Shown here: piece after piece, positions 1 to 46,318 of the stretch
How positions within the stretch are numbered: the stretch's first letter is position 1
Layout: the number at the start of each line of letters is the position of its first letter
Source of the DNA: Actinomycetaceae bacterium
GTDB lineage: Bacteria; Actinomycetota; Actinomycetes; Actinomycetales; Actinomycetaceae
NCBI GenBank assembly: GCA_017934115.1
Contig: JAGBKC010000022.1
Location: forward strand, 1-46,318
Reading direction: 5' to 3'
DNA: 46,318 bases
Position numbers and translations under genes: made by a program
The notes under the pieces: model-generated
Seen by the model: only the letters and a program-made list of their open reading frames with translations
Told to the model about the DNA's origin: nothing
Databases searched by the model: none

Positions 1-208
1 CGTCAACACAGGTGGTAACGGTGGTAACGGTTCAAACAGTGGCTATAACGCTGGTAGCCTCGGCGGCTCAGGTAACGGCTTGCACTCTGGTGGGCTTTCC
101 TCCACAGGCGCAACAGTCGGCTACCTCGCCCTCATCGCCGGCACACTCATAGCCGCAGGCAGCGCAACAATCATCACAGCACGCCGCCGCAAAACAGCAC
201 AAAACTAA
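1..208 (+). CDS. C-terminal end of a cell-wall-anchored surface protein (partial)
   Basis: An open frame runs from base 2 to the TAA at 206-208; the start lies outside the window. The visible 68 residues begin with a Gly/Asn/Ser-rich low-complexity stretch, then LSSTGA, a hydrophobic segment of about 20 residues and a basic tail (ARRRKTAQN). This three-part layout is that of a sortase cell-wall sorting signal, with LSSTG in the place of LPxTG. The protein is therefore probably exported and covalently attached to peptidoglycan or to a pilus. Its function is unknown because the N-terminal part is missing. The stretch is clearly GC-richer than the following genes (39 G/C of 60 bases at 61-120). 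A strong terminator follows directly. Confidence 0.75.
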   Translation, partial: VNTGGNGGNGSNSGYNAGSLGGSGNGLHSGGLSSTGATVGYLALIAGTLIAAGSATIITARRRKTAQN

Positions 209-277
209 ATATCTACTCCAATGGATATGAAGGAAAGGAAGCGTATTTTATCCATAGGTTAAATACGCAATCCACAA

Positions 278-315
278 AATTGGGAAGTAAGAAAACCTTA
301 CTTCCCAATTTTTTT
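278..315 (+). terminator. Rho-independent terminator after the surface protein gene
   Basis: A perfect 14-bp stem pairs 278-291 with 297-310 around the loop AAAAC, followed by a T run to 315. A weaker 8-bp inverted repeat (GCGTATTT at 241-248, AAATACGC at 261-268) lies just upstream. It closes the transcript of the gene ending at 208. Confidence 0.9.
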
Positions 316-480
316 ATCACCCTGATATTGAATGAGATATATAAATGCTGTGCGCATATGGGGCTTTTATCTATTAGAATAAAAGCGTTCGATTTTCGTT
401 TAAGGTAATAGCAATGGAAAAAGAATTGCATCTGGCTGGAAATAGTTTGTTGGTAATGTAAATGAAAGAAGGCTGTTGTT

Positions 481-702
481 GTGAATCCTTTAGAACCAAG
501 TTTAATAGATGTTATATGGTGGCTGTGCTCTTGTGGTTACCTTCTGTTTGTGTTTTACGCTCTTTATGTTGTCTGGCGTGAATACGGTAAAAATCGTATT
601 CTCTTAAGAAGCGGTATGCTTTCTTTGGTAGTTGTATGTGTGCCACTATTTGGGCCATTTATTGCTATTTTTAAGCTGAAAAATCCATATGCAGTGCGAT
701 AG
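481..702 (+). CDS. Small two-helix membrane protein, PLDc_N-like
   Basis: A GTG start at 481 is preceded by AAAGAAGG (465-472) at a good distance. The 73-residue product has a first membrane helix (about residues 10-32), a short basic loop (WREYGKNR) and a second helix that ends VPLFGPFIAIFKLK. The Pro-x-x-Gly-Pro pattern near the end of helix two resembles the small PLDc_N membrane domain seen in many actinobacteria; the match is weak and made by eye. It stands alone between a strong terminator upstream and an imperfect hairpin downstream, so it is probably transcribed on its own. No catalytic residues are visible and the role is unknown. Confidence 0.65.
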   Translation: MNPLEPSLIDVIWWLCSCGYLLFVFYALYVVWREYGKNRILLRSGMLSLVVVCVPLFGPFIAIFKLKNPYAVR

Positions 703-726
703 TTTTGTATTTTTTCATATTTGATT

Positions 727-757
727 ATATGGGGAGGATAAAATATCCTCTCCATAT
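727..757 (+). terminator. Weak terminator-like hairpin after the small membrane protein
   Basis: ATATGGGGAGGATA (727-740) pairs with TATCCTCTCCATAT (744-757) over 14 bp with one G-T wobble and a 3-base loop. There is no real T run after it, so termination efficiency is doubtful. Confidence 0.45.
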
Positions 758-954
758 TTACGTATTATCTATGTTTTATTGTAAGCAGGTAAATGTATGT
801 GTATATATGTGTGACTGATGTTCTAAGATGTTTATATAACTCTTTTTGCATTCGTCCACTAAAAGTGAAAACTCTTAAACACCTTAGTTTTATGTTCTTT
901 TGTTTATATTTTTTTTATACAATGAAGATGTTAATTATATGTTAGGTGGTTTGA

Positions 955-1578
955 ATGGGCCTTTTTGTGCGACGTAAAATAGACCCTATCTTTGGCTTAC
1001 TTTCTCGCCAGTCAGAACAACTCATCGTTGCAGCAAAGCAACTTGAAAAAGTTATTGCATCTTCTGCGGAAGAACGCGCGGAACATAACAAAAAAATGCA
1101 TGATATTGAGCATGAGGCTGATGATGCATGTCATGAGGTTCTCAATGTAGTTAACCGCTCTTTTATGCTGCCTTTTGATCGTGAAGATGTTTATCGTTTA
1201 TCAGGTCATATGGACAATTGTGTCGATTATATCGATGAGGCAAGCGATAACTTAGTGCTTTATGAACCGGCGGGTCTACCTAAAAATATTGATCAATTAG
1301 TGAAGATCATTATTGAATGTGCACAGCTCACTCACCAACAAATGAATCATTTATCTAAAATTGATGAGCGCACGCATCAGTATTGCGTCAAAATAAATGA
1401 CCTCGAAAATGAGGGAGACAAACTCTATCGTTCTATGATCGCCGGCATTTTTTCAGATGCTGAGGATGCAGTTGAAGTGCTTAAACAAAAACTCGTGATC
1501 GATTCTCTTGAAGAGGCGATAGACGCTTTTGAATCTTTGTCAAACGTTATTGAATCTATTGCTATTAAGGAGTCGTAA
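955..1578 (+). CDS. DUF47/PhoU-like phosphate transport accessory protein
   Basis: The 207-residue, mostly helical soluble protein starts at ATG 955 behind AGGTGG (944-949). The opening MGLFVRRKIDPIFGLL and acidic helical stretches such as HDIEHEADDACHEV fit the DUF47 (TIGR00153) family, relatives of PhoU that lie next to PiT transporters. The family is thought to modulate the neighbouring phosphate permease. The gene directly abuts the permease: its stop codon ends at 1578 and the next start is at 1579, so the two are surely co-translated. An AT-rich stretch (703-954) upstream must hold the promoter, but I could not identify a convincing one or a Pho-box-type repeat. Confidence 0.88.
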   Translation: MGLFVRRKIDPIFGLLSRQSEQLIVAAKQLEKVIASSAEERAEHNKKMHDIEHEADDACHEVLNVVNRSFMLPFDREDVYRLSGHMDNCVDYIDEASDNLVLYEPAGLPKNIDQLVKIIIECAQLTHQQMNHLSKIDERTHQYCVKINDLENEGDKLYRSMIAGIFSDAEDAVEVLKQKLVIDSLEEAIDAFESLSNVIESIAIKES

Positions 1579-2589
1579 TTGACTGCCACAATAACACTTG
1601 TCGTCGTTATCTGTGTAATAGCGTTGATTTTTGATTTTACAAACGGTTTTCATGATGCTGCTAATGCTATTGCTACATCAGTAGCTACACGTGCGCTTTC
1701 GACTCGCCAGGCGCTTACCTTGGCTGCTGTGATGGATTTTGTGGGAGCAATGTTAGGCACTGGTGTTGCTGAAACTATTGGTGGCGGAATCATCAATACC
1801 CATGATATGGATGATGTTGGTTTGGTTATTGTGCTTGGCGCGCTCATTGGTGCTATTGCGTGGAATATGATTACCTGGTGGTTTGCTCTTCCTTCTTCCT
1901 CATCACATGCGCTTATTGGTGCATTAGCTGGTGCTGGTGTTGTAGGGGCGGCTGCTGTTAATTGGTCGGTGATCGTTGATAAAGTTGTTGTTCCTATGGT
2001 CGTATCTCCTTTAGTGGGCTTTATTTTAGCTTATTTTGTTATGAAAATCGTTTTGCGATTTTTACATAAAGCAACATATCGTGCGACGATGCGAGGTTTT
2101 AGGCGTGCTGGAATTGCTGCTGCGGCTGCTATGGCTTTAGGGCACGGGCTTCAGGATGCGCAAAAAACGATGGGTGTTGTCATGCTTGCCCTTACTGCTG
2201 GTAATTTAGTTGCTCCAGATGCCGGTATTCCTTTATGGGTAAAAATTGCTGCTGCTACTGCAATTTCTTTGGGAACATTTACCGGTGGTCAGCGTATTAT
2301 GAAAACTTTAGGTAATAAAATCATAGATATGGATCCATCACGTGGTTTTGTTGCTCAGATGGTGTCAGCATCTGTTTTGTACACAACTGCCTTTGTGTGG
2401 ACGGCACCTATTTCTACAACACATGTAGTAACAACATCGATTATGGGTGTGGGAGCTACAAAACGTAAATCTGCTGTTCGTTGGGCTATAACGCGTTCTA
2501 TCGTATCTGCATGGATTTTTACTCTTCCTGCAGCAGGTGTATTATCGGGTGGTATCACATGGGGCTTGCTTCACGTTATACCTGTGTAA
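1579..2589 (+). CDS. pit: PiT-family low-affinity inorganic phosphate permease
   Basis: This 336-residue polytopic membrane protein carries the PiT signatures. GFHDAANAIATSVATRAL is near residues 23-40, and APISTTHVVTTSIMG near the C-terminus is the second copy of the inverted duplicated motif. GHGLQDAQKTMGVV lies between them. PiT transporters take up phosphate (as a metal-phosphate complex) driven by cation symport. The start is an unusual TTG placed immediately after the stop codon of the accessory gene. AAGGAG (1567-1572), inside the upstream gene, supplies its ribosome binding site at a 6-base spacing, which decides this start. No terminator is evident within 100 bases downstream. Confidence 0.92.
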   Translation: MTATITLVVVICVIALIFDFTNGFHDAANAIATSVATRALSTRQALTLAAVMDFVGAMLGTGVAETIGGGIINTHDMDDVGLVIVLGALIGAIAWNMITWWFALPSSSSHALIGALAGAGVVGAAAVNWSVIVDKVVVPMVVSPLVGFILAYFVMKIVLRFLHKATYRATMRGFRRAGIAAAAAMALGHGLQDAQKTMGVVMLALTAGNLVAPDAGIPLWVKIAAATAISLGTFTGGQRIMKTLGNKIIDMDPSRGFVAQMVSASVLYTTAFVWTAPISTTHVVTTSIMGVGATKRKSAVRWAITRSIVSAWIFTLPAAGVLSGGITWGLLHVIPV

Positions 2590-3038
2590 AAGATCTGTTG
2601 GTTTAGAGTGTATGGATTTTGTGGGTGCTCGTAAAAGCAAAAGTGTAACGTGGATATATGTATATGGAAAAGTGAAAAAATGATTTATTTCCAGATATAC
2701 AATTAAAAAACTGCATGTTACCTGTATTTTTGTGTTTTACTTTTTACAATTGCGAAATTTATTTTATTAAAAAACCTATTTTTCATAGTTAATAAATTCT
2801 GTTCACATGATGGAAAAATCTATATATGCAGGTTGATGGGATGCGTTAAAAAACATTCACAAAATATTAGTTATGTGCGTTGTTATATGTGAGTTGTGCA
2901 GGGAAAATGGTCCTTTATTTTCTTCTTTCTCGTTGTTACGATAAAGAAGAACGCATTATGTAAATGCATTGTGTGAAGTCGTTAAAGGGGTTTAGCGACA
3001 CATTGACGTGAATCGCGTGTGAAAGAAGGTGACATACG
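2590..3038 (+). other. 449-bp AT-rich gap; probable promoter and leader of the CAP-domain gene
   Basis: No convincing gene is present. A possible promoter is TTGTTA (2933-2938) and TATGTA (2957-2962) with an 18-base spacer. Small inverted repeats follow: GCATT (2953-2957) with AATGC (2963-2967), and the 9-bp hairpin listed separately. I looked for the conserved sequences of the ydaO-type c-di-AMP riboswitch, common before actinobacterial wall hydrolase genes, and did not see them. Confidence 0.4.
2978..2999 (+). promoter_or_regulatory. Hairpin in the leader of the CAP-domain gene
   Basis: A 9-bp stem (2978-2986 with 2991-2999, one T-G wobble) closes a GGGG tetraloop. It ends 39 bases before the start codon and would lie in the 5' untranslated RNA if the suggested promoter is right. 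There is no T run, so it is not a terminator. Confidence 0.4.
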
Positions 3039-4922
3039 ATGAGAACATCGTATCGACGACACCGAAAAGTGTCTATTAAGAAAAGTTTTTTTGCGGTGTG
3101 TGCGACTGTAGCATTAACATGCGCTTCCATTGTTAATAGTGGTGGAATCGCTCAAGCAGACGTCGTAACAGATCGTACATCATGGCATGGGGTAACACCA
3201 TATTATGCTCCTGTTTCGGGTAACACTGCAAAGCCGGCTAATTCAAAACTTGTCGCTGTCAAAGGTACATATATCAATTCTGAAGCCGGCTCTGATCGTG
3301 CTGCAGTTCTTGCTTATATGAATAAGATCCGTAAAGAGGCTGTGAACTACGGGCATTCAACAAAATATGTTGCATTGCAATGGAATACACGCCTTGAGAG
3401 AAGTGCGCAAATCCGCGCTGCTGAAATCTCTATTTATGGCGATCATACACGCCCATCAGGTGAAAAATGGTATGGTATTTCTGATGAAGGCTTTGCTGCT
3501 ACATATGCGGAAAACCTTTCATGGGGTTCAACCTATCTGGGAAATGTGGAATTATGGGCAAAAGAGGGTGATAATTACGTTAAGCACCTTGCTTGTAAAA
3601 AGGTTACTCCCAATGCTGCTTGTTACTATGGCGTAACAGGTCACTACACGACTCTTATTAATCCCCAATATACATATGTGGGTTTTGCAGAGTTTAAAAC
3701 TGATCGCACAACAGTCAATCCTTATGGATCGGCAATGGCAGCAGAATTTTCTTATAGCGTACCAACAAGTGGTTCTGCTTATCCTGTGCCATCTGGAAGC
3801 GAAGTGTATCAAGGTGTTTACGCGAAAACTGCTGCCTTGGGTACTATTGCCTCTAATGGTACGCGTACTTTTTCGCCTTCGTATGTTTCTGGCGATCCTG
3901 TATGGAAACGCGCTGCAACCGTGTATGATACCGATAAATTAGTGGCAAATTTACAGTCGCAGTTTACGACCCCAGTTAATACGTTGACATCCGGTGGGGC
4001 AACATGGCAGCGTCTTTATGGATCAGGCGTTTTTGATACTATGCAGGCCATCGTGAAGAAGGGGTTCACACAAACGGGCGGAACAGTTCTTATTGCAACG
4101 AGTAATGGTTTTTATGACGCTTTGACGGCATCAGGTTTAGCCGGTATTTATGGTGCGCCATTATTGATGACGTCACCTTCATCTTTGCCGAGTCAAACAA
4201 AAGCTGAGTTACAGCGATTAAAACCATCGCGCATTATCCTTGTGGGAGGTACGAGTGCAATATCTGCCAATGTTGCTAACAGTATTAAGTCGGTAACGGG
4301 AGTTACTCCAGTGCGCTATGCTGGTGCAACAGCTTTTGATACTGCTGATGCTATTGCATCAGCTGGTGTGGGTAAATGGAGTGATACGGGTATTATTGTC
4401 ACATCAAGGAGTTTCCAAGACGCTCTTTCTTCTGCTCCTTATGCATACGCAAAGAAAACACCGATTTTCTTGACGAATGCTGCCGGTACAGCCTTGACAG
4501 CGCATAGCATTGCCACGATGAAACAACTTGGCATTAAAAAGGTGTATATCGTTGGGGGCGCAGCTGCGGTTACTGAACAAGTTGTTACCCAGTTAAAGAA
4601 TAATGGCATTACACTTGCTTCACGTATATGGGGAAGTGATGGCATAGCAACATCGAAGGCCTTTGCAAACTTTGCTATTTCGCAAGGCATGAGCGCAAAT
4701 AATATGGGTGTTGCCACCTCGGCATCCTATTATGATGCACTCTCTGGTGCTGCTTTCAATGGTAAGAATAATTCCGTTCTTGTCTTGGCAAGCAACACTA
4801 ATACGAGCGCAGCTTCAGGTGTATATACTGCGAATAAATCCTCTGTAAAGAATGCGTACCTCTATGGTGGTGTGTATGCCATTTCAAATGCAGCGTTTAA
4901 GAGCATCGCTGGTGTTTCATAA
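3039..4922 (+). CDS. Secreted CAP/SCP-domain protein with three CWB2 cell-wall-binding repeats
   Basis: The 627-residue protein has a basic N-terminus, a hydrophobic core and a likely signal peptidase site after AQA (residues 38-40). Residues 85-222 form a CAP (SCP/PR-1) domain. The usual metal-site tetrad is visible: His136 in GDHTRP, Glu158 in AENLSWG, Glu171 in VELW and His202 in GHYTT. Cys186 and Cys195 may form a disulfide. Residues 325-627 contain three CWB2 repeats (Rossmann-like units with ILVGGTSAIS and VYIVGGAAAVT), which non-covalently bind secondary wall polymers. It should therefore sit on the cell surface. The enzymatic role of bacterial CAP domains is unsettled. The start at 3039 has GAAGGTG upstream. 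It is a single-gene transcript closed by a strong terminator. Confidence 0.9.
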   Translation: MRTSYRRHRKVSIKKSFFAVCATVALTCASIVNSGGIAQADVVTDRTSWHGVTPYYAPVSGNTAKPANSKLVAVKGTYINSEAGSDRAAVLAYMNKIRKEAVNYGHSTKYVALQWNTRLERSAQIRAAEISIYGDHTRPSGEKWYGISDEGFAATYAENLSWGSTYLGNVELWAKEGDNYVKHLACKKVTPNAACYYGVTGHYTTLINPQYTYVGFAEFKTDRTTVNPYGSAMAAEFSYSVPTSGSAYPVPSGSEVYQGVYAKTAALGTIASNGTRTFSPSYVSGDPVWKRAATVYDTDKLVANLQSQFTTPVNTLTSGGATWQRLYGSGVFDTMQAIVKKGFTQTGGTVLIATSNGFYDALTASGLAGIYGAPLLMTSPSSLPSQTKAELQRLKPSRIILVGGTSAISANVANSIKSVTGVTPVRYAGATAFDTADAIASAGVGKWSDTGIIVTSRSFQDALSSAPYAYAKKTPIFLTNAAGTALTAHSIATMKQLGIKKVYIVGGAAAVTEQVVTQLKNNGITLASRIWGSDGIATSKAFANFAISQGMSANNMGVATSASYYDALSGAAFNGKNNSVLVLASNTNTSAASGVYTANKSSVKNAYLYGGVYAISNAAFKSIAGVS

Positions 4923-4936
4923 CGTAATCGTTTTAT

Positions 4937-4980
4937 AAAGGGGAGGGAGCTGAAAAGTTTCCTCCTCTTTTTTTTTTTTT
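4937..4980 (+). terminator. Rho-independent terminator
   Basis: AAAGGGGAGG (4937-4946) pairs with CCTCCTCTTT (4961-4970) over 10 bp with one G-T pair. A run of T follows to 4980. It ends the CAP-domain gene transcript. Confidence 0.85.
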
Positions 4981-5106
4981 GCATGTGTGTGGTTGTGTAC
5001 TGGGGAGGCAAAGGGATATTTTCTTTTGTTATTACGCGTGGAATGTTCTCTGATGTGCTATTACGAGGAATCTAGCTGCGGAGTGATTTTTTATTAAAAT
5101 GGTATG

Positions 5107-5137
5107 AAAAAAGAGGCTTTACGTGGTAAAACCTCTT
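5107..5137 (-). terminator. Terminator of tRNA-Ser(TGA)
   Basis: Read on the minus strand just after the tRNA, AAGAGG plus TTTAC pairs with GTAAA plus CCTCTT around a short CAC loop. A T run follows (the A run at 5107-5112 on plus). Confidence 0.8.
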
Positions 5138-5143
5138 AAAATG

Positions 5144-5231
5144 CGGAGGATGAGGGATTTGAACCCCCGATGCGGGGTTACCGCATAACGGTTTTCAAGA
5201 CCGCCTCCTTCGGCCGCTCGGACAATCCTCC
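5144..5231 (-). tRNA. tRNA-Ser (anticodon TGA)
   Basis: Reading minus from 5231, the acceptor GGAGGAT pairs with ATCCTCC at the 3' end and is followed by the serine discriminator G. The anticodon arm GGTCTTGAAAACC gives TGA. A long variable arm (TATGCGG-TAAC-CCCGCAT) marks a class II tRNA, and the T arm GGGGGTTCAAATCCCTC is normal. CCA is not encoded: the next bases are CAT. Confidence 0.96.
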
Positions 5232-5238
5232 AAACAGC

Positions 5239-5255
5239 TGAACGAAGTTCGTTCA
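5239..5255. promoter_or_regulatory. 17-bp palindrome just upstream of tRNA-Ser(TGA)
   Basis: TGAACGAA (5239-5246) and TTCGTTCA (5248-5255) are perfect inverted repeats around one base. They begin 7 bases before the tRNA 5' end. A possible minus-strand -10 box TATACT lies at 5270-5275. The site could be an operator or a hairpin in the tRNA leader; its function is unknown. Confidence 0.45.
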
Positions 5256-5343
5256 ACGAGCTTCATTGTAGTATATTTTATTACCGATGTCATTGACTGC
5301 GTTCAGTCACACATAAGGCATAAGATGATGCGATATATGTGGG

Positions 5344-5769
5344 TTATCCTTGTTGTGAATCACCCAAAAGGATAGCTGAGCATTTTTCAAGTGCAGTGGC
5401 AAGAATTTGGTTATCTTTTTCGGATGTTTCAGGGAATTTCTTGATGGTTGCACGCACGTATGCTTCCTTAGTTTCATCTGAAACTTTTTCCCATGTTTCA
5501 TCAGTCAAGCATTGGGTGTATTTTTCTTTAACGGTACCTTTTTCGTCTTCAACAGGGCTGCGCTTGATATTGGCCTCATAAACGCGCGTAATACCCGCCT
5601 TGTAGGTGTCGATATTGATAGGAGTATTATCGTAGTTTTCTGTTGGCTCTGCTTCTTGAGCAGTAGGGCTTGAAGATTGTGTTGCTGATTGAGAAGAAGT
5701 ATCTGACGAACATGCACTGAGAGGCAGGAGCATCACAGGCAGAAGCAGGGCAAGTTTTTTGATTTTCAT
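5344..5769 (-). CDS. Small lipoprotein of unknown function
   Basis: The 141-residue product begins with a basic, hydrophobic signal ending in the lipobox LSAC (Cys20). A Ser/Thr/Glu-rich linker of about 25 residues and then a charged, helical domain follow. It should be lipid-anchored on the outer face of the membrane. Two cysteines after the lipobox (in YTQCLTD and LEKCSAI) could form a disulfide. AAAAGGAC lies just before the ATG at 5769. No family is recognised. It is transcribed toward the tRNA, and I see no clear terminator between them. Confidence 0.75.
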   Translation of the reverse strand: MKIKKLALLLPVMLLPLSACSSDTSSQSATQSSSPTAQEAEPTENYDNTPINIDTYKAGITRVYEANIKRSPVEDEKGTVKEKYTQCLTDETWEKVSDETKEAYVRATIKKFPETSEKDNQILATALEKCSAILLGDSQQG

Positions 5770-5890
5770 ATATGTCCTTTTAGTCTATTTGCAGTTTTCT
5801 TAAGTATATTTTAATATTGCTAAGGATTGTTTTTCTTTTCTGTCTTTTTATTGTATTGTAATAATTCAACCTCTGAAATAAGGTGTTGTT

Positions 5891-6154
5891 ATGCAGTTAT
5901 GGAAAAATTTTCTTTACTCGATTGGATACACAGTCGCTTTTCTTCCCCTCTACATCAAGGGTGAATATCCATGGTGGTCATTGCCTCTCTTTTTTATTGT
6001 TATGGTTGCTATTTCCCTTGTAGCTTTTATGTTTGTTCGAAGAAAAGAGACTGAAGAAATGTCACAGGTTGCAGGGAAGAAATCTGTGTATGTTTTTGCC
6101 TCTATGGCTGCTATTGTGCTTGTGGAGATATTTTTTGTGTTTATGTTTTTGTAA
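5891..6154 (+). CDS. Small membrane protein with about three helices
   Basis: The 87-residue product starts at ATG 5891 behind AAGGTG (5880-5885). Three hydrophobic segments are visible: residues 8-22, 28-49 (WWSLPLFFIVMVAISLVAF) and 65-86. A charged loop (VRRKETEEMSQ) lies between the last two. No catalytic motif or family is recognised. It is divergent from the lipoprotein gene and convergent with the ABC transporter operon, with a shared terminator between. Confidence 0.65.
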   Translation: MQLWKNFLYSIGYTVAFLPLYIKGEYPWWSLPLFFIVMVAISLVAFMFVRRKETEEMSQVAGKKSVYVFASMAAIVLVEIFFVFMFL

Positions 6155-6168
6155 ATCTATGGGCGAAG

Positions 6169-6210
6169 AAAATGTGGAGGATGGACATTATGTTTATCTT
6201 CCACATTTTT
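6169..6210. terminator. Bidirectional terminator between the small membrane protein and the ABC operon
   Basis: AAAATGTGGAGGAT (6169-6182) pairs with ATCTTCCACATTTT (6196-6209) over 14 bp including one G-T wobble. T runs follow on both strands, which suits the convergent genes on either side. Confidence 0.75.
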
Positions 6211-6256
6211 ACATGGCATTGCGGTTGCAATGATATAGCTGAGTGTCCTAATGAGT

Positions 6257-6994
6257 TTAATGGCGTAAAACTTTAGAGAGGAATAAACGCGCACGTTCAG
6301 TTTGAGGATTGTCAAAAAAAGCATCAGGAGTATTTTCTTCGATAATGCTTCCTTCATCCATAAAAATAATGCGATCCGCAGCTTTTTTGGCAAAGCCCAT
6401 TTCGTGAGTCACGCACAGCATCGTCATGCCACCTTGAGCAAGCTCGACCATCACATCAACGCATTCAGTAATCATTTCAGGATCAAGGGCAGATGTAGGC
6501 TCATCAAAGAGCATCACTTCAGGTGTATTTGCTAAAGCTCGAGCAATAGCGACGCGTTGCGCCTGCCCTCCGGAAAGCTGATGTGGATATTTATGAGCAT
6601 GCTCAGCGACGCCAACGCGATTAAGGAGCTCTAGGGCACGCTTTTCAGCATCTGAGCGACTCATTTTTTTTACGGTGATAGGTGCCAGAGTGACGTTATC
6701 AAGCACAGTTTTATTGCTAAAAAGGTTAAAAGACTGAAAGACCATTCCGATACGCGAACGTAATTGGGCTAATTCCTTGCCTTCTTGAGGAAGTGGTGTA
6801 CCACCGAAAAAAATATCTCCAGAATCAATGGTTTCAAGACGATTGATAGTGCGACATAAAGTTGATTTACCGCTGCCAGATGGGCCGATGACGACAACCA
6901 CTTCACCGGCGCGTATATCAAGGTTAATATCGCGTAAAACATGGGATTTTCCGTAATATTTATTCACATTGCGAAGACTGATGAGGCTATTCAT
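6257..6994 (-). CDS. gluA: ATP-binding protein of a polar amino acid (glutamate-type) ABC importer
   Basis: The 245-residue ATPase shows every expected motif: Walker [10 protein letters not shown] (37-45), Q-loop VFQSFNLF, signature [16 protein letters not shown], Walker [15 protein letters not shown] and the switch THEM. Sequence type and size match the GlnQ/GluA/HisP group that energises uptake of polar amino acids. Its start lies 8 bases inside the end of the upstream permease gene, so translation is coupled. It is the last gene of the transporter operon, whereas the ATPase comes first in the well-known corynebacterial gluABCD order. The glutamate assignment rests on subunit type and is not proven; glutamine or another polar amino acid is possible. 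Confidence 0.9.
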
Positions 6995-7811
6995 GGTTAC
7001 TTCCTAAAAGAGTGATATTGTGTTTGCGGGCAATATATGCGGCTGTTTGTGAAATAAGGGCGTTAACGGCTATGTATATTAACGCGATAACAAGGTAAGT
7101 GGGTAAAAGACTATGGAAAGTTGCACGTAAAACATCGCCCTGATGCATGAGTTCTGCGTAGGAAACAACATAGCCGAAGGTCGTATCCTTGACGACGACA
7201 ACAAGCTGTGCCATGAGAGTTGGGGTGATAATACGTAGCGTTTGGGGAATGATGATGTGCTTATATGTAGTAAATGTCGATAATCCCACTGCTGCTGCTG
7301 CTTCTTTTTGTCCTGTTGGAATAGCGTTGATGCCAGTACGGTAGATTTCAGCAACAACTGCTGTTGCGTACACAGCAATAGGTGCAGTGAGCTGCCAATA
7401 AGATGGAATATGTAAACCGAAGGAACCAGGAACGGTGAACATGAAATAGATGAGCAAAAGGGTGGGGGTGCCTCGTCCAAATTCAATAAAAATGCGAGCT
7501 GGCCACCGCAATAAACGATGTGTGCTTGTGCGCATCAGCATAACAAGAAAACCGGCAATAATTGCAATAATGCTTGAGCCTAACGCTGAAGAAAGAGTGC
7601 CCACAAGGCCATCAAGAAGAAAACTCCATGCATGCTTATTAGAAAGCCATTCCCATAAAAGCGGATCAAGTTGTCCTTGAAGATAAAACTGGTATACGGC
7701 AAGAAAAATAAGGCTCACAAGAACAATCGTGCTAATGGTAGTAAAAATACGGATACGCCTGCGCGAGCGTGGCCCTCCTGTTTCAAAAATTGTGGTGTTT
7801 GTGTTCTTCAT
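6987..7811 (-). CDS. gluD: Permease of the polar amino acid ABC importer (GluD-like)
   Basis: The 274-residue product has a basic cytoplasmic N-terminus (residues 1-22) and about five membrane helices. The EAA coupling loop [20 protein letters not shown] contacts the ATPase. This is the BPD_transp_1/HisM type that forms a heterodimer with the neighbouring permease. Its ATG overlaps the stop codon of the upstream permease by four bases, and it overlaps the ATPase gene by eight, a tightly coupled operon. The length is typical of GluD proteins, which are longer than GluC because of the N-terminal extension. Confidence 0.88.
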
Positions 7812-8488
7812 CGGTGCAGTTCGACTTTCTTTTCAAGTTTACCTCCCAGCCATCCAACAAGAATGCCAGTGCCAATATAGAACAAAGCATCAACGGCAAA
7901 GGTGGCAATACCTAGAGCGTGCGTATTATTGAGAGAATTGACCAAGCCGGTAAGTTCGTAATGAGTAATCGGCAAAAGTGCTCCTGTTGAAGAAGAAATA
8001 ATCACCATCACTAAAAGGGTGGTCATAGGAGAAATGACTGTTCGCAGTGCCTGCGGTAAGATGATGTGCCGAACAATATGGATGAAAGAAAGCCCAAGCG
8101 AGCGTGCTGCTTCTATTTCACCTTGAGGAATTGAGTTGATTCCACTTTGAAGATTGTCACAGGCAAAAGCGGAACACACAAGAACAAGCGCCCATATAAC
8201 TGCGCCTAATTCGCTGGTAACGACACCAAGATAAGGTAGAGCATAATAGAGAAAAAACAGCAAGGTAAGCATAGGGGCATTACGAAACACTTCAACATAT
8301 ATGGTGACGAAGCTGCGCAAAATGCCAATAGGGCTAATGCGTGCCACTGTTAAGATAATGGCAAGAACTGTTCCGCCCAGATAAGCTGTGAGTGCTATAA
8401 AAAGCGAAACTCCATAGGCGTGAAGAAAAAGTGCGCCATACTCACTGAGTATGTGCCCTATGTCGTCGATGATATTGAGTGTGTGCAT
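7808..8488 (-). CDS. gluC: Permease of the polar amino acid ABC importer (GluC-like)
   Basis: The 226-residue membrane protein has about five helices and the coupling motif EAARSLGLSFIHIVRHIILPQALR. This is the partner permease of the downstream gene. The ATG at 8488 has no good Shine-Dalgarno sequence: the nearest AGGAG sits about 30 bases upstream, inside the intercistronic stem-loop. Lower translation than the binding protein is therefore likely. A 69-base gap with a strong hairpin separates it from the binding-protein gene upstream. Confidence 0.88.
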   Translation of the reverse strand: MHTLNIIDDIGHILSEYGALFLHAYGVSLFIALTAYLGGTVLAIILTVARISPIGILRSFVTIYVEVFRNAPMLTLLFFLYYALPYLGVVTSELGAVIWALVLVCSAFACDNLQSGINSIPQGEIEAARSLGLSFIHIVRHIILPQALRTVISPMTTLLVMVIISSSTGALLPITHYELTGLVNSLNNTHALGIATFAVDALFYIGTGILVGWLGGKLEKKVELHR

Positions 8489-8506
8489 GTTGTGAAGAAG
8501 GAAAAT

Positions 8507-8553
8507 ATAAGGAAGACTCCTTTTAAGTAAGAACCTAAAGAAGTCTTCCTTAT
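8507..8553 (-). promoter_or_regulatory. Intercistronic stem-loop between the binding protein and permease genes
   Basis: Perfect 12-bp arms (8507-8518 and 8542-8553) flank a 23-base loop. On the minus strand ATATTTTCC follows, only a weak T run. Such elements after binding-protein genes commonly stabilise the upstream message or cause partial termination, giving an excess of binding protein over permease. Confidence 0.65.
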
Positions 8554-8557
8554 CTGA

Positions 8558-9505
8558 TTACTCGTTTTCTTTTGCTGCTACAGTTGGTGCTTGTGGAGCT
8601 TGTGTTTGCTGTGTTCGATCGCCAATGCAGATCTTCCATAACTTTTCCCATGAACCATTAGTGGTGATGGTATTGAGGAATTCGTTGACAAACTCCGCAC
8701 CATCGCTACCTTTTGGAAGTCCAATTCCATAAGGATCTTCAGGGCCGAAAGGATCGCCAACGATCTTGAAATCTGCCGGTCGTTCGGCAACGGCAGAAGC
8801 TAAGAGAGTGTTGTCAACTACGTAGGCGTCGATACGTCCTTGAGCAAGAGCTTCTTGAATTTCATCATCAGTTTGATACTCTTTAACATTTGCTTGTGGA
8901 GCAAATTCTTTAAGAATATCAGGAGTGGTGGAACCTGCTTGAACACCGACAGTTTTACCTGATAAATCGTTCAAACCTGAAATGTTTGAATTGTTTTTCT
9001 TTACTAAAATTCCTTGCTGTGAAACAAAATATGGGCCGGCAAAATCGATTTTTTCCTTACGTTCATCCGTGATGGAATAGGTAGCAAAAACAGCATTGAC
9101 AGTGCCGTTTATAAGAACTTCTTCACGAGTAGAAGAGGTAACTTGTGTTTGCTCAACACGTGCGTTATCGCCAAGAATATAGCGAGCTAGCATCTGTGCC
9201 AAGCCAGAATCAAAGCCGCGAATTTTCTTATCTTCAATTGATTCAAGAGCGAAAAGCGTGGATGTGCTGACACCGCCAATTTTCAATGTTCCAGCTTTTT
9301 TGATCTCAGATGCCCATGTGCTCTTAGCGATAACTTCATCGCTTGCGACAGGGGTATTTTGAAGAAGCTGATCGTAATCAGAAACGTTAAGGGTATTTAC
9401 TGTACTTGATTCCTGCGTACTTGCTGATTGTGATGAGCAAGCCGAAAGTGAACCTATAGATAGCAAAGCTGCGCTCGTAATGGCAAGTATATTACGAATT
9501 TTCAT
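8558..9505 (-). CDS. gluB: Solute-binding lipoprotein of the polar amino acid ABC importer
   Basis: The 315-residue product has a lipoprotein signal with lipobox LSAC (Cys23), a Ser/Thr linker and then an SBP_bac_3 domain. Within the domain LKIGGVS, GFDSGLAQMLA, ATYSITDERKEKIDFAGPYF and DLSGKTVGVQAGSTT are characteristic. A Gln/Pro/Ala-rich tail follows. It captures the amino acid outside the membrane and delivers it to the two permeases downstream. GGGGAAAG just before the ATG is a good ribosome binding site. Only 40 bases separate it from the mannosyltransferase gene, so it is either co-transcribed or has a promoter overlapping that gene's end. Confidence 0.9.
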   Translation of the reverse strand: MKIRNILAITSAALLSIGSLSACSSQSASTQESSTVNTLNVSDYDQLLQNTPVASDEVIAKSTWASEIKKAGTLKIGGVSTSTLFALESIEDKKIRGFDSGLAQMLARYILGDNARVEQTQVTSSTREEVLINGTVNAVFATYSITDERKEKIDFAGPYFVSQQGILVKKNNSNISGLNDLSGKTVGVQAGSTTPDILKEFAPQANVKEYQTDDEIQEALAQGRIDAYVVDNTLLASAVAERPADFKIVGDPFGPEDPYGIGLPKGSDGAEFVNEFLNTITTNGSWEKLWKICIGDRTQQTQAPQAPTVAAKENE

Positions 9506-9545
9506 GTTTCTTTCCCCTTTTTATATCTGCTTGATTGTAGTTGTT

Positions 9546-10676
9546 CTAGTTTAGTTCATGAAGAAGATTTTCTGCAAGAATATTCCACTTCCATGCAGAA
9601 GAAAGCCACAAATAACCATGATGTCCCATATTTTGAGATTCTTGTGGGTTGTGTAATAGGTGAAGAAGTGTGCTTTCAACAGCTCTCTGTTGATTTCCTT
9701 GAGTGATGTATCCTGTTTTCTTATCGATGACAGCCTCGGGAGCACCACCGCTGTTTCCGGCAACAACGGGCAAACCTGCACCATATGCCTCTAAATAGAC
9801 GATACCAAGCCCTTCAATATCAAGGCCGCCGCCACGTGTGCGGCATGGCATTGCAAAAATATCGCCCATGCTGTAGTGATGTGGTAATTCTTCTTGCGGA
9901 ACGGCACCTGTAAAAATAATACGTGATCGTGCAGATGATAGATGTGCTAACTTATGGAGATGTTTTTTATAATGACCATCACCAACAATAACAAGATATG
10001 CCTGAGGAAAATCGCGATGAATTCGATCCATAGACTTAATAAGCATATCTTGGCCTTTTCGTTCTACAAGGCGGGAAATGCATACAATAACGGGTGCGTC
10101 AAGAGGGATGTTGTAGAGGTTGCGTAAGCGCTCGCGTTCGGATGCGTGAAAAGCAAAAGCATCGGTATCAATACCGCCTGGTAGACGTACGCTCGTGGTC
10201 TCGTTGGGAATAAAGGGGCGTAACGCTCGTAAAGTTGCTTCGGTCAGATATGTGATCGTATCTGCTTTGGCAAAAGTGCGGCGCAAAAATGTGCGTGCAA
10301 CAGGTAAACTGCTCCAGCCGATTTCATGCCCATGAGTGCTCATGAGGATTTTTTGTGCACCAGCTGCGCGGGCGCTGTCTGCTAATATCCCGAGAGGAAC
10401 TGATGCGCCAAACCAGACGTTTTTTATGTTGTGTCTGCGAATGATGTTTTGCATTTCAATACGTGTGGTGAGGGTGGGGAGCATGATGGGTGTGCGGGCG
10501 CGATATGTTTTCCATGGATTGTGAATGTCGTATTTTTGATAATTTTCTTTTTTGGGGGATGATGTGTAAACGTAGAGTTGGGATGTGTCGAGTTGGTGTG
10601 CGAAGCCTTCGAGGTAAGTTTGTATTCCGCCTTTTTTAGGTGGGAAATCGTTTGTTATTAAAAGGGTTTTTTTCAT
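9546..10676 (-). CDS. pimB: GT4 glycosyltransferase, PimB'-like phosphatidylinositol mannoside mannosyltransferase
   Basis: This GT-B fold, family 4 glycosyltransferase opens with MKKTLLITNDFPPKKGGIQT, which holds the donor-side glycine loop. The donor domain contains RLPGGIDTDAF, ISRLVERKGQDML, the acidic E-x7-E region GLDIEGLGIVYLEAYGAG, and GNSGGAPEAV. These match actinobacterial PimB', which transfers the second mannose of phosphatidylinositol mannosides at the inner membrane face. The start is taken at ATG 10676, two bases after the IclR stop codon, because the family begins there. An ATG at 10694 inside the IclR gene would add six residues. It sits between the regulator and the importer on the same strand. 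Another lipid or glycan acceptor is possible. Confidence 0.82.
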   Translation of the reverse strand: MKKTLLITNDFPPKKGGIQTYLEGFAHQLDTSQLYVYTSSPKKENYQKYDIHNPWKTYRARTPIMLPTLTTRIEMQNIIRRHNIKNVWFGASVPLGILADSARAAGAQKILMSTHGHEIGWSSLPVARTFLRRTFAKADTITYLTEATLRALRPFIPNETTSVRLPGGIDTDAFAFHASERERLRNLYNIPLDAPVIVCISRLVERKGQDMLIKSMDRIHRDFPQAYLVIVGDGHYKKHLHKLAHLSSARSRIIFTGAVPQEELPHHYSMGDIFAMPCRTRGGGLDIEGLGIVYLEAYGAGLPVVAGNSGGAPEAVIDKKTGYITQGNQQRAVESTLLHLLHNPQESQNMGHHGYLWLSSAWKWNILAENLLHELN

Positions 10677-10677
10677 T

Positions 10678-11439
10678 TTAACTGTCGAGTCCATCTGTTG
10701 TTTGGAGAACGTCGCTTAGGCGTTTTGCTGCGGTGACGACGGCGCCTGCATGTAGGCGTCCTGGCTGTTTTGTCATGCGTTCGATGGGGCCTGATATAGA
10801 TACGGCGGCAATGACGCGTCCGCTTGGTCCGCGAACGGGTGCTGAGACGGACGCGACGCCGCTTTCTCGTTCGCCGATGGAGTGTGCCCATCCGCGTTTG
10901 CGTACTGCAGAAAGGTGGTGTGCGCTGAAAGTTGCGCCTTGGAGGCCGCGGTGAAGACGTTCGGGTTCTTCCCATGCGAGAAGTATTTGTGCTGCTGATC
11001 CTGCTTTCATGGAAAGTGTTGCGCCTACTGGTATGGAGTCGCGTAGGCCGAGTGTGCGTTCGGCGCTAGCGACGCAAATACGTTGGTCCCCTTGTCTGCG
11101 GAAGAGTTGTGCTGATTCTCCGGTGTGGTCGCGTAAAGCGATGAGGATGGGTGAGGAGGCTGCGAGGAGGCGATCTTCGCCGGCTGCGGATGCGAGTTCG
11201 CCTAAGCGTGGTCCTAGGATGAATCGTCCGTGCATGTCGCGTGTGACGAGGCGGTGGTATTCGAGTGCTACGGCGAGGCGGTGTGCAGTTGGGCGGGCGA
11301 GGTGTGTGGTTGAAACGAGGCCGGCAAGTGTTTGTGGGCCGTTTTCTAGTGCTGCTAGTACGCGTGCTGCTTTGTCGAGAACGCCTACGCCGCTTCCTGT
11401 TTTTGTGGTATTGTCTGTACCGTCTACAGATGTGTCCAT
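10678..11439 (-). CDS. IclR-family regulator (NdgR/LtbR type) divergent from leuCD
   Basis: The 253-residue protein has an N-terminal winged helix (about residues 15-85) with recognition region TTHLARPTAHRLAVAL. An IclR effector domain follows, with SIPVGATLSMKAGSAAQILLAW and SVSAPVRGPSGRVIAAVSISGP. An IclR gene divergent from leuCD is the conserved arrangement of NdgR (Streptomyces) and LtbR (Corynebacterium), which control leucine and related genes; control of leuCD here is inferred. A perfect dyad lies 10 bases before its start codon. No good Shine-Dalgarno sequence is present. The gene is markedly GC-richer than its neighbours: 42 of 60 bases at 10801-10860 against 27 of 60 at 12001-12060 in leuC. 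Confidence 0.88.
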   Translation of the reverse strand: MDTSVDGTDNTTKTGSGVGVLDKAARVLAALENGPQTLAGLVSTTHLARPTAHRLAVALEYHRLVTRDMHGRFILGPRLGELASAAGEDRLLAASSPILIALRDHTGESAQLFRRQGDQRICVASAERTLGLRDSIPVGATLSMKAGSAAQILLAWEEPERLHRGLQGATFSAHHLSAVRKRGWAHSIGERESGVASVSAPVRGPSGRVIAAVSISGPIERMTKQPGRLHAGAVVTAAKRLSDVLQTTDGLDS

Positions 11440-11449
11440 AAAATGATAC

Positions 11450-11469
11450 TCTCATCTTAAAGTATGAGA
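11450..11469. promoter_or_regulatory. Candidate IclR operator in the iclR-leuC control region
   Basis: TCTCAT (11450-11455), an 8-base spacer and ATGAGA (11464-11469) form a perfect 6-8-6 dyad, 10 bases before the IclR start codon. Position and symmetry suit autoregulation by a dimeric regulator. No binding data are available. Confidence 0.5.
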
Positions 11470-11495
11470 TGCATCTGTTTTGTGTGTGATGTGTG

Positions 11496-11588
11496 ATGCG
11501 TCTTGATGAAAATGAACGTGCATGTATTTTGCTAAAAGCTTTTTTGCTAAATAGATATGAAGGTATATATCTGTGGCAATATGCATGA
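11496..11588 (+). CDS. Possible leucine-rich leader peptide upstream of leuC
   Basis: A 30-codon frame runs from ATG 11496 to TGA 11588 and ends 36 bases before leuC. It contains six leucines, including two Leu-Leu doublets encoded TTG CTA (in ACILLKAFLLN). The doublets lie within an exact 10-base direct repeat TTTTGCTAAA (11527-11536 and 11542-11551). Leucine runs ahead of a leucine biosynthetic gene are the hallmark of ribosome-mediated attenuation. Against it: there is no Shine-Dalgarno sequence and no terminator hairpin between the frame and leuC. Confidence 0.3.
   Translation: MRLDENERACILLKAFLLNRYEGIYLWQYA
11553..11572. promoter_or_regulatory. Second 6-8-6 dyad before leuC
   Basis: AGATAT (11553-11558) and ATATCT (11567-11572) are perfect inverted repeats with an 8-base spacer, the same geometry as the dyad at 11450-11469 but a different sequence. 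It lies 52 bases before the leuC start codon and could be an operator; this is inference. Confidence 0.3.
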
Positions 11589-11624
11589 AAGAAGTAATAG
11601 TAGTGATGATGAATGAGGTGCGTT

Positions 11625-13031
11625 ATGAGTGGTACTTTAGCGGAAAAAGTATGGGATGCACATGTGGTGAAAAAGGGTGAAGATGGCGCTCCAGATTTGT
11701 TATATATCGATCTTCACTTGTGCCATGAGGTGACAAGTCCTCAGGCTTTTGAAGGGCTACGCATTGCGGGGCGTCCTGTTCGCCGCCCTGATCTTACCCA
11801 GGCAACTGAAGATCATAATACTCCTACAGTTGACATTGATTTGCCTATTGCTGATGATGTTTCGCGCGCCCAGCTTGAAGCGCTTGAAAAGAATTGTGAA
11901 GAATTTGGTGTGCCGATTTATCCTTTGGGTGATGCAGATCAAGGGATCGTCCACGTGGTAAGTCCCCAACTTGGTTTAACTCAACCTGGCATGACGATCG
12001 TTTGCGGTGATTCGCATACATCGACTCATGGTGCTTTTGGATCTATTGCTATGGGGATTGGAACTTCCGAAGTAGAGCATGTTCTTGCTACGCAGACTTT
12101 GCCTCTTGCTCCTTTTAAGACAATGGCTGTGAATGTTCATGGGCATTTGCCTGAAGGTACGGGTGCAAAAGACGTGATTTTGGCAGTGATTGCCAAGATT
12201 GGCACAAACGGGGGAGCTGGGCATATCATTGAGTTTCGCGGTGAAGCTGTGGAACACATGAGTATGGAATCGCGCATGACCATGTGCAATATGGCTATCG
12301 AAGCGGGTGCTCGCGCTGGAATGGTTGCTCCAGATGAGACGACTTTCGACTATCTCAAAGGCCGTCCACATGCCCCAGAAGGGGAAGATTGGCAAGCCGC
12401 TGTTGAGTATTGGAAAACTCTTCGCAGTGATGATGATGCTGTATTTGACACTGTTGTTGATATTGATGCCAGCGATCTTCACCCATTTGTTACATGGGGA
12501 ACGAATCCGGGCCAAGGTGTTCAAATTACAGAAAATGTTCCTGACCCTGAAGATTTTTCAGATGAAACACAACGTCTAGCCGCGCGCAGAGCTTTGGAAT
12601 ATATGGGGCTCAAACCAGGCACACCAATGAAATCCATACCTGTTGATGAAATATTTATCGGTTCATGCACAAATGGGCGTATTGAAGACCTGCGTGCTGC
12701 TGCCGCAGTAATGAAAGGGCATGTGAAGGCCGATAATGTTAAGCGTGTACTTGTTGTTCCGGGAAGTGCGCGCGTGCGCCTGCAAGCAGAAGAAGAAGGC
12801 CTCGATAAAATTTTCCTCAATTTTGGTGCACAATGGCGTAATGCAGGGTGTTCGATGTGTTTGGGAATGAACCCTGACAAGATGCAACCGCAAGAGCGAA
12901 GCGCATCGACATCAAATCGTAATTTCCAAGGCCGCCAAGGGCCGGGAGCGCGTACTCATTTGGTTTCTCCAGCTGTTGCTGCAGCTACAGCTGTTAAAGG
13001 TACGTTTGCAACTCCATCGGATATCGATTGA
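11625..13031 (+). CDS. leuC: 3-isopropylmalate dehydratase large subunit
   Basis: With the small subunit next door, LeuC interconverts 2- and 3-isopropylmalate in leucine biosynthesis. The 468-residue aconitase-family protein has the three cluster-ligating cysteines: Cys348 in GSCTNGR, and Cys409 and Cys412 in [18 protein letters not shown] (128-139) is the family signature. The start is ATG 11625 because GAGGTG (11615-11620) sits just ahead of it; an in-frame ATG at 11613 overlaps that site and is less likely. leuD follows after 27 bases in the same transcript. leuA and leuB are not in the window. Confidence 0.97.
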
Positions 13032-13058
13032 TTTTTAGAAGTGAAGGGCGAAAAGATT

Positions 13059-13697
13059 ATGGAAAAAATCATTGTTCACACAGGTATTGGTGTTCCTTTG
13101 CGCCGTAGCGCTGTCGACACCGATCAAATCATTCCGGCAGCCTTTTTGAAACGCATTACGCGTACAGGTTTTGAAGATGCACTATTCGCATCATTGCGTA
13201 AAGAACCTGATTTTGTACTTAATAAACCGGAATATTCCTCTGGAAGTGTACTTGTTGCAGGGCCAGATTTCGGTACGGGTTCATCGCGTGAACACGCAGT
13301 ATGGGCGTTAAAAGATTACGGTTTCAAGGTAGTTCTTTCTCCTAAATTTGCCGATATTTTTCGAGGTAACGCCGGTAAACAGGGGTTAGTTGCTGGCGTA
13401 GTTGCTCAAGAGGATATTGAGCAACTATGGAAGATCCTTGAAAATAATCCAGGAACTCAAGTGACTGTTGACCTTGAACACCGCATGGTGACCTGTGATG
13501 GCTTTACGTGTACGTTCCAATTAGATGACTATACGCGCTGGCGTTTGATGGAAGGGCTCGATGATATTTCACTGACCTTGCAAGATGAAGAATTGATCAA
13601 GGCATATGAAGATAAACGTCCATCCTTTAAGCCGCGAACATTGCCAAGCAAACATCTTCCCAAGCAAGAAGTTATTTCGGCACGCGAACCCCAATAA
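13059..13697 (+). CDS. leuD: 3-isopropylmalate dehydratase small subunit
   Basis: The 212-residue swivel-domain subunit pairs with LeuC. Typical features are [18 protein letters not shown] near the N-terminus and [17 protein letters not shown], the substrate-binding loop. [18 protein letters not shown] follows. The start is ATG 13059, which has AAGGG (13044-13048) upstream; an in-frame GTG at 13041 would place that site inside the gene. The C-terminus ends with a short polar tail. The Fic antitoxin gene begins 28 bases after the stop with no terminator, so it may be read through from leuCD. Confidence 0.96.
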
Positions 13698-13725
13698 TGT
13701 AAAGGCGTGCTGATAGGGTGATGAT

Positions 13726-13932
13726 ATGAATTTTGAAGAAGAATATGGGCATTTACTTGAAGGGCTAGATGAGGAGCACATTCGTGTGGTTCAACAAACT
13801 TTAGCTGCCTCATATCATGAAGGCCGTGCGATAACTCAAGAAAAAGTGGCACTATTGGTGCAATATGTAAAAAAGGAAATTAATAAATCTGAATATGTCT
13901 CTCGTGGTCTCGAGTTAGAATTGGGAAAGTAA
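13726..13932 (+). CDS. VbhA-like antitoxin of a Fic toxin-antitoxin pair
   Basis: The 68-residue product resembles the VbhA family, small helical antitoxins that hold class I Fic proteins inactive. The key inhibitory motif in the family is [S/T]xxxE[G/N]. Here the region reads LAASYHEGRAIT (residues 27-38 approx.), so Glu32 and Gly33 are present. The canonical serine position, four before the Glu, is Ala28, and the only serine is one place later (Ser29). The downstream helix KKEINKSEYVSRGLELEL also fits VbhA. AGGGTGATGAT precedes the ATG. The toxin gene starts 7 bases after the stop. Confidence 0.75.
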   Translation: MNFEEEYGHLLEGLDEEHIRVVQQTLAASYHEGRAITQEKVALLVQYVKKEINKSEYVSRGLELELGK

Positions 13933-13939
13933 AATTATT

Positions 13940-14734
13940 ATGACTTTTTTTGATACATGGGAGAGTTATTTTTATCCAGATACATATGACGCAACTGCAG
14001 GAGTAGGTGTTTTACGTAATTTACTTGATGAACGCACTTATGAGACGTTACGAGCAAAAGAATATCTTTTAACTGAAATGCGAACAGTGGAAATATATCA
14101 GGGTGACGCAGATATCGTTCGTACTTACGATTCAGAACATATAAAAAGTATTCATGCTTACGTATTTCAAGATGTGTATGAATGGGCGGGGCAATATCGT
14201 AGTGTCGACATGTTCAAAGGTGGAAATGGATTCGCGCTTGTCGATTCAAAAAGCGATATGAGTATTGATAGTTATATGAATGATGTTCATAGCTTTATCG
14301 TAGACAACTCATGGAGTACGCTTTCTCATGAAGACTTTGCGCAACAGTCTGCTAAAGTGTTTGCTTCGTTGAATCGTGCTCATCCTTTCAGAGAAGGAAA
14401 TGGACGAGCCTCTAAAGTGTTTATGGAACACGTTGCTGAGTTATCTTCGTTTCAGTTTGAGTTCCACCGTATTGACGCAGATGTGTGGAATGAAATGTCA
14501 TGGATGAGCTCACCTGATCGTTTTTCTCGCGAACCTCATCCAGAATATTTATATGACATATTCACAGAGGCAGCCAGACCACGACAAGGAAAAATCATCA
14601 CATTAGAGCAAGAGCGAAGCATAAAACGACACATTGAACGAGACATCATCATTCGACGTATGCGAAAAACACGAAAGAATGAAACTACGCGCACCGATGA
14701 TGAGCATGTGATCTCACGTGGCCGCAGTAGATAA
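13940..14734 (+). CDS. fic: Fic-domain toxin (probable AMP transferase)
   Basis: The 264-residue protein has a Fic domain with the complete active-site motif HPFREGNGR (148-156). His148 is the catalytic base and Glu152 the magnesium ligand, and the arginines bind phosphates. The flap MFKGGNGFAL (91-100) is where the target peptide docks. Fic enzymes of this class (VbhT, FicT) AMPylate proteins, in FicT cases DNA gyrase and topoisomerase IV, and stop growth when free of antitoxin; the target here is unknown. No inhibitory helix is visible in the protein itself, consistent with class I control by the upstream partner. A very basic C-terminal extension (about 220-264) might bind nucleic acid. 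The pair sits between leuCD and murA. Confidence 0.85.
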   Translation: MTFFDTWESYFYPDTYDATAGVGVLRNLLDERTYETLRAKEYLLTEMRTVEIYQGDADIVRTYDSEHIKSIHAYVFQDVYEWAGQYRSVDMFKGGNGFALVDSKSDMSIDSYMNDVHSFIVDNSWSTLSHEDFAQQSAKVFASLNRAHPFREGNGRASKVFMEHVAELSSFQFEFHRIDADVWNEMSWMSSPDRFSREPHPEYLYDIFTEAARPRQGKIITLEQERSIKRHIERDIIIRRMRKTRKNETTRTDDEHVISRGRSR

Positions 14735-14791
14735 ATTTTCTTGAAACGCAACATACATATGATTTCGCGATAGAAGAAAATGTCTTATTTA

Positions 14792-14807
14792 TTATGCTGT
14801 AGCATAA
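14792..14807. promoter_or_regulatory. Short palindrome between fic and murA
   Basis: TTATGCT (14792-14798) and AGCATAA (14801-14807) are perfect 7-bp inverted repeats around two bases, 29 bases before the murA start. No T run follows. It could be an operator or a weak hairpin; no promoter is obvious. Confidence 0.3.
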
Positions 14808-14836
14808 GATGTAACCCAAAAGAGAAAAGGATACAT

Positions 14837-16159
14837 ATGTCGACACAAATGCGTATTCGTGGCGGTAAGCCCTTGAATGGACGTATTCATGTGCGTGGTG
14901 CAAAGAATTTTGTTTCTAAAGCAATGGTGGCAACCTTGCTTTCACACGAAACATCTGTGTTACGAAATGTTCCACGTATTCGCGATGTCGATGTTGTAAG
15001 TTCTCTTCTTGGACTTCATGGAACTGATATTGAATATGACCAAGAAAAAGGTGAAATCAGTATTTCACCACATGACTTGCATCTTCCGCATAATCCAAGC
15101 GAAATGGATAAATTAGCAGGCACATCGCGTATTCCTATTCTGTTTGCCGGGCCGCTTTTACATCGCTTAGGTGAAGCTTTTATTCCAGATTTAGGTGGCT
15201 GTCATATTGGCGATCGTCCTGTTGATTTTCATATGCAAGTACTTGAGGATTTTGGTGCAAGGCGTGTCCAAGGCGATGAGGGAATGCATTTGATTGCAGA
15301 TTCTGGTCTCGTCGCTAAGCCTGTTCATCTTCCATATCCATCTGTTGGCGCAACTGAGCAAACTCTTTTTACTGCAGTGATGGCACGTGGTATAACTGAA
15401 CTGACCAATGCTGCTGTTGAGCCAGAAATTATGGATCTTATTGCCGTTTTGCAAAAAATGGGTGCTATTATTTCCGTTGATACGGATAGAACGATCCGTA
15501 TTGAGGGTGTTGAAGAACTTCATGGATATAACCACACAGCTTTGCCAGATCGCATTGAAGCAGGCTCGTGGGCATGCGCTGCACTAGCAACAAAGGGAGA
15601 TATTTTTGTTGAGGGTGCTCATCAAGCGGATATGATGAGTTTCTTGAATGTGTTCCGCAAGGTTGGCGGCTCTTTTGAAGTGACAGACGAAGGAATACGG
15701 TTTTGGCATCCAGGCGGATCTTTGAAAGCCATTCCTCTTCAAACAGATGTACATCCAGGTTTTATGACCGATTGGCAACAACCTCTTGTTGTTGCATTAA
15801 CGCAGGCAACCGGTATTTCTATCGTTCACGAGACTGTATATGAAAACCGTTTTGGTTTTACAGGTGCCTTGCGTGAAATGGGAGCAAATATTCAAACGTA
15901 TCGTGACTGTTTAGGGTCTTTACCATGTCGTTTTGGGCAAAGAAATTTTTATCATAGCGCTGTTATTCAAGGTCCAACACAACTTCAAGGTGCAGATATC
16001 GAGGTTCCTGATTTACGTGGAGGTTTTTCTCATTTAATTGCGGCCCTTGCGGCTGATGGTCAGTCGGTTGTGTCTGGAGTTGACATCATTGACCGTGGAT
16101 ATGAGAATTTTATGGATAAACTTTACGCTTTGGGTGCTGACGTTGAGGAAGTGAAGTAA
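14837..16159 (+). CDS. murA: UDP-N-acetylglucosamine 1-carboxyvinyltransferase
   Basis: MurA transfers enolpyruvate from PEP to UDP-GlcNAc, the first committed step of peptidoglycan synthesis, in the cytoplasm. The 440-residue enzyme shows the substrate pair Lys23-Asn24 in RGAKNF and the PEP-binding catalytic Cys122 in GGCHIGDRPVDFH. Having Cys rather than Asp there predicts fosfomycin sensitivity. The start is ATG 14837, with AAAAGGA just upstream, rather than an in-frame ATG at 14780 that lacks a ribosome binding site and adds non-family residues. The ddl start codon overlaps its stop by one base, giving a peptidoglycan precursor operon. Confidence 0.95.
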   Translation: MSTQMRIRGGKPLNGRIHVRGAKNFVSKAMVATLLSHETSVLRNVPRIRDVDVVSSLLGLHGTDIEYDQEKGEISISPHDLHLPHNPSEMDKLAGTSRIPILFAGPLLHRLGEAFIPDLGGCHIGDRPVDFHMQVLEDFGARRVQGDEGMHLIADSGLVAKPVHLPYPSVGATEQTLFTAVMARGITELTNAAVEPEIMDLIAVLQKMGAIISVDTDRTIRIEGVEELHGYNHTALPDRIEAGSWACAALATKGDIFVEGAHQADMMSFLNVFRKVGGSFEVTDEGIRFWHPGGSLKAIPLQTDVHPGFMTDWQQPLVVALTQATGISIVHETVYENRFGFTGALREMGANIQTYRDCLGSLPCRFGQRNFYHSAVIQGPTQLQGADIEVPDLRGGFSHLIAALAADGQSVVSGVDIIDRGYENFMDKLYALGADVEEVK

Positions 16160-17262
16160 TGGAGCAAATAGCAAAAAAAACTATTGCTTTGATTTATGGC
16201 GGTATGTCGGGTGAGCATTCGGTTTCTCTTATTACTGCTGCTTCGGTATTGCGTGCTATAGATAAAGAAAAATACGATATTTTTCCTATTGGCATTACAA
16301 AAAACGGTGTATGGGTTAAAGGTGTAACAAATCCTGAAGAACTTGAATCTATTGGCTTTGGCGGCCAGTTACCTGAAGATGGTCAACGACTTACCTTCGC
16401 CATGGATGGATCAGGTGATGTTATCGCCTTGAGCGATGATGGAAGTGAAGAAAAGGGTGTACTCGGTCATGTAGATGTCGTTTTTCCTCTTCTGCACGGG
16501 CCCTTTGGTGAGGATGGAACCCTTCAGGGGTTATGTGAAATGGCACGTATTCCCTATGTGGGTTGTGGTGTTCTTTCTTCAGCAGCGGCAATGGACAAGC
16601 ATTTTATGAAACTTGTTCTCTCTCAATTTTCTTTGCCTTTTGTTGATTATGTTGTCGTGCGTGAATCTGAGTGGAAGAATAATGCGCAAAAAATTAAAGA
16701 TGAAATTATGTCAACACTGCAATTTCCGGTATTTGTCAAACCGGCGCGTGCCGGTTCATCTCTGGGGGTCAGTAAAGTCGATAAAATAGAGCAGTTAGAG
16801 CAAGCGATAAAAAATGCTTACGAGGTTGATGAAAAAGTATTGGTGGAAACAGGCATTGATGCTCGCGAAATTGAATGCGGTATTCTTGGTCAACACGGGA
16901 AGATGAAGGCGTCTGTAGTAGGTGAAATACATCCTGGTGTGGGTGAAGGAGACTTTTATGATTTTGATGCTAAATATACAGATACAGAGCAGTTGCGTTT
17001 AGATATTCCTGCCCATATTTCCGATGAACTGTCATATAAATTGCGTTCCTTAGCTGTAGAAGTTGGGCAAGCCTTTGAATGCAGCGGTTTAACGCGTGTA
17101 GATTTTTTTGTGACAGAATCTGAAGATGTGTATATTAACGAATTGAATACATTACCAGGTTTCACCTCTGTGTCTATGTATCCACAATTATGGGAAGCAA
17201 CAGGAATTTCCTATACGGAATTGATAGATCTGTTAATTGATACTGCGCATGTATCAGCTTAA
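16159..17262 (+). CDS. ddl: D-alanine--D-alanine ligase
   Basis: The 367-residue ATP-grasp enzyme joins two D-alanines for the peptidoglycan stem peptide. Visible features are the N-terminal GGMSGEHSVS (Glu19, Ser21), the ATP-binding PARAGSSLGVSKV, the omega loop YDFDAKY and the metal-binding INELNTLPGFTSVSMYP. The Tyr of AKY is present, which fits a true D-Ala-D-Ala ligase rather than a VanA-type depsipeptide ligase. The ATG shares one base with the murA stop, so the two are translationally coupled. The M16 peptidase gene follows after 31 bases. Confidence 0.95.
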   Translation: MEQIAKKTIALIYGGMSGEHSVSLITAASVLRAIDKEKYDIFPIGITKNGVWVKGVTNPEELESIGFGGQLPEDGQRLTFAMDGSGDVIALSDDGSEEKGVLGHVDVVFPLLHGPFGEDGTLQGLCEMARIPYVGCGVLSSAAAMDKHFMKLVLSQFSLPFVDYVVVRESEWKNNAQKIKDEIMSTLQFPVFVKPARAGSSLGVSKVDKIEQLEQAIKNAYEVDEKVLVETGIDAREIECGILGQHGKMKASVVGEIHPGVGEGDFYDFDAKYTDTEQLRLDIPAHISDELSYKLRSLAVEVGQAFECSGLTRVDFFVTESEDVYINELNTLPGFTSVSMYPQLWEATGISYTELIDLLIDTAHVSA

Positions 17263-17293
17263 AAATGAGAACATTTGAAGAAAGAAGACTGAC

Positions 17294-18637
17294 GTGAATC
17301 AAAGCCTAGGCATTCAACTACCTGTTGATGCACGTGAAACAATTGACTATGTTGAAGACAATGTCCGGATGCAGCGCAGTATTTTGCCAGGTGGCATACG
17401 AGTCATCACTGAGACTGTTCCTTCATATCGCTCGGTGAGCCTGGGAATGTGGATTGGTACAGGCTCACGCGATGAAGTAGAAGGAACTTTTGGTTCTACC
17501 CATTTTCTAGAACATCTTTTATTTAAGGGAACTGCCGGCAGGTCATCGGTGGAAATCGCAGAACGCACCGATTATCTGGGAGGTTCCTTTAATGCGGCAA
17601 CATCAAAGCAATATACATATTATTACGGCCATGTTTTTGAAGAAGACCTTGATAATTCTATTGAATTGCTGATGGACATGGTGATTCGCGCATCTTTGGA
17701 TGAAAAAGACATGGAGATGGAGCGCGGAGTTATTTTAGAAGAATTGGCAATGTATAACGATGATGCGTCCGAGGTTGCCTCTGAAAAAATGCCTCCTCTT
17801 GTTTTCGGTGACCATCCGCTTTCACGCCCTGTCGGTGGCACAAAAGAATCTGTTCAAGCTCTTGAACATGCAAGTTTAGTAGAACATTACCGTAAACGCT
17901 ATACTCCTCAAGAACTTGTTGTGGCAGCTGCAGGAGCTGTCGACCACGAAAAGTTATGTGAGCGGGTTCTGTATTATGCCCATCTTTTTGGGTGGAATGT
18001 AGAAGATGGTGTGGCAGCTAAGCGTTCTGATATCGGTCATCCTTTGCGTGCACAAGATGGAAGTGCGCAATTCTATGAACGTCATGTTGAGCAAGCTTCA
18101 GTCCTTTTATCGATGCCAGGAGTATCCCTTGATGATGGCCGTCGTTCTGCTTTATTTTCTTTGTCAATGATTCTTGGTGGTGGTACATCGTCGAGGTTAT
18201 TCCAAAAAATACGAGAAGAGAGAGGCTTAGCTTACACAACATATGCGTATCCCATCTCATATCGTGAGGGTGGTATGTTCTCCCTTTATGGTGCGTGTAG
18301 CCCCGAGAACGCTGGGGAAGTAGCTACGTTGATGTCGCAGACTTTGCGTGAGATTGCTACGGAAGGAATAAGTGCAGATGAACATGAATCTGCTTTCCGA
18401 CGCATTCGAGCTGATCTTGTTTTTGAAGGTGAGCGTATTTCTTCGCGTATGTCACGCTTGGGAACAGCTGATACGGTACGTGGTCGTTATGTGACGCGTA
18501 ATCAACTTATCGAGCAAGCACGTAATGTTACCAGCGACAATATCGTCGAGATGGCAAAATTCCTCATTGAACAACCACGTTCTTTAGTGATTGTGGGGCC
18601 TGACGCTGCTCGCAAATATATTGACGCTGAAATATAA
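17294..18637 (+). CDS. M16-family zinc peptidase (mitochondrial processing peptidase-like)
   Basis: The 447-residue protein has the inverted zinc motif HxxEH: His70, Glu73 and His74 in HFLEHLLFKGT. The third ligand is Glu150 in VILEELAMYNDD. The M16 C-terminal half contains the typical GGGTSSRLFQKIREERGLAY region. It should be an active soluble peptidase of the group usually encoded near pnp in actinobacteria; here it follows murA-ddl. The substrate is unknown. The GTG start at 17294 has only a weak purine-rich stretch upstream (GAAGAAAGAAG), which fits coupling to ddl translation. Confidence 0.88.
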   Translation: MNQSLGIQLPVDARETIDYVEDNVRMQRSILPGGIRVITETVPSYRSVSLGMWIGTGSRDEVEGTFGSTHFLEHLLFKGTAGRSSVEIAERTDYLGGSFNAATSKQYTYYYGHVFEEDLDNSIELLMDMVIRASLDEKDMEMERGVILEELAMYNDDASEVASEKMPPLVFGDHPLSRPVGGTKESVQALEHASLVEHYRKRYTPQELVVAAAGAVDHEKLCERVLYYAHLFGWNVEDGVAAKRSDIGHPLRAQDGSAQFYERHVEQASVLLSMPGVSLDDGRRSALFSLSMILGGGTSSRLFQKIREERGLAYTTYAYPISYREGGMFSLYGACSPENAGEVATLMSQTLREIATEGISADEHESAFRRIRADLVFEGERISSRMSRLGTADTVRGRYVTRNQLIEQARNVTSDNIVEMAKFLIEQPRSLVIVGPDAARKYIDAEI

Positions 18638-18741
18638 AATGTTGAAAAGAGAATAAAAACTTCTAAAGTATTGAATACATATGCTTTTGGAAGAAATAAG
18701 CTGTTTGTTCTTTTGTCTTGGCGTGCTCGTGTAGAAAGTGT

Positions 18742-19497
18742 TTAAGCAATTGGCCATTCAAAAGAATCATCATTGGTTGTGCCATTTTCTTCTGCTTTTC
18801 GTTTGAAATAGGTAACTGTATCAGTATGAGCTATGTGAGCATATTCTTGAATTGTATCTAAACTTGTGTTTTTGAGCTGTTCATAGTGTGCAATCATGGC
18901 ATCAACAATATCAAGTGTTGCATAGACGTCAGCCTCGGCGTTATGAAAATTGCGCTCGTTATCGGAACAATAATGCTCAAGAAGATGTTGTAATTTGCGT
19001 GGTCCACGACGGTATTTATCAAGATATTTATCAAGATAATACGGATCAATAACAGGAGAAATTTTTATAAGGCGCTGTGTAAGAGGAATGAGGTTATTAC
19101 GTTCTAATTCTCGATTTAAAATGGATAAATCAAAACCTGCGTTATAGGCAATAAGCGGGTTACCTGCGTTCATATGAGACGATATAAGTGAAGCAATTTC
19201 TTCTAAAGCATTTTTTGGATTTTGACCTTGTGAAACAGCTTGTTCAGTTGTAATGCCATGAACTCGTGTTGCAGCTTGAGGAATAGGGATGCCGGGGTTA
19301 ATGATCCAATATTTCTTTTCTCTATATGTTGTGTTACTGAGCTCTTGTATTGCTCCACTTAAAAAAGGCTTCTTTGGGCGAGCAACAAGAGGACATGTGT
19401 AAATTAATGAACATGTGACAATTCGATCGGTGTAAATATTGATTCCTGTTGTTTCTGTGTCAAAACCTAATCGTGGTTTTTGAGTCCAGTTTGTCAT
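18742..19497 (-). CDS. DnaQ-like 3'-5' exonuclease (DEDDh)
   Basis: The 251-residue protein has the DEDDh exonuclease motifs in order: Asp13 and Glu15 in GFDTETTG, an Asp in NAGFDLSIL, and the His and Asp in HNAEADVYATLDIV. It is like the epsilon proofreading subunit or other DnaQ-type nucleases. Actinobacteria often carry such free-standing proteins with an uncertain role in repair or RNA trimming. The insertion CPLVARPKKPFLSGAIQEL and the tail after residue 215 are not part of the core. AGGT lies before the ATG. It is convergent with the M16 gene and follows the deacetylase gene after 30 bases. Confidence 0.85.
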   Translation of the reverse strand: MTNWTQKPRLGFDTETTGINIYTDRIVTCSLIYTCPLVARPKKPFLSGAIQELSNTTYREKKYWIINPGIPIPQAATRVHGITTEQAVSQGQNPKNALEEIASLISSHMNAGNPLIAYNAGFDLSILNRELERNNLIPLTQRLIKISPVIDPYYLDKYLDKYRRGPRKLQHLLEHYCSDNERNFHNAEADVYATLDIVDAMIAHYEQLKNTSLDTIQEYAHIAHTDTVTYFKRKAEENGTTNDDSFEWPIA

Positions 19498-19527
19498 CTT
19501 GATGTACCTTATCTGTGTGTTCTTTTG

Positions 19528-20478
19528 CTATTGTTTTGGATTGGCTAAAACAGTAGCGCGAGAATAAATTGGGCGCCCTGCATAGGTATTATTTGATAGA
19601 AGTGTGGAGAGGGAAACGATTTTATAATCAGCTTTTTGAATGTCATAGATAATGCAGTTCATTGCTTTAGGGCTAGCCTCGTGAATATCGTGCATAAGGA
19701 TAATAGCGCCAGGATGAAGGTTCTCATTGATAATGGTACGTACTTTCGTAGCGTCTCGATGTTTCCAGTCGAGAGTGTCAATATCCCACAAAATAGCTGT
19801 TTTGTTTGCAGATTCTAAAATGTTATATGTTGTTTTATTTGCTGAACCATATGGTGGGCGCATGAATGTAGTTGTAGGTGCCTTAGCAGCTGTTATTTCA
19901 TTGTCGGTAGCCTTTATTTCTTCTTCCTGTTTTTCTGCGCTAAGACGTGTTAACTGTGGATGGTTGTATGTATGGTTGCCAATAATATGACCTTCACTTG
20001 CTGCGCGTTGCACGATGTGAGGGTTTTTCTGTGTTTGCTTACCTGTTACAAAGAATGTTGCTTTAACTCCCCATGCTTTCAGTGTATCGAGAAGTCCGGG
20101 CGTATATGCGGCAGAAGGACCATCGTCAAAAGTGAGGGCTACGCATTTTTCCTTTGCGCAGTCAATATTAGATTCAAGAGGCGGAATTGCTGGTGGTTCA
20201 CATGGTTGGCGGTTCTTATTTGCATTTTCAATGTTTTTGTTGAGTGCTTCGGGATCGATACTTTCGTTAACATGTGGCACAAGAGATGTTGGAGTAGATG
20301 ATGCAGTAGTTGTTGCAGGTGTTTGAGGTGTGGCGGTGTTAAGAACTGAAGTAGAAGTATGTGAAGGAGTGTTAAGAGTATTTGTACTTGATGTTGTTGA
20401 GGTAATAATGGTGGTAATCCCAAGAGCAAGCATGAGAAGAATGGCGATGATAATTCCAATGATTTTACGAATAGACAT
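19528..20478 (-). CDS. Membrane-anchored polysaccharide deacetylase (NodB/CE4)
   Basis: The 316-residue protein starts with an uncleaved-looking hydrophobic anchor (residues 5-27), a long Thr/Ser/Pro-rich linker (28-70) and then a CE4 deacetylase domain. The five CE4 motifs are visible: TFDDGP, HTYNHP, RPPYG, DTLDW and LMHD. Together they provide the metal ligands and the catalytic base and acid. It probably removes acetyl groups from peptidoglycan or another wall glycan on the outer face, which can give lysozyme resistance. No Shine-Dalgarno sequence is evident; the start is 14 bases after the acetyltransferase stop, so coupling is likely. The exact substrate is inferred only from the family. 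Confidence 0.88.
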   Translation of the reverse strand: MSIRKIIGIIIAILLMLALGITTIITSTTSSTNTLNTPSHTSTSVLNTATPQTPATTTASSTPTSLVPHVNESIDPEALNKNIENANKNRQPCEPPAIPPLESNIDCAKEKCVALTFDDGPSAAYTPGLLDTLKAWGVKATFFVTGKQTQKNPHIVQRAASEGHIIGNHTYNHPQLTRLSAEKQEEEIKATDNEITAAKAPTTTFMRPPYGSANKTTYNILESANKTAILWDIDTLDWKHRDATKVRTIINENLHPGAIILMHDIHEASPKAMNCIIYDIQKADYKIVSLSTLLSNNTYAGRPIYSRATVLANPKQ

Positions 20479-20492
20479 AATGATAATGTGTG

Positions 20493-20936
20493 TTAGTTGG
20501 AAGGTTGAAAACGGTAGACATTAGTTTCACGCTGAACAAAACCAGCTTTTTGATACAGCTTGTTTGCAGCAATGCGTGTAGGACGTGATGTAAGGTCGAT
20601 ACTTTTTGCCCCTTGTTCCTGGGCATATGTGATTGCCGCATTGACAAGTTGTTTGCCAATGCCCCTACCGCGTGCGTTTTCGTGTACAACGACATCTTCG
20701 ATCCATGCTCGTTTTCCAGTGGGAATGTCAAAAAGGACAAGGCTTAACATGCCGCGTGCGGGTTCGTTTGCGTCGGTGGTGTCGGTGAAGATGAATACAT
20801 GAAGGCATTGTTGCTGGAGAAGTTCTTTGAGTTTCTCTCGCGATATGGATGGTGTAGATGAAGAAAGCTGGGGCATCATTTCGTTGATAGATGTGTATAA
20901 GCTTTCGGTATATTTACGTACGTGTTGAATGGGCAT
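20493..20936 (-). CDS. GNAT-family N-acetyltransferase
   Basis: The 147-residue protein has the GNAT acetyl-CoA motif ENARGRGIGKQLV preceded by IEDVVVH. The C-terminal AANKLYQKAGF is also typical. Length and layout are standard for a single-domain acetyltransferase. The substrate cannot be told from sequence. It lies upstream of the polysaccharide deacetylase and downstream of nadE on the same strand. The ribosome binding site is weak (GAAAGCG). Confidence 0.85.
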   Translation of the reverse strand: MPIQHVRKYTESLYTSINEMMPQLSSSTPSISREKLKELLQQQCLHVFIFTDTTDANEPARGMLSLVLFDIPTGKRAWIEDVVVHENARGRGIGKQLVNAAITYAQEQGAKSIDLTSRPTRIAANKLYQKAGFVQRETNVYRFQPSN

Positions 20937-20986
20937 TTTTTCGCTTTCGTTGAGTGTGTGACTCTATTTTACAAAGGTCAATGTGT

Positions 20987-23098
20987 TTAATCTGGTTCAT
21001 TATTAGGTATGTTCTCAATATCGGAGATCCAGATGTTTTTGAGTGCATCACTTGGCATGCGCCAGTCACCTCGAGGTGAGAATGAGCCTCCAGAAAGAAC
21101 TTTTGGTCCATTGGGAACGGTGGAGCGTTTGAATTGATTGTTGAAAAAGCGGTGATAAAAAGTTTTTTCCCATTTTTTTATTTCTGCTAATGAATACTGG
21201 TGTTTTTCTTTTTCTGGGAAGTGGGGTGGCCATAATCCTTCAGTGGAGTTTTTCCATGCATTATAGGCGTAATAAGCAATTTTTTGAGGAGCAAGACCAT
21301 GACGCAACATGTAGTACATGGTGAAATCATGTAATTCATATGGGCCAATAGTGGATTGGGTGGACTGTATTTCTTCTCCGTCTTTATGAGGGATGAGTTC
21401 AGGAGAAATTTCTGTATGAAGAATATCGTCAAGAACAGTGCAGACGTTGGGTGAAAATTCTTTGGCATTAATAACCCAGCGGATAAGATGTTGCATAAAT
21501 GTTTTTGGTATGCCAGTGTTGACGTTATAGTGTGACATGTGGTCGCCAACACCATAGGTGCACCAGCCTAAAGCACCTTCAGAAAGATCGCCTGTTCCAA
21601 GGACGATGCCCCCATTGTGGTTAGCAAGGCGGAAGAGAAAGTCGGTGCGTAGGCCAGCTTGCACATTTTCAAATGTGACATCATAAATTTCTTTGCCATT
21701 GGCAAAAGGATGGTCCATTTCTTTGAGCATCTGCAGGGCTGTAGGGCGTATATCAAGTTCTTTGAAAGTACATCCAAGGTGAGTGGCCAGCATCGTGGCG
21801 TTGTTTTTTGTTTTATCTGAGGTGGCAAAACCAGGCATGGTATATGCCAATATATCGGTGCGTTTGCGCCCGAGTGTATCCATGGCTTTTGCTGCAACCA
21901 GAAGGGCTTGTGTGGAATCAAGTCCACCGGAAACACCAATGATGATTTTTGGTTGGCCAATTGTTTCTAATCGTTGGATGAGGGCAGCAACCTGAATATT
22001 GTAGGCTTCATAGCAATCACTATCAAGAGAATGAAGGTTTGTGGGAACAAAGGGAAAACGTGTGATTGTACGTTTTAATTCTAAAGCTCCTGCCGGTGGA
22101 GTGAAATCAAAGGATATTATGCGGTATGAATGTTGTGATGCAGTAGTGGAAGAATTATTATTCGTGTTAATAGAATGTGCTTGTTTGGTGTCTCTAAAAG
22201 AGGTAACACGTAAACGTTCTTGAGCGATGATGTCTAGGTCGATATCTGCGTGTTCAATATTTATTGAAGAGCTAAAACGCGGTGATTGCGCTAAACATGT
22301 ACCAAGTTCATAAATCAAGTTCTGGCCGTCCCATGCTAAATCAGTTGATGATTCGCCAGGGCCAGAAGCGCAATAAATATAAGCGGATATACATCTTGAT
22401 GAGAGATGTTGAACGATGTTAGTTCGTTCTTGGCTGCGCCCCACAGTGATAGGAGAAGAAGAAAGATTAACGAGAATGTGAGCTCCTGCAAGAGCTGCCT
22501 GCGTCGATGGAGGAAGTGGAACCCACATATCTTCGCATATTTCAATGCCGAAGCTAAAACGCTCATTAGTAGATGCTTGAAAGATGAGGTCGGTACCAAA
22601 AGGAACAGGTGTAGATTCATTACCAAATATGCGAAGGGATGATTGAGTGCATGATACGCCAGAAGTAAAATGGCGTTTTTCGTAAAATTCGCGATAATTA
22701 GGCAAGTAAGATTTTGGTACTACGCCAAGTATATTGCCGCGATGTATCACAACAGCGCAATTATAAATCGAATCTCCCTTGCGTAGTGGTGCGCCAACAA
22801 TAATGACAGGGAGTAAGTGTTTACTTTCATGAACAATGAGTTCAAGGGCCGCGCGAGTATTGTCTAAAAGAACGTCCTGTAAGAAAAGATCGTCTAAAGA
22901 ATAGCCTGATAGTGAAAGTTCAGGGAAAGTAACGAGTGCGGTATTTTCCTCATGGCAAATGCGTGCAATAGAAATGATTTCACGAGCATTTGCATGAGGA
23001 TCGCCTAAATGAAGAGGAAAAGTGGAGGCTGCAACGCGCACAAGGCCATGTGAATAAGGGGAAAAAAAGGATTCTTCATTATGTTGATCTTTTTTCAT
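20987..23098 (-). CDS. nadE: Glutamine-dependent NAD synthetase
   Basis: The 703-residue two-domain enzyme converts nicotinic acid adenine dinucleotide to NAD with glutamine as nitrogen source. The N-terminal nitrilase-like glutaminase domain carries the triad Glu60 (TFPELSLSGYS), Lys129 (VPKSYLPNYREF) and Cys188 (GIEICEDMW). The C-terminal synthetase domain has the ATP-pyrophosphatase loop SGGLDS (390-395). Length and layout match the mycobacterial type. The start at ATG 23098 is followed directly by a polar N-terminus. It lies between trpS and the acetyltransferase on the same strand, with a 59-base gap after trpS. Confidence 0.96.
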   Translation of the reverse strand: MKKDQHNEESFFSPYSHGLVRVAASTFPLHLGDPHANAREIISIARICHEENTALVTFPELSLSGYSLDDLFLQDVLLDNTRAALELIVHESKHLLPVIIVGAPLRKGDSIYNCAVVIHRGNILGVVPKSYLPNYREFYEKRHFTSGVSCTQSSLRIFGNESTPVPFGTDLIFQASTNERFSFGIEICEDMWVPLPPSTQAALAGAHILVNLSSSPITVGRSQERTNIVQHLSSRCISAYIYCASGPGESSTDLAWDGQNLIYELGTCLAQSPRFSSSINIEHADIDLDIIAQERLRVTSFRDTKQAHSINTNNNSSTTASQHSYRIISFDFTPPAGALELKRTITRFPFVPTNLHSLDSDCYEAYNIQVAALIQRLETIGQPKIIIGVSGGLDSTQALLVAAKAMDTLGRKRTDILAYTMPGFATSDKTKNNATMLATHLGCTFKELDIRPTALQMLKEMDHPFANGKEIYDVTFENVQAGLRTDFLFRLANHNGGIVLGTGDLSEGALGWCTYGVGDHMSHYNVNTGIPKTFMQHLIRWVINAKEFSPNVCTVLDDILHTEISPELIPHKDGEEIQSTQSTIGPYELHDFTMYYMLRHGLAPQKIAYYAYNAWKNSTEGLWPPHFPEKEKHQYSLAEIKKWEKTFYHRFFNNQFKRSTVPNGPKVLSGGSFSPRGDWRMPSDALKNIWISDIENIPNNEPD

Positions 23099-23157
23099 GG
23101 TGGTACTTTCCTTTGAATTCCTGTCTTTCCTTTATACTTCACTAACGATGTGTCATT

Positions 23158-24258
23158 TTAATATGTCATGTGCATAGCATCGCGCACCTCGGTCAATGTT
23201 TTATCGGCCTGTTCATTCGCGCGCTCAATTCCTTCACTTAAAATTGTATGAATATAATCGGTATTTTTTTCAAGTTCGCTGCGCTTTTCACGAAGAGGAG
23301 CTAAGAATTCGTTGAGAGCTTCAGTGACGACTTTCTTTAATGTTCCTGCACCGCCATCGCCAATTTCATCTGCTAGTGTTTCTGGAGTTGAGTTACTTGC
23401 AAGAGCCCCGATGGTCAGAAGGTTAGATACTTCAGGGCGATTGATGGGGTCATAGGTGATATGACGATCAGAATCGGTAACAGCTTTTTTGATTTTTTTC
23501 GCTGTTTCATCTGCACTCATGCGAAGTTCAATAGTGTTTCCACGAGATTTGCTCATCTTTGTTCCATCAAGGCCCAAAATGGTATCAGATTCTGAAAGAA
23601 GTGCCTGTGGGGCTGGGAAAATAGGGGAATCGCTACCTTCAGGGCGTCCATAACGTTTATCAAATCGTTGTGCAATAACGCGAGTTTGTTCTAAATGAGG
23701 TAACTGATCTTTTCCAACAGGAACGATATTTGCTTTACAAAATAGAATATCTGCTGCTTGATGGACGGGATAGGTAAGCATTAACCCAGAAAGCGGGCGA
23801 CCTTCAGTTGCTTCAAGTTCACTTTTGACAGTTGGATTACGTCGAAGTTCTGCATCTGTGACGAGGGAAAGGAATGGAAGCATCAACTGGTTAAGTGCAG
23901 GAACTGCACTATGAGTAAAAATCGTTGATTTTTCAGGGTCAATGCCTGCTGCAAGATAATCTGTCACTAAGGAATATGCACGCTCCTGAATAGGGCCTGT
24001 GCCATCACGATCAGTAATGACTTGATAATCAGCTACAAGTATCCACGATTCGATTCCCTGATTTTGAAGAGCGACCCGGTTAAGAAGTGAACCAAAATAA
24101 TGCCCGATATGAAGGTGGCCAGTAGGGCGATCACCTGTTAACATGCGGTAGCGAGAAGGATTGAGTGCAATATCGGCATGTAAACGTTCGCTGACCTGAC
24201 GAGCGTGTTGATATGACGCGACCGATGTAGAATTGGCAATTTTTTCTTCTGTACTCAT
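23158..24258 (-). CDS. trpS: Tryptophanyl-tRNA synthetase
   Basis: The 366-residue class I synthetase charges tRNA-Trp. The HIGH motif is exact (50-53, in GHLHIGHYFGS) and KMSKS is at 234-238. The start is ATG 24258 because GAGGAG lies directly upstream; an in-frame GTG at 24273 would bury that site. An N-terminal extension of about 35 residues before the catalytic core is typical of the actinobacterial form. It is divergent from nudC. I saw no T-box in the 182-base spacer. Confidence 0.96.
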   Translation of the reverse strand: MSTEEKIANSTSVASYQHARQVSERLHADIALNPSRYRMLTGDRPTGHLHIGHYFGSLLNRVALQNQGIESWILVADYQVITDRDGTGPIQERAYSLVTDYLAAGIDPEKSTIFTHSAVPALNQLMLPFLSLVTDAELRRNPTVKSELEATEGRPLSGLMLTYPVHQAADILFCKANIVPVGKDQLPHLEQTRVIAQRFDKRYGRPEGSDSPIFPAPQALLSESDTILGLDGTKMSKSRGNTIELRMSADETAKKIKKAVTDSDRHITYDPINRPEVSNLLTIGALASNSTPETLADEIGDGGAGTLKKVVTEALNEFLAPLREKRSELEKNTDYIHTILSEGIERANEQADKTLTEVRDAMHMTY

Positions 24259-24347
24259 GATTATGCTCCTCACTTTGTTTTTATCTTAGGATATTTTTTA
24301 TCTGACGTGGTGAATAACATGATTGAAAGGTGACACATGAGTGGTGC

Positions 24348-24372
24348 TGTGGAAAAGTATTTTTTTTCCACA
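24348..24372. promoter_or_regulatory. Inverted repeat in the trpS-nudC divergent spacer
   Basis: TGTGGAAAA (24348-24356) and TTTTCCACA (24364-24372) form a perfect 9-bp dyad with a 7-base spacer. It lies between two divergent genes, so a terminator role makes little sense. It could be an operator for either promoter. Confidence 0.4.
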
Positions 24373-24440
24373 TAGGATGGTGGTAGAAAAATCTGTTAAG
24401 AGGATAATGATAGGATGAGTCGATGAATGAGGAGGGGAAC

Positions 24441-25364
24441 ATGAAAAATTTTGTTCTTGCACGAGGAAATATGGATCGCGATGAAGTAACACGAAATGAC
24501 CCAGAAGCATTGGGGTTAGCGCGTAAAAGCGAGCAGGCCCGTTATATTTTAGTTGAAGGGCAAAGCGTTGCTGTTAACCGATCGAAGCAAAATGAACTTT
24601 TGAAGCTCACCGCCCAAGAGGCGCGCGAATGGAATTCACGTGAGGCTGTGTATTTGGGTCGTATCGAAAACGTGCCGTATTTTGCTTGCGATATTTCTGA
24701 TATGCTTCCCGATACTGATGTTAAACCCGCTGGCACACCTGTAATGCGCCCAGTGAAGTTGTGGGCTCATGAATGGAGCGGAAACGATAGTATTCTAGCT
24801 GTCACTGCTGTTGCTATCCATAATTGGATTCGTTCATCGCGTTATTGTAGTAATTGCGGTGAGCCTTTGGCCATTCATCCATCAGGATGGCAGGCTTACT
24901 GCGAAAATAACCATCTGCATTTTCCGCGCACAGACCCAGCAGTCATTATGGCAGTTCGCGATAATGAAGACCGTCTTCTTCTTGCGCGTAATCCACAATG
25001 GTATGGAAACATGTATTCTGTTTTGGCTGGCTTTGTTGAAGCTGGCGAAACAGCAGAATCTGCTGTTGTGCGCGAATCTTTTGAAGAAACACGTGTCAAT
25101 GTGAACAAAGTAGAATACTTTGGTTCTCAACCATGGCCATTTCCGCGCTCACTTATGCTGGCTTTTAATGCTTGGACATCCTCAACTGATGATGACATCA
25201 TGATTGATGGAAATGAAATGTCTGATGCTCAGTTCTTCTCACGTGATGAATTAAAGAAAGCACTACGTCACGGAAAACTCACGCTTCCAAGTCCATCATC
25301 AGTAGCACGTGCACTTATTGAAGACTGGCTTGGGCAAACAGTAGAAGAAGTAATGGAAGGATAA
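24441..25364 (+). CDS. nudC: NudC-like NADH pyrophosphatase
   Basis: The 307-residue Nudix hydrolase should cleave NADH to NMNH and AMP; NudC can also remove NAD caps from RNA. It has a zinc ribbon region (YCSNCGE, then a third Cys in AYCENNH) and HFPRTDPAVIMAV. The Nudix box GFVEAGETAESAVVRESFEE is complete, and the NudC-specific SQPWPFPRSLM follows. The fourth ribbon Cys is absent, as I recall for other actinobacterial members. The start is ATG 24441, with AGGAGGGG immediately upstream; an earlier in-frame ATG at 24423 overlaps that site. The uvrD2 start overlaps its stop by one base. Confidence 0.93.
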   Translation: MKNFVLARGNMDRDEVTRNDPEALGLARKSEQARYILVEGQSVAVNRSKQNELLKLTAQEAREWNSREAVYLGRIENVPYFACDISDMLPDTDVKPAGTPVMRPVKLWAHEWSGNDSILAVTAVAIHNWIRSSRYCSNCGEPLAIHPSGWQAYCENNHLHFPRTDPAVIMAVRDNEDRLLLARNPQWYGNMYSVLAGFVEAGETAESAVVRESFEETRVNVNKVEYFGSQPWPFPRSLMLAFNAWTSSTDDDIMIDGNEMSDAQFFSRDELKKALRHGKLTLPSPSSVARALIEDWLGQTVEEVMEG

Positions 25365-27370
25365 TGGAATCTAGCGATCTTCTTTCTTGCCTTGATGAAC
25401 AACAAAAACAAGTAGCGCAACACCTGCGCGGGCCCTTATGTGTGCGTGCAGGTGCAGGAACAGGTAAAACTCGAGCAATCACCTATAGAATTGCTTATGG
25501 TGTGCGCACGGGAGTCTATGAACCAACAAATGTTTTGGCGCTTACCTTTACTCGTAAAGCTGCTGATGAAATGCGTGAACGTCTTCGTTTATTAGGTGTA
25601 GAAGGAGTACAAGCTAATACATTTCACGCTGCAGCATTAAAGCAGTTAAAACATTTTTGGCCACTAGCAATAGGTGGTCACATTCCTCCTATCATCGAAT
25701 CGAAAAAATCACTTATCACTGAAGCTGCAAGTTTATTGGATCTTCCAAGTGATAAAGCTTTTGTCAGTGCATACGAACAAGAAATAGAATGGGCAAAAAT
25801 TTCTCTTTTTACACCCGAAGAATACGTAAAACGAGCAGAAGAACACGACAGAAATGTCTTTGATATTCCACATGCACGTATCGCACTGTTGATGGAAAAA
25901 TATGAAAAACTAAAAACACAATACCGCCGTCTCGATTTTGAAGATGTTCTTCTGCTTCTCATAGGAGTTTTTCTTGAAAGGCCTGATATCCTCTCTACCG
26001 TTCAAAGGCAATATCGCTATTTTGTCGTCGACGAATATCAGGACGTTTCCCCTCTTCAACATCGTCTTCTTCGCATATGGGTAGGTCAGAGAAATGATAT
26101 TTGTGTTGTGGGCGATGCTGCCCAGACAATTTATTCCTTTACGGGCGCTCGCAGTGATTATTTGTTAAATTTTCATCGTGAATTTCCTTCAACACGAATT
26201 ATTGAGTTAGTAAAAGATTATCGTTCAACTCCCGAGATTGTCGAATGTGCAAATGACCTTATTTCCAAAGGAAAAACAGAAGGTTTTGTCACTTTGGTGT
26301 CACAAAAAGATTTGTGTAAGCCTGTTCTTTACAGTAATTATGCTAATGAGGATGAAGAAGTCGAAGAGATTACAAAAAAAATTGCAGTCTTGCTATCTCA
26401 AGGAGAAAAGCCAGAGGATATCGCTGTCTTGTATCGTATCAACACAAAAGCTTCTCTTTATGAAACTTCGTTATCTCATTATGATATTCCCTGTGTGATT
26501 GCAGAAAATACCAGCTTTTTTACCTTACCTGAAATACGTGAAGCTATGGTGTATATGCGCAGTATGGTATCGCTGGAATCAGAAAATTCTCTTCAAAGTA
26601 CAGTTGATATGATTTTGCATCAAATAGGATGGCGCCCTGAAGGCCCTGAACTTTCAGGAAAAAAGAGAAAGAGGTGGGAAGCTCTTTTTCTTTTGCACAA
26701 CCTTGCTGGTGAAGCAGAAGAAAAGGGGTATACCATGGGTGATTTTGTAGGGGAGTTGGATCACCGTCAAAAGACAGGAAATGAACCGCGTCAAAAAGCA
26801 GTAACATTATCGACTATTCATAATTCAAAGGGTTTGGAATGGAAACATGTCTTTATCGTTGGTGTGAGTGAAGGTCTTTTGCCAATTTCTTATGCTCAAG
26901 ATGAGGAAGCAATAGAAGAAGAACGACGTTTGTTTTATGTGGCAATTACGCGCGCAAAAGAAACACTTCATATTTCATATTCGGGTATCGAACATAATTC
27001 ATCATCTTCACGCAGAGGTAAAGCATCACGTTTTTTAGCTGATATTTATAGAGATCCTTCTGATGTTAAGAAACAAAGACGAAAAAATAAAGTGCAGAAT
27101 GCTTATGAAATTATGTCGCCAGAAACACGTGATTTCTACGAATATCTTTTGCTTTGGCGATCGAAAATTGCTGCTCAATATCGATTGCCTGAACATAAGG
27201 TTTTCTATGATAGTGTTCTGGTGGACATTGCTCTTTCTCGTCCAAATAGCATGCACGAATTATTAAAGATACCAAGATTAGGAAAAAAGCGCGTTGAACA
27301 GTGGGGTTTTATGGTTATTCAAGCAATCTCTTCCTATGAAAAGACGCAGAAAAAAGGAAAGAGATCATAG
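25364..27370 (+). CDS. uvrD2: UvrD2-type superfamily 1 DNA helicase with C-terminal HRDC domain
   Basis: The 668-residue helicase has Walker A GAGTGKT (30-36), VVDEYQDVSPLQ (motif II), GDAAQTIYSFTGA (motif III), TIHNSKGLEW and YVAITRAKETLHISYS (motif VI). An HRDC-type helical domain follows (about residues 585-660, with LLKIPRLGKKRVEQWG). Together with nudC next door this identifies actinobacterial UvrD2, a 3'-5' DNA helicase. In mycobacterial UvrD2 a four-cysteine motif joins the helicase core to HRDC. Here that joint (about 560-590) has no cysteine. Its start codon overlaps the nudC stop. It is convergent with the ThiF-like gene 30 bases on. Confidence 0.9.
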   Translation: MESSDLLSCLDEQQKQVAQHLRGPLCVRAGAGTGKTRAITYRIAYGVRTGVYEPTNVLALTFTRKAADEMRERLRLLGVEGVQANTFHAAALKQLKHFWPLAIGGHIPPIIESKKSLITEAASLLDLPSDKAFVSAYEQEIEWAKISLFTPEEYVKRAEEHDRNVFDIPHARIALLMEKYEKLKTQYRRLDFEDVLLLLIGVFLERPDILSTVQRQYRYFVVDEYQDVSPLQHRLLRIWVGQRNDICVVGDAAQTIYSFTGARSDYLLNFHREFPSTRIIELVKDYRSTPEIVECANDLISKGKTEGFVTLVSQKDLCKPVLYSNYANEDEEVEEITKKIAVLLSQGEKPEDIAVLYRINTKASLYETSLSHYDIPCVIAENTSFFTLPEIREAMVYMRSMVSLESENSLQSTVDMILHQIGWRPEGPELSGKKRKRWEALFLLHNLAGEAEEKGYTMGDFVGELDHRQKTGNEPRQKAVTLSTIHNSKGLEWKHVFIVGVSEGLLPISYAQDEEAIEEERRLFYVAITRAKETLHISYSGIEHNSSSSRRGKASRFLADIYRDPSDVKKQRRKNKVQNAYEIMSPETRDFYEYLLLWRSKIAAQYRLPEHKVFYDSVLVDIALSRPNSMHELLKIPRLGKKRVEQWGFMVIQAISSYEKTQKKGKRS

Positions 27371-27400
27371 TAGTGGCGTGGCTGGCCTCGAAGAGGATTT

Positions 27401-28423
27401 TTATGTTGCTGTACTCGCATTGTCAATCGATGTGGTGTTATATGAAGAAGAGCTTATGGAGGTACATCCGCATTCGTGATGTGGATGCGTGGTTATGAGA
27501 CGTGGCCAATGCGGAAGTGGAGGAATTTTCCATAGGGAATTACGAAGTGAATGATGATCAGAAAAGAATGAGATAATGCTACGAACAGCATAAGAAGCAA
27601 CCAAATCGAGATTCCCTTGCGGAATATGGTGCCCTTTCGTTCGTAGCGCTTGAGGTGCAATGACTGGCCATGAGGGATAAGTATTCATGTTGTTCATATA
27701 GAGGCAATATGCGCATGCTGATTGGTATGGTACAACGATAGGGCCGACATGTATGTCAATGTCTTCGCCCCATGCAAGAAGGTGGGGTATATGGTTATCC
27801 ATATAGGATGCTGTTTGCAAGGGTGAGATAAGGTAGGAACCTGTTACAACTGCGAAATGTGGTATTCCTGTTGTGACGATCTTGGTAGAAATAGATCGAA
27901 GAAGACTTAAAAATCCATGTGATCGAGCGCTGTCAATATGAGAATGTTGAAGTAATTGTGTGTCATGGTAGCTGATGGGTGAATTGTCATTAAAAGTGAT
28001 GCGGGTAAAGCCGGCACGAACTAGTCCGCTTCCAATGGCAACTCCTAGCGGGTCAAGAGTGTCAATATGTATAGTTATATTGTCGATAATAGGTTCAGAA
28101 GAGACATAAGCACTGGTGAAAAGCTTATCATCGTGTTCTACAATATTCTTTTCTTCTAATAATGAGATTGTTTTTTTAATTTCTTCATGAGAAAGCTGGC
28201 ATTGCTGGCCAATGCGGGCGATTTCTTCTTCTTGGCGAGGCGTGCGAAGAAAACTAATGAAATCTTGTTGATGTGAATTGATGTTATCGATAACAACGCA
28301 TGCGCGTTGGTCGAAACCAATGAGTAAACTTGTTTCGTCTTTCCAGAAAATATGAGAATTATGTTTAATGTGCATAAAAGAAGAGTACATACTGGGTGTA
28401 AGTGCTCTTTTTTTTCTGCACAC
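27401..28423 (-). CDS. ThiF-like/TOMM leader-binding family protein, degenerate
   Basis: This 340-residue protein belongs by eye to the actinobacterial E1/ThiF-like family often labelled TOMM precursor leader-peptide-binding protein, found beside uvrD2. The N-terminal part resembles the winged-helix region of such proteins. The middle DPLGVAIGSGLVRAGFTRIT is a Rossmann segment without a clear ATP-binding glycine loop. HVGPIVVPYQSACAYC and the C-terminal HECGC supply four cysteines that probably bind zinc. Without the adenylation residues it is unlikely to activate a substrate. The start at GTG 28423 is uncertain; ATG 28390 or 28375 is possible. No leader peptide or cyclodehydratase gene is in the window. 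Confidence 0.6.
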   Translation of the reverse strand: MCRKKRALTPSMYSSFMHIKHNSHIFWKDETSLLIGFDQRACVVIDNINSHQQDFISFLRTPRQEEEIARIGQQCQLSHEEIKKTISLLEEKNIVEHDDKLFTSAYVSSEPIIDNITIHIDTLDPLGVAIGSGLVRAGFTRITFNDNSPISYHDTQLLQHSHIDSARSHGFLSLLRSISTKIVTTGIPHFAVVTGSYLISPLQTASYMDNHIPHLLAWGEDIDIHVGPIVVPYQSACAYCLYMNNMNTYPSWPVIAPQALRTKGHHIPQGNLDLVASYAVRSIISFFSDHHSLRNSLWKIPPLPHWPRLITTHPHHECGCTSISSSSYNTTSIDNASTAT

Positions 28424-28464
28424 ATGTGGAAGAGAAAAACTTCTTATCTTCAGATGTGCTAGGC

Positions 28465-29889
28465 CTAGTTTTCATCAGAAGGCTTGCTTGTGTTTTGTGA
28501 TTCATTGTCGCTGTCTTCTTGTGAATCATGAGTTTGAGAAAGAATATCAGCTAAAAGTGCATCAATTTCTTTATCGATATCTGCAGGCTCAGCAGGAGTA
28601 AAGAAGGTTTCTGGATTGCTTAAGTGTTCTGGAGAAGGCAGAAGATCAGGGTGGTTCCACAAGCGATCACGCTCTTCAATGCCAAGTTTTTCGGTAGCGT
28701 GTTTCCAGAATTGCACAGCTTCACGCATCTGTCGAGGTGTAACGCTCAAGCCGATCGAGTTTCCAAAAAGCAAGGAAATAGGAGAATTTTCGGCATTTCG
28801 GCGTACAAACATCTCTTCTAATGCGAGAGTGTGAGGAAGTTTGCTCATCAATGCTTGTGAACATACTGTTGTTACCCACCCTTCAATAAGTGAGAGGAGG
28901 TGGACGAGTTTATCAAGCATGGCCCGTTGGATATCATCTGGCTCTGTGATGAGAATGTTGGATAAATCGATAGTTTGCAATTCATCTGCATTTATTGACA
29001 GTGGATCTTCGATGCTATTTGCAATATCGTACAGTTCGTCTTTATTGATGCGGATACGATTTGCGTAAGCTGCAACTGCATCAATGATTTGCGGGCGGAT
29101 CCAGCTTATGGAATTGTATAAACGTGCGCATGCTTGTTCGCGGGTGGCAACGAATAATTCCACTTCAGGTGTAGGAATATCAAGAGTTGAGCTGTATTCC
29201 TTGATGTTTCCAGGAATAAGGGCAACAGTTTGTGTTTCAATAAGCGGTATACCTGTATCTGATGTGCCAAAAGATGCTTGTGCAATGCTGGCCAGCATCA
29301 TGCCGTACTGCATACCCATAAGAGCAGCAGAACTCGTTTTCATAATGTTCTCTAGCATGTTGCCTTCGCCTGTGTCAAAGGGAAGAGCCGGCATATCTTC
29401 CATACCTTCACGCATGATTTCAATAAAACGTTCAGCGACATTGGCGGCTACTGGTTCAGTTATTTTTTTGAAGACAGGAAGAAAATGGCTGATTGCATCA
29501 GCGCGTTTCCATGCTTCATAGCTGCCATTGCTGGGGTCAAGATTGCACACTCCATCAAGCCATAAATTAGCAGTTTGTAGTGCTGATGTGGCTTGCGATG
29601 CATCTTTATGGTTGAGTAAATCTGATGATTTTTCATTAACACTTGCGTGAGCAACTTTTTCAGCTGATTCCCAATTGACATGGCCTTGAGGTGAGCCAGA
29701 AAAAAGATTTTGAGCTTGAGCCATGATGAAATGGGCAACATCGGCACCTGCTGGCTGTGACATGAAAATAGTGCCATCGTTGCTGATGTCTTTCATGGAA
29801 GAGAAAATTTTCTCTGCTTCTTCTTCGCCCATGATGGCACGCAGCATCTCTTTCCACTTGTCTTCACGGGGATTTTCTGATTCTTCCAT
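28465..29889 (-). CDS. DUF2342/zincin-like type 2 family protein, probably inactive
   Basis: The 474-residue protein fits the DUF2342 (Zincin_2, TIGR03624) family. Family features include GMMLASIAQASFG, ALIPGNIKEYS, the ISWIRPQIIDAVAAYA region and, near the C-terminus, RDRLWNHPDLLPSPEHL. The place of the HExxH metal site reads R250-E-Q-A-C254, so the two histidines are missing. An acidic Ser/Asp/Glu-rich tail (about 440-474) follows. Members are annotated as zinc-dependent metalloproteases in some lineages, but the function is unknown. AAGGAG lies four bases before the ATG at 29889. It is divergent from the PDZ-Lon gene and precedes the ThiF-like gene in a likely two-gene transcript. Confidence 0.75.
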   Translation of the reverse strand: MEESENPREDKWKEMLRAIMGEEEAEKIFSSMKDISNDGTIFMSQPAGADVAHFIMAQAQNLFSGSPQGHVNWESAEKVAHASVNEKSSDLLNHKDASQATSALQTANLWLDGVCNLDPSNGSYEAWKRADAISHFLPVFKKITEPVAANVAERFIEIMREGMEDMPALPFDTGEGNMLENIMKTSSAALMGMQYGMMLASIAQASFGTSDTGIPLIETQTVALIPGNIKEYSSTLDIPTPEVELFVATREQACARLYNSISWIRPQIIDAVAAYANRIRINKDELYDIANSIEDPLSINADELQTIDLSNILITEPDDIQRAMLDKLVHLLSLIEGWVTTVCSQALMSKLPHTLALEEMFVRRNAENSPISLLFGNSIGLSVTPRQMREAVQFWKHATEKLGIEERDRLWNHPDLLPSPEHLSNPETFFTPAEPADIDKEIDALLADILSQTHDSQEDSDNESQNTSKPSDEN

Positions 29890-29897
29890 GGTTCTCC

Positions 29898-29924
29898 TTG
29901 CCTATGTTTTAGCCATTCTATAGT
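29898..29924 (+). promoter_or_regulatory. Possible promoter of the PDZ-Lon gene
   Basis: TATAGT at 29919-29924 is a good -10 box. TTGCCT at 29898-29903 is a fair -35 box with a short 15-base spacer. It lies between divergent genes. Confidence 0.35.
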
Positions 29925-30014
29925 GTTTTTTTGAACTGTGCCTGTATATATGCTGTGAGCGTGAGTTTTGTAAAAAGAGTACATAAGCAAATAAATGTGG
30001 TTACATTGGTATAT

Positions 30015-31103
30015 ATGATTGGCGCGCGTAAGGCATCTGCAATGTTTTTTGGGGCAATGATGTTTTTATCATTATTGTTTCCAACTTCGTATGTTGTAGA
30101 ATCACCTGGCCTTGTTATTAATGTCATGGGCCAAGAAGATGATCGACCAATTATTGATTTTTCTAATTCCTCGATTTTTCAAAGTAATACTCGGTTATAT
30201 ATGACAACTGTGTCCTCAAGTGGAGATCCTCAATTGGGGGCTTTTAGCTGGCAAGTTGCTGCAGGGCTTTTAATGGATGGTTATCAGGTCATTCCTGTTC
30301 GTCTTTTATATCCAGAAGAAACATCAGTGCAAGTACACGAAAAAACTGCAAAACAGATGCTTAATTCACAAGAAACTGCTGCGGTGATGGGAGTAGAAAA
30401 AGCAGGATATCACGTCACGATGAAACTGACGATTTCTGGATGTGAAAAAGGAAGTGAAGCGGATGAAAAACTTCAAGCTGGAGATCATATCATTTCACTT
30501 TCATACAACGGAAAAGCGAAGAAAATAGATTCTTTCGCAGCATTGAATGTTTTTCTTTCATCGGTTCCTGTGGGTAAGGAAGTGGAAATTACCTACATGA
30601 GAGGTGATGAAGAGCGCAAAGATACTATTACAACACTTTCGTTTTCTCCCAATACGGTAGGTTATGCGCGTGCTGGTTCGCGTTTAGGAATATCGGTGAA
30701 TACGGAAGATGTGCAGATGCCACTTGAAGTGAATTTTCATCTTGGTGATATAGGTGGACCATCTGCTGGTTTGATGCTTTCCATTGGTGTTTACGATTAC
30801 TTGACGCAAGGTTCTTTAGGGGAAACTCAAAAAATCGCTGGAACAGGAACTATTTCTCTTTCGGGAGAAGTAGGTGCTATTGGAGGAATAAAGCATAAGA
30901 TGCAGGGAGCTAAAAATGAAGGTGCGCGTTATTTCATAGCTCCTGCTCTTAACTGTGATGATGTTGTAGGTAATGTTCCTTCAGGGTTATCTGTCTACGC
31001 TGTTCATACTTTAGATCAAGCGATTTATACGGTTCGCTCTATTGGTCGGCAGGACGTAACTGGCTTGCTTACGTGCGAGATGGTCGTGAATAAGTCGAAA
31101 TAA
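30015..31103 (+). CDS. Membrane-anchored PDZ-domain Lon-like (S16) protease, YlbL family
   Basis: With start ATG 30015 the protein has 362 residues. It has one N-terminal membrane helix (about 8-24), an extracytoplasmic region, a PDZ domain (around 130-205) and a Lon-type protease domain. The catalytic dyad is visible as Ser250 in GGPSAGLM and Lys295 in IGGIKHKMQGA. The protease therefore lacks its own ATPase and is expected outside the membrane. The family is conserved beside the DUF2342 and UPF0182 genes in actinobacteria. The start is uncertain: earlier in-frame TTG 29931 and GTG 29955 or 29961 exist, and none has a good ribosome binding site. ATG 30015 gives the usual short N-terminus. 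Confidence 0.85.
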   Translation: MIGARKASAMFFGAMMFLSLLFPTSYVVESPGLVINVMGQEDDRPIIDFSNSSIFQSNTRLYMTTVSSSGDPQLGAFSWQVAAGLLMDGYQVIPVRLLYPEETSVQVHEKTAKQMLNSQETAAVMGVEKAGYHVTMKLTISGCEKGSEADEKLQAGDHIISLSYNGKAKKIDSFAALNVFLSSVPVGKEVEITYMRGDEERKDTITTLSFSPNTVGYARAGSRLGISVNTEDVQMPLEVNFHLGDIGGPSAGLMLSIGVYDYLTQGSLGETQKIAGTGTISLSGEVGAIGGIKHKMQGAKNEGARYFIAPALNCDDVVGNVPSGLSVYAVHTLDQAIYTVRSIGRQDVTGLLTCEMVVNKSK

Positions 31104-31125
31104 TTACTTTATCCTCACGAAAACG

Positions 31126-31653
31126 TTATTGAAAAGTCATCTCTAAAGCTCGCACGAGTTCTGGAATGAGATCAGCAGAGCCAAGCACTTCACTATCACG
31201 ATCATGAGATTTGAGCCGCAAAGAACACCATGATTCGCCATTGCGCATCACGCCAACTGCCATGCGAACATCTTCACGCCGAGGGTCGTTAGCTAAAAAT
31301 TTTTCTGCCTCAATAGGATTATCTGGTATCTCAGTTTCAGCGTCAGGAGGAAGGGTAATGCGCTCACATGTAATGGCAGCGCCATCAACGTTTTCCGGCC
31401 ATTGAATAAGGGAGAGAAGTTCTTCCACGCTATCGGCTCGAGGAAGATCTTCTTGTTCCACACTAAAAATGGATTCTGAACTTTGAGCAGCCTCAAGTGA
31501 TACATCAGGTGGTAATTGATCTACTAGTTCTGGATTATTTTCTAATGCTTTTGCTGAGCGTATAAGGGCAAAAAGTCGAATAGGTCCATCCCAGCCATAA
31601 GAGGCAACATATTTCTCTATTTCTTCAACAGCGTTTTGTATATGTGTGCTCAT
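31126..31653 (-). CDS. PPA1309-type conserved actinobacterial protein
   Basis: The 175-residue acidic soluble protein has the opening IEKYVASYGWDGPIRLFALIRSA, a central acidic and proline-containing linker, and a C-terminal part with RREDVRMAVGVMRNG and LIPELVRALEMTF. Both pattern and position, between the PDZ-Lon gene and the UPF0182 gene, match the PPA1309 family. No enzyme motif is visible and no function is established. It is convergent with the PDZ-Lon gene (22-base gap) and divergent from the UPF0182 gene, so it is probably transcribed on its own. Confidence 0.75.
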   Translation of the reverse strand: MSTHIQNAVEEIEKYVASYGWDGPIRLFALIRSAKALENNPELVDQLPPDVSLEAAQSSESIFSVEQEDLPRADSVEELLSLIQWPENVDGAAITCERITLPPDAETEIPDNPIEAEKFLANDPRREDVRMAVGVMRNGESWCSLRLKSHDRDSEVLGSADLIPELVRALEMTFQ

Positions 31654-31789
31654 TGTTTACTTTCGTTACTACGGATGTTTATGAGTCTATTTTACTAAGC
31701 GTTAAGCCGAATATGATAAGAAGTGGTGACATTCTTTTTTGAACCAAGTAAAGTTAGAGCGTATATTTATAATTTGAGAGGTGTAAAAC

Positions 31790-34700
31790 GTGGCAGTTTC
31801 AACTTTTACATTCCCTAATCCTAGTGATTTTGGTAAAGGTAAAGACGGGGTAGGAAGAAAAGCAACATCTGAAGGAGCAGGTGGTTCATCTTCATCTGTT
31901 TTTATTGTAACTTTTGCTATTCTTGCGATTGTTGTGGGGTTTTTTGTTGTCTTTGCTAATGTGTGGGGCGAGGCAAAATGGTATTCGCAAATTAAGGCGA
32001 GTAAAGTTTTCTGGACACAATGGGGTTTAGGTACACTTCTTGGTGTTGTGGGTGCGTTTGTTGTTGCGCTTGTGTTATTTGTGAATATTAAAATAGCGCG
32101 CGGGCGTGTCAAGAACATCAAACCGATCAAAGAGCCAAGTTTTTTCCGTAAATTTTTTGATGATCACCGCCTTGTCTCTCTTGTGTTGCTTCCTCTCATT
32201 GTCGGTGCATTTTTTGGTGGTTCTTTAGGGACGCAGTGGCGTACCTACGTGTTGTGGCTGCATCGCACATCGTTTGGAACGGTTGATGCTGAATTTGGCC
32301 ACGATGTTTCTTTTTACGTTTTTACACTTCCTCTGTTGCACTCTCTTCTTAGCTTTGCTTTGCTTCTTTTAGTTGTCGCTGCTCTTGGCGCTGTTATTGG
32401 TCACTATGCATATGGTGGCTTTGGAATATCGGGAAATGTCGAGTTGACAAAACGGGCGCGCAATCATATTGCTGTTTTAGGCGGCCTTGCCATTGTTCTT
32501 TTGGGGCTATTTTTCTGGATTTCTCGTTACGATCTTCTTTTAGGTAATAATGCGAAGTTTTCTGGTGCATCCTATACTGATGTCAAAGTAGAAATACCTG
32601 GCTATTTGATTTTAGCTATCAGCGCCTTTATTCTTGCGGTTTTATTTGTTGCAACAACAATGATGGGGCGCTGGCGTCTTTCCGTTGTTGGTTTGTCGAC
32701 TCTTCTTGTTGTGTCGTTAGTGGTGAATTGGGCATATCCATCTTTGGCTCAGCAATTTGTTGTGAACCCTAACGCTGTTGAAAAAGAAAGTGAATATATT
32801 CAACGTAATATCAATGCTACCTTGAAAGCATACGACCTCGAAGATGTGGAAAACATCAATTATTTTGATGCTAATGGTGCAAGTGATGAAGGAAATGAAG
32901 AAGCAGATGAGAAAACTGTTCAAGAATCATCTTTTTCTTTTGATGCTGATCAGCAAGAAGAAATGGCAACACAGATTCGCCTTCTTGACCCTCATGTTGT
33001 TTCTCAAACCTTTAAGCAACAAGATGCGCTGAAGGCATTTTATTCTTTCCCGAATTATCTTTCTGTTGATCGCTATAACATCGATGGTAAAGATCAAGAT
33101 ACCGTTATTGGCGTTCGTGAGCTCAATCTTGATGGATTGAAGAACGATCAACGTAATTGGATTAATGACCACACTGTGTATACCCATGGGTATGGTGTTG
33201 TTGCTGCGTATGGTAATACTATTGATGCTGAAGGTCATCCTAAGTATTTCCAGCAAGGTATCCCTACAACAGGTCTTTTAGGTGATTATGAGCCTCGCGT
33301 TTATTTTGGTTTGACATCTCCTGATTATTCAGTGGTGGGTGCTCCAAAAGGTAGCGAAGATAAAGAACTCGATTATGAAGATGCGTCACAAGGTGTGAAA
33401 ACAACGTATCAAGGTGATGGTGGTCCGTCTATTGGTGACTCTTGGAATCGTTTGATGTATGCAATCAAATTTGGTTCTTATGAATTATACTTTTCCGATC
33501 GTGTTACAGAGGAATCACAAATTCTTTTTGACCGCGATCCTCGTGAGCGCGTACGAAAAGTTGCTCCTTACTTGACTCTTGATTCTGAAGTGTATCCAGC
33601 TGTAGTAGATATGGATGGCGACGATTCTACAAAGAAACGTCTTGTATGGATCATCGATGGGTATACGACGTCAAATAATTTCCCTTATTCGGCTCGGTCA
33701 ACGATGTCAGAGGTCACTCGCGATTCTTCTACTGATGAAGTTGGTAGTAGTGTTTATAGTGAAGAAGAAGTGAACTATGTACGTAATTCTGTGAAGGCAG
33801 TTGTTGATGCTTATGATGGTTCTGTAAAGCTCTACACATGGGATGATGCTGACCCTATTTTGAAAGCATGGGATAAAGTTTTTCCTGGAATGCTCTTATC
33901 GGTTGAGGATATGAGTGCTGATTTGCTTTCACACATACGTTATCCTTCAGATTTATTTAAGGTCCAACGCTCTGTATTGGCAAAATATCACGTGCAAGAT
34001 TCAGAAGGTTTCTACCGTGGTGCAGGTTTCTGGTCAGTTTCTCCAGAGCCAGAATCGACAACTTCTGATAATCAGCAGCGTCAGCATCCTTATTACATGA
34101 CATTGCAGATGCCTGGTCAAGACACAGCTGAATTCTCTCTTTCTTCTGGTTTTGTTCCTGCTGGTAATGATGGTACAGTGCAGATGACAGGTTTCTTGGC
34201 AGTTGATTCAAATGCTGGTCATACTGCTGGTAAAGTTCGCGAAGGATATGGAAAACTCCGATTGCTCCATATGCCTACCGATAAAGCTATGCCTGGCGCT
34301 ATGCAAGCAAACAGTGATTTCAATAATTCCACGCACACTAAAGAGTTGAAGGAAATGGAAATCAACGGAACAACGAAGGTGATTCGAGGTAATCTTCTTA
34401 CCCTTCCAGTTGATGGTGGAATGTTGTATGTGCAGCCAGTGTATATGCAAGCACAAAGCGGTACAAAGATGCCGAAGTTGCAGTATGTGTTCACAGGTTT
34501 TGCTAATACGCAAGGTTCGAGTGCATCTGTTGGTTTTGCGGCTTCCTTGAGTGATTCACTTAAGATGATGAGTGAGCAGGTAAAAGCGAAAATGAATTCG
34601 CAAAGCGGAGGGGAATCGAAGAAAGACGATTCTGATTCAGGAAGTGGATCTACTCAAAGTACTCAAGGGGCAAGTGAAACTCCAAGTGAATCTACGCAAA

Positions 34701-34864
34701 CTACTGGAAATAATGAAGCTTTGACGAAGGCTCTGGAGAATGCTCAAAAGGCGCTTGAGGCAAGTGAAAAAGCGCGTCAAAGTGGAGATTGGTCTGCTTA
34801 TGGTGAAGCGCAAAAGGCTCTTGAACAAGCTGTTAATGATGCTGTGACTGCGCAAAATAAGTAG
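31790..34864 (+). CDS. UPF0182 family large membrane protein
   Basis: The 1024-residue protein has about seven membrane helices in the first 330 residues. A large extracytoplasmic part of about 600 residues follows, rich in family patterns such as RDPRERVRKVAPYLTLD, YPAVVDMDG and HIRYPSDLFKVQRSVLAKYH. A Ser/Thr/Gln-rich linker (about 940-970) and a short helical, Ala-rich C-terminal domain end it. Length and layout match UPF0182 (COG1615) of actinobacteria; its function is unknown. The GTG start at 31790 is preceded by GAGAGGTG. A strong terminator follows, so it is the last gene of the conserved block. Confidence 0.93.
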   Translation: MAVSTFTFPNPSDFGKGKDGVGRKATSEGAGGSSSSVFIVTFAILAIVVGFFVVFANVWGEAKWYSQIKASKVFWTQWGLGTLLGVVGAFVVALVLFVNIKIARGRVKNIKPIKEPSFFRKFFDDHRLVSLVLLPLIVGAFFGGSLGTQWRTYVLWLHRTSFGTVDAEFGHDVSFYVFTLPLLHSLLSFALLLLVVAALGAVIGHYAYGGFGISGNVELTKRARNHIAVLGGLAIVLLGLFFWISRYDLLLGNNAKFSGASYTDVKVEIPGYLILAISAFILAVLFVATTMMGRWRLSVVGLSTLLVVSLVVNWAYPSLAQQFVVNPNAVEKESEYIQRNINATLKAYDLEDVENINYFDANGASDEGNEEADEKTVQESSFSFDADQQEEMATQIRLLDPHVVSQTFKQQDALKAFYSFPNYLSVDRYNIDGKDQDTVIGVRELNLDGLKNDQRNWINDHTVYTHGYGVVAAYGNTIDAEGHPKYFQQGIPTTGLLGDYEPRVYFGLTSPDYSVVGAPKGSEDKELDYEDASQGVKTTYQGDGGPSIGDSWNRLMYAIKFGSYELYFSDRVTEESQILFDRDPRERVRKVAPYLTLDSEVYPAVVDMDGDDSTKKRLVWIIDGYTTSNNFPYSARSTMSEVTRDSSTDEVGSSVYSEEEVNYVRNSVKAVVDAYDGSVKLYTWDDADPILKAWDKVFPGMLLSVEDMSADLLSHIRYPSDLFKVQRSVLAKYHVQDSEGFYRGAGFWSVSPEPESTTSDNQQRQHPYYMTLQMPGQDTAEFSLSSGFVPAGNDGTVQMTGFLAVDSNAGHTAGKVREGYGKLRLLHMPTDKAMPGAMQANSDFNNSTHTKELKEMEINGTTKVIRGNLLTLPVDGGMLYVQPVYMQAQSGTKMPKLQYVFTGFANTQGSSASVGFAASLSDSLKMMSEQVKAKMNSQSGGESKKDDSDSGSGSTQSTQGASETPSESTQTTGNNEALTKALENAQKALEASEKARQSGDWSAYGEAQKALEQAVNDAVTAQNK

Positions 34865-34881
34865 CACTATGAAATGATAGG

Positions 34882-34920
34882 TGAAGGTGTGTTTGTTAAC
34901 GCACCTTCATTTTCTTTTTT
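34882..34920 (+). terminator. Rho-independent terminator after the UPF0182 gene
   Basis: TGAAGGTGTG (34882-34891) pairs with CGCACCTTCA (34900-34909) over 10 bp with one wobble. A T-rich tail runs to 34920. Confidence 0.85.
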
Positions 34921-35000
34921 CGTTTGGGATAAACATAATTGTGAAGCGATGCAAATTAAAGAATTCTTGTATTTATTTTGCTTGTGCAATGATGGTGCGG

Positions 35001-35621
35001 TTATGCACGAGTTATATGTAAAATTCTAAAACCTTTTGCTGAAGCGATTTTTTTGCATTCATATCCTTGTGTATGAAGCCATGTTGTTAAAGAATCAGCA
35101 CCTAAATTCTTCCCGATCACCATATATGCATGTCCATCATCACGTAAAAGAGAAAGATGGTTCAACATGAATCTGTGAAGCTCTTCTTTACCTATTCGGA
35201 TAGGTGGATTGGAAAGAATGATGCGGGCACTATGATCGCCGATTTTTTCTTGTAGTTCTTCGTATGTAGATGTTTCAAAAGAACATGCAGGATATGCATT
35301 CATAACGTTATTGTGTGCAAGCAGACGTGCGCGTGCGTTAATGTCTGTTCCATATATTTTCACATTTTTGTTACGAACATGTTGGGCAAGATAGAGAGAG
35401 ATCGGGCCCCATCCGCATCCTGCATCAATGGCAATATCGTCATCGGTTAAATCTAATGAGGGTATTTTTTTTAAGAGAATGGCTGTTGCTTTATCAAGTG
35501 AGTTAGCGGAAAAAATTCCTTGTGTCGTATCTATTGCGTATTCAATGTCATTGATGGAGATGTGCTTGGTATAGATCTCCATGTTTTTTGTGTCTGTAGC
35601 GGTGAAATAATGAGCAACCAC
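35001..35621 (-). CDS. RsmC-like class I SAM-dependent methyltransferase
   Basis: The 206-residue protein has the methyltransferase small domain: VAHYFTA near the start, then IDAGCGWGPISLYLA (SAM-binding motif I). The catalytic-loop motif SNPPIRIGKEELHRFM gives the N-x-P-P signature of N-methyltransferases that act on exocyclic amino groups. RsmC, the best-known relative, methylates a guanine in 16S rRNA; this protein is a single-domain version whose target is unknown. The start is GTG 35621, chosen because the conserved HYF lies just after it. No Shine-Dalgarno sequence is evident. It is divergent from hflX, a common neighbour. Confidence 0.85.
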   Translation of the reverse strand: MVAHYFTATDTKNMEIYTKHISINDIEYAIDTTQGIFSANSLDKATAILLKKIPSLDLTDDDIAIDAGCGWGPISLYLAQHVRNKNVKIYGTDINARARLLAHNNVMNAYPACSFETSTYEELQEKIGDHSARIILSNPPIRIGKEELHRFMLNHLSLLRDDGHAYMVIGKNLGADSLTTWLHTQGYECKKIASAKGFRILHITRA

Positions 35622-35679
35622 ATATGTAGTGTAGAGTTTTTAGAGAAGAAAAGTATAAAATTGAGCATATTAGTGAGCA

Positions 35680-37227
35680 ATGGAAGAGAAATTTATCGCG
35701 ATGAATCAAAAAAACGGTCACTCTGATCATAATGATGATGGTGTAACATCAGGTGGAGAGCATAAAATAGATGACGATGGTATTTTGTCTCATCGCGTAG
35801 GGTCGTTGCAAAATGATCCTGCCTATCATGGGTATTGGTCAGGTGAAGATTTAGAACGTGAAGAGCGTACATCTTTGCGCCGAGTTCAAGGTTTAGAAAC
35901 AGGCATTGAGCGCGAAGAAGGTGTGGATGTTGAATATCGAAAAGTGCGCCTTGAACGTGTTATTCTCATTGGTTTACATACTCAAGGAAGCGCCGAAGAA
36001 GCTGAAGAATCTTTGCGTGAACTTGCCGCTTTAGCAGAAACTGCAGGTTCTCAAGTACTCGATGCGCTTATTCAACGACGTCAATTACCCGATAAAGCAA
36101 CTTATATTGGTAGTGGAAAAGCTCAGGAATTAGCAGAACTTGTGCGTGTCCATGAGGCTGATACTGTGATTGCGAATGATGAGCTCGCTCCTTCGCAGAG
36201 ACGTGCGCTTGAAGATATCGTGCAAGTGAAAGTTATTGATAGGACTGCGCTTATTCTGGATATTTTTGCCCGGCATGCGAAATCTCGTGAAGGAAAAGCT
36301 CAAGTGGAATTAGCGCAACTTGAGTATTTATTGCCGCGATTACGTGGTTGGGGTGAATCGATGAGTCGACAAGCTGGTGGGCGCGTTGCTGGAGGTGCTG
36401 GCATTGGCTCGCGTGGGCCTGGTGAAACGCAGCTTGAGTTAGATAGGCGACGCATCCGAACGCGTATGGCAAAGTTACGTAAAGATATTGAAAAAATGAA
36501 TCCAGCACGCCAAGCACAGCGTGCATCGCACACAAAAAACCATATTCCAAGTGTTGTTATAGTTGGCTATACAAATGCGGGAAAATCTTCTCTTTTGAAT
36601 GCGTTAACGGGTTCGGGTGTTTTGGTTGAGAATGCTCTTTTTGCCACTCTTGATCCAACTGTGCGAAGAATTGAAGCAGAAAATGGCCATCCATATACTA
36701 TGACCGACACTGTGGGGTTTGTAAAAAATTTGCCAACACAATTGGTGGAGGCTTTTCGATCGACATTAGAAGAAGTGGGACAAAGTGATCTTTTGCTTCA
36801 TGTTGTTGATGCTTCTCATCCTGATCCTGTCGGTCAGGTACGAGCTGTCCATGATGTGTTGCGCGAGGTAGATGGTGCTCAAGATGTTCAAGAAATCATT
36901 GTTTTATCAAAGGTAGATTTAGCAAGTCCTGTTGCTATTGCAGCTTTGCGTGCGCAATATGCGGGTGCTCTGCCTGTATCGGTCATGACGGGTGAGGGTA
37001 TTGAAGAGTTGCGTAAGCGTATAGAAAATGCTCTTCCGCATCCGTTTATTGAGGTGAAAGTGTTTGTTCCTTATTCTGAAGGTGCCCTTGTATCTCGTTT
37101 GCATACTGATGGAGAAATTTTAAGTGATGATATTTATACTGAAGATGGAACGATTATTCATGCGCGGGTAGACGCTACTTTATATGCAGAATTAATTGAA
37201 CGTAAGCTCCTTATTGATAACGAGTGA
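35680..37227 (+). CDS. hflX: HflX ribosome-associated GTPase
   Basis: The 515-residue GTPase has the HflX N-terminal domain with LDALIQRRQLPDKATYIGSGK. The glycine-rich linker GGAGIGSRGPGETQLELDRR follows (about 239-258), then the GTPase domain. G1 is GYTNAGKS (297-304) and G3 DTVG (343-346). The G4 motif reads SKVD (410-413), where most relatives have NKxD. HflX splits stalled or idle 70S ribosomes. A variable acidic N-terminal extension of about 80 residues precedes the core. The start could also be ATG 35701; neither has a strong ribosome binding site. dinG follows after 10 bases. Confidence 0.94.
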   Translation: MEEKFIAMNQKNGHSDHNDDGVTSGGEHKIDDDGILSHRVGSLQNDPAYHGYWSGEDLEREERTSLRRVQGLETGIEREEGVDVEYRKVRLERVILIGLHTQGSAEEAEESLRELAALAETAGSQVLDALIQRRQLPDKATYIGSGKAQELAELVRVHEADTVIANDELAPSQRRALEDIVQVKVIDRTALILDIFARHAKSREGKAQVELAQLEYLLPRLRGWGESMSRQAGGRVAGGAGIGSRGPGETQLELDRRRIRTRMAKLRKDIEKMNPARQAQRASHTKNHIPSVVIVGYTNAGKSSLLNALTGSGVLVENALFATLDPTVRRIEAENGHPYTMTDTVGFVKNLPTQLVEAFRSTLEEVGQSDLLLHVVDASHPDPVGQVRAVHDVLREVDGAQDVQEIIVLSKVDLASPVAIAALRAQYAGALPVSVMTGEGIEELRKRIENALPHPFIEVKVFVPYSEGALVSRLHTDGEILSDDIYTEDGTIIHARVDATLYAELIERKLLIDNE

Positions 37228-37237
37228 AAAGGAAATC

Positions 37238-39235
37238 ATGTCGGTAAAGAGTGTGAATAATGAGATGGAGTGTGTTGGAATAGAAGATCTAGGTGTGCGT
37301 GATTTCCTTGATGATGTTATTGCTGAATTGGGGGGAAGTCCGCGCGAGGGGCAGCGGATAATGGTTGATTGCGTTGAGTATGCCTTAGTTCATGGTGAAA
37401 ATGCTTTGATTCAAGCTGGTACGGGCACTGGTAAATCTCTTGGTTATCTTGTTCCTTCGATTTTGTGGGCGAAAAAGAATGATACGCGCGTTGTTGTCTC
37501 TACTGCTACTTTGGCATTGCAACGTCAAATCATGGTGAAAGATGCTCCGCTTGTTTCTCGAGTGCTTCGTGAGCGCACGGGGCAAAGAGCTGTTGTTTCT
37601 TTGTTGAAAGGGTGGAGTAACTATGGGTGTCGTGCGAAAATTTATGAAAAAAATTATGATGATGCTTTGTTTTCTAAAGATACGGCTCGTTTTGGTGCTA
37701 CGAAAATAGGTACTGAAGTGAAACGTTTGCGTGGGTGGTTGAAGAAAAGTAAGACGGGAGATCGTGATGATGTTCCTTTTTCTTTTTCTTCTGAAGCGTG
37801 GGCGCAGGTTTCTATTTCTAAGCAAGAGTGTCGTGGTCGTTTGTGTAGTGAATATGAGGATTGTTTTGCTCGCAAGGCCCGTTCTTCTGCAAGTAGATCT
37901 GATGTGGTAGTTACGAATCATGCTGTTTTAGCTTTGGAAACTGTGGGTAATTCTCTTATTCCGTCAAAGGATGCTTATGTGATTGATGAGGCACATGAGC
38001 TTGTCGACCGTGTAACTCAGCAATTGACGGTCGAGTTGAGTGCTGATGTGATTGCTCGTACCTATAAACAGTTGGATAGCTGTGGTGTGATGATTGCTGA
38101 TATGGGTGATGTGGCTGATGATATGAAAATCATTCTTCGTGATATGCCTGAAGGTGTGGTGAAGGAACTGCCTTACGAGCTGCATGATTCTTTGTTGATG
38201 CTGAAAGGTTATCTTGTTGAGGCTTTTAAGTTGATAGAGAATCTTCCAGATGAAAAAAAGAAGGAGAAAGAGAAAAAAGCTAAAGCAAAGTTATATGCTG
38301 AAGTTTTATATGATGCTGTTGTGCCTTTTTTGGGTGAAAAGGCTGAAGACAATGAAGTAAGATGGATTGAAGAGCGAAAAGGTGTTCCGTTTTTATGTTC
38401 GACACCTGTTGATGTGGCAACGATTTTGAAAAATGGTATTTTTTCTGAAACTCCGTCTATTTTGACAAGTGCTACATTGAAATTGGGCGGTTCTTTTGAT
38501 GCGATCGCAGCGCGTATTGGTTTTGCTTTTCCTGATTCTCGCGTGTGGAAGGCAGTGGATGTCCCTTCACCTTTTGATCCGCGCCGCCAAGGAATCTGCT
38601 ATATTGCTAGCCACTTACCGGAACCGGCAAAAGGCATTATTAGTGATGATGTTTTAGATGAGATTGTTCGGTTGATGAAAGCGTCGAGCGGTGGTGCGAT
38701 GGGATTATTTACTTCGTGGACTTCTGCTCGCCGTGCGCATGAGTACGTGAGTAAACGAATTGATACGCCGATTTTGTTGCAAGGCGAGGCGCCAACTGCC
38801 TCTTTGGTGAAGGAGTTCCGTGATGATCCTTCTGTCTCATTGTTTGGTACGCGCTCCTTATGGCAGGGTATTGATGTGCCTGGATTGACAAATCGACTTG
38901 TCATTGTTGATAAAATTCCTTTTCCACCACCTAATGATCCCTTGGTTCGCGCTCGTACAGATCTTGCGCGTACGCGCGGTGAAAATGCGTTTTTTAGTGT
39001 TTCTGTTTTTTCTGCTGCACTTCAATTGGCCCAAGGTGTTGGCAGGTTGGTGCGTAGTGTGGATGATCGTGGTGTTGTGGCACTGCTTGATAGTCGTATT
39101 GCGTATAAGGGATATGGTAAGTTTTTGCTCAATTCTTTGCCGAATTTTTGGCGCACTGAAGATCGTGAACTTGTGGAAGGATCGCTGAGGAATTTGGCTC
39201 AGGCTGCCATGGAAGAGTGCTTTAAAGAAGAGTGA
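37238..39235 (+). CDS. dinG: DinG-family ATP-dependent helicase with iron-sulfur cluster
   Basis: The 665-residue superfamily 2 helicase has Walker A GTGTGKS (61-67) and DEAH (250-253). Four cysteines of the XPD/DinG iron-sulfur site lie at Cys131 (YGCRAK), Cys198, Cys203 and Cys209 ([15 protein letters not shown]). The C-terminal motif [20 protein letters not shown] completes the family. DinG unwinds DNA 5'-3' and acts on D-loops, R-loops or G-quadruplexes during repair. The start is ATG 37238, with AAAAGGA upstream; an earlier in-frame start inside hflX at 37196 is less likely. It is presumably co-transcribed with hflX. Confidence 0.93.
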
Positions 39236-39259
39236 TTCTAGTTTTGTAACTTGTTGGTG

Positions 39260-39265
39260 TACACT
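39260..39265 (+). promoter_or_regulatory. -10 box of nrdR, suggesting a leaderless message
   Basis: TACACT ends 7 bases before the nrdR ATG at 39273, so transcription would begin at or near the start codon. No Shine-Dalgarno sequence is present. It overlaps the 8-bp palindrome GTGTACAC (39257-39264). No good -35 box is evident. Confidence 0.5.
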
Positions 39266-39272
39266 GGTGCGT

Positions 39273-39719
39273 ATGCATTGCCCTTTTTGTCGTAATGGTA
39301 ATTCTCGCGTTATTGATTCTCGTGTGAGTGATGATGGTCAGAGTATTCGTCGCCGTCGTGAGTGCACTCAATGTAAACGGCGTTTTACGACTACAGAAAC
39401 TGCTGCTTTGCTTGTGGTAAAACGGTCAGGCGTTACTGAGCCGTTTTTGAGAGATAAAATTATTTCTGGTGTGAGAAAGGCGTGTCAAGGGCGTCCTGTT
39501 CATGAGGATGATTTACTTTTATTGGCGCAAAAAGTTGAAGAAACGGTGCGTGAACAGGGGAATTCTCAGATAGAAGCCCACGATATTGGTTTGGCTATTT
39601 TAGAACCGTTGAGATCCTTGGATAAAATCGCTTATTTGCGTTTTGCGTCGGTGTATTCGAATTATGATTCTTTAGAAGATTTTGAAAAGGCGATAGAAGA
39701 TTTACGCCGCAACCCATAA
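39273..39719 (+). CDS. nrdR: Transcriptional repressor NrdR
   Basis: The 148-residue repressor of ribonucleotide reductase genes senses ATP and dATP. A zinc ribbon at the N-terminus has Cys3 and Cys6 (HCPFC) and Cys31 and Cys34 (CTQC), with the basic DNA-binding stretch [15 protein letters not shown]. An ATP-cone domain follows (about 47-137), with [16 protein letters not shown]. Length is standard. The start is ATG 39273; an in-frame GTG at 39267 is unlikely. The gene lies 37 bases after dinG but seems to have its own promoter. A GC-rich candidate structured RNA follows its stop codon. Confidence 0.95.
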
Positions 39720-39738
39720 TGTTAAATAGTTGAAGAGA

Positions 39739-39849
39739 ACATCGAGCCCGAGAGCGCCAGTCGGCGCGAAGGCCACTCGTAGTGGCAATAGTTGGAGCCC
39801 GGGGCTTTCATGGCCCGATGTCCATGGGAGTTATTCTATTATTTTTTTT
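39739..39849 (+). ncRNA. Candidate structured RNA downstream of nrdR (strand uncertain)
   Basis: A compact GC-rich island stands in AT-rich DNA with no gene from 39720 to 39915. An outer helix pairs 39739-39748 with 39812-39821 (6 bp, one A-C mismatch, then 3 bp). It encloses a perfect 5-bp hairpin 39754-39758/39763-39767 with loop AGTC and a second hairpin 39772-39776/39782-39786. A third, weaker hairpin is 39794-39798/39804-39808. A competing hairpin, CATGG (39809-39813) with CCATG (39822-39826), would break the outer helix. A T-rich tract follows to 39849. It matches no RNA family I can recall. It could be a small RNA, a complex terminator or a dispersed repeat. Confidence 0.45.
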
Positions 39850-39915
39850 CTTTCCTTGCTGAGGTTTTATGGGGAGTAAATGGGCGAACGTGCCTGGATA
39901 GAAAAGATGGTGTTA

Positions 39916-40608
39916 TTATTTTTCATTTGTTTCATGGGGAACATCAAAACGATACCCGACATTGCGCACGGTTGTGATAAGAGAATCGAGTTTTGGTCCC
40001 AACTTTGCGCGTAAACGGCGCACATGAACATCAACAGTTCGCGAACCTCCATAGTAATCAAAGCCCCACACATCCTGAAGTAATACATCGCGCGATATAA
40101 CGTGGCCTTGATGAGAGGCAAAATAATGAAGTAATTCAAATTCTCGATAGGTCAGGTCAAGGGCTCGCCCGTGCACATGAGCCGTAAAAGATACAGGGTC
40201 GATTGTGAGCGCATCGGCAATGGTGATACTTGTGTGTTCTTCTTCGAAGTGAAGAGCCATTCCTGGTGAGTGGAGAAGGTGAAGACGGGTTTGTAATTCT
40301 GTGGCTGATGTTTGAGGGGTAACGAAATCAGCAATACCCCAATCAGGTTCAATAATGCTTAAATTTTCTGCGTTAATGGCAAGAAGAAGGGGTGGAGGCG
40401 CTTGAAGAGTGCGTGTTGCGATATGGCAGATATCGCGGGCTGCTAAGAGGTTTGTTGTGCCGTCAATAATGAGCGCTGGGGCATGGGCAACATGTTTAAG
40501 GCTTTCAGTGGTCAGTGGAGCTTGTTCGATAGGCGTAGGCAAAAGTGAAATATTGGGAAGCACATGCGTTGATTGCATATTGGTAAGCATGGTGATGGGT
40601 CTGTGCAT
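39916..40608 (-). CDS. glnR: GlnR-type orphan response regulator of nitrogen metabolism
   Basis: The 230-residue protein has a divergent receiver domain (about 15-120), with VLPNISLLP, ALIIDGTTNLLAARDIC and PDWGIADFV. An OmpR-type winged helix follows, with LDLTYREFELLHYFASHQGH, VWGFDYYGGSRTVDVHVRRL and TVRNVGYRF. These patterns match actinobacterial GlnR, an unpaired regulator that switches nitrogen assimilation genes. Asp49 is retained in place of the phosphorylation site, although GlnR is not thought to depend on a partner kinase. AGGAGG sits directly before the ATG at 40608, settling the start over the internal ATG 18 bases on. A minus-strand -10 box TACAAT lies at 40658-40663. It is divergent from the nitrobindin-like gene. 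Confidence 0.88.
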   Translation of the reverse strand: MHRPITMLTNMQSTHVLPNISLLPTPIEQAPLTTESLKHVAHAPALIIDGTTNLLAARDICHIATRTLQAPPPLLLAINAENLSIIEPDWGIADFVTPQTSATELQTRLHLLHSPGMALHFEEEHTSITIADALTIDPVSFTAHVHGRALDLTYREFELLHYFASHQGHVISRDVLLQDVWGFDYYGGSRTVDVHVRRLRAKLGPKLDSLITTVRNVGYRFDVPHETNEK

Positions 40609-40657
40609 GTGTCCTCCTCATGAGAGTGGAACTATCTGCTCTCGTCTCGTTTTGTTA

Positions 40658-40663
40658 ATTGTA
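40658..40663 (-). promoter_or_regulatory. Possible -10 box of glnR
   Basis: TACAAT read on the minus strand, about 50 bases upstream of the glnR start codon, leaves room for a leader with the AGGAGG site. The -35 region is not convincing. Confidence 0.35.
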
Positions 40664-40724
40664 CTTTATGTTATTTTGTATTTCCTTTCTGTTTCCATCA
40701 AAAGAGTATTTGCGCCTTGTGTTG

Positions 40725-40730
40725 TACACT
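40725..40730 (+). promoter_or_regulatory. -10 box of the nitrobindin-like gene, suggesting a leaderless message
   Basis: TACACT ends 6 bases before the ATG at 40737, with no Shine-Dalgarno sequence. It is the same hexamer and nearly the same spacing as before nrdR. Confidence 0.5.
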
Positions 40731-40736
40731 TGTCCT

Positions 40737-41312
40737 ATGGCTTTTCAATTTCCTGAAAATATTGTTCCTGAATGTTATCCCATGGCATGGCTTATTGGTT
40801 CGTGGAAAGGTGCCGGAGTGATGGAGTATGAAGGCATAGAAGCCCAAGGGTTTTTGCATGAACTTCATATTGATAATGACACTTTGGGGCCATATTTGCG
40901 TTTGCGATCAACAACATGGCTTATAGAAGAGGATGCAGGAATTATTGACAAGGAAATCTCTGGCGGTGCAATGTATGCCAAGCTCACCAAGAGTGATGTG
41001 TGGTCAGATTTTTCTGCTTATCTGCGCCCCAACCCTACAGTAGAAAAGCAAGGCGAAGCTACAGTCCTTGAAGGTATGTCGATTTCGCCATCAGGGTACA
41101 GTGCAACATGGGCAGGAATTATTCAAGGCCCACAAATTCATATGCAGGCTGATGCAATAGCGTGCACACCAAATTCTCCTGATTATCAAGGTGCTCGTAT
41201 TATGGGGGGATTAGTCGAATCAGATCTCTTTTTTGCTTATGATATGGCTGCTTTTGGTCAAGAGATGGCGACGTATATGTCAGGAAGACTCTCGCGAGCA
41301 GATCTCATGTAG
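40737..41312 (+). CDS. FABP-like/nitrobindin family protein
   Basis: The 191-residue beta-barrel protein belongs to the DUF1794 (THAP4/nitrobindin) family. It opens with PENIVPECYPMAWLIGSWKG, whose G-x-W-x-G pattern is the family signature. YLRLRSTTWLIEE is also characteristic. Nitrobindins bind heme through one histidine near the C-terminus and handle nitric oxide or peroxynitrite. Here the corresponding segment reads MATYMSGRLSRA, with Tyr180 where I expect the His, so heme binding is doubtful. The start is ATG 40737, which fits the family N-terminus; an earlier in-frame ATG at 40659 adds a hydrophobic stretch foreign to the family. The ygfZ gene follows after 14 bases. Confidence 0.8.
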   Translation: MAFQFPENIVPECYPMAWLIGSWKGAGVMEYEGIEAQGFLHELHIDNDTLGPYLRLRSTTWLIEEDAGIIDKEISGGAMYAKLTKSDVWSDFSAYLRPNPTVEKQGEATVLEGMSISPSGYSATWAGIIQGPQIHMQADAIACTPNSPDYQGARIMGGLVESDLFFAYDMAAFGQEMATYMSGRLSRADLM

Positions 41313-41326
41313 GACTAGGGAAAAAT

Positions 41327-42499
41327 ATGAAAGAACATCCGCTTTTTTTGCGAGAAGATGCCGTAGTAGTAAATGGTGGGATAAACGAATCTTTAGGCTA
41401 TTTTTGTCCTTCAGCCTACATTAATGGGGCAATTGCTCATTTTGGCAATCCAGGCCGAGAAGAACGTTTACTGAAAGTAGGAAAAGCGTATACGTATCTT
41501 CCGCACTATGCTCTTCTAGAGGTATCGGGCGATGAACGCTGCCAGTTTTTAGATGCTCTTACAACTCAGTCTTTTTCTTCTCTGGGCATGGGAAAAAGTA
41601 GCGAATGTTGTATTCTTGATGCCCAAGGACGAATAGAATATGCAGCAGGTGTTTATGTGGAAGAACAAGCCATCTTTTTGATAGTGGAAACCTCTATTGT
41701 GCAAAAACTTCTTCATTTTCTTCTCTCGATGCGTTTTATGATGCAGGTAGATATCCGTGCATATAATGATGTTGTTATTCTGGGGACATATGGCGATTTT
41801 CTTGATAAATATACCGATCAAGCTGTATGTGTATGGAAAGATCCGTGGCCGTATGTATGTAATAACGGAACCTTTTATGGTCCAGATACAGATAAACATC
41901 CGGCTAAAGGTTTAGAGCGAAAATTATATGTTTTTCCCTCGGATATATCGGTTTCTGTCGTTAACGAACTAACCGAGCACGATGTGCCCCCATCAGGCAT
42001 GATCGCATGGGAAGCTGTGCGTATTTCCAGTGCACGCCCTTCTTTTGAATGTGAAGGAAAAAATGTTTTTCCCTATGAAAACGACTGGATACGCACAACA
42101 ACGCATCTCAACAAAGGATGCTACAAGGGGCAAGAAACTATTGCGAAAACAGTAAATTTAGGACGTGCCCCAAGGCGTCTTACTTTTTTCTATCTTGAGG
42201 GAGAAATACAAGAATTGCCTGCTTGTGGAACTCCTATTATGTGGAATGGGCGCGAAGCTGGGTGGGTTACATCAAGCGTGCGAAGTGCGGATGAAGGCCC
42301 TGTTGCTCTAGGGATTATTCGCCGAGTTGTACCTGTAGACGACATTGTTGATATAGGGAATTATCGAGCAGCTCAAGGTGTTATCTGTAATGCAGAAGGC
42401 ACATCTTCTGTGGCCTTAAAGGAAAGGCCTGGTAAAGATTTGATGAATCATGAATTGCGCACGCGCTCGCAAGGACACGGGCGTTTGGGAATCGCTTAA
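41327..42499 (+). CDS. ygfZ: YgfZ/GcvT-like folate-binding protein
   Basis: The 390-residue protein has the YgfZ hallmark KGCYKGQE (263-270) with Cys265. The GcvT-like fold shows in LLEVSGDERCQFLDALTTQ and GRIEYAAGVYV. YgfZ helps assemble or repair certain iron-sulfur enzymes using tetrahydrofolate. It could serve cluster enzymes such as LeuC, but that is speculation. The C-terminal barrel includes GWVTSSVRSADEGPVALGII. It is in one transcript with the nitrobindin-like gene; this pairing next to glnR is common in actinobacteria. A short segment after residue 360 is unlike the family core. Confidence 0.9.
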   Translation: MKEHPLFLREDAVVVNGGINESLGYFCPSAYINGAIAHFGNPGREERLLKVGKAYTYLPHYALLEVSGDERCQFLDALTTQSFSSLGMGKSSECCILDAQGRIEYAAGVYVEEQAIFLIVETSIVQKLLHFLLSMRFMMQVDIRAYNDVVILGTYGDFLDKYTDQAVCVWKDPWPYVCNNGTFYGPDTDKHPAKGLERKLYVFPSDISVSVVNELTEHDVPPSGMIAWEAVRISSARPSFECEGKNVFPYENDWIRTTTHLNKGCYKGQETIAKTVNLGRAPRRLTFFYLEGEIQELPACGTPIMWNGREAGWVTSSVRSADEGPVALGIIRRVVPVDDIVDIGNYRAAQGVICNAEGTSSVALKERPGKDLMNHELRTRSQGHGRLGIA

Positions 42500-42528
42500 A
42501 TTATGATGAAAACAGGAAAGGAAGAAAT

Positions 42529-43026
42529 ATGATCGCAGGTGTTTCTCTTGTTGGTTTAGCTCAGGTGATTTTAACGCTTGCTACAACTGGTGTTGTATGT
42601 GTTGCTTTTCTTCTTTCTCTTCTTCAACCAGCCATTAATTATACGTGGGCTCATCTGTCAAAAACGACATGGCTAGTTATTTTAGGGTTTTCACTTGCTA
42701 TTGTTTCTAGCTCGTTTTTTTCTTATTTTGTAGTTTCCTTTTCTTCTGCTGTTCTTATTGTCTTTACGGTAGCTGCTGTTGCTCTTTTGGCCTACATAAT
42801 GGTGGCAGTATTTCGCCTTCATGTCGTTTTGGTAGCTATCATTAGTGTTGTTATTTTATCTGTAGCGGTTTTATTGATGGATGTTTTCTTTTTTATGATG
42901 ATGGGATTGCTGGAGTTTATGGCATTTGCCGTTGCTCTTTATTTTCTTTTCGCTGAATTTCCGCTCTTAAAAAATGGTGATGATTCTTTTGGTGGTATGC
43001 GTGATGAACGTACAGGTGGGTGGTAA
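42529..43026 (+). CDS. Small integral membrane protein, possibly DUF2516-like
   Basis: The 165-residue product has about four membrane helices and a short hydrophilic tail ending DERTGGW. The segment HLSKTTWLVILGFSLA resembles the K-x-x-W-L-x-I-L-G stretch of the DUF2516 family of actinobacterial membrane proteins. The last two helices are extra relative to that family, so the match is tentative. GGAAAGGAAG precedes the ATG. It follows ygfZ by 29 bases and is probably co-transcribed. No function can be assigned. Confidence 0.7.
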   Translation: MIAGVSLVGLAQVILTLATTGVVCVAFLLSLLQPAINYTWAHLSKTTWLVILGFSLAIVSSSFFSYFVVSFSSAVLIVFTVAAVALLAYIMVAVFRLHVVLVAIISVVILSVAVLLMDVFFFMMMGLLEFMAFAVALYFLFAEFPLLKNGDDSFGGMRDERTGGW

Positions 43027-43146
43027 AAGATTATTGTATTCATTGCCTTAGATAGGTCAATGGCCGTAAGTTATTTGTAAGATAGGCACAGAAATTGATG
43101 CAAAAAAATAAGCAGTACCAAAGAAGATAATAAAAGAAAAGGAAAA

Positions 43147-43234
43147 TGGCGGAGGATAGGGGATTCGAACCCCTGAGGGCTTGCACCCAACCCGCTTTCC
43201 AAGCGAGCGCCATAGGCCACTAGGCGAATCCTCC
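43147..43234 (-). tRNA. tRNA-Ser (anticodon GGA)
   Basis: Read on minus from 43234, the acceptor GGAGGAT pairs with ATCCTCC, followed by discriminator G and an encoded CCA (43149-43147). The anticodon arm CGCTTGGAAAGCG gives GGA. A long variable arm (TTGGGTGCAAGCCCTCA) and the T arm GGGGTTCGAATCCCC mark a class II serine tRNA. Confidence 0.96.
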
Positions 43235-43334
43235 ATGTGTAAAGCGTTAATAACTTTATAGGATTTTGTGTTCTCTGGTGGTGTGTTTTCTTGAGTTACG
43301 TTTCACATATGGGTGATAAATGGAAGTGTATAAG

Positions 43335-43361
43335 AAAAATCGGGCAATATGCCCGATTTTT
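43335..43361. terminator. Terminator after the Bax inhibitor-1 family gene (works in both directions)
   Basis: An 11-bp perfect stem (43335-43345 with 43351-43361) closes the loop AATAT. T-rich tails lie on both strands. It sits 13 bases beyond the stop codon of the minus-strand gene. Confidence 0.85.
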
Positions 43362-43374
43362 CTTGTTAAGTTTT

Positions 43375-44262
43375 TTAATCGTTAAATGAAGAGTGTAAAT
43401 AATAGAGTGTGCGTAATACTTCTACATAGATCCAGATAATGGAAAGTGTAAGTCCGTATGCACATGTCCATGCGAAGCGTTCTGGTGCTCCGTTCGCCGA
43501 TGCATTTTTGATGAGTTCGAGGTCGCCAATGAGGAAGTATGCGCCAACAATGATGAGAATGATGCCAAGGATAAGTCCGAGTGGCATGCCAGCAATGGAA
43601 GTGTTGTCGAAGGATGTTTCAATAATGCCGAAGCGAACTAAAAGCATATCGGCAACAGCGTAGATGATAGCGGCGATGGCGATTGTCATGACGATGCGCC
43701 AGCCTTTTGCTGTTGTTCGTACTTTTCCTGATGTATGAAGCATGACAGATACGGCGACAACAACTGCTGTTGCGATGAGGGCTTCGGCAAAAATGCCTGG
43801 GTACATCATGTTCATTGCCATGGTAAGTGCGCCTAGAAGTGCGCCTTCTAGTGCTGCGTAGGTAATGGCGATAGCTGGGTGGACCATTTTTTGGAAAGCG
43901 CCAATAAAGCCAACAATGAGAGTGGCGATGGAAATGAGTACGGATGCTCCAAGTGTGTATTGAAGTGGAATAACGAAGGCGGTAATGAGTCCGGCAATGA
44001 TGGCAACGGCGAGGAGAATTCCTGTTTTTTCCATTGCCATCTTGTATGTCATGACGCGTGGTTGTGGTGTGTATGCTGGTTGTGGGTATGTGTGGTTAGT
44101 GTTATATGTTGGTGTTTTGAGTTGTGTGCTTATGTGGGGAGCATTAGTTGGTGTGTTTGTGGATGTTTGAGGTGTGTAGCCTGGCATGGAAGGGTAGCCG
44201 TTAGGGGTTTGTGCGTTTGTGGAGAAGTAAGGGTTTTTCTCCATAATTGGGTTGTGAGCCAT
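43375..44262 (-). CDS. Bax inhibitor-1/YccA family membrane protein
   Basis: The 295-residue protein has a hydrophilic N-terminal region of about 70 residues rich in Pro, Thr, Asn, Gln and Tyr. Seven membrane helices follow. The pattern VMTYKMAMEKTGILLAVAI, ITYAALEGALLGAL and GAYFLIGDLELIKNASANGAPERFAW fits the Bax1-I group common in actinobacteria. Relatives may act as calcium-leak channels; the role here is unknown. The start is ATG 44262, with AAGGAG six bases upstream; an in-frame start at 44295 would bury that site. It is divergent from the ABC-2 ATPase gene. Confidence 0.88.
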   Translation of the reverse strand: MAHNPIMEKNPYFSTNAQTPNGYPSMPGYTPQTSTNTPTNAPHISTQLKTPTYNTNHTYPQPAYTPQPRVMTYKMAMEKTGILLAVAIIAGLITAFVIPLQYTLGASVLISIATLIVGFIGAFQKMVHPAIAITYAALEGALLGALTMAMNMMYPGIFAEALIATAVVVAVSVMLHTSGKVRTTAKGWRIVMTIAIAAIIYAVADMLLVRFGIIETSFDNTSIAGMPLGLILGIILIIVGAYFLIGDLELIKNASANGAPERFAWTCAYGLTLSIIWIYVEVLRTLYYLHSSFND

Positions 44263-44356
44263 GTGTGTCTCCTTAAAGATTTTATGATGTACCATTTTAC
44301 TTTATATCGCAATGAAAAACTGCTGATAGTTTGCGCTGGTAGGTGAAAAGTGATTG

Positions 44357-44386
44357 TTGAAGTGTGCTCATAGCTAATGGTAGAAT
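44357..44386 (+). promoter_or_regulatory. Promoter of the ABC-2 transporter operon
   Basis: TTGAAG (44357-44362) and TAGAAT (44381-44386) are separated by 18 bases, 41 bases before the ATG at 44428. Both boxes are close to the vegetative consensus. Confidence 0.55.
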
Positions 44387-44427
44387 GTGTGTGTTTGTTT
44401 TGTTTCTATGATAAGGATTCATTGTTT

Positions 44428-45546
44428 ATGATACGTGTGGAATCTTTGACGAAGAAGTATGGCGGTTTTGTTGCTGTTGATAATTTAACCTTCGATGTTC
44501 CTTCAGGTAAAGTCACGGGTTTTTTGGGGCCTAACGGTTCGGGTAAATCAACCACGATGCGTTGTATTTTAGGCCTTGATACTCCTTCTTCTGGTAGTGC
44601 AACTCTCAATGGTGTGCATTATTCTCAGCTTCCTTCGCCAATGACGCAAGTGGGAGCTTTGCTTGATGGAAAAGCTTTTCATAAGGGGCGCAGTGCATAT
44701 CAGCATTTGCGTACGGTTGCTCTTACACATGGTTTGCCTGAAAGGCGAATTTGGGAAGTTCTTGAATTAACTGGGTTAACGTCCGTTGCTCGCAAGAAGA
44801 CAAAAAAGTTTTCTTTAGGTATGTCGCAGCGCCTAGGTATTGCTACTGCTTTATTAGGTGATCCTGAAATTCTTTTGTTTGATGAGCCGGTCAATGGTTT
44901 GGATCCTGAAGGTGTGTTGTGGGTGCGCTCGCTGATGCGTTCTTTGGCTGCTGAAGGGCGTACAGTTTTGGTGTCTTCGCATTTGATGAGTGAAATGGAA
45001 AATACTGCTGATAATGTGGTGATTATTGGTCGCGGTAAGCTCATCGACCAGGGGCCAATGGAGAAATTCACTCATGATTCGCGCAATACTGCTGTTGTGG
45101 TTGCTGGCCCTCAGGTGAATGATATCGAAAACGTTCTTAAAGGGGCGGGTAAACAATATCATCTTCTTCCTGCTGATGAACTTCATCCTTTTGGTTCTGT
45201 GAAGATCATTGGCACTACATGTGCCGAAATAGGTGCTCTTTTACATAAGAATAATGTTGAGATACATGAACTTATCTCGCAGAATAAGAGTCTAGAAGAA
45301 ATCTTTATGGAGCTCACTGCTTCTTCTGTTCAATATGTTAGCGGCGCACAAATGTATCCGCCAGCTAGTTTTCATGCAGGGCAGCCTGTTGCGGTTCCTC
45401 AATCACCCGTGCTTGCACCTACAGTTCCTGCTCAAGAAGTAACGTCACATAGTGCAGGAGCTGCGGTGAATGGTCATATGTCATCTGCTGCTACAGAGGA
45501 AAACTTTATATCCGATGTCCACAATGCTGGTGAAGAAGGAAAGTAG
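44428..45546 (+). CDS. ABC-2 type transporter ATP-binding protein with C-terminal extension
   Basis: The 372-residue ATPase has Walker A GPNGSGKST (34-42) and Q-loop QVGALLDGKAFHKGRSAY. The signature FSLGMSQRLGIATALLG, Walker B ILLFDEPVNGLDPEG and switch SSHLMSEME follow. The CcmA/DrrA-type sequence suggests an exporter for a drug, lipid or peptide; the substrate is unknown. After the family core (to about residue 300) comes a tail of about 70 residues rich in Pro, Ala, Val and Gln. The start is ATG 44428 (AAGGA upstream) rather than 44377, which lies before the promoter. The permease gene starts 7 bases after the stop. Confidence 0.9.
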   Translation: MIRVESLTKKYGGFVAVDNLTFDVPSGKVTGFLGPNGSGKSTTMRCILGLDTPSSGSATLNGVHYSQLPSPMTQVGALLDGKAFHKGRSAYQHLRTVALTHGLPERRIWEVLELTGLTSVARKKTKKFSLGMSQRLGIATALLGDPEILLFDEPVNGLDPEGVLWVRSLMRSLAAEGRTVLVSSHLMSEMENTADNVVIIGRGKLIDQGPMEKFTHDSRNTAVVVAGPQVNDIENVLKGAGKQYHLLPADELHPFGSVKIIGTTCAEIGALLHKNNVEIHELISQNKSLEEIFMELTASSVQYVSGAQMYPPASFHAGQPVAVPQSPVLAPTVPAQEVTSHSAGAAVNGHMSSAATEENFISDVHNAGEEGK

Positions 45547-45553
45547 GGGAGAA

Positions 45554-46318
45554 ATGAATAATATTATTGAAACGACACCTGCACAGACAGCTTCTATACA
45601 AAGCACAGCAGTACCTCGTCAGTCCATGTTTTCCTCGCCTCAGTACAAATCTTCTCTATGGCGCATGTTTCTCTCTGAGCTGTATAAGTTGAGTGTGGCC
45701 TGGGGGTACTGGGTTACCGTTGTGCTTGCCGTTTTTGTCCATGTGTCTTTTGCGCTTATAAGTAACGCGTATGACCCTGTATATTTTTCGTCTGAATATG
45801 TCACCGACTTTGCCTCTTTGACGATTTTCTTTATCACTATTTTAGCGGCGTTATCGGTCTCATCTGAATATACGCATAATACTATGCGAACAACCAGCCT
45901 TTCATCTGCTCATCGTCTCACGGCTTTTCATGCAAAGATGATGGCAAATATTGTTTATCACGCTCTCTTTTCTGGTCTCATTATCGTTCTTACTCTGCTT
46001 ATTCATATGACTTTTGCTCTTGATGTTGATTTTGATGGATATAAGCGTCCTTTGTTTGTGTATTGGGTGCTTTTGACTCTTTCATCTGTGATGGCTGCTG
46101 GCCTGGCGTATGTTGTGCGTTCCACTGCCGGAGCTGTAACGATCATTATCGGTGTTTTTCTTGTAGCTAATATTTTGACGATCATTGACAATGAAACATG
46201 GAGAAACTTTTTGATTAATGGTCTTCCATCCCAAGCTCTCAGTAATGCTGTTATGGATGATGCTTATGCGGAAGCGAATAAGATGTGGGCAGAAACTCAA
46301 GGTTTGACAATGTGGAAC
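45554..46318 (+). CDS. ABC-2 type transporter permease (partial, runs off the window end)
   Basis: An open frame of 255 codons begins at ATG 45554 behind GGGGAGA and is still open at the last base. The product starts with a polar stretch of about 35 residues (Thr, Ser, Gln, Pro). An amphipathic segment LWRMFLSELYKLSV follows, then membrane helices at about 48-68, 87-103, 135-155, 167-185 and 190-207. SSEYTHNTMRTTSLSSAHR is the typical cytoplasmic loop of ABC-2 permeases, where the signature E-Y-x-x-x-T-x-R is visible. It forms the membrane part of the exporter whose ATPase is encoded just upstream. Confidence 0.88.
   Translation, partial: MNNIIETTPAQTASIQSTAVPRQSMFSSPQYKSSLWRMFLSELYKLSVAWGYWVTVVLAVFVHVSFALISNAYDPVYFSSEYVTDFASLTIFFITILAALSVSSEYTHNTMRTTSLSSAHRLTAFHAKMMANIVYHALFSGLIIVLTLLIHMTFALDVDFDGYKRPLFVYWVLLTLSSVMAAGLAYVVRSTAGAVTIIIGVFLVANILTIIDNETWRNFLINGLPSQALSNAVMDDAYAEANKMWAETQGLTMWN

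Follow-up and report, generated by a model that had tools for sequence, protein, structure and literature searches.

A conserved structured RNA with a C-rich core encoded in Actinomycetaceae and other actinobacteria

A short intergenic stretch within 46,318 nt of DNA from an Actinomycetaceae bacterium (contig JAGBKC010000022.1; this whole stretch is called the window below) encodes a structured non-coding RNA, since compensatory base changes among its homologues go beyond those of the controls. The RNA is about 90 nt long, with three hairpins and a C-rich core of almost invariant sequence enclosed by an 11-bp outer helix, and is almost certainly the product of a real gene on the minus strand (Table 1). 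The probable ends of its transcript are about 39823-39826 (5') and about 39730-39738 (3'). The sequence-only reading of this region had described a GC-rich island in AT-rich DNA as a candidate folded RNA, with no known family recognised. The island is borne out by a GC content of 64% at 39739-39822 vs 43% in the window as a whole, only 0.3% of 84-nt windows being equally GC-rich. The folding z-score of the stretch was -2.3 on the plus and -3.1 on the minus strand, and at 1500 random 96-nt positions taken from either strand of the window, no fold was as good as that of the minus-strand RNA.

Table 1 Position of the RNA gene, its parts and its neighbours in the window.
Feature	Position	Strand	Remarks
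Small RNA gene	39731..39826	-	Covariance-model match: R1 102.4 bits, R2 91.4 bits
-10 element TAGAAT	39833..39838	-	TANNNT; same distance in 30/30 Actinomycetaceae-type loci
Outer helix P1, 5' strand	39812..39822	-	Partner 39738-39748; two-sided changes at all 11 pairs, 57 sequences
Outer helix P1, 3' strand	39738..39748	-	
Weak hairpin GCC-CCG-GGC	39797..39805	-	Within the invariant C-rich core
Invariant core strand CCCCGGGCUCCAA	39792..39804	-	Partly exposed; proposed contact site; columns invariant in alignment A3
Hairpin GCCACU-ACG-AGUGGC	39772..39786	-	Stem 39772-39777/39781-39786
Hairpin GCGCC-GACU-GGCGC	39754..39767	-	Stem 39754-39758/39763-39767
glnR-type regulator	39916..40608	-	Pfam GlnR_1st + Trans_reg_C; upstream same-strand neighbour, outside the RNA gene
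nrdR	39273..39719	+	TIGR00244, 160 bits; convergent neighbour of the RNA; adjacency not conserved

Structure, covariation and distribution

When 59 relatives were searched with the plain DNA sequence, nearly all of them gave a single strong match; the closest were 84-90% identical over 70-90 nt, and these best matches span different genera. Thirty homologues were aligned in one orientation and used to build covariance model R1. In this alignment, the interior is near-invariant (AAGCCCCGGGCUCCA - hairpin - hairpin) and the outer helix varies in sequence with its pairing kept. R1 detected further copies across the class, and a second model, R2, was built from 57 sequences. The search of relatives for covarying pairs had been suggested in the sequence-only reading, and it yielded both the homologues and the compensatory changes that establish a folded RNA. 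With the structure fixed beforehand, pairing was kept in 95.8% of the cells of the 57 sequences. Two-sided changes were found at 14 of 24 pairs, in 124 cells compared to 33 cells in shuffled alignments, and none of 500 shuffles scored as high; these shuffle controls take no account of relatedness, but double changes turn up repeatedly across many families. Every slid version of the structure scored far lower than the named one.

The outer helix (placed at 39739-39748/39812-39821 from the window sequence) and the two perfect hairpins of the sequence-only reading are all present, and the 11 pairs of the outer helix all covary. The hairpin at 39772..39786, or GCCGC hairpin, shows a C-G to U-A double change in 15 of 57 sequences and an A-U change in the window, and the loop of the hairpin at 39754..39767 is of the GNRA type (GAGA/GUGA/GCGA) in other lineages. 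The weaker third hairpin (39797-39799/39803-39805) is likewise present in the window, but it lacks covariation and one of its three pairs is lost in 16 of 57 sequences. A duplicated GAGCCCG motif (39744-39750, 39795-39801) does occur in the window; its proposed role as a switch, together with a competing hairpin, finds no parallel, as the window's is the only one of the 57 homologues with the second copy and the competing hairpin, which are thus accidents of its sequence. Over the 57 sequences, which come from many families, 23 columns are invariant, some of them in hairpin stems and loops. In the two inner hairpins the stems vary hardly more than the exposed strand does, and the CCG loop and the CCA of the core have computed unpaired probabilities of 0.8-0.9. 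An extra hairpin was noticed in families f97 and f107 (L183, L184, L190, L192; L187, L194, L195, L197), apparently between the -10 box and the outer helix, where the RNA seems to be extended at its 5' end.

With R2, the order to which the window belongs, Actinomycetales, gave matches in 293 of 297 genomes and 94 of 95 genera, nearly always to a single copy; the four negative genomes are two of 0.8-0.9 Mb from one genus and two incomplete assemblies. Of 148 genomes drawn from the class as a whole, 89 also carry it, as do 54 of 118 genomes of a Mycobacterium-like genus (this label and the label Streptomyces-like are inferred, partly from neighbouring genes). Owing to strict filters, all these counts are lower bounds. 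The window's own 1.46-Mb assembly (G000) holds a single copy, as do nearly all genomes, and both a known repeat family, named in the sequence-only reading as an outcome against its proposal, and a palindromic or REP-type repeat were dismissed by this copy number. Genomes of family f14 (e.g. G049, G470, G496) carry two to four copies. No plasmid-borne copies were found, and the sole 'phage' match, a record titled 'UNVERIFIED: Bacteriophage sp.' (L198; MT835541.1, 27665-33716) in which the RNA is followed by DUF47 and Pit, is apparently a mislabelled fragment of an actinobacterial chromosome. Matches of R1, the first model, outside the class were weak, and the two that were inspected (L139 and L140) lack the core.

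Strand, promoters and terminators

The sequence-only reading had implied a plus-strand RNA followed by a T tract, and here the homologues speak clearly against it. Read as minus strand, the 21 core pairs form in 96.5% of cases vs 88.6% when read as plus strand, a difference that arises from G-U in 98 cells and A-C in only 4 and that places the RNA on the minus strand. The positions of -10 boxes and terminators agree with this assignment. The T tract itself is real (about 39839-39850), but on the true strand it lies on the promoter side, as A-rich DNA adjoining the -10 box, and a plus-strand RNA with a T-tract terminator is ruled out by the G-U asymmetry together with the promoter position.

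All 30 Actinomycetaceae-type loci carry a TANNNT -10 box at near-constant distance upstream on the strand equivalent to minus; a good -35 box was not found in the window's own copy. In 21 of the 27 other loci, the -10 box is replaced or accompanied by the motif GGAA[T/C]-N14-19-GTT, which is expected about 0.003 times per 70-nt window. These loci belong to four families, nine of them to one genus, and the motif was found at none of the 30 Actinomycetaceae-type loci. We take GGAAT-N16-20-GTT to be the consensus of promoters read by SigR in Streptomyces and SigH in mycobacteria, ECF sigma factors of thiol-oxidative stress, and by this consensus match the promoters in question look like the SigR/SigH type. 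RsrA, the anti-sigma factor of SigR/SigH, was looked for in 50 genomes and detected in 48, most genomes with a TANNNT-type promoter among them. The presence of RsrA was thus rejected as an explanation of promoter type, which does not simply track the SigR system, because most genomes of both promoter classes have it. The window's own assembly yielded no RsrA-type anti-sigma factor, although two congeners carry one.

Strict terminators follow the RNA at 10 of 85 loci, compared to 1.5 expected and to 0 on the opposite strand. The window's copy shows no clear terminator; the U-rich UUCUCUUC follows its outer helix.

Genomic neighbours and possible modes of action

In the window, the RNA lies in the intergenic region between the convergent nrdR gene and a GlnR-type regulator, which in turn adjoins a THAP4/nitrobindin-like heme-binding protein (40740-41312) that recurs near the RNA in related genomes. 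Placement after nrdR, by which the sequence-only reading had located the element, turned out to be accidental, as nrdR is convergent here and was found beside the RNA in none of the loci L002-L030. At other loci, the genes that recur beside the RNA are glnR, an uncharacterised gene of about 200 residues (c4) and DUF47-pit. GlnR lies upstream on the same strand at 16 of 85 loci and DUF47 plus Pit downstream on the same strand at 23 of 85, and many Actinomycetaceae-type genomes show these arrangements. c4 is the commonest neighbour, lying upstream at 26 of 85 loci in several families and just upstream in L112-L122, L143, L145 and L177-L194; its protein has no Pfam or NCBIfam match and could be a functional partner of the RNA. 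In Streptomyces-like loci the RNA is flanked by genes for a UvrD-type helicase and a malic enzyme, and in Mycobacterium-like loci it adjoins a WhiB-family gene, which we take to be whiB6.

The orientation of the RNA relative to these neighbours is not fixed. In two Streptomyces-like genomes (L129 and L130) the helicase and malic enzyme genes are the same but the RNA between them points the other way, in L129 with both the GGAAT-GTT promoter and the downstream hairpin kept, and in three loci of family f19 (L118, L120, L122) it is inverted relative to c4. Inversion in two lineages points to a free-standing gene rather than a leader or terminator, and, since a leader or attenuator could not survive inversion, the RNA most likely acts in trans. 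A promoter of its own at fixed distance and its independence from flanking genes likewise indicate, as far as sequence comparison goes, a free-standing sRNA gene.

These observations bear on two explanations that dispense with such a gene. A conserved core within a covarying closing helix resembles an aptamer, and the 23 loci with DUF47 and Pit downstream could suggest a cis-acting leader or riboswitch that serves this phosphate transporter operon or some other gene downstream. However, the next downstream gene in the window is the convergent nrdR, a same-strand downstream gene is not universal, the genes downstream in Streptomyces- and Mycobacterium-like genomes are unrelated or antisense, and a terminator precedes DUF47 in several copies. 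Together with the inversions described above, which led us to reject a riboswitch of pit or malic enzyme, this makes a cis-acting leader improbable and, as a general function, largely refuted. Still more improbable, to the point of being hardly credible, is a bidirectional terminator or palindromic repeat devoid of RNA function: its stable hairpins and the position between convergent nrdR and glnR would fit, but the element occurs once per genome nearly everywhere, its best matches are 84-90% identical between genera, its promoter is conserved and the convergent setting is absent at most loci.

As for the function of a trans-acting RNA, two readings were rated about equal, with a narrow preference for pairing with mRNA. 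The near-invariant C-rich strand CCCCGGGCUCCAA would be held open by the 11-bp outer helix together with two rigid hairpins, and this exposed strand could pair in trans with G-rich segments of mRNAs, for instance ribosome-binding sites, in the manner of 6C RNA, which is thought to pair with segments of this kind. To our knowledge, no Hfq is known in actinobacteria. The invariant parts that are exposed, the CCG loop and the CCA, suggest that the RNA pairs with G-rich ribosome-binding sites, and by analogy with 6C RNA we tentatively favour this mode of action, at somewhat less than even odds. A conserved 12-nt complement of the core was not found elsewhere in 14 Actinomycetaceae genomes, where a perfect antisense target was discarded because, besides the gene itself, there were only a few scattered matches in three genomes; an mRNA target, if any, would therefore use a shorter seed.

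The absence of such a long complement also agrees with the second reading, according to which the RNA works by binding protein, as part of an RNP or by titrating a regulator (compare 6S/Ms1 and SRP RNA), and not as an antisense RNA. This possibility, to which we give slightly less credence, accommodates the 23 invariant columns with their hairpin stems and loops, the freely varying yet always paired outer helix and the near-universal single copy, and the near-invariant inner-hairpin stems suit it at least as well as they suit pairing; an exposed C-rich loop, on the other hand, is also typical of pairing sRNAs of the phylum. For the preferred pairing reading, the promoters suggest when the RNA would be available: under thiol-oxidative stress in the GGAAT-N-GTT lineages, and probably through the housekeeping sigma factor in the window's family.

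Taken as a whole, we lean towards regarding the RNA as a near-universal actinobacterial sRNA with its own fold, an overlooked family acting as an RNP or global post-transcriptional regulator whose control has switched between housekeeping and thiol-stress ECF sigma factors from lineage to lineage. RNAs with an invariant core in 99% of an order's genera are usually important to the cell. The promoter evidence ties the RNA to the thiol-oxidation response in several lineages, so that its function can be tested directly in standard laboratory strains, and its annotation is now possible with the covariance model.

Relation to known RNAs and regulons

The Rfam 15 scan, another check put forward in the sequence-only reading, returned only tRNAs elsewhere and nothing on the RNA when run on the window and the scanned homologous loci, both at gathering score and in E-value mode, and no model matched the RNA or the surrounding 18.5 kb in one Streptomyces-like genome. 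The RNA is thus absent from the reference catalogue though present in Actinomycetaceae and in Streptomyces- and Mycobacterium-like genomes.

It resembles 6C RNA in being a small actinobacterial RNA with exposed C-rich segments. Unlike 6C RNA, which PMC8388888 describes as two hairpins with six or more C per loop, it forms a closed multi-branch structure with one short C-rich strand, and the Rfam 6C model does not match it. With Ms1, which PMC9130861 relates to the 6S fold, it shares wide conservation in actinobacteria; it differs from Ms1, in a comparison made through Rfam models only, by its junction of about 90 nt, covarying closing helix and three hairpins. The GGAAT-N-GTT promoter in four families is a likeness to the SigR/SigH regulon, from which the TANNNT-type promoter of the window's family departs. 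In the SigR/SigH literature searched we found no sRNA of matching description, and a search for an sRNA beside whiB6 gave nothing specific.

A further RNA to compare is scr2952, an sRNA of S. coelicolor. Its namesake SCO2952 is a HelD-class helicase gene (PMC8655204) and SCO2951 is malic enzyme (PMC7494193), so its setting agrees with that of the Streptomyces-like loci. Judged by this identical order of helicase, RNA and malic enzyme, scr2952 is probably the Streptomyces copy of the present RNA. It is described as an Rfam entry in PMC8388888, whereas the present RNA has no Rfam 15 match. The literature searched on scr2952 gave nothing on spread beyond Streptomyces, structure or promoter, and within that literature the family as it occurs across actinobacteria seems to be undescribed, as do its structure and promoter classes. 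According to PMC8388888, scr2952 was found by RNA-seq with its expression confirmed (Vockenhuber et al. 2011, cited therein) and is conserved in over half of the Streptomyces tested; if it is the present RNA, expression is already established in one genus.
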